Source: Halicephalobus mephisto
Lineage: Eukaryota > Nematoda > Chromadorea > Rhabditida > Panagrolaimidae
Assembly: GCA_009193035.1 (NCBI GenBank)
Contig: SWDT01000092.1
Coordinates: 124,001-188,000, forward strand
Reading direction: 5' to 3'
Length of the DNA stretch: 64,000 nt
Both the position numbers and the translations under genes were made by a program. Under the pieces are notes generated by a model that saw nothing but the letters and a program-made list of their open reading frames with translations, was not told the DNA's origin and did no database searches. Positions 1 through 64,000 of the stretch are shown piece by piece (positions within the stretch are counted from its first letter, which is position 1; every line of letters begins with the position of its first letter).

Positions 1-1803
1 TGAAGTTTGGCCAGATGTTGATCTTGGTCTTTGTGGCAAAAACGTCAAAATTGACTGGAGTGGTCCGCTCTGTATTTGCGTTTTTCGGACAATTCCTCAA
101 TTTTGTGGACAAACACAAAATTTAAAGACTGAAAAGCAATGTCTATCTTGTCAAATTAGTCCTCGTCATTTTCTGCTAGGTATTCTGCTAAATGATGTTC
201 TTATCAGATACTTTGCTTACAAAATATTCATCATTTTTCCTGACGAATCAGATATCTTAATAACTTGGGAAAAACTGTCATTTTTTTTAATTGTCACCTG
301 GTCTGTTAGCTTATTTTATAAAAGATCAAAACTTGGCTAAAATTTCAGTTTTGTTTTAATTTAGTTAAGTCGTTTCGAAAACTTTCTAGTTTTAGAGATT
401 TATTTCTCTCGGGTAAGCTCTTTCGCGCTCTCAATCTCTTGTTCTTTCTCCTGACATTCATCAGAAGTTATGTTTATTCTAAAAAAAGAAAGCTTGAATT
501 TATTAACAGGATTTTCTCTCCTGTAATTCAAAGGCATTTTGCAGAAAATTTCCACTTAAAAGCTAGCTTTTTCTTTCTTCATTTGTACTCCAGTTTGTCA
601 GTCATTAATGTTAGCCATGGACCAGATGGCTTTGAATATGCACTCAGTCTATATTTAGAGAAAGTTCTTACAACTAGCATGTTTACCATAAAAACCCAAA
701 ACTTACGAAATAATCTAAAAAGTAAAATTAATTTCACTCAGTAGTCTCAATTTCTTTCAGGAATGTGATAGCGAACTTGCTTGTTTGTCTTATCCACTAG
801 TTCTCATTCAGTTTCCTCTAGCTAGCTTTTGGCTATCGACCAAGGTTCTCCCTCCGGTGTTGCATTCCCTTTTTTCCGGCATCTAATATGAGATTATTGT
901 GTCTGTGCACTTTTCTAGTAAATATTTGCAAATAAATCTTTGTTCTTTATTGAACCTATACGGCAATATAACAACTAATCTTAATTAGAAAGTTTTTTCA
1001 TAACATTTTATGGAATCGTTTTCCACTCTAGGGAAATCTTATCTATTTTGAAGCCCTTCAAGTACTTACCTTGCCAACGAAGACTTTTCCGATGAAAAGA
1101 TTACTACATTATTTTTTAAGTGTTAGTAACTGAGACCATTTAGTGTCAATGCAAAACCAGTTAAGTGTTCTTTGGAACCAGTCGAACTATTCAATACCCG
1201 TTTTGCCAAATTGCGGCTACACGCGAGTTCGATGGCTTGATCTTCTTTTTCTTCTATAATTGCTTGTTTTTTCGCGATTTTGTAAATGTTGCATTAATTT
1301 TTACTGATTTTCTTTTGCTCTTTTTCGCTTAGTGTCAGGCCTAGACATAGTACTAAGAGTTTTGACGTGATATCCCTGTTTTTCAGCTGCTTTCTAAGCT
1401 TTGGTCAATACTGGCCTGATTTGTCATCTGGTTGGGAAACTTTGACCGTCACAGTTTGTTTTTGCGATATGATTTTTATATCGATAGGCATTCTTCACAT
1501 TTTTAGCCTGTCTCCTCGTTGAAATGAATCATATACGTCTCGTTTTATAAAATTTGTACAGCCAAAAAATGCATTTTCGCTCCTCGTTCCCTTGTAGTTA
1601 AATTTTGTTTTGTTCTGTAATTGATATTTTGCTGAATTTTCCAGACACCCAGAGTGCAATCAAAGTCCACTATACTCGCTTCCATATTATTTGAAGCGTG
1701 CATTCTGGGAAGTAGCCGTCTAAGGACAACTCACCTCTAACTTGACTCACATCAACGTGTCCTTTATAAAGACGGCTACTGACTTACTGATTGCTGCCTC
1801 GTC
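1..1803. other. non-coding region upstream of bre-3
   Basis: I see no convincing coding exon here. The open frame at 439-744 lacks flanking splice signals that lead anywhere and has no recognisable domain. The stretch is AT-rich with many T runs. An AATAAA-like signal near 930-940 could be the 3' end of a gene lying to the left. A short TATA-like stretch near 1763-1770, about 40 nt before the bre-3 start codon, could belong to its promoter, but that is only inference. Confidence 0.5.
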
Positions 1804-3594
1804 ATGATATTGAGCGCTGACGTCAAGTATGGCATACATGTGCTCGCTTTCATTTCTTGGGTCGTAATCTTCGAAATCCTCTGTGGAGCTATCCCGATAG
1901 GCCAGGACACGCATCCTCAAGTTGACCCGATATCCGAGTGAGTCATTTTCTTTATCTTTGGATTTATAGTATTCTTCCCCTTCAGATATGGATGGATTGG
2001 AACTATCACATTATATCTTCTACGGTTCGCCTCACTACTCGTTCTACCACAATGTATTTGCAATATGCTCGGATTGTTACTCTTCAATGGTTTCAAAGAA
2101 AAGGTCCAACTGAAGGCAGCACCTCTCCTTGCACCTTTTGTTTGTTTTCGTGTGGTTACCAAAGGAGATTACCCTGATCTTGTAAAGGTATGTTTCTTTT
2201 TGGTATGCTTGTTTTTCCACAAAAGTTTGTTATAATGTGGAATAATATTATTGTTCAGTGATTCAGAAAAGCAACACAGCTACTTTTTAACATTAGAAAA
2301 CTTTGAAAACAACTTTACAATAGTGGTTTTTCAGGAAAATGTTGAGAAGAACATTGACATTTGCTTCGAAGCTGGCATAGAAAATTTTATGTTCGAGGTT
2401 GTTACGGATAAGGCGATCAACTTGCCAACTCGTCAAAAAGTTCGTGAGGTGGTTGTGCCTTTGACTTATCAGTAAGGAATGCATTTTCAAAAATTACGCC
2501 CTATGTGACGATTTTAGGACCAAGACAGGAGCAAAGTTCAAAGCCCGTGCATTACAGTATTGCTTAGAAGATGAAGTAAACATTCTAAGGGAAGAGGATT
2601 GGATAGTTCATCTGGACGAGGAAACTCTCTTAACTACTAATGCCGTTAGTGGTATTCTTAACTTCTGCGAAGGAGGGAAACATGATTTCGGCCAAGGTGT
2701 GATTACTTATGCTAATGGTGACATTGTCAACTGGGTGACTACACTTTCTGATTCTTTTCGGTTCGTATTTTGCTTCTTAATGTTGAGTAGTTTGTTTAAT
2801 TTTAGTGTTGCTGATGACATGGGGAAACTCCGATTCCAGTTTTCTATTTTCCACAAGCCAATCTTCGGTTGGAAAGGATCCTTTGTAGTCACGAGATTCA
2901 AAGCCGAACGTGCTGTCACTTTCGATCATGGTCCAGAAGGCTCAATTGCCGAAGATTGTTTCTTTAGCATGATCGCCTACCGAGATGGATACACGTTTGA
3001 TTTTATTGAAGGTGAGATGCACGAAAAGAGTCCGTTCACATTGTGGGATTTTCTTCAACAAAGGAAACGCTGGCTCCAAGGGATCTTCCTCACAGCGCAT
3101 GCTAATCAAATCCCGGCAAAATACAAGGTTTGGTTTGGAATCTGGTTTATCAACGATGAAGATTACTTTCAGATATTCCTAGCTCTGTCATTGTACGCTT
3201 GGGCTTTCATGCCATTCACTTCTTTGCAAATCTTGATCTTCCCCATGTTCCCCCTGCCCCGATTTCTAATTATGGACGTAGCTGTTGCATTTGTGGGAGC
3301 TATGAATCTTTACATGTACATCATTGGAGTTGTCAAATCCTTCTCTCATAAGTGCCGGTAAGTTTTCACTCTGTTGTTATTGAAAATAACCTACTTTTCA
3401 GACAAAATTCCTGCCGTTTACTCCTATATATTGCTGGCGGGTTGTTCACTATTCCTTTCAACATCTGCATTGAAAATTTAGCTGTTCTACTTGGAATGTT
3501 TGGCGATAAGTACAAATTTTACGTGGTTAATAAGGATATAGAAAGGGATTCCCGTGGTCCGAGTCCATCTCAGACACCTTTGCTAGACGTCTAG
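1804..3594 (+). CDS. bre-3: beta-1,4-mannosyltransferase (egghead/BRE-3 type, GT2 family)
   Basis: Six exons join in frame: 1804-1937, 1986-2187, 2335-2471, 2518-2760, 2806-3357, 3402-3594, giving about 486 aa. Family 2 glycosyltransferase motifs are visible: an acidic HLDEET motif for nucleotide-sugar and metal, an AEDCFF motif after the acceptor region, and QQRKRW near the end of the catalytic domain. N-terminal and C-terminal hydrophobic segments fit the multi-pass egghead/BRE-3 family. By family knowledge it adds mannose from GDP-mannose to glucosylceramide, making the Man-beta1,4-Glc core of arthro-series glycosphingolipids in the secretory pathway. The start at 1804 begins a hydrophobic N-terminus like that of the family. 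Length is close to the usual 450-460 aa. An AATAAA lies at 3876. Confident assignment. Confidence 0.93.
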
Positions 3595-3875
3595 GCATTT
3601 AGGGTTGTAATTGAGTAACACTGCCCTGAGCTTACTTCCACCGATTTAATAACTGATTCTGCGCCTCGGGCGAATATTTTTCAATGCGGTGAACATTACG
3701 GGGTTTCGAGACTTTGTATTTCTTGTTTTCCGAGTATATTATTTATCGACTGTAATTCACTTGATTTTGGACAAGTGCGCTTACAACCTGATCTCATTAC
3801 TTACTGAGTAGCTCATTTCATGTTCTTTTTTCTGCCGGAAATAGTAACTGACTTTGTATTTGAATAGAGTATGGA

Positions 3876-3881
3876 AATAAA
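3876..3881 (+). terminator. candidate polyadenylation signal of bre-3
   Basis: A canonical AATAAA hexamer lies 282 nt after the bre-3 stop codon and before the next plus-strand gene. This is a sequence match only. Confidence 0.4.
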
Positions 3882-4152
3882 TTGAATTGATTAACACAAA
3901 TTTAAAGACATAAAAACACCATAAATTAATCATTGTTCGTCCTCGGAGTATCAGGGTAGGAGAGATCACTGGCCTTACTCTGCACCAGATGATAAGCATG
4001 TTCCTGTTTTCTCGAATTGAGTGATTATTCTCGAAGAAGGATCGCTTATCAATTCGACAAGTCCGTTAAATCAGAGTTTTTCTTCTAATCTTGTGGATAA
4101 GCTAATTAATCCAATTACGGGATGAATATTTTAATCTAAAGAAATCTGTTAG

Positions 4153-5752
4153 ATGCAGGGACTAATTAATAGTCACTTCGATATTTCTCCCACTGTGGAT
4201 GGAAATTGGACTTCGATCTGCACGGCTGAAGAGGATGCGAAGATAATTCATTACGACAACAAAAAAAATGATGTAAGCAGAATGTAATCGCAGGTCGGCT
4301 AATTACTGGATAAATTTCAGCTTGCAGATCACGTTATCCCTTGGTTAACACTAGTTCTTTCCATCTTAGGAATCCTTGTAAACACTGGTTTTATCTACTT
4401 TGTTTACGTGGGATTAAAAACCAAAGCCTTGCCTTTTAAGGGTTATTCTTTGTTGTTGAACAGGTCGGCGACGGACTTACTGGTTGCTTTATTGACGACT
4501 ATTTTTGTCGCTTTTCGGAAGTTTGATGAAGTCCATGGGAAGGCTCCCGATCCAGTCAGACAGGGACAGACTGTAAATCAGACTTATCACGTTTTGGAAT
4601 ATGTGGTTCCACATGGAAGGACCGTATTCACCCTTCTCTTGACAATCGATTACTGGGCAGTGGCTGGAGCCTACGGACTCATGGCTTTGTTGCCTTTTCT
4701 GGCTGTTAGATATCCAATTTTCTATCGAACAAGAGTAACAAACAAAGTAATGGGCAAGTGGAATCTGCAATTCTACAATAACGAGTAATTTCAGTGGTAA
4801 TTATGATTGTAAGCTGGTTAGTAGGGGCAGTGTACTCCGCCCTCGTGGTCAGTCTAAGCTCGAACAACGCCTTCAACGTGTTTAACTCAGCAGATGATCT
4901 CATCCAGTGGAGTGTTTCTAAAGAAGACTACGTTTTGTCGATATTTAACCTAATCCTCGTTGCAGCTGCCTTTTTTACTGGGGCTTTCAGTTACACTTCC
5001 ATCATCGTCTACCTCTACACAGCAAGTGCAAAGAAGGGTATGTTACTTCTTCACAAAGCAATGCTCGTGGAATTGGTTTCTAGGTTATGCGGGTGCCCAC
5101 TTGGCTCAAATAGTGAGGATGGGGTTGAATATTGGTGCTTTCGCAGCCACCTGTATTGTCATGGCTGCCTTTGTTTCACTGCCATTATTCCTAAAGTCTC
5201 ATATTGACGACCTCGATGCAATGAATACAGTGAGTCTTTAGCTACTGCAGATTAGAACCACGTTTGAGCTCCGTAGATAAGGCAATCAGATTAGGCCTGC
5301 TATGTCGAACTAAAAATCCTAAAATTCCACGCATCTTGGAAATATTCAACTTTTAGGTTTCTCTGTGTAAAACAGTAATCAATGTCTACGAACTCAGCTA
5401 CATCATGGCCATCTGGACAACTCTGGCGATGACCGGATGGATGTTGAGGATCATCATTGACCCTATCACAAACATCATATTGGATATCCGTTTCCGAGAA
5501 CTGTTGAAGAACAAAGTTTTCAAAAAGGGTATAAACTCAATCAATTACCAGCCTAAGAGGATCAGTGCTCCGAATTTCCTGGCCAGAAACGAATTCATCA
5601 GGAAGTGTGCCGATATGAACGTCATCCCTAAAAGCATTTCATCGCCAAATGGTCATTACTTCCGGTTCAGATCTCCTACAGAAGTCCACGAAAATCAAGA
5701 AGAAAAGCAGAAAAGGGTTATTCACATTAGATTTGATGATTTGGTAATATAA
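4153..5752 (+). CDS. seven-transmembrane receptor, rhodopsin-like, nematode type
   Basis: Five exons join in frame: 4153-4272, 4321-4753, 4795-5037, 5084-5229, 5357-5752, giving about 445 aa. An N-terminal region with NWT and, further on, NQT sequons precedes seven hydrophobic segments. The first starts around WLTLVLSILG; an LLNRSATDLL stretch fits TM2, an RYPIF stretch sits where DRY is usual at the end of TM3, and a DPITN stretch sits where NPxxY is usual in TM7. The basic cytoplasmic tail after TM7 is about 80 aa. The second intron appears to use a GC donor (4754) with a normal AG acceptor; only that choice keeps the frame. I cannot place it in a named receptor family and the ligand is unknown. 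The gene lies between bre-3 and the opposite-strand sqv-3. Confidence 0.8.
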
Positions 5753-5840
5753 TTTAGTACCCAATCTAAGATAAATTATTGCTAGGCACGATAATACCCG
5801 TAACTCGGGAGATCACAGAATCTAAAGAACCAAAGGCAAA

Positions 5841-6842
5841 CTATGTTTTCCATTCTTCGAATGTGCAATAAGGTGTCCACGTCCGATTGCAGATCAACTC
5901 GACATCAACGATAGTCACCGGGACACCTCCAGCTTGAATGACCTTCCTGTCGACAATGTTGTAGACGACGTTGTGGAGTCCGCTCACTCGATCTCGTCTA
6001 TGAGTCATGTTCCTTTGGTTATAGATGTACTTTTGATCTCGTTTCCGTTCGCGATCATCATGGTTGTGAAGGAAAGTAGTTCCACGGCCAGTAGTGAGAT
6101 TGGCTGGTCTCTCAAGATTTGATAAAAGATCTTCGTCTCTGGAAATAAACCCATCACCTAATATATACTTAAACGAGAACAGACCTGAGGCGTAAGTAGA
6201 ACTCATCATCTTCAAGGCCCCAGCCCCAGTACTTGTTCGACATGCCATTAACCCTCTTGAAATCCTTCATCGTCAGCAAGAGAATTCCACCAATGAACTT
6301 TGGATAATCGTATCTATAATGGATTTACTTATAAAACTATTGATAGGAAATACTAACCGTTCTTTAGGGTGATATTCCGGAGCAGCAATGTGTCTAACAA
6401 CGCCCTCACCAGGAAACGAATAACTCAAAGCAGGATTAAGCGGAAGCAAATCCACGTCATGCATCACCATGTAATTGCAACTCAATCTATCTGCTTCATA
6501 CCATCCTACATTGATCAGAGAAGCCCTATTGAACCTATTAGAATCCGTCTGATTAATAATTAGGAAAATGTGGTCCACTCCTTGAGCAAGCAGGAAACTA
6601 TGAAGGTGCGGGGCAAACTGTTGTAATTCCTCCCATCTATCCCTATAAGGCACAACTACGCAGAGAACGTTCTTCTTTACTGGAGGTAAGACTGTGAACC
6701 CGGTTCTGAAGATTTCATATATGAAAACTGAGTTCAAAGACAAAACTTACATTTCGGAAGACTCATGATACAACCAACAGACGTAGAGGAAGAAAATGAC
6801 GACGAAAATAATACTGAGGATTCTTCGGGTAATTCTCCGCAT
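5841..6842 (-). CDS. sqv-3: xylosylprotein beta-1,4-galactosyltransferase (B4GALT7/SQV-3)
   Basis: Four exons on the minus strand join in frame: 6842-6751, 6705-6358, 6313-6185, 6138-5841, giving 288 aa, the usual length for nematode SQV-3. A basic N-terminus followed by a hydrophobic segment (residues about 8-25) marks a type II Golgi protein. Family motifs are clear: VPYRDRWEEL near residue 50, the metal-binding HDVDLLPLN near 113, GGILLL, and the acceptor loop WGWGLEDDEFY. The C-terminal TPYCTF also fits. By family knowledge it transfers the first galactose onto xylose in the tetrasaccharide linker of chondroitin and heparan sulfate proteoglycans. The short 45-nt first intron separates the membrane anchor from the catalytic domain. 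Its start is divergent from vha-1, about 420 nt away. Confidence 0.93.
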
Positions 6843-7262
6843 CTTCCAGAAGCAAGAAATGCAAATCTTGTCGCAAAAATTACGAAAGATCGATCAGACT
6901 ACGAAGACAGACATATCACCTCGTATTGTCAAATTTTCCCTTTTCCCTCCACTGGCTCGCGAAAAAACCAAGTTTGAATTTTCCGCCACTGCAGGGTGCT
7001 GTGTTCTCTCGCGCTCGCCTGGTCTTCGATTTTTGGCCGGCGTTTTATCGGGAAAAGAAGACGGAATATTAGTCTTGTATGGACGCGTCGTTAGATGTTG
7101 GGTATCAATTTTTCCTGGAGATTCATCATCAAATATTATTTAGTGTTATGTTGAATCACGAGTTACGTGTGTCACTTCATTTGTTGACATTGATATATAA
7201 AATTGATTTCGCTTACGTGTTAACTCGTTTTCCCACCACTTGAGATATATTTATTTTTCAGG

Positions 7263-7763
7263 ATGGGTTCCAATATAACCATCTCTGATCTTGAATTAGC
7301 TGAACAGGCCGCTTACGGCCCATTCTTCGGATCTCTTGGAGTGACCGCTGCAATGATCTTTACCGCTGCTGGATCTGCGTACGGTACTGCCAAATCTGGA
7401 ACAGGGATCGCATCAATGGCTGTTGCTCGTCCGGATCTCGTCATGAAGGCCATCATTCCTGTGGTCATGGCTGGTATCGTCGCCATTTATGGTCTCGTCG
7501 TTGCGGTCATCATCTCCGGAAAGCTCGCTCCGGGAGGTAAAGACTATCCAATCACCAACGGATTCAGTCAATTTTTCGGAGGTCTGGTGTGTGGACTCTG
7601 CGGTCTTGGTGCTGGATATGCCATTGGGATCGCTGGAGATGCTGGAGTCCGAGCTCTGTCTCAGCAGCCAAGGTTTTTCGTAGGGATGATTCTTATTCTT
7701 ATTTTCGCCGAAGTCTTAGGTCTCTATGGCATGATCGTTGCTCTGATTTTGGGAGCAACTTAA
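7263..7763 (+). CDS. vha-1: V-ATPase 16 kDa proteolipid subunit c (VHA-1-like)
   Basis: A single uninterrupted exon encodes 166 aa with four hydrophobic helices, the usual size of V-ATPase subunit c. The proton-carrying glutamate is in [11 protein letters not shown] (about residue 150) in helix 4. The [12 protein letters not shown] stretch and the start [12 protein letters not shown] resemble VHA-1 rather than VHA-2/3. The subunit forms the rotor ring of the membrane V0 sector. A splice acceptor (TTTTTCAG) ends at 7261, one base before the ATG, which fits SL trans-splicing or a 5' UTR intron. The paralogue vha-2 follows on the same strand, with only 196 nt between this stop and its acceptor. 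Confidence 0.94.
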
Positions 7764-7949
7764 TAATCTCGGTACTCACTTTACTTTTGTATAGATTGGA
7801 GATCAACCATTCCTATAGAAGCGTACGAACGAACTGTTTAATTATATTGCATAAAGAGGATAATTATATATTTATTGTTGTTTATCGTGCTGTGGTTGTT
7901 TTTACCGTTAACATATCTAACATTGCTTTGTTTAACCAATGTACTAACC

Positions 7950-7976
7950 TTCCTTGCAGGCACTAACACACTAACT
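7950..7976 (+). promoter_or_regulatory. intercistronic splice acceptor and short leader of vha-2
   Basis: The pyrimidine-rich TTCCTTGCAG acceptor ends at 7959, leaving a 17-nt leader before the vha-2 ATG at 7977. No matching coding exon lies between the vha-1 stop and this acceptor. The simplest reading is a trans-splice site for a downstream operon gene. A cis intron in an independent vha-2 5' UTR is the alternative. Confidence 0.55.
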
Positions 7977-8511
7977 ATGTCTTACGATATTAGACAAGCT
8001 GAAAAGGCTGCTTATGCCCCGTTCTTCGGGTATATGGGTGCTGCCTCTGCTCAAATCTTCACTGTCTTCGGTGCAGCTTATGGAACAGCAAAGTCCGCCG
8101 TCGGTATCTCTTCTATGGGTGTCATGCGTCCCGAACTGATCATGAAATCCGTCATTCCCGTCATTATGGCAGGTATCATCGGTATCTACGGGCTTGTCGT
8201 TGCAATGGTTCTCAAAGGTCGTATCCATCGTGTCTCGGATGGTAATTATGACTTGAACTCAGGCTTCTCCCACTTGGCTGCAGGTCTAACTTGTGGGCTC
8301 TGTGGTCTTGGTGCCGGGTACGCCATTGGAATTGTCGGGGATGCCGGTGTCCGTGGGACGGCTCAACAACCTCGTCTTTTCGTCGGTATGATCCTTATCT
8401 TGATTTTCTCTGAGGTTTGTTAATATCAAGCATAGGCTTTTGCTTATTAACAACTTTTAGGTATTGGGTCTCTACGGTATGATCGTTGCTTTGATCCTGA
8501 GTTCCACCTAA
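7977..8511 (+). CDS. vha-2: V-ATPase 16 kDa proteolipid subunit c (VHA-2/VHA-3-like)
   Basis: Two exons (7977-8414 and 8461-8511) give 162 aa with four transmembrane helices. The N-terminus [18 protein letters not shown], the [12 protein letters not shown] stretch and the helix-4 glutamate in LIFSEVLGLYG (E146, last codon of exon 1) are those of nematode VHA-2/VHA-3. It is about as different from the upstream vha-1 as the two paralogues are in Caenorhabditis, so the pair is an old duplication rather than a recent one. It works with VHA-1 in the V0 proton rotor. The tight head-to-tail spacing and a splice acceptor just before the ATG suggest it is the second gene of an operon. Confidence 0.94.
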
Positions 8512-9235
8512 GTGCCTTGTCGCATTCACCACTCTTGCCATTTTTCCAAATTCTGGTCAAGGATTCATTCAGTTTTTAATCGAAGCCATTAATAGATTTG
8601 CTCACTCTAATTAACCGTTAATATTTTTGTTGGATGTAAAAACTTTTAGCAGAGCACTGTCGTTGGAATTATGATAATGATTTCAGTCCGGGAACTGATA
8701 AGACTAGGGAGTGCTCGGATCGATGAAAATTTCCATCATCTGTCCTGCCGACAAGATAAAAGGGAAAGACGGAGCGAAGTGCAGTCCCTTGGGGTCCGGA
8801 GAAAAGCCAAAAACAACAAGTGAAGAGTTTGACACCAAGTTGACTGGAAGATGGAAGTCGTCATGTCCGTTCAGTCACTTTAGTGTCATTGGTTTTCCAT
8901 TTTTGACGAAATTTGAATTTTATATCAAGTTTTGAAAACCAGTGTTTCTGAATCAAGTTCAGGAAGTTTAACTGGACATTTTGTGACCATCGAACAGCCA
9001 GAGGCGTTCTTTGTCCTCTAGTCCCCTTAGGACGACAGTTTTATTCAAACACAGACACAATTGTGTCTTGACTGCGTGCTCAGCGTGGGATTCTATTGTT
9101 ATACCTGCTTGAGATGAACAATTTTCCTCTTTCTTAGGAAGCTTTAATTGCCTTACAAGAGATGGAATTCACCAACCCCCTTACTTGGACCATTTTACGC
9201 TCTAGTTTTACGTAGTATTTATTTATTATCTGTAG
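8512..9235. other. non-coding spacer after vha-2
   Basis: The vha-2 3' UTR presumably lies here. A 74-codon open frame at 8711-8935 has no domain and no usable splice context. I see nothing else supportable until the acceptor TATCTGTAG ending at 9235. Confidence 0.5.
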
Positions 9236-9237
9236 AA

Positions 9238-12221
9238 ATGGCTTCTTCTCGAGGACGGACCAGGTTGGCGGAGAAACCCCCTAAGAAGTACGTGTTCGGA
9301 AGTTCTACCCCGAGAGAACTCAGTCACATTTCCGTCCCTCCGGTGTTCCGGGCCATTGACTCCAAGAGCCAAAAGGAAATAGCTGCGAGGTCACATTCAT
9401 CTGCTTCTGTGATGGCGACTTCTTTACTCATGACGGAGAGACCAAAAGTGAATTTGGCTTATTATGTACGGAAAGCTCATCATTCACAACCTCCTCCAAA
9501 AATATGTAGGTTATTTTTAATTTACTTGAAATTTCTTATTCCGACATACGAAACATATTTACAAATAGACAACAGTAGAATTGTCAAATTCGAGACACTG
9601 GAGGGATTCTGAAGTACCTGGGGACCGAGAAAGAGATACTTTACCGTCTGCTTCCGTCGTGTTGGTTTCATCGGCTTCAGCAGTAGTTTCCTTACTATTG
9701 GACTCATCACTCGGCTCATGAATCTTGATCGCAAGATTAACTTTGGTGGGTTCTTGGAAATGCACTTGAGAGTGTTTATCTGGAGCAGTTCTATGCAGTT
9801 GGATTGGAGGAGCTTCCAAGTCACGTGGTAGTGGAGACTTGGGTCTTTGTCTCGGTTGCCGAAAAGTGTACCTCCTCAAGGTCTGCCTTGATTTGGACCA
9901 CATTTGTTTCGCCACAGTTGGTTCTGTCTGCTCATCGGTCCCAACCACACAGAAGGCTAACACAATAACAACAGTAACAATAGACACCAGTGCCAAATAT
10001 AGACCCGATCCGAATAAGTGAATATCAATCCAACTAATAGTGATCCCGCAGATTAATAGAAACACATTAACACCGAATATCAGCAACAACAAATTCATAC
10101 TCTATACACCCCCGAAGGTAGACAGTGAAGGGATTTCGGCAATAACGACGGTGAAAGTTGGTTTTAGAGCACGGCAGAAATAAAACGAAGCATTGGCATC
10201 GAAGAATAGGACGTTGAGAAGCGGTGGTGTGTAACTAACAGGATAGAAGTCCGGTCCTTTTTAGATGCAACAAGCTGGTTCTTTCTACAACCGTTCCTAA
10301 AACAACTATTAAATAAAACTAAAATTGACAAAATTCCCACGATAAATAGAAATGAAAACAATGACACTTATATTCACGAGACCGGTCAAGAGCTGCCAGA
10401 ATGGAAGGCGTCAACTGCCTCCAGGGATGCGCTTCTCTGAATTCCTTTTTCAATTCTACCATTGCAACAAAACGAATTTGTAAAAGCTAGCTCCACAAAC
10501 CGAATTAATTATTCTCACTTTTGCGCGGACAAGCTCAGCTATTTATTCAGAGTAATCCTTTTTTGAGCAAAAAGTACGTCAACCTCAGAAAAACATTACT
10601 AAACAGATCCCAAACCAAAAAAAGACCAAAGGCGAGAAGCAAATTTGTTTACTGAATCTCAGCGGATCCAAGGGAGAAAATAGAAGCTAAGATGAAATTT
10701 TGTTGAAGTGATTACAATAATAAGGCTCTAAGAATAATAGGGAGTTGTTCTGCTCGTCCTTTAGGTCTAATATTTTAATTTTAAAAATTTAAAGAAGAAC
10801 AACAAAATTTGCAGAAAAGGGTAAACTGCCAAAACAAGAGGAAAATTCTCTATTCCTGTCATATAAAACCAAAAACACACGAAAACAATGAAAAGATTCG
10901 TTTCAACGCCATAGTTGATTTATTTTTAACTGGGAAAGGCAAAATTGGTAGCGAATGAAAAGTTTTTTGGCAAACAGGTCCAGCAGACTGTCACGTCTTT
11001 ACACGCGACAAAACCATTCATTCTCGTTATTTTGGTTCTGAGAGTTAAATTTGTGAATAACATATTATTTTTATATATACATTTACAAAGTAATAATTTG
11101 TATATCCATATTTTTATGAAATTCAGTATGAAAAGCAGAATGCTGATATAAATAGGGACAATTTGATATTTCATATCAATAGATTTCAACCACTTTCATA
11201 AACAAGCAGATTTATTCAATTCAGTTAATAAAAACGGATTCCAGCGGGGACACATAGTGTAAAATCCTTTGCTTTCGGCTCCTCGACGCCTAGAGAATTT
11301 TCCCATTTGAACAGAATCCTCCCGTCTTTAAGGGTATATGACGCCAAGATTCCAAAGAAGAAAGATTCTCCATCAAAGTCTCTAACTTTAGACAACAGAA
11401 AAAGTAAGTCGAATTTCGTAATGACAATCATATTGCCGTGAAATGAGAAATAAGTATTATTATGAAATTGTTTCGACACAAACTTCTGGGATTTTTAGTT
11501 TCGAAATATTGGTCCCGAAAGTTTCCAGTGAACTCTGGATTGTTTTGAAAATTCCGATAAGATTCTAGAATTCATAGTAAATTTCTATGAAATTCTTTAA
11601 AAATTCAAAATATTTCACTAAATTCTAGAAGCTTTTGAACTTTCCAATGGATTTCAGAAATTCCCACGGAATTCTAATAATTATATAAAGTAATTTTCAG
11701 TGAGATCTGCGAGTAATAATCATAGGCAGAAAAACGAAAGGGTAGAAGACGACATTTCTTCTGAACCCGACATTGTTCAATATAGACATTATGAGTTTTT
11801 GAACTCATTGGCAGAGAGAAAGAATGCTGCAAGTTTTTACATTGTTTATTTGATTAGTAATTAATTTCAGAAGCTGGAGGCAGAGGAGGAGACGATAGAA
11901 ACAGAATTAGCTCAGGAACTCGCGACAGAAGCTAGACAGCCGGTCAGTGTAGTCAAGGAAGTGGGAGATGAGTTGAGTAGACACGATGAGGTCAGGATTG
12001 TACCAGTGGTTGAAGCCCATGAGGTCTCTAATCCAGTGTTGAATGAAGATCATCAAGTGTTCGAAGAACAGTCTGTTGTCAAGAGTCTCGGCAATCTCCA
12101 AGATGTCGCCAGCTCTTTGATGAACGATGCCATTAACGGAAATTCGTCCTCAGAAACAATTGTGCTAGAACCCAAAGATGGTGATGAAGTTGAAGCTTTA
12201 TCTTCAGATGAAACGCCTTGA
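9238..12221 (+). CDS. unrecognised protein, three-exon model with a 2.2 kb intron
   Basis: The proposed exons are 9238-9505, 11701-11843 and 11871-12221, about 254 aa. The ATG at 9238 follows a splice acceptor ending at 9235. Exon 1 encodes a basic, Ser/Pro-rich sequence with no domain I know. Exon 3 is acidic (an LEAEEE stretch, later DGDEVEALSSDE) and hydrophilic throughout. No signal peptide or membrane segment is visible. An AATAAA at 12265, 44 nt after the stop, supports the 3' end. The link between exon 1 and exon 2 across 2.2 kb is the weakest part: the exons keep frame only with donor 9506 and donor 11844 (ATT|GTTTAT). Exon 1 and exons 2-3 could belong to two genes. Function unknown. 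Confidence 0.45.
9559..10098 (-). CDS. possible two-helix membrane protein nested in an opposite-strand intron
   Basis: An intronless 179-aa frame starts at ATG 10098. Two hydrophobic segments (about residues 1-23 and 31-52) are separated by a short loop and followed by a long hydrophilic tail rich in basic residues, then Ser/Thr/Glu. This looks like a small tetraspan-like or two-pass protein with a cytoplasmic tail, but I recognise no family. The whole frame lies inside the long first intron (9506-11700) of the plus-strand gene. Support is limited to frame length, an ATG start and a sensible hydrophobicity pattern. It might be part of a longer gene with further exons. Confidence 0.45.
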   Translation of the reverse strand: MNLLLLIFGVNVFLLICGITISWIDIHLFGSGLYLALVSIVTVVIVLAFCVVGTDEQTEPTVAKQMWSKSRQTLRRYTFRQPRQRPKSPLPRDLEAPPIQLHRTAPDKHSQVHFQEPTKVNLAIKIHEPSDESNSKETTAEADETNTTEADGKVSLSRSPGTSESLQCLEFDNSTVVYL

Positions 12222-12264
12222 TTCGTTTCCCAAATGCTTTGATCTCAAGCAATCATTAATTTCC

Positions 12265-12270
12265 AATAAA
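12265..12270 (+). terminator. candidate polyadenylation signal
   Basis: An AATAAA hexamer lies 44 nt after the stop codon at 12221; a second AATAAA follows near 12294. This supports the end of the three-exon gene. Confidence 0.5.
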
Positions 12271-13514
12271 ATCACATTATTGCAAATGTTCGAAATAAAG
12301 ATTGTTACGAAATTATCCTAATATGAATTTTTAGAGTTATTCGGGAAATTTTAGAATTTCTCATTTCAAATTTCGATTTCAACTGTCATTGGATTTCAAA
12401 AGTTAGGAAATTTCATAATTCAGAGCACTTTCAGGAAATATTGAAAAACAGGAATCCTCCGTTGTAGTCTGTAAGATTCCGGACATTCCTATGGAATTGT
12501 AGTTTCTCAAAATCCCCAATTACAGTAAATTCAGTTTTCAGTCGGAATGTGATCATGCTTAAATTTTGAAGAAATTTTGACTCTTAAGTTACTTCATCTC
12601 CCTTACCGAGTTGCATTACCTCGGTATCGTTTTCGTTTTGCAAAGTAAACACTTGGCTTCCAAAGGTTTCTTGCCGTTCTGACTCTAATGCGGTCGTTTT
12701 TGGTGATTCACCTGGTCCCACGCTGCCAGCTCTTCTGGCCAGGTTGTTTCACTCCACAAGATGAGAGTTTAATTGAAATCGAATTTCTCTTATCTAAAGT
12801 CATTTCCAGAGGGTACTTGCGCAAGATATTCTAGAAGCAAAACAGTTTTCTTTAATGTATGCAACTAAACCTACTTAAGCCCCCATTCTGAAAACTAAGC
12901 TCCTCGACCAAAATTGAGTGAAAATGCCGTTTGTTTCGAACCTACTTCCCTAACTTAATCCTGTATTGTTATTCGGATTGCTCTTTTCGAAAATAATTTC
13001 CAGAAACGGTAACTTCTGTCGGGATTATCCAGACTTGAGGAAAACAATCTTTGCTCACGTAGCGTATTTGTTGTTTCGTAACTTGCATGTCGAAGTTGTA
13101 ATGCGCGTCAATCGAGGAAGACCTAGTACTTCCAACTTCCGAATCCCTTCATTGCTTGTTGTGCCATTCTTCCCTTCAAGCTTCCACTAATCTTTGCATT
13201 AGTGCTCAACACCTTGCTGCTATAAGCCCCTGGATGCGCTTGACGAAGCTCAGCTTCCAAGTACTTTCAGAGTCTAGGTTATCGAAAGGGGATTTGATAT
13301 TCGAAAGAGCTAGCTCCATCCTTTTGATTACCTTAGTCAGATTTGCCTTTCAGGCTTAAACTTTTACTCCGACAAAGCGGATTTTCGTCTGGCATGACAC
13401 TACGGTAATCCCTCGGAATATAATTTTGTTAAAGTCTTTTTAGAAGACTCGCTTTCCAGTTGTACTTGGATTTTTATCCAGAGTCAAGCCTAGTAATCGT
13501 CCCGCTATTATAAA

Positions 13515-13720
13515 AATTAGAAATGGACGTTATTACGGAATTCTCCTGAAATGAATTCCCAGATTACTTTAGAAACTGTCAGAATCTCAGCTTCGAATGC
13601 TGAATCTAAGTTTTCAGCCAATTCCGGGAAGTTTCTGTGGAATTCTAATTAGATAAATATAGAAATTAAAAATATATATTATTACGGGATTTCTCCGACA
13701 TGAATTTTTAAAATTCTTGC
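13515..13720. repeat. diverged tandem repeat, about 149-nt period
   Basis: The motif TTATTACGGAATTCTCC near 13530 recurs as TTATTACGGGATTTCTCC near 13679, each followed by a related ATGAATT segment. The copies have diverged. The surrounding DNA is rich in TTCTAGAA-like words. Confidence 0.4.
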
Positions 13721-13954
13721 CTATAAGTGTTAAATCTGTTTCCACCAGATTCTAGAAGGTTCTAGAGCTTTCGTGAGACTCTGGAACATATTTCTGTGTA
13801 CAAATTGTTCCAAAAATGTTCTATTTAGCGATATTTAAACTTTACTTAATATATAAAGTACAAATAATCGATTATATTTGCCGAAAATAAAAAACCAAAT
13901 ATACCTAATCAAACCTTAGTCGAACTCAACATAATTTAGTCCATTTTTCATGAA

Positions 13955-14030
13955 TATAAACCTATCAAGCCTAATCTAACCTAGTCTAAGCCTAAACTCA
14001 GGTCTAAATCTACCTTAAATTTAACCTTAC
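13955..14030. repeat. degenerate telomere-like GCCTAA tract
   Basis: GCCTAA, the complement of the nematode telomere unit TTAGGC, occurs near 13969 and 13990. It sits among related CCTAT, CCTAG and TCTAA words over about 70 nt. This could be a decayed interstitial telomere-like tract or simple low-complexity sequence. Confidence 0.3.
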
Positions 14031-17000
14031 CAGAAAATTAATTAACTTTGATGGGTTTTTATCCTCTCCTTCCCGGTGACTCATTGAAGTAACGTGCAAT
14101 CCAGTGCTTTAATAGTAACTCTGATTTCAGACTTAACCTTGCTAAATTTATCAACCCTTTTCTAATATATCTAAAATGGATACTAATACCTAGAATATAT
14201 GTGAACTAATCATAGATGTCTTTAAAGATAGATATATACAGTATATCTCGGAATTTTGTGTCCTTCGTTTATAACACCTCAAAATAATCATCAAAATCGT
14301 ATTTTATAGAAAGTTGTAACACTGAGGTCTATCATTTGAGTTTTCATCCATTTCTTCAAGTCTTTCTCTTCAGAAGCTACTTGAACAAATTCTGATGATA
14401 CTCCTAAAAGTAGCATAATGAGAGCTATCTATATTTTTAATAACATCATTTTAGATAAATTTTTAAATTTTTTACAAATTTTTAAAGTTAATGCTAAAGA
14501 ACTCTTTTTTCAACTGTCTTCAGAATAAATTTCCGAAACAAAATATTGACTTTTGAGTGAGCCTAATATGCCTCTATAATCATTATGGTAAAACATTATG
14601 TAGATAGTGATTCTTATATTGAAATATGTGGAGTTCTGGAAAACCTCTAAAACTGCTGATATATCCAGTGAATACGTGGAGACACAATATCGAACCTTCA
14701 TCAATTAGTCTAATCTTTATTCCTAGATTCGTAATTTAAGAAAATCACGCAAATTCAAGTTGGCGATTTTAGATGCTAGAATCCGATTTTGACGCCCAAT
14801 GAAGCGATAATCATGAATTTGAAAGGGTAGGAGTCGAGTTTCTATCAAATATATTTGATGGAACAAAATACTCTTACATGGCTTCTGAAGTGAGTTATGT
14901 GTGACACAAAATTTCACGAGATTTTCGAAAATTGCAAGGGTTTCTATGGAATTTTATTCCAACCAAATTGATATCGTTGGGTTAACTGGCTTTTGCACGA
15001 CCATGGAAGCAGGTTTGATACTCGTACAAAAAACGGAAAAAAGACTTATCCAGAAATTCCCCAGATTCAGTTACTCACCTAAGATAAGGTTGCAGATAAA
15101 GTTTTTAAAGAAGTTTTATTGCGCTCGCCTCGATAGTCATCAAATGTGCTCTTTTGATGATAATCGAGAAGTTCTGACCCAATTCATGTAACAAGCCAGT
15201 GGGTCTTCCAGAATCCATTTATTAGCCTTCCACGGGTTTTTTCTTCGTAAACTTTGTCTTTTACAGTTCGTGCAGTCATGCATGACAAAAACAAGGCCAA
15301 GACTTACAGTTTGGTCTTTATGGCTTGATGAAATCAAAGATGCTATTTGCTTCTTTAATCTGCGGTCTTGTACTGTTTGATCTGTCAGTGGTGGGAGATG
15401 ATCTACAACAAAATAACATTTCCTCGGCATTGATACACTCTGAGTGATCATCTTTCTCAGTTGGTCTAAGAATATAACCTTAATCTGGGAAATTATAGGT
15501 CAACAGAACTTCAGCTAGGATTTTTGATAATAACATCTTGTAAATCCTTGGGAGTTGTTTGGTCACTCACCCACTTGACATAAAAATAACATCTGTTGAT
15601 TGTACAAAAACAGTCAATTGTCATTTGTTTGAGCTAATGCGCGCAACTTGTCGAGCAACCGCCGCAGGGCAAGCTCATCCACCGTGCACTTGGTCGAGGT
15701 CGCGAGTTTACTATAGGATTCTTCCTCCCTATTCGGTCATTGCCTGCAAATTATTCGTTCTCAGTCTTTTTTCTTTATTTGCTCAAATGTTTTGCGGTCT
15801 AACGTCAAAAAGGATTGTGCGATAAGTTTTCTAGGCTTAGAGAAAAGCTGCGCGAATCGAAGCATCCGTGTCTATGGTCAACTCCTCTCGTTAATTAGCA
15901 TCTGTCTATTTCTTCAAAGTAAAAATCAACTATCCCAAGCTTGTACTCACTGTTTTTATCTATTATCATTCATAGAGTGATCAAGTTGGTTAGTCGTTAT
16001 CTCTAATTTCTCTTGCCAAAAACATATGCCAGTTCCTTATCAGGCGACCTCAGACAGACTTTCCTCTCTTTAAGATAGGCAAACAAGGTCTATTCTTGAC
16101 CCACTCTAACTTAGAAGTTAAGACCAAACAAGGTTCTTCAAAATATTATCTGTTTTCCAAACCTACTGTTGGAATTTCTAAAAGGAAAAACTGATTTTTG
16201 GTTTCGTCAAAGCCTGGATTGAACTTGATTTTGTTTTGAAATCATGGAAAATTTGGTCTTTTCCCCGAGTCTTTGGTATTTGGCACAATTAACCGTCTTC
16301 ATGGCGCCAGGCAACTTCTGAAAGTCCTTTCGTGCTACTGTTTCTGAGTAAAGTTTTTGCAAATCGGCGCCGATCAAGCATTTCGTCGTTAATACTGCGT
16401 TATTCATTCCGTTTTTCTCATAAGGTTAACGGTTCCTCCGAAAACTTGACCTTTAATTGGAAGATTATTTGTCTCTCGATGCAGTTGCTTATTCGATGAC
16501 ATCCAGAAAGTGATATTATTTGGATTTTGTTTCCCGTATTTTTTCTTTCAAAACTGCGCAAATCTCATTCTCTATAGGCTAAAGTTTTTTGCGAGCTAAT
16601 CGAAGAGACAGTCAGCTGGCAGGAGTAATTTGTAGTCATTGCTACCAAAAAAGACAATAGAGCCGGACGGACTCGAGAGAGATTTGCTCAACAACAATCG
16701 GTCACGACGAGTCTCTAGGATAAGTCTGAGCTAAATCACAGAAACTGCTTTTTGATTTCGATGATGAAAGACGACGATAACAAGCTATTTCCTCGCTTTT
16801 TTATCAAACCTACCGCTTGGTTGTTTTCATGCTCAAGTACTTTCAAAACAGACTAAGGTGAAATCAACCTTTTTATCACTTTTTGGAGCCTGCTCGATCG
16901 ACACTAATCAAGAGTATTTGGCAAAAACAAAAATTGAACGATGTTAGTTTTCCTAACGGAGACAGGTTGAGCAGTCTACTGTAGAAGCCCTCGACAAAAG

Positions 17001-17515
17001 CTTTAATCCTAAATCTTGACTCTAAGCCCGACTGACACCTAGGCTGGATTATTACGAGATTCAGCTTTCATTTTCATAAAAGTAGCTTTATTCTTAATTA
17101 AATGGAACCCTCTCGAAGTCACTTGGTCTTTAGAATGCTTCTATCACTCCCTGATCTCTTGATCTTTCTGTAACTTTTACGGAAGTTGATGAATTTGGAA
17201 ATTCCTCGAATTTCTGGGGATTGTATCTACCGATGACCATAAAAGACATCAGAACCACCGAAGACATGAGCCTGGTTAGTACCATGAGTTAAGAAGAAGC
17301 CTTGAAACTAGAAGGATTAGAGGCGCAACTGAGTGAGTCTTGTCTTTTTCCAGCGTCCCTTTCCATAGCGGAGCAGTCGATGGATTAGGCGCTCCGTTTT
17401 CGGCTTTTTACTGGATGCCACCAAGTCTGAGACTGTTTGCGTGTGTCGGTGCTTTGAAAATGGGGCTTAACGTTGCCCTAAGCTAAGCCTGAGAAGCTTT
17501 GGTTGCCGCCCGGAA

Positions 17516-17545
17516 GAAGCCCCAACCTTACAGCTTCGGGGCTTC
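17516..17545. other. perfect 8-bp hairpin upstream of fozi-1
   Basis: GAAGCCCC and GGGGCTTC flank a 14-nt loop, about 140 nt before the fozi-1 ATG. A further GGGGCTT lies near 17463. It may be an RNA or DNA structure in the promoter or 5' UTR; no function can be assigned. Confidence 0.3.
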
Positions 17546-17683
17546 CAGGCTCAATCGACAATTAATCGTGATTCCCATCTCCGGGTCTCCTATTTTCCTT
17601 TGCATACGAGTAATTGCTGATTTTAGGGGAATAGGAAGTGAAAACGACATGAACATAGCTTTACTGTGAACCTAGAATTAACG

Positions 17684-20322
17684 ATGTTGGCCACTAATCC
17701 TTCTCCTGGATTGTCTCAGTTCTCTATCAACCTACTTCACAATGGTGATTCATTGAGGAATTGCTCAACTCCAAATGGACGATCAGTATCTCCGAAATCC
17801 GCAGATGACAACGTCAGTGGAAGTAGTGCTACTACGGCTTCTAGTCCATCCACAACTCCAGCTTTGCTTAATAATAACTCCATCAACCAAGATAATAACG
17901 AAGTGAAGGAAAAGTCAGATGATGGTAAATCTGGTCCCGAGAACATTTTCGAGAATATTTCTTTACTGGCTCAGAGTAACCTCTGGGGAAACGCGATTGG
18001 AGGCGATCAACCATCGTTCATGGATGCTGCTCTTTATGCCATGGCTTCTCAACCACTTGGAAATCAAATTCGAGATCCAGAAGTCTTACAACAACTATTA
18101 AAGCAACACGCCTTCTTGCAGAGGCAGATTCAGCCGAATTCAGCTCTTTCGGCTCTCCAACTACGTCAACGAGCAGCAGCTCAGCAACTAATTGGAGCCG
18201 TAGCCAGCTCTTCGACTAATCAATCAAGTACTGCAAAAACCGAACCTGTGAATCAGAAACCAGAAACGGGACAATCTCCAGATAAAAAACGAGTAAGTTC
18301 ACCTTCAAAGAATTCCGCATCGATAAACCTACTTGCAGGGATATCCATACACCTTTCAGTATTGTGTCTTGTGCCAGAAGAATGTACACAGTTCGAAGCT
18401 CCCCTGTCACATTCGTCAGTGTCACGTCGGCAAACCTATGTTTCAATGTCCTGCATGCGACTTTACCTCTACTTATTCGAAAAACAATGTTAAGAGCCAT
18501 ATGGTTTCTCTTCACGGCATCACGGGTGACCCGATTAGTTACATGGATGATTACGCAGAACAAGTCGAAGAGTTTATGAAGAAATGCTTTCCTAACGTCC
18601 GGGGTCGAGCTCGGCCATTTCCTGGTCGATCGAATAACAACTACAGTAATACGACTACTCGGCAGGTTGGTAATCATAAAGGTCGCCACCGCAGCTCGAC
18701 TTCAGTCTCGACGGCGGCCAGTGCGAGTCCTCAAGCAGCCAATGAGCAGACTTCTCTCTTATCCAATGGCACACACACGAGTTTGCTCTTGCCTAAATTC
18801 CCTTTATTCAACGTTCTCCAGAATGGAACAAGCTTGGACATTCCTGGGGATAAGCCATTCCCAGAGATTAAGGTCAGTTTGTGTTAGGAAAGAACACGTG
18901 TCGATGGCTAAACCCGGAAATCCTGTTAATACTGGGAAGAACTTTCAGGAGGAAATTGTCGAATCCCCTCGGTCAGTGCAGAAGGAGGAAAGCACGGGCG
19001 AGAGAAAACAAGAAGATCAGAAAATTGAGCCCGTGGTACAAAAGTCCGACTTCGAGGACAACGACAAAGCAATCTACACAAACTTCACTCATCGGTTCGT
19101 TTCTGATTCTAAGATCAAAGGAACTGTATTTGAAACCTTTACGAACAGCTCTGACCTTATTGATGTGAGTTTCACTTTTTTATCCTGATGAAATAAGGTA
19201 AATTTTACAGAGAATAGACTTATCAGAAGTTGCTACGTTCATAGAAAATAATAACAACCGACTGCTAAATGCAGAACAGATAGAAGCCATTTCTAAAGTC
19301 CGAAAGCAACTTCCGAAAAAGGATTTTGAAATCATGTTTGCCCTCTACAAGTAAGTGTTTAGTTTGATTAATTATTTAACGAATAACTACAGATGTGATA
19401 CAAGTTTACTTTCCCTGGCCCAAGTCCGACTGATCAAGACAATCGCGCCTTCGGAAGTGGATGCAAGACGATTCCAATCGTTCTGTGAAGCAAATTCCGT
19501 CAGCAATCTGTCAGAAGAGGAGAAATTCGTCATAGAATTAAGCAATATTGAACAGCTTTTTTCCCGACTAAAAATCATGGAAATGACGCATGCTTATCCA
19601 GATATGTTATTTAATCTTCAACAAGTTTGTTTATCTAATTTATCCCTAAGTAATTAATCCGCCCTAGGAAATCAACACGTACGCCCAAGCAGCGTCAATA
19701 TTACGTCACGACTCCCTCCTCGCGATGATTCTACAGTGCTCGACTATTTACGCAAACTTTTTGTGCGGAGATTTTGGCGCCCAGTTAATCCATGGCATCA
19801 GAGTGAACGAAGCCATTGAAGTTTGCAACTACGAGTTCCCAAACGGGACAAAGATTAGCAAGAAGATCGCAGATATGCTACCCATCCACGGCATGAGTGA
19901 CTCGGTGACCAAAAGGCTCAACTTTTATACGGATGCTTGTCAATGTAACTAATTTGTGTTAATAACTGTTTACTCAGTACTCAATTCTAGATTCTTTCTC
20001 AACGCTCGACAACCGGGTAGAAGCCCTAAGTAACTCTATGCTTCAACTAGAGGCCGAGAAGGCTTCTCTGGGGATCGAAGTCACTTCTCCAAGTACAGGA
20101 ATGGTCGTAGAAGAGGCGAAACTCCGAGAATCTCTCCAAGCAGCGCAGGTAAGTCGCGTGCTCTCCACCAGAATAACTTGATTATGGATATTGTAGGCGC
20201 AAATGAATGATGCTCTCCTGTTCTATGCGGAACAACCGGCATCTTCTTGTGATGGCACGAATCCAGAAAACTTCGTTAAGACGGTAACGCAGCTCCTCAG
20301 TCTGCTTGCCAGTGATTTGTAA
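17684..20322 (+). CDS. fozi-1: FOZI-1-like protein: C2H2 zinc fingers plus formin FH2 domain
   Basis: Eight exons join in frame: 17684-18292, 18339-18872, 18949-19164, 19211-19350, 19393-19624, 19668-19944, 19991-20148, 20197-20322, about 763 aa. The first 200 residues are Ser/Asn/Gln-rich. Two C2H2 fingers follow: YCVLCQ...HIRQCH and FQCPACDF...HMVSLH. After a charged linker comes a divergent FH2 domain, recognisable by ALYKCDTSLLSLAQV, SEEEKFVIELSNIEQLFSRL and a lasso-less core ending near NYEFPNGT. The FH2 N-terminal lasso with its conserved tryptophan is not evident. Zinc fingers plus FH2 is the architecture of C. elegans FOZI-1, a nuclear transcription factor of mesodermal and neuronal fate; there the FH2 domain is thought to serve dimerisation rather than actin assembly. 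The ATG at 17684 is the first usable start. An AATAAA lies at 20464. Confidence 0.88.
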
Positions 20323-20463
20323 ACTTTCCTAGCTCAAAACTTGTATTTCAAACTCACTTTCACCTTAGTGTGCACCACCAGTCTTACCTTCCTTTCCATC
20401 AGCATTTTACTTTTACACTAATTATCTGTGAAGATAAATTAAGACAATTTTAAATTCATGAAA

Positions 20464-20469
20464 AATAAA
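20464..20469 (+). terminator. candidate polyadenylation signal of fozi-1
   Basis: AATAAA in an A-rich context, about 140 nt after the fozi-1 stop codon. Confidence 0.5.
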
Positions 20470-20479
20470 AAACAAAAAA

Positions 20480-21670
20480 AGATATAATACATATGATAGG
20501 AAATCCAACGCAAGTTGATTTTCTCATCAACTGTTTTCAACCGAATGGGGAATTGAATCTTACTGTAGAACGTGAAACAAAAGCGATTATTCAAGATCAA
20601 ACACCCCGAGGAACTGTAACTACCAAATTATCTAAATTTATTTGCAAATCCGTAAATGGATAATAGCGATGAGTTAATACGCAAATGCGAATTCATCTCG
20701 CAATTCACTCATTGATACGTGTTTTTGAGTCAATCTTTTGCAAATATAATCCCCACATTATTATCTACCATACTTAATAGGAATATTACTCGACGTGAGT
20801 TCCAAAGAAGATCCATAACGTCATATTTACAATCATACACAGGGAGATGTGAGGAATATTTTGAGGTGGACTTAACAACATGAAGGTGAACTAAATTTCA
20901 AAAATTGAAAACTTATGAAGATTCTAAAAGATGCATTACATCAAACGTTGGGAATTTTTATATGAAGAAAAAATCCCAGACGAAAATACAAAAGAACACC
21001 TACTCCAACGTAAATTACGAAAATGTTGAAATCTATACGTTAATCTTTACGATAAGTTCCTGAGTCCCACGACGAAGTATAATGTGCGCGATTTTATTTC
21101 GTTCAAATTTACTTTTTATTTATCTTTGTTTTCAATGGATTGTAAATATCAATTACTTACGAATAATGTTCCTAAAAAGTGTTAGTAGACAACAATTTGT
21201 AGACTTTATTGATATAAGGACAAATCAATTGTATAATTTTTCGGGAAGATATTATACGAAATCTGTGTATCATGTGTCAACAGGTAAATTGTAATACAAA
21301 ATTTCACTTGTGTACTTGTTATTACTGCTTATTACATGAATTTTAGCTTAATCCAGACAACTTGGTAATTCTAGTTTCTCGAGATGTTCGATTCTCTCAG
21401 AGAGATGTTTATAAACTTCCACCGCGAAATTCCCTACGACCATTTTGACTATAACTCGCTCTCACGCGTGGGTGGAATTGCCGCCAAAGACCTAGCAGTC
21501 TAAGTGAGCTACGTCTACTCCGAAGGGAGCGTTGATCGGGATTGTTTTCCTCGTCTCCTACTATCATTACAGACGTGATTATTGGAAGACAGATTCTTTC
21601 TAGAGGAATATTACCTGAGTTACACTTTGAGGGAAATCTTGAGCCAAGTGCTAATTCGTTGCTTGCCTTA
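20480..21670. other. spacer between fozi-1 and the phosphatase gene
   Basis: Mostly AT-rich sequence without supportable exons. A short open stretch from ATG 21386 and acceptor-like sequences at 21571 and near 21600 suggest that the phosphatase gene may have an additional 5' exon, but I could not join one in frame with confidence. Confidence 0.4.
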
Positions 21671-21677
21671 TTCTGCA

Positions 21678-23088
21678 ATGGCATCTATAAATGAGTTCCA
21701 GAATCCTGAACTTGTGATTTTTTTCAACAAGAGCTGGGAGTCATCGAGAATCAAACGTCGATGTGAACTGTTTAACAAGAGGATTAGTCAGGATCGAGAT
21801 AGAGTCAGAGTTCATGGGCATTGTAAGTTCCTTTTTTCTTTTTCTCCATTTTATATGTTATTTGTAGTTTACAACAACATCTACCTTGGGAAGAGAATCT
21901 TCGGACCAGCTAGGAAGCAGGTATTCAAGCATTCTATTGTTGGTGGGATGGAGCGACGATTCGAGATCATAGACAATCAAGTTAACCATCTGCCTTTTAC
22001 CCATGAAGCTTCTGACAAGTATAAAGAGAAATGCAGATCTGAAAGTAAGTTTCGATATGTTGAGAATATGTAATGTCAATCTTTCAACTATCAGGAGTCA
22101 AATGCAGAGATGACACAAGAGTAGTGCTTCAATATCCTCCTGGAGAATCTCATAACTTCATTCATGCCAACAGAGTCTCATCTCCTTTGCTCTTCAATCA
22201 ATTCATCATTACTCAGGCTCCAATGGATAATACGATTGGCGATTTTTGGAGGATGATTTGGCAAGAAGAAGTTCGTTATATTTTCATGGTGATTAGTCGA
22301 AAAGATAGATCTCGATGTGTTCGTTATTGGCCGAGAGAGAAGGGACGAGGAATCGAAGTCTATGGATTGCAGATCATTAACGAAGGTGTTGACGACACCA
22401 AAGACCCTCTCTTCCGAGTGACAACATTGAGTATTATTGGACCAGGGCAGAAGAGGATGGTGGTTGAGCATTGGCAGGGAAATATGAACAATTCTAGCAA
22501 CATCCAAACTCCGTTAAGAATCTTGCAGTTGGCCAGGAACTGTAGTCGTCCTACTGTCATTCATGACCATCTCGGTATCAGTAGAGCAGCGACTTTGATT
22601 GCTGCTGAATTGACTATCTGCAGTCTACTCAAAGGACCTACTACCAAGGTTCGGGTTTTTTCGTTTTTTATATAATCATCAAATTTTAGCATCCAGTTCA
22701 GTGGGCTGTCCACTATCTCCGTTCTTTCCGAGCCTTTGCTGTAGAAACCCCGATGCAGTATATCTTCATTCACAGAATCGTCATCCAATTTATCCGGCCA
22801 TTAGTTGGAGATCCAGAAGGCTTCCAAGAAGACTATCTTCGTTGGTTAGATGAACGTTCTCGTCGTACATTTGTCAGTGATGTCGATTCCGAGATTCTAG
22901 CCTATCGGTTACTCTCCCCACCAATCGATCCCGATTTACTCCCACTTGTCAGAAGAAACGACCGTCCAGAACATAGACGAGAGATTCATGCCTATATCGG
23001 AGAACTCCCACTGCCATTGGACGATACGAAGAACAATGAACCTATATTCCAATTTCCAATGGCTTTCCCAAGGGGTAAACATTATTAG
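21678..23088 (+). CDS. catalytically inactive protein-tyrosine-phosphatase-like protein
   Basis: Four exons join in frame: 21678-21822, 21868-22044, 22095-22648, 22690-23088, about 424 aa. The PTP fold is clear: YINANRV-like FIHANRV, the FIITQAPMDNTIGDFWRM motif, and YIFMVI. The active site is broken: where active enzymes have HCSAGIGR, this protein reads HDHLGISR, so the nucleophilic Cys is Asp (codon 22565-22567). The WPD loop position reads HWQGN, so the general acid Asp is also gone. Nematodes carry many such PTP-like proteins; a binding or scaffold role is inferred. The start is uncertain: an in-frame open stretch precedes 21678 and a 5' exon may exist. It converges on nhl-1, 178 nt apart. 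Confidence 0.82.
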
Positions 23089-23266
23089 CTTATTATTAGA
23101 TCTAGTGGTTTGTCTAACTGTATATTTCTGAGGAGTGATGACAGTGAGTACTGTAGAACTATAACTTGAGCAATATTCATTTCCATAGGCGATATCGATT
23201 TCGATAAATATAAAATATGTATTATGAATAGTTCTCTTCAAAGTGACCGGCCAGAAAGCACGATGA

Positions 23267-26200
23267 TTAGAAGATTTGGATTCTGTGGTTCTCGCGGTCC
23301 GAAACAACAATATTGGTATCGACAAGAGCAACCCCTTCGATTCCCTTGAGTTGTCCTGGCCCGACACCCCAATTGCCGAATCCGTGGACGAACTTTCCAT
23401 CAGGAGAGAATATCTGAACTCTGTTGTTTCCACTGTCAGCGACGATGACAAATCCCTAAATATGAATGGAGTGCAATTACACAGGGCATTTATCCTTACC
23501 TGTTCGTCGAGAGCGATTCCCCGTGGAAGTTTCAACTGACCCGTATGGAATCCCTCGACTCCAAAGCTAAGGATCGGTGTTCCATCGTGATCAAAGACAC
23601 AGATCCTGTGATTGGCACTGTCGCTGACGAAGATGTTCTGAGTTCTCCTATGGATAGCAATGAAGAGAGGATGGTTAAACTGACCGAGTCCGTCTCCATT
23701 AGATCCGAATTTGGTCATGAAGTTCCCGTTTTGGTCAAACACTTGGATTCGGTGGTTATCCTGGAAATCCTCATTATTTTAGAGACTAAGAATTATATTT
23801 ACCTTATCACAAACATAAATGAATCCCAGTTCATCTACAGCGACTCCCCAAGGGTTATTGAATTTGCCGTTGGTGTTCCCGAAAGACCCAAATTGACGAA
23901 TAAAGTTACCTTCAAGATCGAAAATTTGAATTCTGTGGTTATATCGATCGGAAACAATGAGTTGCTGCTTATATCGGTTGTAGGTGATTCCTGCACAACT
24001 ATCGAGTTCCCCTTCTTCTGTGCCGTACTTGCCGAAAGAAGTCAAGAGCTTACCACTGAGGTCAAACATGAGAACTCGATGATTACTACTGTCGCAAACG
24101 GCGAATTCTCCCCCGGGGAGCGTGACGATCCCTCTTGGCCAATTCATCTCATTCAGGGCTTCTCCTCTTCTGCCAAACATGACCTTGGGTTTATGTTTGG
24201 AGCTATAGTCGAGTAGAGGAGTATTTAAGAAGGAGGAAGTGCGGGAAAGTCTCCCGACAGATTCTCTGGAAACCTCTCTGTCAGGGACAATCGAGGATCG
24301 TCGACGGAATCGGCTTCGTCGTTGTTCTGTCGATCGACCGGGTTCTGCTTCGTTCGCCGAAGTCGCAGAAGCTGAAGGACTCGATGGGGGATCTCCGGAG
24401 CTGTCTTGTCGCGGAGGTGGGGCGGAACAGTAACGAACAGTGGTAGAATTGTCTAAATTCAATAGTTGTTGAATACCAGAATGAAGACCGGCCGCAGCTG
24501 CTAGGATAGGGTTAGTAACTCGGTCTGTCATCGGGTTAGAAGCAGAGGCGACGTGAGATTCGCCAAGGTCAGGATTGGATTCGGAGCGGTGAAACCGTCC
24601 GCTTGGTGCATTCGCCGTGCAAAGATTCTCACCTGGAAAGTACTCTATAGGGATTGGTTGAGATGATGGAGTAGAAGGAATCTCGATAGAAGATTCGTTA
24701 GTCTGCGCACTGTCTGAGGTCTCAACTGTGCTAATCGTTAGTTTTTTCGACGGGCCAGAACGACAATAGATTCGAAACTTTTGCGTACCAGTTTTCCGGA
24801 CAAAGTCCGTTGTCGCTGAAGTAGAGAGGTCGTTTCGATTAGAAGCTTCTTCATCATCTTCTCCACTAGAAGATACGATACAGAGAGAATGACGCTGCTT
24901 CTGGCGTTGTTCGTGAGCTTGTCGGATGGATTCGACTTTATCATTCAGAATCGGGTCTTCTGTACTCGAAGGTTGACGGGGAAGAGGTGGTTTCTTGTGG
25001 TTGGCAGTGGGCTGTTGCGGCGACGTCGTCGTTGATGACTCCGTCGCCTGTTGTTCGTTTTTTGAATTCGTGGGAGTATTGGAATTCAACGAAGCCAATC
25101 CATTAGCTACTGCACTTAACTCAATGGAAGTCTTTCTTCGTCGAGAATCTCGTCTTCTCATTTTGATTTCTGGTTTGTTGGGTGAGATCCGAGATTCATC
25201 TGTGTTCGAAGCAGAAGTACCAATAGCACTGTCGTCGCTGAATGGTCTACTCCAAGGACTGTTTCCAGGGGAATAACCATTCAAGGCAGGAGAAGTCCTT
25301 CCACTGTCGGTTCCAACTCGTAATCTGTTCCATGTATCGTCTTCAAGCTGGTATCTTCGTCGGAATCTTGAGACACTAGCGTCGTCATCTAGGTTTCGTC
25401 CATGTCTAGAAAATAACCCTATTAACCCTTAACTATTGTGAGAACCTACTTCATAGATCTATCGTCCATATCTCTCTTGCTTGTTCTGTAGGAATCAGAC
25501 TCTAATCCCATTCTTAAGGGTCTCGGTAGGTATTGTTGTTCCAGGGGAATATATCTGCCTGCAAATTGTGGCAAAGCTACAGTCAGTTCTCCAAAATTGG
25601 CAATAGCTGCGGGGAGTTTACTCGCATCGTCGCCAGGAGTGAACCGAATCTTCTTGGAGAAGAATTCCTCACTGTCTGGCTGGAAACTCCTCAGATATTC
25701 CAAGCCGTCGCTGAATACTGCCTTGATCCTCAGTAACTCCTCATCTTTAGCTGTTTGAGTTCCACTGAGTACAGATTCAACCCATATACAGGCATCAGCC
25801 AAGTTATTGCTTTCGACCGTCAATGTATCTCGTAATGTCCTCATCAATCGACTTTCTGTCTGGAGAAATGTATCAACTTCTTGGATGAAGCTTTCTTCCC
25901 GTTTTTTTAACTCGTTGTGGTAGCGGTGGAAGTACTCCTTTACTTCTGTCTTGGTCGTCTCTGCATTCAGTGTGAGTAAGTCTACATTTTTCGTTAGACT
26001 TTCTGAGGCTTCTTTGACTCGGTTCGATAGTCGTCGGACCTACAAGATGACATCACTGACCAGTTGATGATAGTAATTTTTCTTTTTAAAGCTGTCTTTT
26101 TATTTAGTTAATTTCACTGGGAAAACTCGACGAACACCTGTTTTCAGTCAGGAGCCAAGTCAGGTGCTGGACTCGAGAAATCTATTTGCTCAAAATCCCA

Positions 26201-27011
26201 ATAGGTCCTCACCTTGAAGCGGTCACAAGATGATTTCGAAACCGAAGGAAACCCACCTGATTTAGCAATCGACCAAGATCACGTTTGACCATTTCCATAT
26301 GAGCACCCCGACACTCTTTGCAGGCCTTCCTCTCGCAATGATGGCAGATTTCGAGTTCTGCCTTCTCATCACAGATCTTGCACCTCTCCAAGTTGTATCT
26401 AAACAACAAACAAATCAATAAATAGTTGACAAGGGGATCTGATGGGGGCGGAAGATCATCGTCATTGAGCAAAAACGTACTGCTGAGACTGAGTGGGTGA
26501 CGCACTTGATCCATTGAGTGCTTTTTGCTGTAGCTTTACGGACTAAACTTACCGCTGAATGTAAGCCTCCAATTGTTCGGCATTTTCATCTGTTGCTTCT
26601 AGATGAATATCCAAGAACTTTGTCAAAGTGTAGTTTGTCTGGAAGCTCTTTACTCCATCGTATGGAATCTGGTGTTCAGCTCGACATTCAGGGCACTTTA
26701 AATTCCTGTGAACTGAATCAGCATATGAGTCTAAGCAAGGAAGACAGAAGCTGTGATGACAAGGAAGTAATTTTGGCTGTCTAGAAATGAACTGTAATAT
26801 TAGGAAAGTAAAAAATAACTCACTTATATCGGTCCAAGCATATCGCACACGTCAACAGCTGTTCGATTTTCTCAAGAGGATTAACGAAATCACCTGGTCT
26901 CTGGGCCGGGGATGCCCGATTTGGGCTCATACTTAACTTCGCGGGAGCTTCTGGAGCAGTTAATTCCCCCGTAGCATCAATCACAACCACCGTCGGTTCA
27001 ACCGAATCCAT
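23267..27011 (-). CDS. nhl-1: NHL-1-like TRIM-NHL protein (RING, B-box, coiled coil, six NHL repeats)
   Basis: Seven exons join in frame: 27011-26824, 26780-26553, 26398-26257, 26039-25450, 25405-23803, 23760-23500, 23455-23267, about 1066 aa. A RING finger (CAIC...HHSFC...CPEC, residues about 55-97) is split by intron 1. It is followed by a B-box (CKIC...CHHC...CKEC...H), a coiled coil, a long Ser-rich disordered region of about 400 aa, and six NHL repeats with the typical NHR(I/V)xxFD motif that should close a beta-propeller. RING sequence and architecture match C. elegans NHL-1, related to TRIM2/3/32. Family members act as E3 ubiquitin ligases and some bind RNA through the propeller. The last repeat ends two residues after NHRIQ, right at the stop, as expected for a propeller that closes at the C-terminus. 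Confidence 0.93.
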
Positions 27012-27074
27012 CCGGAAAGAATAAATCCGGGAGATTACCACACACCGGTACCAAGACAAGACGCACTCGGCGAC

Positions 27075-28865
27075 TTACTCACTGACAATGCAGCAAATAA
27101 ACTACTAACTCTTTTCTAACGAAATCCCTGCATGTGGATGTCTGGTCGACCAACTTAGACGTTTTCTGCAAATCCTATCACCCGGTTCGGCCAGAGGGCG
27201 GCTCTGCTTTTTCACGTTCAACTTGGCCCATCGATTCCTCAAGAGCAAGAGACACCGATTGAGTTTTTCAAATTGGACTCAGGATCTAGTAAAAATTGGC
27301 TGTTACGGCGTTCCCCAAGATATTATTGCTTTCAGTTAAGGGGAATAGAAGCAATTCAATGACCACAGACTTTATTTTAAATAAAACGAAAAGTAGCAAG
27401 TTACAACGAACTGAGTATATTATATCATATATATTAAACTTGAAGAAAATGGAATTTCAAGTCAATGAAAACTTTGAACTGCTTCAAATCAATTTCTAAT
27501 GCACAAAATCGAAGGAATTTGTTGATGGAATGCCTCGATGTGTTGATTTTCTAAATTCGTGGGAAAAAGTAGAAGAGACAATCTTAAGGAATTTCTTTTT
27601 GGAAGATTTTGATACTATTCTTGTCCTTCAAATAGTACACAGTATCTTCAGTTTCAGATAGATCAATGAATACATTTCTACTTCATAAAATCCGTAAAAT
27701 ATTTCGTATTAGAAAAGAGTCAATGTTGAGGTTTAGATTCTTCTACACCTCTCCAAAAACGTAAATTTACGAGTCTTACTTTTCTTTAGTTTTAGTTGGT
27801 TATATGACTAGATAGTGTCTTCAAATCAAAAAATTTGAATTCTCTGAACACTATTATCTCCAGTTCTTCCAGCTGTTCTTAAAACAACACAAGTGTTTGA
27901 ACAGTAAAAAAATCTAAGAAATTGATTGCTCAGAGGTTCTTTAATATCTTTTTAAAAATAAAGTTAATACCTGGCCATTTCAAAAATACAAAATAAATTA
28001 TTATTATTATATCCTAGTAATTTAAAATTCCTCTGTGAAAGACATGGATAGTGTCCTTGAAATTCAAAAATGTGCATTTTCAGAACACTATTCTCCCTAA
28101 TCTTTCGAACTCCTTTTCAAGGAACATTGATGTTTTTGAAACATTTGTAGATGATAAATTTGAGAAAAAACTGTTTTTAAACTTGTTTAATCTACTTTCA
28201 AAGTTCACATAAAAATTGATTAATATATACCATGAATTCTAAGCTACTATCTTGTAAAAGCAATTAGAGTCGATACTACTATGTTAGAATTCATATTTGA
28301 ATTTACAGTGTTGGCACGTTTTGGTCTCATATTAAATGAGGTCTAATACTTTCATGGCTTTGGTTTACTGGAAGGGATCACGGAAGTAGTTTTCAGTATA
28401 TCTGTTTGCATGAAAAGTTGACTCTAAATAATTGTAAATTTATCCTTTGAAATTAAAAATTTTAAATTTCGTTCAAGTACTTTTTTGATAAATGATCCTT
28501 TTAATGATATCAAAGTGCTCTTTTGGAATGGAGATTTATGCATTCACAACTTTTAGAAGGCTTCTGATACAATCAACGCATACTCTATGGTTACTCATTC
28601 TCTCCCTTTCCCGAGTGAAGTTAGTATATCAAATGATTGTAAATAATCGAGTAAGATCTCAAATGGATTGGACAGCTAACTTAGTTTATAAAAATATACA
28701 CTTTGAAAATAACCCAGGATCGTTAAAATGAATAATATTTTTCTTTCCTGATATCGTTATCAATCTCTCAAAATGACAAACAGACTTTTTTTTAAAGTTA
28801 TTTCACAATTTAATTTCATCAGACTTAAAACTTCAAATCATCGACAAAAATGCTTTGAAAAATGT
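27075..28865. other. spacer with a diverged tandem duplication
   Basis: No coding exon is supportable here. The AT-rich middle part contains two related segments about 235 nt apart that begin GATAGTGTC and share a GAACACTATT word and an AACA...TGTTT stretch (about 27811-27905 and 28046-28145). Confidence 0.45.
27811..28145. repeat. diverged direct repeat, two copies about 235 nt apart
   Basis: Copy 1 (about 27811-27905) and copy 2 (about 28046-28145) share GATAGTGTC, AATTC-rich sequence, GAACACTATT and a closing TGTTTGAA or TTTTTGAAAC stretch. Similarity was judged by eye. Confidence 0.4.
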
Positions 28866-28869
28866 ATCC

Positions 28870-30772
28870 TCATGGAAATCGGAAATCAAACTGAGGAGGA
28901 TAAGAGAAGAGATTAGGCCGAATTTCCGGAATTCTATCAGCTCTAGCAGAAGTGGGATATCTAAAATTCGGTGGTAGAGATAAATCCATAGAAAATGGAG
29001 ACAATGCCATCGAAGGTCGAAGAATTCTAGATGGTCCAGGAATATCTAAGGGCCGGAACATGTTCATAAAATTATGATTTGATGTCTGCCAGATTTTGTC
29101 CTTCTTTTTTCGATAGAAAGCGACACAGATCTGCTTTGAATGGATTACTTTATTGTTCATATCGCGAATGGCTCTAGCGGCATCATTAGGATTCTCGTAG
29201 CAAACGAATCCGAAACCTTTCGAGAGACCACATTCATTATACATGACCTAAATATTACATTAGTAACTGATATTGAATGAAAACTAACTCTAGAATTAGT
29301 AATTTTTCCAAATTTTTCAAATGTTCTCCGCAACTCGGCATTATCTATGGATTTGTCCAGATTTTTGATATATAAATTGCTATTTTCCCTATTTTCAGCT
29401 TCTTCAGCTAGTTGAGCTTGTCGTTCTGATTTTTTCTGGGCTTTCCCAATATATATCTTATTTTTCGAAATTGGAAGTTGCCGATCGTTGAAGTTCTTGA
29501 TGACGTATTCAGCAGCTTCAGAATTCGAGAAACAAACGAATCCGAAACCTTTGGATTGGCCAAAATTATCGTACATTACTTTGGCACTGATAATTTCACC
29601 AAAGCTCTCAAAGTACTTAAGAAGGCTGTCGTCGGTGACAGAGTCGTTAAGATTATTGATGTACAAGTTAACACTTTGACCTATTTGGGTCTGTCGTTCG
29701 GATTTCTTCTGAGCTACTGCGACGTATAATTTCCTTTTCGAAATCGGAAGTACATATCCATTGAGGTTCTCGATAGCTGCTTCAGCGTCATTGGAATTAG
29801 AAAATGCCACAAACCCGAATCCCTTCGAATGTCCGTTGGAATACCGCATGATTGCGTGACTGACGATCGTTCCATATGTTTCAAAGAGATCAAAAAGTTG
29901 TTTATTATCCAGTTCTTCGCCAAAGTTTTTAACGAAGAGATTCGTGGATTGAGCGGATTTTCCTGTGGCATTGAATGCTGCCATGACTTCCTCCATCTGG
30001 ATTCTGTCCCTTTCCGTGGCATCTCCAAAAAGAGGACAGGATTTAAAACATGAAGGACACTTGCCAGAAGTCTCTTTCCATCCACATTCACAGAAATGAG
30101 AGTAGTCCTCGACGGGTTCTCGACAGATGTAACATTGCTTAGCTCCGCATCTGCATGTCATCTTGTTACATCCTTCTTCCTTCACAAACTGCAATTTGCA
30201 TTTGTGACAAACACGAACGGCGATTTCTGAGAGTTTCGGTTCTAATTTATTCCGTTTATCTTCTTCATCGAGTTTCGAACAAGGGATTTCTTTGTGACGA
30301 TCGTCGTAGATTCTGGGGCAATTTCGACATTGTCTTCTTCCACAAGAGCAATCATAAAAGTCTTCAGTTCGGTCAACGCAGAACCTCATTTGACATCCAG
30401 GGCACGTCACTAGATCGTCCATTTCGGCAGCAACGATGGCTTCATGTTGGAGTCGTTGAGATAAGGCGATATGGATATTTGAATCCAGAAACTTTTCAAA
30501 GCTGTCTCAAAGAGAAAAAATTACGACATGAAATTACAATAAAACTTACTTATGAGAAGAACGTTGTCGCATTCAAGAACGGGACAAGGGAGCCCCACTC
30601 CACCATTTGCAACAGGAGCTTCTGTAGTTGCGGCTTTCGCCAACTCTTTGATGCAATCAATACAAGTTCCGTGAACCTTCTCCGAATCGCCTTTGCTACT
30701 GAAGGGGGAACAGTGCACGACACCATCGTTGACAGAATATAGCATGAAACAAATAGGGCATTTAAACTTCAT
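28870..30772 (-). CDS. fusion of RNF216-type RING-IBR-RING ubiquitin ligase with three PABP-type RRMs
   Basis: Three exons join in frame: 30772-30550, 30505-29289, 29247-28870, about 605 aa. Residues 1 to about 245 form an RBR module of the RNF216/TRIAD3 type: RING1 (CPIC near 5, HGTCIDC near 34), an IBR region (CPGC...CSCGRRQCRNC), then RING2 with VCHKC, GCNKMTCRCG and YDHFC-like YSHFC. The predicted catalytic cysteine, in EEGCNKM, is about residue 187. After a short linker come three tandem RRMs of the cytoplasmic poly(A)-binding protein RRM3/4 type, each with RNP2 (NLFVKNF, NLYINNL, NLYIKNL) and RNP1 (SKGFGFV), and with AQKKSERQ linkers as in PABP. The C-terminal 75 residues are Pro/Phe/Arg-rich, with no MLLE domain. 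The junction lies in the middle of exon 2, without an intron or frame change. A role in ubiquitylation on poly(A) mRNPs is inferred. Confidence 0.9.
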
Positions 30773-30799
30773 CTTTGAAACCCAGTTTATAAAATGACT

Positions 30800-33700
30800 G
30801 CGATATACTCGTTCTTTCAGCTCCTTTGGTCACCACTAGAAGTGAGTTTCAGAGTTGATGAAAAACATAGAAAAAGTCGAATTGTAAAATAGAACAGTAA
30901 ATAATCGATAATCTGTTTATCAAAGTGCATCGAAAAAATGATAACAGTTAAATGAATTTTTAAAAAATAGAGTTGTATTTTTTTTGATTAGAAAAATCAA
31001 TATTTTGGTGCTAAAGTTGTGGGCTTTTGGCTCTAAATTAAAATCAATCTGAAATTGATTCCAATTCAGTGATTTTGAAAAATCAACAACCAAATATTAC
31101 ACTTTTTCTAACAATAATAAGACTGGGGATTAGCTACGCTCGTTCCAAGTGTAGTATCGAAGAAAAAATAATTATTTTACTATATTCATGAAACGTTTTA
31201 AAAATAAGGAATCAAATAATGTCGTCACACGACTATGTTGTAAATAAATGTTTATGAAGTTTGTAAAAAATGAATTCCTTTTATATAAGTAGAAAATTTC
31301 AAGGCAAAAACAGGAATTTAGATTGGAAATAATTTCTATCACTTTTAAATCGTAGTATTTCATAACTTTTAAAAGATATTAAACACAAATAACTGATTTT
31401 GATTATCCATTTCCTTGTAGCTTCTTTCTAAAAGTATGTTGTTTATATTTTTTATTTGTAGTTCTGATAGGAAATTCTATTACAGTTTACATTCAGTCTT
31501 TTCATTTTAAAGGAACGCGCTTCATGTTCGTTTCTATATCACTTCCGAAAAAGATTTAATTTGATGCTTTAATAATTTTTTAACTGTTTAATGGCATGAA
31601 GTATAATTGAAAACCATAAAATGATTGCATATTCCAGCATGTGTTTTTGTATAATTTAAATTTGGGTGTGATTTACTTTTTCCATGTTTTTGATTAAATC
31701 AAAAGTAATAGTGAATTTCGCTTTCATATTTTCCGTCTTCTACATCCTTCATTGATGATTTCTATTAGCATTAATCACAGACACACTGAATACGACGAAC
31801 CAAATGAGAGTAGCAGTTCAAAGTCTCAAAAAGAAAAAAATAAAAGTTAAAAGCGATAGAAATTAGTAAGAGTTGTCCAAGCTTACCGTTAAGTAATTAA
31901 AAGATAGATATTCAAAGAAATTAATACCATAATTGAAAATTTAAGAAATAATTATTCCTTCATTCACTGTAGGTTGAAATTATAGTGATTTTTTATAATG
32001 ATTAAATATTCGTTTACAAACCATTTCTAGAAATTGTTGATAAAATAGATTAGAATTATGAAAACAATTCTAAACTGGAACGACTAATTGTTTCCCATTC
32101 TTCCCTGCATATTGCTCCATAGTGAAGTTATCAGATGTCTCATTGCCGTCACTTGATTAAAAGTATATTGTTTTAATTTATATTTTAAAAATATATAGTC
32201 ACAATCAAGTAAGCTACAAAAAAGTCATAAATCTCAGAAAAAAGAATTCTCACTGAATTATTCGCTTTTCTTAAACTGGCACTCAACTATTCTCTTTTTA
32301 AAAGATCACCTCAAACCCAAATTGTGTTTGCCAGCTGGCCAAGAGGATTATTGGTTATGGATATTTCTTTCAGAATTAGCTAATTCTTGATTATTAATTA
32401 TTCTGCTTTAAGTAATAAATTGATTCTGTCACGAACTTCAATCCTACCGAACATTACTTAAAGGAACATTTCCTCGATTATATTCGAATTTTTCGTTATT
32501 GCTTACTAAAATGGAACTAGGTGTCACTGAACATGGAATTAATTCGTTTACAGAACACCTAACAACTATTCGGACCTTGACTCATTTCCATATGTAGGAA
32601 GAATCACAGTTAAAAAACGATCGTAAATTTATGAGTAAATCTACTTTAATTTTCCTTTACTAATTTTATGTGCATTATTAGGAAATAATTTTTTTTACAA
32701 AAGAGTAATTCATAAATCGAATTCTGAAGGAAATTATGACCTATGATGAGACACCAGACATCGGAAGTAACATAATAACAATATTAAGAATATGAAAAGC
32801 ATTCAAAGTTCCGACAAAAGTAATCTTTGTATAATGACCGATCACTGCAAATCCGGACATGGCCATTGGTTTTCATTTACTTCTCGACGTTATAATCTAA
32901 ATCTTTTGTTTATCTTACTATTTTTATAATCAAACATCGATTATTTTCTCGTGTTTTCCATCATTATATGAAATATGATGGTTCTCAGTTGAATTTCGAC
33001 AAAGGTGATTCCTCTTTTTTGTTATTCTTATTAATACTTGGAGGTCTGACTGTAATATTATCGTATTTTGTAGGTGTTGAATTGTTTAGTCTAAGATATA
33101 TAATATCCCATGATTTAGTTAAGGTTTACGTACGACAAAGTTAAAGGTTTTTTGCAATTGGCCCCGATGTTAATAGAAAAGGTAAAGAATCTCTGGTGAT
33201 TTGCTTAAATGACTAAGTAATTAAAATTGCAGTCATTAAGTTGCTTCAAGTGCCGAAATTCGATTTCTGAAGGACACTGGTGATTTTACTATTGCTCCTG
33301 ATAGGCAATGGAACTGCAGTAATAAGGAGGAAAGATGGGGTGATAAGTAAAAAAGGCGCTGTATCAGGGAAAAAAGGATACTGTGATTAATAGATAAAGA
33401 TTAAGTGAAAAATTGTATTTTCCTTGTCTTTCTAACAACCGTTAAATTGTGCGTTTCGTTTGGCACAGAAAACGATGATAATGCTTGAATTTGAAGAAGA
33501 AAATATGCATTGTGGGGTAATTGGATCCGTAGATTATTCTGAATCTGAAGTTAAAATTGAGGATTGAACTTTAAATTTAGGAGATTCTGAACCCTAAAAT
33601 ATTATATTTAATCCAGCTTTCGAAAATCTATAAAATCCAATATTTATCAAAACCACGTCTCGAAATGTTAATTAATTTCAGTTTTTTATCAAAGCAAAAT

Positions 33701-34140
33701 CATTATAATGATACTAAAGGTGTGCTATTATGAAAGAGAAAAGCTCACATAGAAGATCCTAAATAGGAAGATGACCACCAAGGATCTGAGAGTTCTTCTC
33801 CTGAGAACCCTTCTTCTTTTATGAGATTTAATATAGGCCTTTCCTAAATATCCTGAAGAAAAATAATGATCTGACGGGATATCTCAAGTGAAATATTCAT
33901 CGTAAGTATTATTCTGTTTTAGATTTTTTATAATCTCTTAAGATTTATGATTTAAAATTATATCGTTCGAGGCTACGAACAGCTGAATAAGAATTTTCTT
34001 TAAAACATGGATCTAAGAGTTATTGATTGAATGGCTTTTTATTAATGAAGTGAGAGTTTTTCACTAATCTTGCATTTTATAGAATCCGTTTGAAACTCAA
34101 ATTGAAACAATTGTTATCGTGGAAATTAGCTAAAGGACTG
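30800..34140. other. AT-rich gene-poor region
   Basis: About 3.3 kb of strongly AT-rich DNA. The longest frames are short, lack domains and are not flanked by paired splice signals. I see no RNA gene or structured repeat that can be supported. Confidence 0.55.
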
Positions 34141-34151
34141 TTCAAATTTTA

Positions 34152-34603
34152 TCAAAAATTGACGAAATAAACAATAACTCCTAAATATAGAACCGCAGAT
34201 AATCTTTGAATACTTGCTTGATTACAATAGTTGTGTGTGTTACAACAGCACACTGTTCCGAAAACTTCTTCCGTTTTCAACTTGATGCAGAAGGAAAAAG
34301 TATTGTTGTCTTGTGGTTTGTATTTCTGAAAGTTATCTATTAGTTCAATTGTGGCAGAAATCTGCAAACTTCACACAGATTGTCGATGTACTGCGGAGCA
34401 CATCCTCGGGTGCTTTCTTCAGAAGTAACGGATTTCCCCATCAGAATATAGCAATAGTTCGATCTAGCACAACTCTGAGTTTCTCCAGTTTCTCTGCCAG
34501 TCCAATAATTGGTTCTGGAATAACATTGTTCAATTGTATCAACTTTTTTAACACTGAAAATTATTGTAAATATTAAAATCAATGACAACTTTATGGAATT
34601 CAT
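34152..34603 (-). CDS. small Ly6/uPAR-like GPI-anchored protein
   Basis: Two exons (34603-34370 and 34325-34152), joined across a 44-nt intron in phase 0, give about 135 aa. Residues 1-24 are a signal peptide (hydrophobic core LSLILIFTIIFSV). The mature part is Cys-rich with the closing pattern VCCCNTHNYCN, the CC...CN end typical of three-finger Ly6/uPAR domains. A hydrophobic tail (about 18 residues, LSAVLYLGVIVYFVNF) ends the protein, as in GPI-anchored family members. Nematodes encode many such proteins, including regulators of ion channels and neuronal receptors; the target here is unknown. The gene is isolated in a gene-poor stretch. Confidence 0.7.
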
Positions 34604-34619
34604 ATCAGAACAGTTTCAC

Positions 34620-37600
34620 ACTAAATTACAATAAAGCATTTTGAAATGGAATTCTCATTGTTTTCGTTATTTTGCTGGTGATTCATAATTTTCGAACGAT
34701 TTAAGAAGGCATTATTGTTCGAAATAAATTGAGGGCTAGATTGTTTTCTCCAACCCAAGGTTAATGTCAGTAATCCACAAAAAAGACCGCAATGGCTTCG
34801 ATACCCGCAAATAACAAATCAGGTCGACAAATTGGTACTTGCAGGAAATTGGACAGGTTTCATGACGGTTCAGGTTACCTTGGTCACTGGACGATCCTTC
34901 TGTTTGGACTTTCTGAAGAGTATCTGTTTTTCCTTAATTTGCATAATCAACAAAAACGGACTCGATCATCCGGAATCGTCCGCCGGAAGCCTTTTTTCTA
35001 TTATTCTGCCGTCGGTCATTTTTGACCAAAGTCAATTTTTCCCTCAATCAAAAATACCGCTTTGCATAATTAATTTATACGATTTGATTGACCGTACTCT
35101 CTTCATCAACGAAGAACACCCACTGCTATTGCCAATAAGTGGTTCCAGAAACCCCAAAACACTTGCCGCCTGTCGACAGTTCTGGATGAAAATCCCATCT
35201 GTGCTTTTTCCGGACTTCAAGTGCGCGAAAAAATGAGCAAGTATTTTTGAATCTTAATTATGGCCAAATTTTCAAGGGTCCTTGACTCTCGGCTTGGTTC
35301 CTGCATTTTCTCATATTCGGTACTTAATTGCTTTTCCTTTTCATTTTATTGCTTTTTTACTACAAGGGTTTACAATCACCTTCAAAACCATGTTGCAGTT
35401 ACCTAAAGACAGATTGTAATGTGAAATATTTGTCAGTCGGTCCAATAAGCAAGTTAATCAACCATTTCGTGATCGATGCAAATTATTCCTATCCATAAGC
35501 TGCCCTAGGGCATAAGCGGGGGAGTTCAAAGCGGTCAGGTCGCGTGCGCGGAATTTTTCGCTTGATGGGCTTCTATAATTGCCCCAAGCGCCTAGCCTTG
35601 AGGAACACTCAAGGTTTACAATTTTCAGAAAGGAATCCGGCACTAAAACAAGCAATTGTTAAATTGCCATTGACAGAACAGATTTCTGAAACTGACGGCA
35701 GAAGTAATTTTCGGGACTAGAATCTTTCGGAGGGTTCTAGAGTGTTTCAAAAACAGAGCCTTCTACAACTCTTGGGTTTCGTAGAGTTTTTACATTACAG
35801 AATCCAATGGAGGATTTTCAAAGATACCAGATTGAGATTGAAAGTTCTTCTTTGGAAAATTTCTTAATAACATCTTTATCTAATTTCTAAATTCACTGAA
35901 TTATATTTCTATAAATGTTTCTCGAATCTCCCAGAATCCAGTTAAAAGTTCTAGAACCCACAACTTCTTAGAAACCCTTAGAATTTCTCAGAATCTTACA
36001 AACTCATAACTATGATCTGGAATTGGGAGTTGTAATAATTATTATCTCGTTCTGAATACTCGGGTTGAGGTAATTTTGTAACAAAGTTCATTTCCACCTT
36101 CTATGACAGTATGATGTTCTCACTCGAACACTTTGAATGACATAACCTCATTTGACAGTTCCCATCTTTTACTTTTCCAATCAAGTTCAAATTTTTGACG
36201 CTTTTGATTCCATCCGGAAACTCTAAAATAAGTCAGTGTCATTCTGTTTTTGGAACAACTCACTCATAAACAGCCTAAAACAAATAAATAATTGCCGACA
36301 GTAGCGGACTAAGCGCTTCCTTAACGCAGAGGAAGCTGCTGACTTGTCTTGATGACCGATTGCTTCTCGCGCAGTTAAATCCTTTATCTAGTTTGAACTA
36401 AATCTTTTAATTCATCCTATTTTGCCACATAAATTTTAGCACCTTGTACGTTGTCATCAGGATGGAACAACTGGTCCGCGCAGGTCGCTCTTTCCTCGAA
36501 AAAACAGTGTAAAGTTCCCGGGAACAGATCTGCTTTGGTTCCTGCTTTGACCTTCAAGTTCTTTTGCCGAGAGAGCTTGTCAGTTATCGAAACATCTCAA
36601 ATCTAGTCGATTTAAATATCCAATAAGGCCCTTTGACATAAGCGGCTGCCATTTGTTCTCTGAACATCTCGAAAGTTTAGGGACTTCTGACGGCATTTGT
36701 TCGTGCGCAAACATTTATTCTTTGTTCTTTCTGACGATTAATCTTGATAAGTGCTTCTTCCTTTGCTCAATCGGAATCGATCTCGTCTCAAGATCGGGAC
36801 TCAAGTTGTTTGCAATTGTAATCATCTTTTTTGAAGACTTCTTGAGGAAAAACAGTTTTGGATATGATGAACCTGCTAATTTCCAGTCTTGCAGCAGATG
36901 TCGTCCGGATTTCAATCTTGAGGACGAGAATCAATTCCTGGCAGTTCCGTCTTAAGAAAGACCATTAATTACCGGTTAGGAACAGTTCTTCCTCTTTCAG
37001 CAAAATTAAAGCAATTACAATTTTTGTTGTTTAGTTTTGTTTTACTCGATCGATCTTGTTACTCTCATATTTCAACTAATCGTCTGGCAATTCTATCTGC
37101 AGGCAAGAGTTTTTTTAACACTTTTTCATTCTAACCGACTTTTCCATCAATTTCTGACACTTGTTGTCGCTCAAAAACCGCCATCGACAAGCCCATCAGC
37201 AAATCCCCTCAATCTCAAGCTTTCCATGCAAAAAGAACAATTATAAACTCCAAAATAACCTTTATTTTCTCAATTGGTTACTTTAAGCTTTTATTTGCAG
37301 TAAATTTTTGACGAATTGTAATACTCCTTTTGGATCGTATTTCATTGAAATATGAAGACGCTCGGGTTCCTTGTTATCCAACTCTCTTCCCACAGGTTGC
37401 AAAAGTGCCATTTTATTTTTACTTTTTTCTAAAAAGCGAAATCGAACAGCTTTGTGATGTTTCCGCTTCGGTGAACTGGCCGAAAAATAGAAAGATGGAT
37501 CGACTTTTGGCATTGTCCCTGGATCATTAGAAGCTAATCTCTAATTAAAGACTTGAGTGAACACGGATCTCGTTCTTTTTACAATAGTTTCCAATTCCCA

Positions 37601-40600
37601 GTACATAGTGAAAATGAGTTTCGTTGTTCCCATTCACAATGTTATTCCGAAACACTTCCCTTTGGCATGTAAGGAGAGTTCAAAAATGCAATTTCCGGAG
37701 TCTCCAGAAAGCCAAATAATTTTGCGCGGTTCTCATGAGAAAACCTTGGTTGAAAGAATTTATTCCCGCCCAACTTTGCTTAATTTCCGGATTTTCAATG
37801 ACAGTCCTGGCATTTACCACCCGAAGGGCGAAAAATTGGAGTACAATTAAGCTTTTGGTACCCGTTTGATTGACTTTTGCCGTTGTAAACTATTTATTGT
37901 AATTAAAATTTTATAGAAACTTTCAGAACATAATGAAAATTTTTATAATTAGTGGTCAAACCAATATAACGATTGTAGAAGCTATTTTTCTCTAAAACGA
38001 CTTGCTTTATCTTGTCTTCATCTCGTAGACTGATTTCATTATCCATGTTTACGCTAAAGCGTCGAAGTGGTAAATTTGAAAGAAATTGCTTCGAAAAGGT
38101 TTCCTTTTCGTAGCACGTGTCTTTGTTTTTCAATTTTTCCATATATTTCTCAAAGACAATCTTTAATATAAGATTTATTTTCTCTGTTTTAATTTTTTAA
38201 AATATCAAACATCCCAGTTTTCATCTGCGAGGTTTTTAATTCCTGAAAAAAGGAATTTCAACTATTTGATTCTGTGGGATACCTGGTCTTCTTGTACACA
38301 TTAAAATTTTCTGTATGTAAAATTTATTGTTTATTTAAAATTTCTCCCTCTAAACACTATTAGTCAAACTTCTTTTAGAGGACTATAGATATCAATGATT
38401 TGGTTTTCTTTTAACTATTTCAATTAGATTGATAAATTCTTCTTTCAATCAACTACAAGATTAATTGTATTTCCTATAGTTATAGCAAACCCATTTACAA
38501 CAGTTACATTTCTCATTTTTCGACCGGTCCAAAAAGTAGTCCTGGATCAAAAGGAATTATATATTTCTGAAAATTCTGCACTTTTTTGACATATATTAGG
38601 ATTAGCTCGGCTGCATTGATAGTTCTACATCTTTTATCTGTCAAACTTTTTTTCGTGTTGTCTACGAGTAGATATAATATATAACTTCTTGAGAACTGGT
38701 ATAATAGTCAACTCCTAGCATACTAATATTGATAATTCATAGTTTATTTTCTTACAATACTGTTGCTAACTTGCCTCTTGAATAACGAAACATTCAGATA
38801 CTTTGACAACAATCTAACACCCATGTAATAAATTTCATATATAGATTTTGTTTTTAATATGTACAATGAGGAAATTGTGTATTCTAAGAAATTATATAGT
38901 CAGAGTCTTTTTTTCGGAGATTAAAAATTCTGCAGATGAAAATTGGATATATTCGATATCTTAAAAAAATTTTAAGTAAGGAAATATTCCAGGGAATTGA
39001 AAGAAATTCATCGGAATTTGAAAAAATTCGGCAGTATTAATGAATAAATTACAGTCTCCTCGTGTTCACAACGCGTTCTCATACATTTCACAAATCAGGA
39101 TATAAAAGTTGAATAACCTATGTGATGAAACCCCTCTTTACCCATCATACTCACTTGGTATTTCTTTAACTATCATTTTTTATGAATTTCAACAAATTCT
39201 TATGTGAGAAAATCTGCTAAAAACAGAGCTGTGAATAATATTTCAAAAAATTATTGAATTTGGAAATCGAGATTTCTACAGTATTGCGATTAGCAAATTA
39301 GTTTTTTTTTAAAGAAAGTGATGATTCCGATGGATTTCACTTTCATTAAAAAATATTTTTTAGTCGAGTTATAATCGTTCAGAAGTTGCGACTAAAATCG
39401 ACATTACTTTTTTGACGATGTAATGTAATAGTGTGATTTCAAAATCTGAATTCGAAATTAAGAATTCTGGGATTTTTAAACTTCTTGAAACCCATGTTGA
39501 GACCCCTTTGTACAACCCCTTTTCTGTTTTTCATCACAGTATGGTATTTACGACAATGACCGCCCTGCTGTCGTTGTTGAAGCCAGTCATTCATGTGGCC
39601 TGTATTTAAGACAGCAATACTGACTGAGATAGATTCGAAAAAGTGATTGCTTTATTAATTAGCACCATTCAAGCGTGAATTTGAGCCAACCCAGTAGGAA
39701 AACGGAGATTTATTTTTCCTTGTTGCCGTACTGTCCGCGGATTTTCGGCGCCCAAGTCCGCAATTGTGCAATCCAATATCGCACCCACTTGACCGGCTGT
39801 GTCCCCGTTTGAACTAAGCTTTGGTAGAAGCGACAAAAGAGGAGTTTATTTGAGTTCATCCTGGTTTTGACCATCTGAGTAAGAAACAAACATGACCTTC
39901 TGCCCCATTTACTCCGTAATTCATCTTTGAATTCCAGTTCTTTGAAGGTGGGATTAATTTGACTTTTGTTGGTCTTAATCAAGCATTTCTCTCAGTTTAA
40001 TGTTTTTATTTTATTATTTATTGTGCAGGAAAGACATCAACACCTGCATGCAATCTTCTACTTTGTGGACGTTGCTAATCTAATGTATGTTTTGAACTTG
40101 GGGAAGTGCTTGAGAAAAGGCAAATGGCAAACAGTCCGTCTGTAACAACTCGTTAAAAAACAAAGTGCGCAAGAAGCGAAATTCTCTAGCTGACTGTATC
40201 CGTCGGCTTTCTTGAAATTTTACAAAAAGAAGGCCTAAATTTTTCGACAAGCAACCTCTTACTCCTGGGTTCGGTCGTTGTATCAACTTACAGAGGAGAA
40301 AATTTCATCGACTGTCGCATTTACTCGCGCGGCCAGGAAGCTTGTCCTCAACGTCAAAAGTCGAGAGACTGTTGCTTGAACAAGTTCAAAACGGTTCAAC
40401 CCACTTGGTGGGTCGGGAAAACATCCGCGAAGAAACCTTCCATTTCCCTCTATTGTTTCCAGAACAGTATCGATTTAATCTAGAATACTGTTAATGAATT
40501 CAAACTTTTCTCCCCTGCCATCCGGGTCAGTTTTCTCCTTTGTACAAACGGGCTTTCCAAGTGCTTCCTTTTAAATTGCGATGAATTCAATTTTTGAATT

Positions 40601-42700
40601 TTTCTTTGCTGAAGTTTAGAAGCCACTGAGTTGTCCTTTTTATAGAATATTTATAGAATAAAAAGATATGTGAAAGACATATAGCTTTTTTCAAGACGAC
40701 GCGTAATTTACACTTAATTCCATTCAATAACATGTCCCTTGAGATTTCGGCATCCGGAAAGCCTTTTTATACTTCTATATCCGGCGAATAAATCCAGTGA
40801 CCAGATAAATTTGTTTGTCCTGGAACTTTCCCATGCTGAGGCCCTCGAGGAACGTCTTTGATGGACTAATTTTAGTTGACGGGTCCATTTTTACTTTACT
40901 CGAATATATTTACAATGTACTCAGAAAAAAATCTCATTTGAAAGGAATTAGCCGGGAACGCCCCTTTTAAGCAAACCAGTGTCTTTTGCTGTGTTCAATC
41001 TCCCGGTCAATCTCGTTATAATTGATGGAGACGAGCCGGGTGCCGAAGGGGGTTTTCACGCGTTCGCTGTTCTTCCCCATTGTTGCCGTTAGAAGTCAGA
41101 GGCAAACTTAGCGTTCTATGAAGCTCAATTAGGCCGCATTTTGTTCCCAATTGCTTTTGCCCAGTCTCGATTTCCATGTCTTTTAAATTTTATTTTGACA
41201 AATTTGGCATTTGCGATTTGGCCAGATAAAGAAGTGGCGAATTTGGTATTTTAGTTTTTTTTTTGAAGGCCACCTGTTTTGTCATTTTTCTTTTTTTCCA
41301 CAAGGGCTTGTTTGGCCGACTCTAACGAAGGACAGCTTTCGCTACGACAAAACTAATCACCGCTAGCTGTATATGAACTTCTTGTTGTTGGAATTCACGT
41401 TTTTTCTCGTACATACATTTATAAGCGGTTGGCAAGAGTTTCTAAATTCTCGAGGAAAAAACGGATGCTACGAGAGAAACGCGCATCCAGGAATTCTCAT
41501 ACTGCCCTATATACGCTTGACGGCACCACGCCACACGCGTGGCAAAAATTCACCCCTTCCCGTTGACAGTTTAGCAACTTGAAGCAATGGTCGTTCATGC
41601 CAGTCTGGCATACTTTCCCTCCAAACTTTTTTTCTGAACAAATAACACTCTGTGACTCTGGCCTCCAAAACAGCGTTCTACGAATGTGTTTGAGAATTTC
41701 TACAAAGGATTCCGTGAGGACTTTTTATTCCAACGTGTTCTTCTGGATTAGTTTTGAAAGACAGCAAAAGCCAAAATTGAAGAAAAGAAGGTCTTTAATC
41801 GAACGACAGCGGCATCTGGTCCATCTCTCAAGGCTTCGAGTTGCTAACAGTGAAGATGGTTTCGAATTTCACCGTCAAATTTTCTTTTTTACTTTTTTTC
41901 CAAATCTTCCATACGTGCAAGCAGCCCATCCAGAGATTTGTTAATTTTTTCCTATTTGGGTCTTTGTTGTCCTTCATCCCTGGTTCACGTTTGGTGGGCT
42001 CGGATATCGTTCCGTGGAGGACTGAGCAAATGAATCCAAAGCCGGCTCAATTTCAGCTGATTCAACAATCTTGGAGGCATCTACTGGGGAAAAGACCAAT
42101 TGGGCAACACCTGCAGTTTATTGGCAAAGTCTACTTTTTCAGTCTTTTTCCTAACAAGGAATCCTAGTCTCTTGTTTTACTTTTGCCAAACTTTCTTTTT
42201 ATGTTTACAATCTGAGTCATTTGCCGACGGCAACATTGGCACTCTGCCTCTTTCTCATCGATAATATTTTCTTATTATGTGTTCTTGCGATGAATAAATA
42301 AAGGACATGCTCCTTTTTACTCTTTTTATTCTAAATTTTTCGGCACGGAAGTGGCGGGATTCAAAGCAAAATTTTTCTGCGTACTCTTGAAAGTCCTCTC
42401 TGCAACCAGAAAAATTTGGCACACATTCAAGGCACTTGAATGCCTCGTTTTCATGTCCCACGTACGAGGCCTTGCTTTTTCATCATTGACAACTCTCATA
42501 TTCGAAGTGAATCAATGATATGTTTTTCCACGTCTTTATTTTTTGGTTTCTCCTCGTGCCGTGTGTCCCAGTGGAAGGAAATACTAATCTGTTTTCTTGT
42601 AGGTCAGCTCAAGCAGAACTCAAAGAATTGTAAACCTACTTTACTAGCAGAGCCCTGGTCTTTCCATCGCCGATTGGGCGTGAATCTGCCTTTTCACTTT
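34620..42700. other. 8 kb gene-poor region
   Basis: Many frames of 60-130 codons occur (for example 34832-35236, 37903-38142 on the minus strand, 41579-41944, 41841-42167). None has a recognisable domain, a convincing start and splice signals together. The part near 35.7-36.0 kb is another island of TTCTAGAA-type degenerate repeats. A small expressed gene could be missed here, particularly at 37903-38142, which has an ATG and 79 codons. Confidence 0.45.
35690..36010. repeat. TTCTAGAA-rich degenerate dispersed repeat
   Basis: Dense repetition of TTCTAGA, GAATTTCT and CCCAGAATC-like words over about 300 nt. The same word family occurs near 11.5-11.7, 12.3-12.5, 13.5-13.8 and 44.1-44.5 kb. No terminal repeats or coding capacity were seen. 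Confidence 0.4.
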
Positions 42701-42712
42701 ACTGTAACAACC

Positions 42713-45098
42713 ATGAAGTTACTCATATTTATCACGTTGCTATTATTTAGCGGAACTTTTGCTCAGGTCAGGGATTATCGGACAATTTTCAAGGCTCAAA
42801 ATGCCATTCTGAACAGCTCATAAATCAAAATCCTAAAGACAAAACATAAACACATGTTTGCCGCTTTTGTCCCTAGAGTAAAATCACGGCGTTTTTTTTG
42901 TCATTTTTCTCCGGAAAAATTGAGTTAAATCTCGTTTGAATTTTGTTGGAATCAAATTTACACAATTTTTGCGTCGAAAAAATAATCAATTACGAGTACT
43001 TTTGGGCATGTAAAATTTGTTTTGATGTTTTAGGGTCAAATTTAAACATATTTTTTGTTGAAAAATAATGAATTATAGAAGAGTTTTTAATATTAAAAAT
43101 TTATTTTAATTTTTGAGATTAAATGTATGCAATTCTTTGTCGAGAAATAATTTTAAAAAATATCTTTTTTATTGTCATTTTCCGATATTGAGTACAAATA
43201 TATTTTTTATTGAAAAAAATAATTAATTTAAAAAGTACAATTTTTAGCATGCAATGTTTAAAATTTATTTTAATTTTTAAAATCAAATTTACATAACTTT
43301 TAAAAAATACCTTTTCTCGAACTTGAAATTTATTTTAGTTTTTCGAATTGAATTTAAGCTAATTTTGTATGTTAAAAATAACCCAATTTAAAAATACCTT
43401 TTTAAAGCTTAAAATTTAGTTTTTTAGAATTAAATATATTTTACGTCAAAAAATAACCAATTGCGAAAATGCTCGTTTGATGTTTAACATTTATTTTTTC
43501 AGAACTGTAATTATGTCACCCTCGTCAAATGCTTCATCAACATCCTTGACGATTGGACCTGGACACTGTATGAACTCAGAGATAATGTGGTGACCATAAA
43601 TGGCGAGCAATGTGAGCACTTGAGACAGCTGGACAAGTGTATTCAGGTAGAGTAGCTTTCTCATCAGTGTTGGCAAATTTGCGCGAAATCCAAAACCCAT
43701 AAAGGCAGATGAACCTATTTGTTCAGACCTCCGTTTTCCCATTACCTTGGGATTGAATTTGATCATTAGGAAATTGCAATTTACGAGTTTATTATGCGAT
43801 CGTTAGTCGAGATTTGCATCTTAACGAGGACTCAGTGTAGAAAATTACACCAGAGCGCAACAACATAGAACATAAAATGTAATTAGCCGCGAAATGGATT
43901 CCCCCCAACGGCGCCGACCTCCAAAAAGAAGAACAAATCGAAGGAAAATAGTGCTTGAGGTAATTAGCCAACTATTTAAGGCCGGGGGCACTGAGTACCG
44001 AGGGTTGTCAGCCTGGACAATTGCATTAGTTAGTCATTCATGAGGATCCGTTTCGCATTCTCGTAATCATGTTATTATACAAATTGGAAGTTGGCATTGT
44101 TCGGAAATTGTCTGGTTATGGATTTCTAAAATCTTTTAGCAACTTCCGGAATTTTTCGTTTTAGACTCTTTTAAGTTCTCATGAATTTAGAAATATTTTA
44201 GAATTTTTAATAAGACATTTGAACGTCTCAGAAGCTTCTATTAAGTTCTGGAAAGTTCTGATTTTTCAAAGATTCTGAGACGGCTTCAAACCGTTTCGGA
44301 GATTTTTAAAGATTATAGAAGTTCCCATGAGATTTCTACAGATTCCAAAAACTTTTAAATTTTAAGAAATTTGTTTTTAACATATTCTGGAAGATAATGG
44401 AAAACTTAAAATTTTCAAAATTCCAAAAAATTCATGAGATTCTCAAAGATTTTAGAATCTGCTACAAAACTTTAATTCAATAAAAAGAACAAAATTAAAA
44501 TTATCGATTTCAGGATGACGGGCCAGAACCTCACGAATGCAACCACAACGAGATTATTTCAGCTTCTAACACTGTCAGCGATTTGTTAACTCACAGGAAA
44601 AACTCTGGAAGTTTTTTGAAGAGTTATTACTTGCTTACCTATGCATGTAGTCCAGAAGGTCAAGAACTCTTGAACGAACACAGATCTTGTTTATCTAAGG
44701 AACAGATTGGGGAAATGACTCTCTCGGCAGGCACTTATCTCAGCGAGAAGTTCCTCGAACACCCTGATGATCAGGTTTGCACTGAGGTCAACAACAAACT
44801 CCAAGGCTACATGGACGCTCTCGCCGGTCTCTGTGACGATGGAGCCCAACAGATCATGTGCAAGAGCTTGACGGATATGTTCAAAGGACTTCATGCCGAT
44901 AAACTCCACAACTGCCACTTCACCTGCCTCCGTCCCTCCTCCATTGGAACTTCCGACGAAGACGACGGTTCAGCCGAGGGAGATCACTATTCTCAAGAGG
45001 ACAACATGGCCGATACCGAACCTCTAAGTGGAACATCGACTGCTTTCATCAGTTCTTCCCTGATGTTGCTGATCATTGTCCCATTCATTCTGCCTTGA
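42713..45098 (+). CDS. secreted Cys-rich, probably GPI-anchored nematode protein
   Basis: Three exons join in frame: 42713-42766, 43503-43646, 44514-45098, about 260 aa. Exon 1 is exactly a signal peptide (MKLLIFITLLLFSGTFAQ, 18 aa). The mature region holds about 13 cysteines, starting NCNY and including spaced CxH/CxxxC pairs up to HFTCLR near residue 205. An acidic Ser-rich stalk (SDEDDGSAEGD) and a terminal hydrophobic tail of about 20 residues follow, the layout of a GPI-anchored surface protein. The Cys pattern recalls nematode secreted families such as the T20D4.11-like (DUF19) group, but I cannot confirm that. The introns (736 and 867 nt) are much longer than those of its neighbours, and the second carries the degenerate TTCTAGAA-type repeat. 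Confidence 0.75.
44120..44480. repeat. TTCTAGAA-type degenerate repeat inside an intron
   Basis: The second intron of the secreted Cys-rich gene contains about 350 nt of repeated words such as GAAGTTC, AAAGATT and CTCATGAATTT, resembling the islands at 11.5, 13.5 and 35.7 kb. Confidence 0.4.
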
Positions 45099-45109
45099 AT
45101 CTTCTCCAT

Positions 45110-45755
45110 TTTCTGACATCACTTGACGTGTCTTGGACTTATTCCTGCTTATTCTCCGTCACGCAAGAAAATTTCTCATCAGAAAATCACCGGTTATTCT
45201 TTTAATTTTTCGTAACTTATTGTAATTGTTCTGCCAAATCGTGGAACACTAATACCATATTTAGCAAATTAATAGTCTCAGCTTTATGTTCCGGTAGATG
45301 GCATCAGTTTTCAAATTCACTGCCAGTGAGGCTCATCGTAGATTCATCTAGAGTGTTCCTGTCGAATTACTCCAATCACTGCGCAATTTTTCCAATTCTT
45401 CCTACAAGCTAGATTCTTTAGTTATCGACTTTTTTACAGTACTCTCATTATGATAATTCTTCGTTCAGTAATTGTTTTCTCTTCCAAGGTCCGTACGTTA
45501 TGTTGCAAAGTTATAAATAGATAAATGGACAAATCGTGTTTATGGAACTTACAAAGTCATAATACAAGCAGAATCACTCAGCCATTTAAATGCTAAATAA
45601 TGAATTAGTTACAATACAAAGACAAAATTCGTCACAATGACCGCTAATATTTAGTTACTTCGAAGAAAAATCGGGCATTTGGCCAGGTGACCGAGATATA
45701 CCAGTTTTTGATCGCTTCGGAAAAATTGAAGACGAGACTCGAGGAGATTAATGGG
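45110..45755. other. convergent spacer between the Cys-rich gene and spk-1
   Basis: It holds the 3' UTRs of two convergent genes. No exon or RNA gene is visible. Confidence 0.5.
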
Positions 45756-45761
45756 AATCAA

Positions 45762-47769
<2,008 letters not shown>

Positions 47770-48084
47770 CGTGGGACGACGCGCCCGCGAGGACGGGCCA
47801 CTGGAAGCTTGACTGTTGTCGACACTACTGGTCCGGTCCAACAAGCAAGAGTCAAGCTCGATGGCTGAAATAAAGTTCATTCACGTACCAGTTAGACAAC
47901 TGAAAAATACAAAACACGTAAAAGTTGAATAAGTGCGCAATCAGAAACAAAGATTGTGGTCACGAACAAGAAAAACCCGTCATTGTCTAATTTCAAGTTG
48001 GAAAATTCAATCAATACTAGGGTAACAAGGAAAATGGAGTAGACTGGGTGTGAACAAAACTTGTCTGTATTGATCTCCCTAGCA

Positions 48085-51000
48085 ACACGCGTTCTTTTCC
48101 AAGCAAAAATCGACTTCGATTTTCGACCGCAAATCTATTGAAAAGTCGACAGCGAAAAATAACCTCGTCATTGTAGTTCCACTTCGAGCTCACACCTTTG
48201 TGGATCGTTATGAACCAAACGTAAGCAAGGATATAGAATATATGACTCCACTCAGCAGGAAAGTAAGCCACAATCCCGTCAATACGACGAATTGATATAT
48301 AATCGTTTTTTATATTCGGGCGCGAACGAGGAAATCGTTAAGTTCCCCCAATGTGGCGACATGGGGAAGTTGCCAAAAACTGTTCAGCTCATCAGAAAAG
48401 ATCTTTCTCGGCCCGATAACAGGTTTACAAAAAATTAGAATGTCCGAAGTTCACTTCCGACAAAGTCGTTGCAAAACGCCAGGCTGAATGACAATATCGC
48501 GCGACATTTAAATTTCAGCTTTATAATTGGATTATTGTTCGTCTATTTATAGATTCATATATCCATTTATGCTGAATTATCATATTTTAATCAACTAATC
48601 GTAATTTACATCAATTTGTTGTTAGGAATTGCAAAAACAACGACGAGGAAAGGGAATTTTTATATCAGGGAATATCCATATTTGTTATGGATAATAATTA
48701 ATTGCCGGATATGACGTCATTGCCGGATTACTTGTTTACACTACAAATGTTAATCTTAGAAAGTTGTTTGGAACTATGTGATTTAGGGTTCGTCATTGTA
48801 TCTTATCTACCAAATATAGTTGAATTCGTTTCTTTGTGAGCAAAGTAGCGGATTAACTTCAATGGCAATTACATGGGTAATGAAGGAGCTGTGAATGTCC
48901 CGGGAAATATAGCATCATGAGAAGTAAAAGAATTCATAATTTGCGAAAAAGCACTGCTTGACAAAGCGTTGTTTAAATCTGTGAAAGTCAAACACTCGAA
49001 AACTTGAGAAAAGCGGATATATGAAACCCATGGGTAGACCTGAGAACCCAAAACGTCATGCGCGATTGTCATTAAGCTGAGCGTTTTGCAATGCCTTTGC
49101 AGAAGTAATCCCCGGATTTCCGAGATTATTTCCAACAGTCTCTACGTATCCTGTTTTCATTAACTTCCACTATTTTGCCGAAAATTATATTCCCTCAAAA
49201 TTTCCATCTTAGTCAACAAAGATATGAACCTTTTTGAAATCTGATGAAAAGAAAGCAGCATATATCCGCATCTGTACACACATGCAAGCCACAAAAAACG
49301 AACAAAACGCGATATAAAAACAAATATCTGCAAGAACAGAAATCAAGAACTCGGAACTTAAAATTTCATTGACTGGGAATCCTCGCCGACAGAAACTTTG
49401 ACTGGCCGCTGGGACCCGAATTGTGCGCGGCAAGAGACTACTCCTTGAATTTGAATAACGGCTGCTAGCAGAGAAGTTGGAGGAACGAAATTTCATAACC
49501 GGAAGCATTTTGTTTGGCTTCCAAAAATAATAAAAAGCATGATGCTATAAAGTAATAAAACACACATACTAAAGGTGTCAACGCGGTAAAAAGTAAAGAT
49601 ATTACAATTGTCGGATTTTTCGGTACATAAAGTGAAGACGTAAGACGATGAGAGGGAAGCGCAACATCACCGCAATCAGAGCCATCGCAAATCTCTAACC
49701 ACAGTTGTTCGTTCGTTACGCACGATGGTGACCTCCTTTCAATGAGACTGTGCTTGTTCGTTCATCCTTCTTTCCCGCTTTATTTTTTCTTATCCTCCTT
49801 TGAATATCGCCATTTCGGCATTATTCCTCAGTAGGTGAACAATGAGTCCTGTAATTTTAATTTCTTCCGACAGTTATTCCAACAGGAATCAATCAGCGAC
49901 TATTTGTCTAACCTGTTGTCTGATTTTATATGGCGAATAGAAAATCACTACAAAATAATTGCAAATTGATTTCCATAAAATAGGATGCGTTCAAGTCCTT
50001 GATTAGTCGGTCACACAAAATTTCGGAGTAACTTTGCTGCCAGGGAAATCGGAGTTTCATTTTCCCAGATGACAAGGGAGTGTGTACCAATGCTTTGAAA
50101 TCGGAAATTTCCTGGAAATATGAACGTTAAACTCAGGGAGTAGCTGATATGTGAACAAATCCAATGACTGGAATAGGAACGGTGATGTTCAGGATCAGTT
50201 CGACAGATATTATATTCTTTCACCGAGTCTGGAAAATTGCTTTATTACCAAGTCCTAAAAATCGATTTAAATATATGAGGGAATATTTCTTACATGGAAA
50301 CGCTGGTAATCAATTTATTAAAGGGAATTCCATATATGAATCTGCATTACTATTTAAATACCTACGTCAAACACTTACCTTGAGTTGTTCTGAGTCTTCA
50401 GAAAATCCTCCTGGGAAAGTTAATTTCCGGAAGAGAAATACGGAAAATTAAGAAACCCTTGGAGTGAGTTAGGTCATTTCAAAGTTTCTCAAACGGGAAA
50501 TTCAGAATCAGTTTTAATTTTTAATTCTTTCTGGAGCGAGGAATTTAAGATAAATGTAAAAAGTTTGATTTACCAGTGATTACTAAATTCATGAAGAATT
50601 CCACATTCGCTGATCTAATTTTCAATCATATGCCTTGGAAATATTTGCTTTTTAAGAAAACTACTAATTTTAATAATTATTCTTCGTAATTAAATACATA
50701 TTCATATTGACTATAGTTACCATATAAATTTAAAAAATAGAAAAGTGAAAAACTGAGATTCTGGATTTATGAATTTCATTGATTATTTCGATCCAAAAGA
50801 ACATTTAGCAGAATCAGATAAGAATCGGGATGCCCGTTCAAAAAGCTTTGAAATAACTTATCGCTCACTTCAGAAAGTTATCTTGAGTTCCGACACCTCT
50901 TATCAGATTGAATTATAGTATCAGTGCCATTCTTCACAAGACAGAATTACCCAGATCGAATATCCACGGATTCACGAATAAAGCAGATTTCCAGAATAAT

Positions 51001-51640
51001 AAAGAGATAGATCTACAGAATCCTCGACATGGATCTCACAACGAAAATCAGGATCACGCGCTCAATTTTAACAGCATATTTGAAATTGAATTAATTTATT
51101 ACTTATTAGTTAATTTCTACTCAATAACACTGCGTTGTCTTTTCTTTACGGTATTTTACCTTTTTCCGAAACCAATTCAAGTATAATTTATTTCCGTGTC
51201 ACTTTTAATTTTAATCTGTTTAAATCCGTTTCCAGAAGCTATAATTTGGTTTATTCATTATATTCTAACAACTTACCCACTACTTTGTCTTATTTCCTAT
51301 GTTAAAGTTTTCTTTAACCAATAATTATAGTTTCCAATCGATTATATAATGTTGTGTGGGTATCTGATAGCCCTATTTCGAATGAAAAATCTTCCAATTC
51401 CTAAAACAACCCTGATTACGCACATACAACAAATGCGCCCATATATGTAAGCAGTATTTGTTTATGCATATATTATTTACATGTACATGACAGATGTCTA
51501 TTAAGTATCAATCAGACACTTCCGTTATATTTGCTATTATCTTTTCTTTGATCACAAAGTTCAAGAAGGAGTCTCTCGACGCGAACGAAGTTTTAGTTCG
51601 TGTTCCCGCCAGCACTCGATATATCGCGCTCGTCAGCATC
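48085..51640. other. divergent intergenic region between spk-1 and dnc-1
   Basis: AT-rich and without supportable exons. The frames at 48869-49135, 49209-49508 and 50908-51186 have no domain or splice support. Because the two flanking genes point away from each other, both promoters lie near its ends. Confidence 0.5.
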
Positions 51641-51654
51641 TTATGATGCTGCTT

Positions 51655-51945
51655 ATAAATAGATCAATACAGGCAATTCTTGTTTCTGTTCAATATATTG
51701 CACTCTCCTCGTTACCCTCTATTGATTGAATTGTTTAATCTCTAAATCTGAGAATGAGAGTTTTTATGTTCGTAGCTACGACCTTTTCTCCAATTGTTGT
51801 CGTGCTTTACGTGCTCAGTTGTTATGAAATCAGCCTTATTTTAGCCATCGAGCTTGACTCTTACTTGTTGGACAGGGACTCTCACATCGTCGTCCCAAAA
51901 TGTGCGATGAAAATAATGTTGAACTTGATCATTCCTTGGTATGTT
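51655..51945 (+). repeat. copy B of the spk-1 promoter/leader/first-exon cassette, now at dnc-1
   Basis: The plus strand here carries AGATCAATACAG, TATTGATTGAATT, a TTATTTTAG acceptor ending at 51844, then CCATCGAGCTTGACTCTT. The first 30 bases after the acceptor differ from spk-1 at only two positions. CGTCGTCCCA, ATG-TGCGATGAAA and a TTG|GTATG donor at 51938 follow. Relative to spk-1 it has lost about 40 nt of leader and about 78 nt of coding exon. Confidence 0.7.
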
Positions 51946-54665
51946 ATGTTTAGAAGATATCTATTCATTGGTTTTTCTAGAATGATTCAATTAACAATGT
52001 GATCATGGAGAATGGTGACGGGGATGCAAGTGATCCTATCATCAGAGTGAAGACTCTGACTGCACAAAACGAAAGGCTGACTAAAGCCCTTACGCAATTG
52101 AAGAGTTTGGTAGCTAAGATCGAGATTGAAAGAGCAGAGTTTGTCGATGAAATCAACATACTTAGAACGGAGAACGAGGAGTTAACTGATGCCATTGATT
52201 ATATGAAGCAAGATAGTGCAGAACTAGAAGAGAAATTGGCCACTTTCCAAGCGCAGGTCGATGCAGCTCTCGAGTCCAACAATCTCGTGGAAGAACTGAC
52301 TGAGAGAAATCTAGCTCTGGAGGAGAAGTTGAAGGATAATGATGATCTCCAGAGGGATTTTGATGACATGTCGAGGATGTTTGACGAGATGGCCGAGACT
52401 TATAAACAGACTGAACGCGAAAACGCCGAGGAGATTGAAAAGTTGGAATTCGCCATCATGGAAATGAGAGCTGAAAGAGAAACGACGGAGAAATTGATGA
52501 AGGATGCTGAACGCACGATCATACACTTCAAGCGGAAGATTGCTGAATACAACGAGCAACTACAAACTCGTGATGACGAAATACTCAAGTTGAAAGACGA
52601 CTTAGCTCAAGCTGCCGGTGTTCATGGACCTTCAGAAATTAGTTCTTTCTTTGATTACAAGAGGAACTTTTCTGATGTTGTTAAATGCGAACTTGCATTG
52701 TTGCAGCTCCAATTTGCTGAAGAACATATCAAATACCTCGGTGCCTTCCTCCCCGAGAATTTCTTCAAATCCGGTGGAGACAAGGATCTTCTCCTCGTTT
52801 ATCTGACTTTCCCAAGAATAGCAGCCAAAGCCAAATTGCTGATGGAATTAGTCGCTCGAAAGTACCCAGATGCCCCTGGAGGAATTAGGAAAGAGCATGT
52901 GACGAGGTCTCATCGTGCAGAACAATGGTCTTACGTCGACAAATTCATCTATGCCTTGCAAGGTTTAATCACAAATGTCAAGAAACTTCAGTCAATATCC
53001 CAATGGACGTCGGTGGAACGCATATCGAAGATTCAAGTCGACCAACCAGTAGTAGCCAAACACGAGAAGTTAATTGATAACTACTTTGAGCTTTTGAAGA
53101 TGGACAAACTAGATGAGAATACTGCTGTTGATGATATTGAACGTGTCACTCTTTATTTCTACAAGATTTGCTCTCTTCATTTTTCTGCTGATGCCTTTGA
53201 TACCAATAATTATGCTGAGAACGTTATTGCTCAATTCCAATGCGGGTTTCGTTGGTTCAAGAAGGATATTCACAGACTTGAACTGAGTGTATTGCAATCA
53301 GAGGCCGAAGATGACAGCAATGCTCTTGTCAAAGCATTGAAGCGACTCTCTGAGCTCGTTGAAGAAGCTGATGCCATATCAATTAGAACAAAGAACTCTA
53401 TCATTCAGGAAAAAGAGCTGATCCTTTCCGAAGACTTTGCTGGTATTGTTATTTCTGCTTTGAGTGAACTTGATAGAGCTGCAAGGTCTTTGAACTCTGC
53501 TTGCTCCATTGCATCTACTCAAATGAGTGCACAAGTTGAATCCGAAGGATTGTCCTCCCACGAGATTCTTGAGAAACTCAGTTCTGCTGTTGAGAAAGTT
53601 TATGGAAGAAGCTCCGGTTCTGACTCTCTTCAATATGTTATGTGAGTATTTTTAAAAGTGATTTGGTATTGAATTTTTTATTTTAGGGAGAGCATGGCTA
53701 ATGTTTGTCAATTCTTCAATGACTTTTCAAATAAACTAGATTCTGGTGCCATGCAACAGCCTATTGTTGAAAGGACAGGACTTCCGCCTATTGTTGTTCG
53801 TGCTCAAATTAGGAAAGAAGATGCTGCTGAGGCTGAAACACTGCGATGGGAGATTCAGAAAAAGGATAATGATATATTGGAACTCACTAAAATGATCAAA
53901 TCGAAGATGGATGATCTTGGTGCTATGAAGGTGAGGTTAGACCTTGCCGAAAAGAAGCTGACGGAATCTTCTGGAGAGAAAATTTCCGATAAAGTCGAAG
54001 GAAGACTGGCTGATCTTCAGAAGGAGAACGAGAAACTCAAAGAAGAATACGAAAAGTTGATCGAAACTAAAGATGCTCGTATCGCTCAGTTGGAACAACA
54101 AGCTATTCGGGGAAAGAGCATATCAATGCAGAGAATCGTCGATGTGAGTTTTTTGTTCCCGTATTGTAAGGTAAAGGAACTTTCAGTTTGGTTCTCCTTC
54201 ATCTGCCCAATCAAGTGAAGCGTTTGAGGAGAGGTTGAATGAAGTTAACAAACGGATGGCTGTATTACTCCTGGAGTATCAGAAGCTGCAATATGCAAAG
54301 TTGAATGAAGAAGTTCTTGATCTCCCAGAGTTGAAGATCGGTGCAGATGTTTCTGGACCTCAAAGTCTGTTAACAAAGAATGAGAGCAATGAAGATATTT
54401 CTCCGATGCTTCGTGAAGCTAGGCAACTTCAAAGAGTTGGTTAATGTTGTAACTTTCTTATTTATATTGATTTCTTCAGGATTATCCTAAAATGTTGATT
54501 GAACCTGTCAATTCTCATCAACAGCCAGCTTACGAGACGGGTCTGGCGGACTTTAATCGGCGAGTTGCCCAGGTTTGCTTTGACAAGTGTTGGACTTTTC
54601 ACATTTTGAACTTTCAGCTTTATTGCCGAGTGCAGAGCACCTACTCTCGTGTGGTTGTTCAGTGA
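51900..54665 (+). CDS. dnc-1: dynactin subunit 1 (p150/DNC-1), form lacking the CAP-Gly half
   Basis: Six exons join in frame: 51900-51938, 51981-53641, 53687-54143, 54187-54435, 54480-54572, 54618-54665, about 848 aa, against about 1280-1330 for typical p150. Exon 1 adds 13 residues (MCDENNVELDHSL). The p150 similarity begins in exon 2 with TAQNERLTKALTQLKSL and QVDAALESNNLVEELTERN, which align with the CC1B part of vertebrate p150. The central p150 domain (LAFLPENFF-like GAFLPENFF, LLLVYLTFPRIAAKAKLL) and the second coiled coil (ETLRWEIQKKDNDILEL, MKVRLDLAEKKL) follow. CAP-Gly, the basic region and CC1A are absent. Dynactin links dynein to cargo and the Arp1 filament; a short p135 isoform lacking CAP-Gly is known in mammals. 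If exon 1 were not used, the first ATG would be 52005. A CAP-Gly-bearing gene elsewhere cannot be excluded. Confidence 0.85.
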
Positions 54666-54870
54666 AAATCCCTTCACCTTCATGTAGAGCTTTAATAGTT
54701 ATCAAGAACACTAATGTACTGATTTATATGACTACTAATGATCGTGCCTCTGCTAAGGTGCTTACTCGAGAACAAGGGTTTTATTTATTATCTGCTGTTA
54801 AATTATTAAGATGAATACAGATAACTGTAACGTTGGAATGTATTGGGAATAACTGGAAAGGAATTTAGGT

Positions 54871-55349
54871 CTAGATGGGTAGGTGGTCGGCGTGTTCCCC
54901 TCCAACGAGGCGATAGTCCCAGAGGAGCGTGAAGAATATGATGATGATACAGACGGTCGTGACGATGTACCAGAAACTCCAGAATCCTGTGGCTATCAGA
55001 TGCCAGATGAGTAGGGCAGCGGCGATAAAGAAGAGGATGGTTGCGATAAGGGCGTAGATTTTCTCCTGAAATGAGTTTTCCAGAGTTTGGAATCTCCTGA
55101 ATGAGGACTTACGAATTTCCGGGTATCGACGTTAAAAAGGTTGAGGAGGAAGAGGGTAACGTTGAAGATGACAATGATAAAGTTAAGCCCACTTACGAAT
55201 CCTAGTCTTCCATCGCCGAAGCAACTGTTTCCTCCATACCAGTTCCCGCAGAGTACAGAACAGACGATGATCCCGAGAACTATCTGGACAATCTTCTGAA
55301 CCCCTCGGGTAGTTGAAATGTAGTCACTGTTGAACTTTATCTCTCCCAT
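54871..55349 (-). CDS. four-helix MARVEL-like membrane protein
   Basis: Two exons (55349-55113, 55065-54871) join in phase 0 to give 143 aa. Four hydrophobic helices are spaced as in MARVEL/CMTM proteins: one starting near VQKIVQIVLGIIV, one near FVSGLNFIIVIFN, one near KIYALIATILFFI and one near FWYIVTTVCIIII. The loop after helix 1 carries two cysteines (GNWYGGNSC). Family members act in membrane apposition and vesicle traffic; the exact orthologue is not recognised. The start at ATG 55349 gives the expected short cytoplasmic N-terminus. It converges on dnc-1. Confidence 0.7.
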
Positions 55350-55901
55350 TGGGTTCTAAAACAAGATGAAATAAGATCTGGTCAAAGTTGCAGGAATATT
55401 TGCACGACTAGAAACACGTAAGCAAAGGATTTTGTCTCCTTGTCAGTTGTTGGGAACATCATTGATCAAGTAAGACAAAATATAAGGCTATGTCAGCAGT
55501 CAATATAGGCCATCTCCGAAGTCACAACCTAACAGGGAATTGGAAGTATTTGTTGACTTCCTCATGATAACTCTATCTTTTCAGAAGAGGAGGAACTTGT
55601 TTGATTATTTTTCGTCATTGGTCATAAACAAGACCCATAAGGCAACACAGCAAAGATAAAAAACTCGGGACTTATCAGCTGTTCTCGAGATGTTTGACAA
55701 AGTCAAAACAAATACTCTCTTTTTATTGAAATTTCGGATGATGGATAAAACGGAATTAATTAATATATAATTAATTGCAAGGATCAGATGAAGATAACAT
55801 CAATCCAGTCTCTAATCTTTGGAACTTACTCGATAAAATCAAGAGAACTGGATTTCTTTCATTTCTTTATTTGAATCTATTTCTATAAGTTGTTTCAAAT
55901 A

Positions 55902-56702
55902 ATGAAAGGTTATTTTCAAGCTTTGGTTGATCCTAATGTTGAATACGATGAGGATAATTCAAAATACAGTTCTGTCAGAGGTCTTTTTCATGTTTATGTA
56001 AGTTTTTTTAAAAGAAAATTTGTATTTTGACTGGAAATTTCGATTAAGATAATTTGATTTCACTTTTTTCACTTTTTAGAATGTTACAAAAGTAATTGTA
56101 TTTATTCAATTTCTTCTTGCCATTGGGTTTCTAATCATCTATTACCCTTACTCGTCCATTATTTCTCCCATTGTGATACCGGTATTTATTTCTGCATTTT
56201 ACTCCATATTCATAGAAAATTCAGCAGCTTTATTGCCCATGTATTTATACCTTATTACAGTATCGCTGAGTTATGTAATTATTGAAATTTTAGTTTTTAT
56301 TATTAGTATCTGGAATAACCAGTATTTTATGAAAACTATTGGATACTGTAAGTTGGATATTATTTATTTCATGATGGGGATTCCTTTTTAGCTGATGTAA
56401 CGAATATTTTCCACAGAATAGCTTTGATTTTCGCAATCAAAATGTTTATTTTGTTCAACATTTGCGTATACTGGTGGCAGGCAGATACAGTCCTACGATG
56501 TAGGAGGTACTTTGAGGAAAAAGCGGATCAGACCAATTACGTCCAAATGTCAGTTCCAGAATCCTTCCTTGACGCCAAAATAGGAGAATCGGTCCCGATC
56601 AACAATGGAGTAAAGATCCCTGATTATGTGTTCTACTCCCTCGATGAAGACCAAACCAACCTCATAGAAGAAGAACAAACCACGAAGGAATCGATTCCAT
56701 AA
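55902..56702 (+). CDS. unrecognised four-helix membrane protein
   Basis: Three exons (55902-55997, 56080-56347, 56392-56702) join in frame to give about 224 aa. A 30-residue hydrophilic N-terminus is followed by four hydrophobic segments (beginning near VIVFIQFLLAIG, VIPVFISAFYS, YLYLITVSLSYV and ALIFAIKMFIL), then a cytoplasmic-looking acidic tail of about 65 residues. No signal peptide, cysteine pattern or family motif was recognised. Codon usage and splice signals look like the neighbours. The topology resembles small tetraspan proteins of nematodes. It sits between the MARVEL-like gene and a divergent block of minus-strand genes. Confidence 0.65.
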
Positions 56703-56709
56703 GACTCGG

Positions 56710-57485
56710 AATTTTGGGAACCGCTTTCATAAGTTAACTAAATAACTTTTAATATTAGATAGTAAAAAGACTTGCTTTTGTGAAAAAACTTCAAACGAGA
56801 AATAATATGTACTTTAGTTTTAGTCAAGTGTTATACTTTTTTCTACACATTTTCCAGGTTTCTAAAACCTTAAAATTTAGGACAGAAAAGAACTTCAAAA
56901 AACGAATATTTTTTCTAATTTTTATAGTTCTGGATAATGATTACTAGAGAAATTACAGAAAGAGATTAAATTTATTTGATTTTCACCATCTTACCAATAA
57001 CTAACACCTAAAAATTCTGCTAAATAGAACAATTTAGATTGGACAAGTAAAAGTTATCCGGTGTTCCAACTTTTTCTAACACGAAGAATAAAAGATCTGA
57101 AATCTTGCTAATTAGTTCTCTTTGATTTTTGGAAATTATCTTCTATATGATTCTACTCTCTTTGGTATTTAAAAATCAGATACCAAAAATACATCAAATT
57201 ATGATCTATTAAAGAATACTCCTCAACTCAAGAGTATAACAAGATATGATGAGGATTTTCTTCATAAATCCTCTGTAAATTAGTTTTTCAAATACGAAAT
57301 CCGATTTAACATGGGAACTATCGTGGTAATCTGATAAATCTCATCTACCCTAATCTAACAGTGTACTAATCATCTCCCAATAACATCGAATTAAATATTT
57401 TATACAACAGAAAACCTAAACTAAACCAAAGCAAAATACTAAATTAAAAATAAAAAATTTACTTCGTATCAAATTGACTGAACTA
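56710..57485. other. AT-rich convergent spacer
   Basis: No exon is supportable. Short CCTAA-containing words near 57350-57430 resemble the tract at 13.96 kb. Confidence 0.5.
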
Positions 57486-57490
57486 GTTTT

Positions 57491-58301
57491 CTACAAGCAT
57501 CCAGACTTCTGTCCTGTTGTTATCGTCATGTTTCGAATCAGATTAATAAATCTATTCTTCAGCGACTTCTTCCTTGATTGGACGTTGTTAGTGGTCATCT
57601 CAGATCCAGTGGAGGTGGTGAAATTTTCTTTAGTTATCGATGACAGTGTATCGCATGTGATGTCCTTGATAGGTGACGTGAATTTGCCCTCTATTTCTTC
57701 CAAGGTACTGTCTTCCTGACTAGCCTCCGAGATTACTGATAGTCTGTCGAATCTCAGAGCAGCACCCTAAAAACCAATATCAAATCAAATGTATGATGGC
57801 GAGGAATATTCATTAAACTCGTAACGTGAAACTGGATATACCCTCCATAGGAATATCTCCATTTCTTCAGTATTGTAGCATTGGACTCCATCATCTTCCG
57901 CCTCACCATCGTTCATATATTTTCTGGATCCATCATCGAGAGACTCGTCTGTTGAACTATTACTTCTAGATAGTTCATAAGAATGAATAAGATCTGGGAA
58001 GATGTTGTCATCAATAAATTTCCTTATATCACTAAAAGAGACCATCTATCATCATCAACGACAAATCATTCACAAACCTGACAGCAGTTATCATGGAAGA
58101 ATCGTCTTTGTATTTTGAAGAAATTTGAAAAAGATCCAATAAAAGATCTTTTTTCACACAAATGGGCATTCGTTCAATCACTGTGTGGAGCACACTAAAA
58201 CAACATCTCACAACAAATTCGAAAAACAAGAAAACGTGCCTAATCAATTCAGAGACGGCCACTGGAGAACCATAATAGGATATATCCTTCAGAATGTACA
58301 T
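57491..58301 (-). CDS. unrecognised soluble protein
   Basis: The proposed exons are 58301-58078, 58031-57833 and 57766-57491, about 232 aa, with introns of 46 and 66 nt. The N-terminal part is predicted helical (ELIRHVFLFFEFVVRCC and IERMPICVKKDLLLDLFQ). The middle is acidic and Ser/Asp-rich, and the C-terminus is Thr/Ser-rich and ends basic. No domain is recognised. The start is uncertain: the frame stays open upstream of ATG 58301 to about 58367, so a further 5' exon is possible. The second donor (CCA|GTTTCA) is weak but is the only one that keeps phase 0 into exon 3. Similar gene orientation and spacing to the DEG/ENaC and prmt-5 genes upstream. Confidence 0.5.
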
Positions 58302-58374
58302 TTCGAAAACATCGGAAGAATGTTTAACACAGCGAGAGGAATAAAGCACGGAAATAGAAAAAAACAATGAAAAA

Positions 58375-59035
58375 CAAATGAAAATAACTATTATAACATC
58401 ATGGAAGCAATCACTCGCGCTAAGAACAAAGGTGCGTTATAGTAGTTCCAATTACAACAAAATCAACTAAAGAACTACTTTTCCCTACTTTTATTTCTCT
58501 GTTCCTTGTGTTTTATAATTTTATTATTTAAGTACATAAACGTCTATAGAACGATGACAACACAAAGTTAAATCATGCAATTCTAACAAAAATAAATGAA
58601 AGATTTACGAGGACTCATTTAGAGTAGTATAAGAAGGAAAGTGTTACATGGACTTTGGTGAAATAACTTCTCAATGAAGATCTTGCTGAACATGTTTCAC
58701 TCGACAAAGATGAATCGATCTAATTTACTGAACATTCGTAGTAAGAGGAAATCAACTTTCAGACCGGTGATTTTTCGTTTAAATTCTACGATATATGACA
58801 TAAAATTCATTTTCTAAGTTAACTTTTCCCCTTGACAATATTCTTCAAGAATGTAAAAACTGTCACTCCTGGTTTAGATATCAGTTAGAAGATGTACTGT
58901 ATTACGGATTCTGAAGTTATTGGAACTATTTTACAGTAGTTATTTTTTCGAATAGGATTGGAGTGAACAACGATAAATTGCAAAAATGTTTGACTATTCG
59001 AATTAATTAATTTTGTTCGTAAATTTCCAAAATAA
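58375..59035. other. spacer before the DEG/ENaC gene
   Basis: AT-rich, with no supportable coding exon or RNA gene. It should hold the 3' UTR of the channel gene and the promoter of the gene to its left. Confidence 0.5.
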
Positions 59036-59038
59036 GTT

Positions 59039-60737
59039 TTATCTTTTTGAAGTTTTTGACAAACAAGATTTCCAGAAATATTTGAGGCTTAGAGTTATCC
59101 CTAGGATAAGTAAAAGAATCAGATGTGCTGCAGTGAAAATTGAAATCCCCAAAAAAAGTCCAAACTCTCCACTGATCTGGGAAATGAACTCAGGAATCGT
59201 TACTGTTGCGACTTCTTCGAACATGATCTCCTGGAGCGTCTTATAGGCAAACTCCAGATGAAAAATAGAGTCATTACTGTTCCCAATGAGAGACTTTGTG
59301 ATTGCTGTTACCTGCATGTTCATCTTCGTTTCTCTTCGGAAGCAAGTACGCAAGCACTGTGTGCCATTCCCGAAGGTTAAATTGACAATCTTATCGTAGT
59401 TTCTGACGATTTCTTCTGGAGGACAAACGGGAAGATTCGGGTATTTGTGCTTGAGATAGAAGACGGTACAATTGAAAGGCTCGACTACTCTCCTCCTAAG
59501 CCAGGTATTCACCATACAAGTTCCTACTCCAATGGCGTCAGAAGAATTAGAACAGTGAGGGTTGTTCGGAAGCATGGACGTCGTCTGTCTCTCCAAACGG
59601 AGTTGATTCCACTTCAATGGAACCATGTAGAATTTTGGGAAAGTCGAGACATCTGGGTACTCATCAGATACATAAAGAACTGCCTGAGGCTAAAAGAGAA
59701 TCAAGTTGAAAATTCTTCTGAAAGAACTTACTTGATTATCCCCTTTCAACAAAATGTTACTCGGCAGATATCTCATGTATAAAGTTATTGTCCCAGTCAC
59801 AGCAGGGTCTTCTTGATAAAATTTCCGAAGTTTCAGACATCGACCTCTCAGCATGACATAGGAGAATCTGAAGATATCGCAACAAGGAATTTCATCTCCA
59901 GCATAATAGCAGTACAAAAATAGCTGAAATCAACAATAAATCATACATAAAACTGAATTAAACGTACATCCTGGCATCTGAATCCAGCTTCTTCTAAGAG
60001 AAAAGAATAAAACTCAGAGAGATCTCGGTCAGCTTGCCACTTTCTGAACCAAATAGATAACCAGTCAATGTATTCGCTGTCCCATTCATCAACAATTGAC
60101 TGGAAATTGTCGAAACCTGCTCCAGTCAAGGCAAAAGCAATGAGGTTGTTGATGTCCTCCGAGTTCAGTTCCGTAGTCACACTTACTTTCTCGTGGATGT
60201 CAGAAAGGACAAGTGACATGTTCAGAGCGTCGGGGTACTTCGGACAGATAGTAATGTTCGGATATTGCAGTTCATCGTACTGAAATCAAGGAACGAATTG
60301 AGGACAATGGAACATCACTCACCTGTCGAATCGTCAGCAAAGTAGCCGTTTGGTTTTTCATATAATCATCAACGACCATCCACGTCGTTATTGCTGAAGC
60401 CAAGAGTGCTACAATCACGCCACAGACGTAGCCCGTTTTTACTTTCTTATTCCTCGTCTGAAATGAAATTTTAATAAGCAAAAAATAACAATCAACTCAC
60501 GAATAGACATAAATTGATTCCATGGAACATGTGTCTCCACTTGCAACGACATACACAGTTATTAGTTTCTGAGAGAGAAGCCACATGAGATGCCGGGATT
60601 GTCTTGAACTTCTTGAAGGACGTCCATTCGTAGTTAATCAAATAACTAATCACATCTTCCGGAGTGAAAGTTACGCTAGACGAGATAGTAGAAGTAATTT
60701 CAGTGTTCTCGCTACTGATAGTTTCAAAATCCATCAT
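59039..60737 (-). CDS. DEG/ENaC-family amiloride-sensitive sodium channel subunit
   Basis: Five exons join in phase 0: 60737-60501, 60457-60323, 60279-59968, 59923-59732, 59689-59039, about 508 aa. After a 90-residue cytoplasmic N-terminus comes M1 (YVCGVIVALLASAITTW), then LQYPNITICPKYP, the post-M1 motif of the family (FPxxTxCN-like). A Cys-rich ectodomain follows, with CLRTCFRRE near the finger/wrist region and several N-glycosylation sequons, then M2 (FGLFLGISIFTAAHLILLLI) and a short basic tail. The G-x-S selectivity triad is present as G-I-S. The acidic residue usual a few positions later in M2 is replaced (AAHL). The ectodomain is on the short side for the family. Likely a neuronal, muscle or epithelial cation channel; the orthologue is not assignable. 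Confidence 0.87.
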
Positions 60738-60739
60738 GG

Positions 60740-61260
60740 AGAAGCTTCTAAAAACTGCCGATGACTACGTCTATGTCCCCGGAAATCGGGACATATAATC
60801 TCATCTGGAAGTGCTCCATTTCCGTTCAGCAATTCCTGATGTCTATGTGAAAACAGATGCTTTTCAAACCCCTGAACAAAGAGATTATTGAAAGTCTGAC
60901 ACGAAAAAATGCTTGAAGAAATTACTCAACATTCAAGACATGTCTAATATCCAATTTCAAGTGATTCCTATCTTTAATTTCCAATGGGAACTTTCGAAAA
61001 TAAATCTGATAACAAATTCTTCTAAATCAAAATATCTTATATTAGTCATGAAAAATAAATAGTTCCCAGTTAAACCTACATAAATTCAAGTCTTTTCTAG
61101 TAATTAATACAAAAAAATAGTCATAAACACAGAAATTGATGAAATCCATGTCAGAAACAAATGTAGTACGATAGGCAGTCAAACTCTTCTCCTCGAGACG
61201 TGCAAGTTTGTTGCCATTTTACTCCCAATTTCACTTTCGTCTCACGATTATCATTCCTTG
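60740..61260. other. spacer between prmt-5 and the DEG/ENaC gene
   Basis: It includes the prmt-5 3' UTR and the channel promoter. No exon is visible. Confidence 0.5.
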
Positions 61261-61285
61261 ACAAGTTTATTCAAGATTCAACGTG

Positions 61286-61291
61286 TTTATT
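61286..61291 (-). terminator. candidate polyadenylation signal of prmt-5
   Basis: TTTATT on the plus strand (AATAAA on the minus strand) lies 56 nt after the prmt-5 stop codon. A second copy lies near 61266. Confidence 0.5.
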
Positions 61292-61346
61292 CACTTCGTG
61301 AATTGGATTTTATTATGCATTTACAACAAAATAACAGATTATCCAG

Positions 61347-63800
61347 TCAGAAGAGCTCCTTGATTTCTTCTTCCTTTGGACGTAGAGGCATAAAGTACGA
61401 TTCAGCGTTCTCGTTTTGCAAAGGAGTTGTTTTCTCTTCATCTGTTCCATACTCCTAAAATAACGAGTTATCCTCCAAGACAAGAAATCGATCAACTTAC
61501 AGTGTACTGGACCTTCCACTCGTACCATGCTCCATCGTCACAGCATTTACGCCAGAAATATAAAATAAGCTCGGAATCTCCTTTCACTCGAATCTCCTCT
61601 CGAAGCGGAAGATAACATGGGAACCAACTTTTCAGACAAGTCGATGGTCCACCAGGGTAACGAGTTGAGTTGGCTATGTATATATCGCTTGCTAGGACAG
61701 CTACAAAGTGTCCTAGGAATCCCGTTATCTCACAAGGGTGCTTGATAGTGTAGCTGAGCTTCACATGTCTTTCAAAACTAGGATCTTCTTGAGAGTACTT
61801 AAATTGGGAGACTTCCTGGGGACGGGCCGCCTCGTGATACCTGTTCAACAGTGAAACATAAAGGTGGTCTGTCCAGAATTTCGGTCTACTATAGACGAAT
61901 TTCCCTGTCTCCCTGTTGAAACGAACATTTACTGCCCGTTCACTGTCGTAGATAGATACAAAGGAATCCCGAAGTTGATCAGTAGCACGATGGGAACACA
62001 CTGGCGCTAAAAACAGCTGATTACAACAGAGTGACCAAAGGAAAACCTACATAGGAGACTGCTGTATTGATAAGGTATGAACTGGGTAGACGGAGTGCAT
62101 ATGGGTTCCGCGCCTTTGAGGCACTCTGGCGCCAACTCATTGTCGCCAAAAGATCCCAAAAGTTCGCTTATCACCAAGTCTGCCTTGGGGAGGTCTGGGT
62201 CTTTCAAAACAAAACGCATGTCCCCTTCGATAATCCTCAATTTCCCGTGCCAGAGAGTGTTGTTCTTGTACCGGAGGGATATGCAAGCACTTGGGTTCTT
62301 TTCTACAGCTATAAGCGTCACGATCTTGTGCAGATGGGGGAATCTGGCTTTGACTATCTCAAGACAAGGCCCCACTAGTCCACCTCGACCTGCTCCCAGT
62401 ATGTAGATGACTAGACCGTTTTTGAGATCAATCTCGTTCCCAATCATGTACCCGATTGCTTCACTGTAGTGTTGATACTTGGTAATATCAGACTCGAGAC
62501 CATCATAATCAGCAGCAGACAAATCCCTCCAAACAGTTTCCATCGGCAGTAATAAGACGTCCGTTAATATTCTGTCGTCGTTTTGAGGAGGTAGTAGTGG
62601 GCCCTTCTTCTGATTCAGAAAAGAAGTTAGATATTCTGCCATTTGCTTCCTCTGAGTAGGCCACATCTGACCTTTAGGCATAACGAGGAACCTCTGGTTT
62701 TCTAAACTAATAGCGAGATCAAAGACAATTTTCCTATGGGCACTGCAAAGGAACAATTACCACAAATACCTCCAGGAAGTCAACTTACGGAACCATTTCA
62801 ACCATTTTGCTATTCAATGAAGGAGGTGATGGTGAGAAAACAAAGCTGTCTGTGGATAAAATGAAGAGGAACAAAGGTTCTCCGTGCCACCTGTCATATT
62901 TCTCAGGAATGAGAAACTCATCATCCATTTCGGCTTCTGTGAGCTTCAGACCAACAGTTAGACGTTCAGATGTGTAGTTCCTTAGACTCCTTCGAATTGT
63001 AACCCAAAGATTAAAAATGTCCTCGTCTTCGAGATCGAGATGATCCTCAAATTCTTCTTGTCTAGTCGGCATTACCAAAGAAATACTGAAATCAGGTGGT
63101 TCGCGGTATTGATAAAGTGAAGGACTTACGTAAACTTGGCAGTACGGACCCATAAATAATGATTCAACAATTTCATAAGATTCGGGGATTTCGCTCTCCT
63201 CAAAGGGACTATAACATTTCGGACTCCGAGATATAAAGCATGATCCAACTCCTTTCGCAATCCATCCAACGAAGCCTTGGCTAGCACTGGATTGGGGTTG
63301 TCAGTGTCAATCCACGGAGAAACCGTCCCGACGATATACGTCTGCCAGAGGTATTGGTCAAACTGAGCATCAGGAATGTTGATAGGTGGAGGGCTTGTCG
63401 AGTCTTCAGCCAGTTTGAATGCTGCTCGATCGAGACCCCCCATAGGAAAAGCCATATAGTTGTAGCCATCCACTCCGACAGATTTACAAAGTCTCGCGAG
63501 ATTGATGTCGTAATTCATCTTCAGACTGTGTTGTTCAGGCATTGCTCCCCATCCAATTAAGGCCAAGGGACGTTGTGGAGAAGGCAGTGCATAGTTCATC
63601 GTGGATATCTGGTGGAACTGAAAGATACAGGTGAAAACGTGTCATATATAAAAGCGACTCACAGAGTTCCCTATCTCGGTCAAAAGCTCGATTCCATTGA
63701 TAGCATCTGAAGGCTCAGGCATGGTGGTCTCTGAAGTGTCTGTAGGGGGCTGGCTAATCTGACGCTGTTCATTCTTGTTGTTCTTCTTCTTTTTACCCAT
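61347..63800 (-). CDS. prmt-5: type II protein arginine methyltransferase PRMT5
   Basis: Six exons join in frame: 63800-63663, 63617-63130, 63085-62789, 62742-62051, 62006-61501, 61454-61347, about 742 aa, close to the C. elegans orthologue. It has a Lys/Asn-rich N-terminus, a TIM-barrel region (GVDGYNYMAFPMGG onward), the SAM-binding motif ILGAGRGGLVG (about residue 424), the double-E loop SELLGSFGDNELAPE with glutamates about 501 and 510, and a C-terminal beta-barrel. The enzyme makes symmetric dimethylarginine on Sm proteins, histones and other substrates. At the position aligned with the Phe that directs symmetric methylation (human F327), this protein has Leu (codon 62498-62496, in YDGLESDITKY). 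The start at 63800 is favoured over an upstream GTG-type frame extension. Confidence 0.94.
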
Positions 63801-64000
63801 TTTCGAGGAATAAGTCAAGGAGGAATGGAGCACAAGATACAATCAAAAGAAGTTGTTGGTTGGCGATGTTAGCGGGCAATGACAGTCGCAACTTGCAGGA
63901 ACCTGACAGGGAATTCGCGTCAGGAATCTTTTATCCGTTTTGTGCTCCCTTTTCTGCAGCTATAACTTAAGCTTTCCAGTTCCTTCGATTTTGTTGATTT
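63801..64000. other. 5' flank of prmt-5
   Basis: The last 200 bases hold the prmt-5 5' UTR and probably its promoter. No further gene is recognisable before the window ends. Confidence 0.4.

What the first reader, a model, noticed from the sequence alone, without database searches (positions are those of the whole stretch)
28870..30772. RNF216-type RBR ubiquitin ligase fused in frame to three PABP-type RRMs
A single continuous exon (30505-29289) runs from the IBR/RING2 part of an RNF216-like ligase into tandem RRMs that look like RRM3/RRM4 of cytoplasmic poly(A)-binding protein, including the AQKKSERQ linkers. The predicted catalytic Cys in GCNKM and all three RNP1/RNP2 pairs are intact, so both halves look functional. 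RBR ligases that also carry PABP RRMs are not an architecture I know. The arrangement suggests a ligase tethered to poly(A) mRNA, able to ubiquitylate translation or decay factors on mRNPs. The absence of MLLE and of RRM1/2 means it would not simply replace PABP.
Basis: partly seen in the sequence, partly recalled or inferred. Interest (0 to 1): 0.93.

Follow-up and report, generated by a model that had tools for sequence, protein, structure and literature searches.

The report
Ubiquitin ligase fused to PABP RNA-binders
A small nematode gene family joins an RNF216-type ubiquitin ligase to RNA-binding domains related to those of poly(A)-binding protein, so it would likely tag proteins that sit on messenger RNA, and a related nematode genus has joined the same kind of ligase to a different RNA-binding domain.

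Summary
The fusion is real. Gene A (window 30772-28870, minus strand, three exons, 605 aa) encodes RING1-IBR-RING2 of RNF216 type, then three RRMs of cytoplasmic PABP type; the junction lies inside one open exon. It is not an assembly join: two more open copies (B, C) lie in tandem on another contig with the same introns, and Halicephalobus sp. NKZ332 and two unnamed ENA contigs carry it too. Catalytic Cys187 (= RNF216 C688) and the post-RING2 Cys site and helix are kept; the RRMs start just after them. RRM1 is PABP RRM3, the middle RRM is an RRM4/RRM3 hybrid as if from unequal crossover, the last is RRM4 with a PABP intron in the same place. NKZ332 has RRM3+RRM4 only. Both halves are constrained between paralogs; the tail hardly is. 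Panagrolaimus relatives of the same ligase clade carry KH domains instead, so RNA-binding modules were likely captured at least twice. Function (an mRNA-tethered, probably K63-type ligase) is inferred; there are no expression, RNA-binding or ligase data here. New variant of a known kind (RNA-binding ubiquitin ligases).

The parts
30550..30772 (-). exon 1: start codon and RING1 (candidate ligands Cys 5, 8, 21, His34, Cys 37, 40, 63, 68)
   Evidence: columns 21, 34, 37, 40, 63, 68 invariant; Cys5 and Cys8 not aligned with the RNF216 rows there
30506..30549 (-). intron 1, 44 nt, GT-AG, same place in copies B and C (43 and 49 nt)
29970..30505 (-). exon 2, first part: IBR, RING2 and post-RING2 Cys site and helix (residues 75-253)
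30168..30170 (-). codon of predicted catalytic Cys187 (GCNKM), aligned with RNF216 C688
   Evidence: C688 named as the active-site Cys in PMC9834252 (passages)
29964..30098 (-). post-RING2 Cys-rich site (Cys 213, 215, 224, 227, 231) and helix, directly before the RRMs
   Evidence: need for an extension after RING2 in RNF216: PMC6411869 (passages)
29748..29939 (-). RRM1, PABP RRM3 type (RNP2 LFVKNF, RNP1 KGFGFVAF)
29475..29666 (-). RRM2, hybrid: N-half PABP RRM4 type, C-half PABP RRM3 type (RNP2 LYINNL, RNP1 KGFGFVCF)
29289..29375 (-). RRM3, first half, PABP RRM4 type (RNP2 LYIKNL)
29248..29288 (-). intron 2, 41 nt, phase 0, at the place where a PABP gene of the same genome (contig C230) has its RRM4 intron
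29128..29247 (-). RRM3, second half, PABP RRM4 type (RNP1 KGFGFVCY)
28870..29127 (-). C-terminal tail (residues 521-605) and stop; poorly conserved

Best explanation
Gene A and its paralogs encode an RBR (RNF216-type) ubiquitin ligase with PABP RRM3/RRM4-type domains joined directly behind it, so the protein is predicted to dock on A-rich or AU-rich mRNA and would ubiquitylate proteins of the bound mRNP. Shown by sequence: the fusion, its conservation, the conserved catalytic Cys and (in A and B) RNP motifs, and constraint on both halves between paralogs. Inferred: RING1 takes E2~ubiquitin, Cys187 carries ubiquitin, probably as K63-type chains as in RNF216, and the RRMs supply substrate choice by RNA tethering (nearby PABP, initiation or decay factors, ribosomal proteins). 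Likely history: a DNA-level capture of a PABP RRM3-RRM4 block (its intron came along) behind a duplicated panagrolaimid RBR gene, then growth from two to three or four RRMs by unequal crossover.
For: Open 605-codon model with canonical splice sites. Two further open copies of the same architecture in this genome, 69% identical over residues 2-404 and 63% over 1-364 of exon 2. Fusion also in Halicephalobus sp. NKZ332 P0001 and unnamed ENA contigs P0002 and P0166. Matches to RNF216 and PABP. Invariant IBR and RING2 ligand columns (Cys129 nearly so) and Cys187 in 15 sequences. Post-RING2 Cys site and helix kept. dN/dS in the RBR 0.13, 0.12, 0.31 and in the RRMs 0.18, 0.22, 0.18 for A/B, A/C, B/C. 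RRM-half assignment; 0 of 2000 residue shuffles reach the hybrid's margin; in 15 test PABPs 79 of 90 halves placed right, with 0 of 60 RRM2/RRM4 halves misplaced. Intron in the last RRM shared with the C230 PABP RRM4. AlphaFold2 model of exon 2, mean pLDDT 86.3; best Foldseek match PABP RRM1-2 with poly(A), 4f02, E 7.8e-18. KH domains on the same ligase clade in Panagrolaimus.
Against: No transcript, protein, RNA-binding or ligase data. Synonymous sites are near saturation (pS 0.38-0.75 in the RBR and RRM segments), so dN/dS is rough, and it could not be computed for two segments (A/C IBR-RING2, B/C RRM3). All four RRMs of copy C depart from the RNP consensus (RNP1 in its RRM1-3, RNP2 in its RRM4), so RNA binding may not be needed in every copy. 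In the RBR tree copy C groups with RBR-only genes (89/83, open fork), so a single RRM capture is not proven. The half-assignment control missed 11 of 30 true RRM3 halves. This genome's C136 PABP gene lacks the RRM4 intron and has one at the matching place of RRM2, so the intron alone does not name the donor RRM. A first AlphaFold2 run with 14 sequences was poor (mean pLDDT 58.1). RING1 was not modelled.
Confidence: 0.62

Rival explanations
1. The RRMs act mainly as protein-binding or dimerising modules: they bring the ligase to PABP partners (such as eIF4G-type factors) rather than to RNA.
For: The closest solved structure, 4f02, is PABP RRM1-2 with both poly(A) and eIF4G; RNP motifs are altered in copy C.
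Against: RNP2/RNP1 aromatic positions are intact in the RRMs of A, B and NKZ332 P0001; the KH fusions of the same clade point to nucleic acid rather than to a PABP-specific partner.
Confidence: 0.2
2. A lineage-specific innate-defence family: the RNA-binding modules mark viral or transposon RNA, and the ligase then signals or destroys the bound RNP.
For: Lineage-specific clade (100/99), tandem copies, gene conversion and a decayed copy next door; human RNF216 is linked to TLR and TRAF3 antiviral signalling (PMC3305615, passages).
Against: No whole-domain sign of positive selection in the RRMs (dN/dS 0.18-0.22); no expression or infection data.
Confidence: 0.12
3. Non-functional or barely used gene products of a duplicating family.
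For: A decayed RBR copy lies next to B (L029 1202-1534); the tail is hardly conserved.
Against: Three full-length open copies, constraint on both halves, and a relative in a second species.
Confidence: 0.06

Closest known systems
RNF216/TRIAD3 (RBR E3 ligase)
   Same: RING1-IBR-RING2 order, catalytic Cys, post-RING2 Cys-rich site and helix
   Different: model starts at RING1 (as in P0001 and P0003), without the long N-terminus; C-terminal RRMs; lies in a clade apart from seven canonical RNF216-type rows, which include this genome's contig C87 gene (100/99)
Cytoplasmic poly(A)-binding protein (PABPC)
   Same: RRM3 and RRM4 sequence, linker AQKKSERQ, RRM4 intron place of the C230 gene
   Different: no RRM1, RRM2 or MLLE; hybrid RRM; ligase in front
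MKRN1 (RNA-binding ubiquitin ligase acting at poly(A), PMC6805484, passages)
   Same: acts at poly(A)/PABP on mRNA: the closest model for function
   Different: RING and CCCH fingers; reaches poly(A) through a PAM2 motif bound to PABPC1, not through RRMs of its own
CNOT4/NOT4 (RING plus RRM; recalled)
   Same: E3 ligase with an RRM
   Different: RING type, not RBR; member of CCR4-NOT (recalled)
Plant DEAH11/DEAH12 (helicase, RRM-like, RBR; architecture recalled; Pfam names RRM_DEAH11 and RBD_DEAH11 appear)
   Same: an RBR with an RRM-like fold in one protein
   Different: DEAH helicase, other RBR subfamily, RRM not PABP-derived (recalled)
KH-RBR proteins of Panagrolaimus (P0121, P0122, P0125, P0139)
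   Same: same RBR clade plus an RNA-binding module
   Different: KH domains, at the N-terminus, so likely a separate capture

Membership tests
RBR E3 ligase, RNF216 subfamily | RING1-IBR-RING2 with conserved zinc ligands | tested here: met
   IBR and RING2 ligand columns invariant or nearly so in 15 sequences, six of eight RING1 candidates invariant; match to 7m4m, E 1e-28
RBR E3 ligase, RNF216 subfamily | catalytic Cys in RING2 | tested here: met
   Cys187 aligned with RNF216 C688
RBR E3 ligase, RNF216 subfamily | post-RING2 Cys-rich site and helix | tested here: met
   residues kept (Cys215 is His in P0130 and P0135), helix in the model; need for the extension from PMC6411869 passages
RBR E3 ligase, RNF216 subfamily | one-to-one orthology with RNF216 | tested here: not met
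   separate clade, 100/99, 27-row tree, midpoint root
RBR E3 ligase, RNF216 subfamily | K63-linked chain synthesis | not testable with these tools
   needs biochemistry
Cytoplasmic PABP | four RRMs in the order 1-2-3-4 | tested here: not met
   RRM3, RRM4/3 hybrid and RRM4 only (RRM1 was not among the references)
Cytoplasmic PABP | C-terminal MLLE domain | tested here: not met
   no such Pfam match at E 0.1 in the full protein
RNA-binding ubiquitin ligases (class of PMC5707401) | ubiquitin ligase domain and RNA-binding domain in one chain | tested here: met
RNA-binding ubiquitin ligases (class of PMC5707401) | RNA binding and ligase activity shown | not testable with these tools
   no assay available
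Plant DEAH11/DEAH12 | DEAH helicase domain | tested here: not met
   no helicase match
Makorin (MKRN1) | CCCH zinc fingers | tested here: not met
   no such match

The most novel reading that the evidence does not exclude
Panagrolaimid nematodes have an RNA-addressed ubiquitin system: one RBR clade whose substrate arm has been swapped repeatedly for RNA-binding modules (one to three KH domains at the N-terminus in Panagrolaimus; PABP RRM3/RRM4 blocks, enlarged by unequal crossover, at the C-terminus in Halicephalobus-like worms), so that RNA sequence decides which RNPs receive ubiquitin.
Probability: 0.33. Interest if true: 0.86.

Novelty: new variant of a known kind. Interest (0 to 1): 0.72.

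Why it matters
Thioester-type (RBR) ligases are mostly thought to find substrates through protein contacts (general knowledge). Here RNA-binding domains sit directly behind the minimal active RNF216-type unit, and related worms carry a different RNA-binding fold on the same ligase clade. That gives a natural, compact, single-chain test of whether RNA sequence alone can direct an RBR ligase, and a system in which poly(A)/PABP biology and ubiquitin signalling could meet without an adaptor. The RRM3 - RRM4/3 - RRM4 series is also a clear record of an RRM array that grew as if by unequal crossover.

Tried and rejected
Assembly or annotation artefact: rejected, because two open paralogs on another contig, NKZ332 and two unnamed ENA contigs carry the same join. 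Retrocopy of PABP as source of the RRMs: disfavoured, because the last RRM keeps an intron at the C230 PABP RRM4 place. Which PABP gene was the donor: not resolved, C136 and C230 types score alike. KH plus RBR in this genome: none of the 37 KH matches lies on a contig with an RBR match; exon-by-exon search with capped candidates, so a lower bound. Fold search of the RBR half: uninformative, RRMs fill both lists; no absence is claimed. Mixed alignment with whole PABPs for folding: PABPs at 9-12% identity to the query, taken as misaligned, not used. First AlphaFold2 job poor. Not in the tree: the RBR pieces on C103, C8, C212, C321, C216 and C188, and P0166 and P0141; 'canon' in my row names for P0128, P0129 and C87 was a guess, and P0128 and P0129 fell in the panagrolaimid clade. 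P0166 and the last RRM of P0002 were not scored by halves. Literature: searches found no paper; some searches listed 9, 2 (of 3), 4, 4 and 5 papers, of which I opened only PMC12203941 (passages); none looked like a report of this fusion. One search gave the RNA-binding ubiquitin ligase papers. Species: not named; the assembly (59.9 Mb, 331 contigs) equals neither the H. mephisto figures in PMC6872716 and PMC12354626 nor NKZ332 in PMC6909384. PF26200 is read as an RNF216-type RBR label because it sits on named RNF216 proteins.

Full report
Observation. On the minus strand of the window, an ATG at 30772 opens an exon to 30550, followed by exon 2 at 30505-29289 and exon 3 at 29247-28870. The splice sites are GT-AG, inferred from sequence, and the 605-residue frame is open. 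Exon 2 matches human RNF216 (7m4m, E 1e-28, residues 3-196 of the exon peptide) and yeast PABP (6r5k, E 1e-59, best stretch 185-369). Pfam finds RRM_1 three times (E 1.4e-57). The held Pfam copy gave no RBR model hit, only a below-cut-off RING match in exon 1, so the ligase half rests, on the alignment and on the precomputed labels of relatives.

It is a family, not a single gene. A search of the same genome with the exon 2 peptide gave 38 matches; the best after the gene itself lie on contig C38, 69% identical over residues 2-404 and 63% over 1-364. Reading C38 shows two open tandem genes: B (L029 2953-4920, 627 aa, three RRMs) and C (L029 5039-7291, 720 aa, four RRMs), with both introns in the same places, the second 41 nt long in all three. 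Further along C38 is gene D, an RBR with a different C-terminus and no RRM match, and before B lies a decayed RBR piece with three stops (L029 1202-1534).

Elsewhere. Three protein searches were run. With the whole protein, 7968 of 7992 scored candidates passed and 120 were listed; two of the 120 are labelled with both domains, P0001 (Halicephalobus sp. NKZ332) and P0002 (ENA). With residues 1-250 only, 22 of 306 candidates passed: one labelled RRM (P0001) and three KH_1 (P0121, P0122, P0125, Panagrolaimus). With a profile of nine relatives, 40 of 7992 scored candidates passed: three labelled RRM (P0001, P0002, P0166) and two KH (P0121, P0139). My own Pfam scans confirm KH_1 in P0121, P0122 and P0125 (E 1.2e-10, 9.6e-10, 6.6e-12), three KH stretches in P0139 (E 4.1e-33) and RRMs in P0166 (E 5.7e-46); P0123 has a partial KH below cut-off. 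By eye, P0002 and P0166 read into the intron at the same place of the last RRM, as expected for genomic contigs.

Ligase half. In an alignment of 15 RNF216-type proteins the IBR and RING2 ligand columns are invariant (Cys129 nearly so), as are Cys187 and six of eight RING1 candidates; Cys5 and Cys8 are not aligned with the RNF216 rows there. Cys187 aligns with RNF216 C688, named as the active-site Cys in PMC9834252 (passages). RNF216 needs an extension after RING2, suggested to hold a third zinc (PMC6411869, passages); the fusion keeps Cys 213, 215, 224, 227 and 231 and the following helix, and the RRMs begin about ten residues later (Cys215 is His in P0130 and P0135). So the join seems to leave the minimal active unit whole.

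RRM half. I cut each RRM after RNP1 and scored the halves against RRM2, RRM3 and RRM4 of three nematode PABPs (RRM1 was not a reference). RRM1 of A, B, C, P0001 and P0002 is RRM3 in both halves. RRM2 of A, B, C and P0002 is RRM4 in its N-half and RRM3 in its C-half. The last RRM of A, B, C and P0001 is RRM4 in both halves (P0001's C-half only just, 40.7 against 35.7 for RRM2). C has two hybrids, the second with a weak C-half call (37.0 against 35.0). P0001 has no hybrid: RRM3 then RRM4. This is the expected product series of unequal crossover in an RRM3-RRM4 tandem. Controls: none of 2000 residue shuffles of the A hybrid C-half reached its margin. In 15 other PABPs 79 of 90 halves were placed right; the 11 misses were all among the 30 RRM3 halves, and none of the 60 RRM2 or RRM4 halves was misplaced. 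So the method errs away from RRM3, not towards it. The intron in the last RRM is phase 0 and sits where the PABP gene on contig C230 has its RRM4 intron, which argues for capture of genomic DNA; the C136 PABP gene lacks that intron and has one at the matching place of RRM2. RNP2 and RNP1 are intact in A, B and P0001; all four RRMs of C depart from the consensus (RNP1 in RRM1-3, RNP2 in RRM4).

Selection. Nei-Gojobori estimates for A/B, A/C and B/C: RBR 0.13, 0.12, 0.31; RRMs 0.18, 0.22, 0.18; tail 0.32, 0.85, 0.95. Synonymous sites are near saturation and two sub-segments could not be computed, so these are rough, but amino-acid identity is 54-67% in the two domain halves against 16-36% in the tail. 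B and C share identical DNA runs of 61, 48 and 103 nt in the IBR-RING2 part, while C is closest to D in RING1: a mosaic, as made by gene conversion or recombination.

Tree. In a tree of 27 RBR sequences (midpoint root), 20 rows (17 from Panagrolaimus, NKZ332 or this genome, 3 from unnamed sources) part from seven canonical RNF216-type rows, among them this genome's C87 gene, with 100/99 support. The five RRM rows and the five KH rows are separated by a 94/87 branch. The KH domains are N-terminal and the RRMs C-terminal, so the simplest reading is two captures. Copy C groups with RBR-only rows (89/83, open), which the mosaic can explain but which leaves a single RRM capture unproven. P0126 is a long branch of unsure place.

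Structure. With 42 sequences AlphaFold2 gave exon 2 a mean pLDDT of 86.3, pTM 0.48: the RBR part, a helix at 162-181 and two complete RRM folds. A first run with 14 sequences gave 58.1. Foldseek's best match is PABP RRM1-2 with poly(A) and eIF4G, 4f02, E 7.8e-18. Both lists are filled by RRMs and do not test the RBR half. RING1 lies in exon 1 and was not modelled.

How it likely works. RING1 would accept E2~ubiquitin, Cys187 would carry ubiquitin, and, as in RNF216 (PMC6411869), K63-type chains are likely; the RRM block would place the enzyme on A-rich or AU-rich mRNA. The best functional model in print is MKRN1, which sits at poly(A) through PABPC1 and ubiquitylates PABPC1 and RPS10 (PMC6805484, passages). 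All of this is inference for the present gene.

Known and new. RNA-binding ubiquitin ligases are a named class, with HECT, RING or RBR domains and CCCH, KH, RRM or K-rich modules (PMC5707401, passages). CNOT4 (RING with RRM) and plant DEAH11/12 (helicase, RRM-like, RBR) are recalled relatives in kind. In the searches (open-licence full texts, judged from listings) I saw no paper with an RNF216-type RBR joined to PABP RRMs or to KH domains. I file it as a new variant of a known kind. DTX3 and DTX3L, with predicted RRM/KH-like folds, ubiquitylate the 3' ends of single-stranded RNA and DNA, and the RBR HOIL-1 makes oxyesters on glucosaccharides (PMC12203941, passages); whether these RRM-RBR proteins could modify RNA itself is open, and I give it only a few per cent.

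Noticed in passing
window about 23593-27011, minus strand: The next gene downstream looks like a TRIM-NHL ligase: RING (PF00097, E 3.6e-8) and NHL repeats (PF01436, E 1.4e-20); B-box and coiled coil by eye only, no gene model built. NHL domains often bind RNA (recalled), so two possible RNA-linked ligases may be neighbours.
   Followed up: partly
L033 about 4908-6346 (contig C38): Gene D, an RBR with the same exon 1/2 structure but a C-terminus that resembles P0003 and P0007 by eye; weak, below-cut-off match to Tri-helical PF24465.
   Followed up: partly
L029 1202-1534: Decayed RBR piece with three in-frame stops just before copy B.
   Followed up: no
L035 and L036 (contig C230): Two very similar PABP-like genes about 75 kb apart, both with frame breaks in the held assembly: decaying copies or sequencing errors.
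   Followed up: no
L029 7598-8224, minus strand: Remnant that reads like a retroelement integrase (by eye) beside copy C.
   Followed up: no
P0004 (NKZ332, 716 aa): RBR annotated in one protein with a hydrophobic stretch and a fibrinogen-like domain (PF00147 label); could be a merged gene model.
   Followed up: no
P0001 (NKZ332), residues 450-663: A second RBR follows the two RRMs in the same model, either an RBR-RRM-RBR protein or two tandem genes merged; the contig is only 5270 bases.
   Followed up: no
window 22064-22675, plus strand: ORF that reads like a protein tyrosine phosphatase domain (by eye).
   Followed up: no
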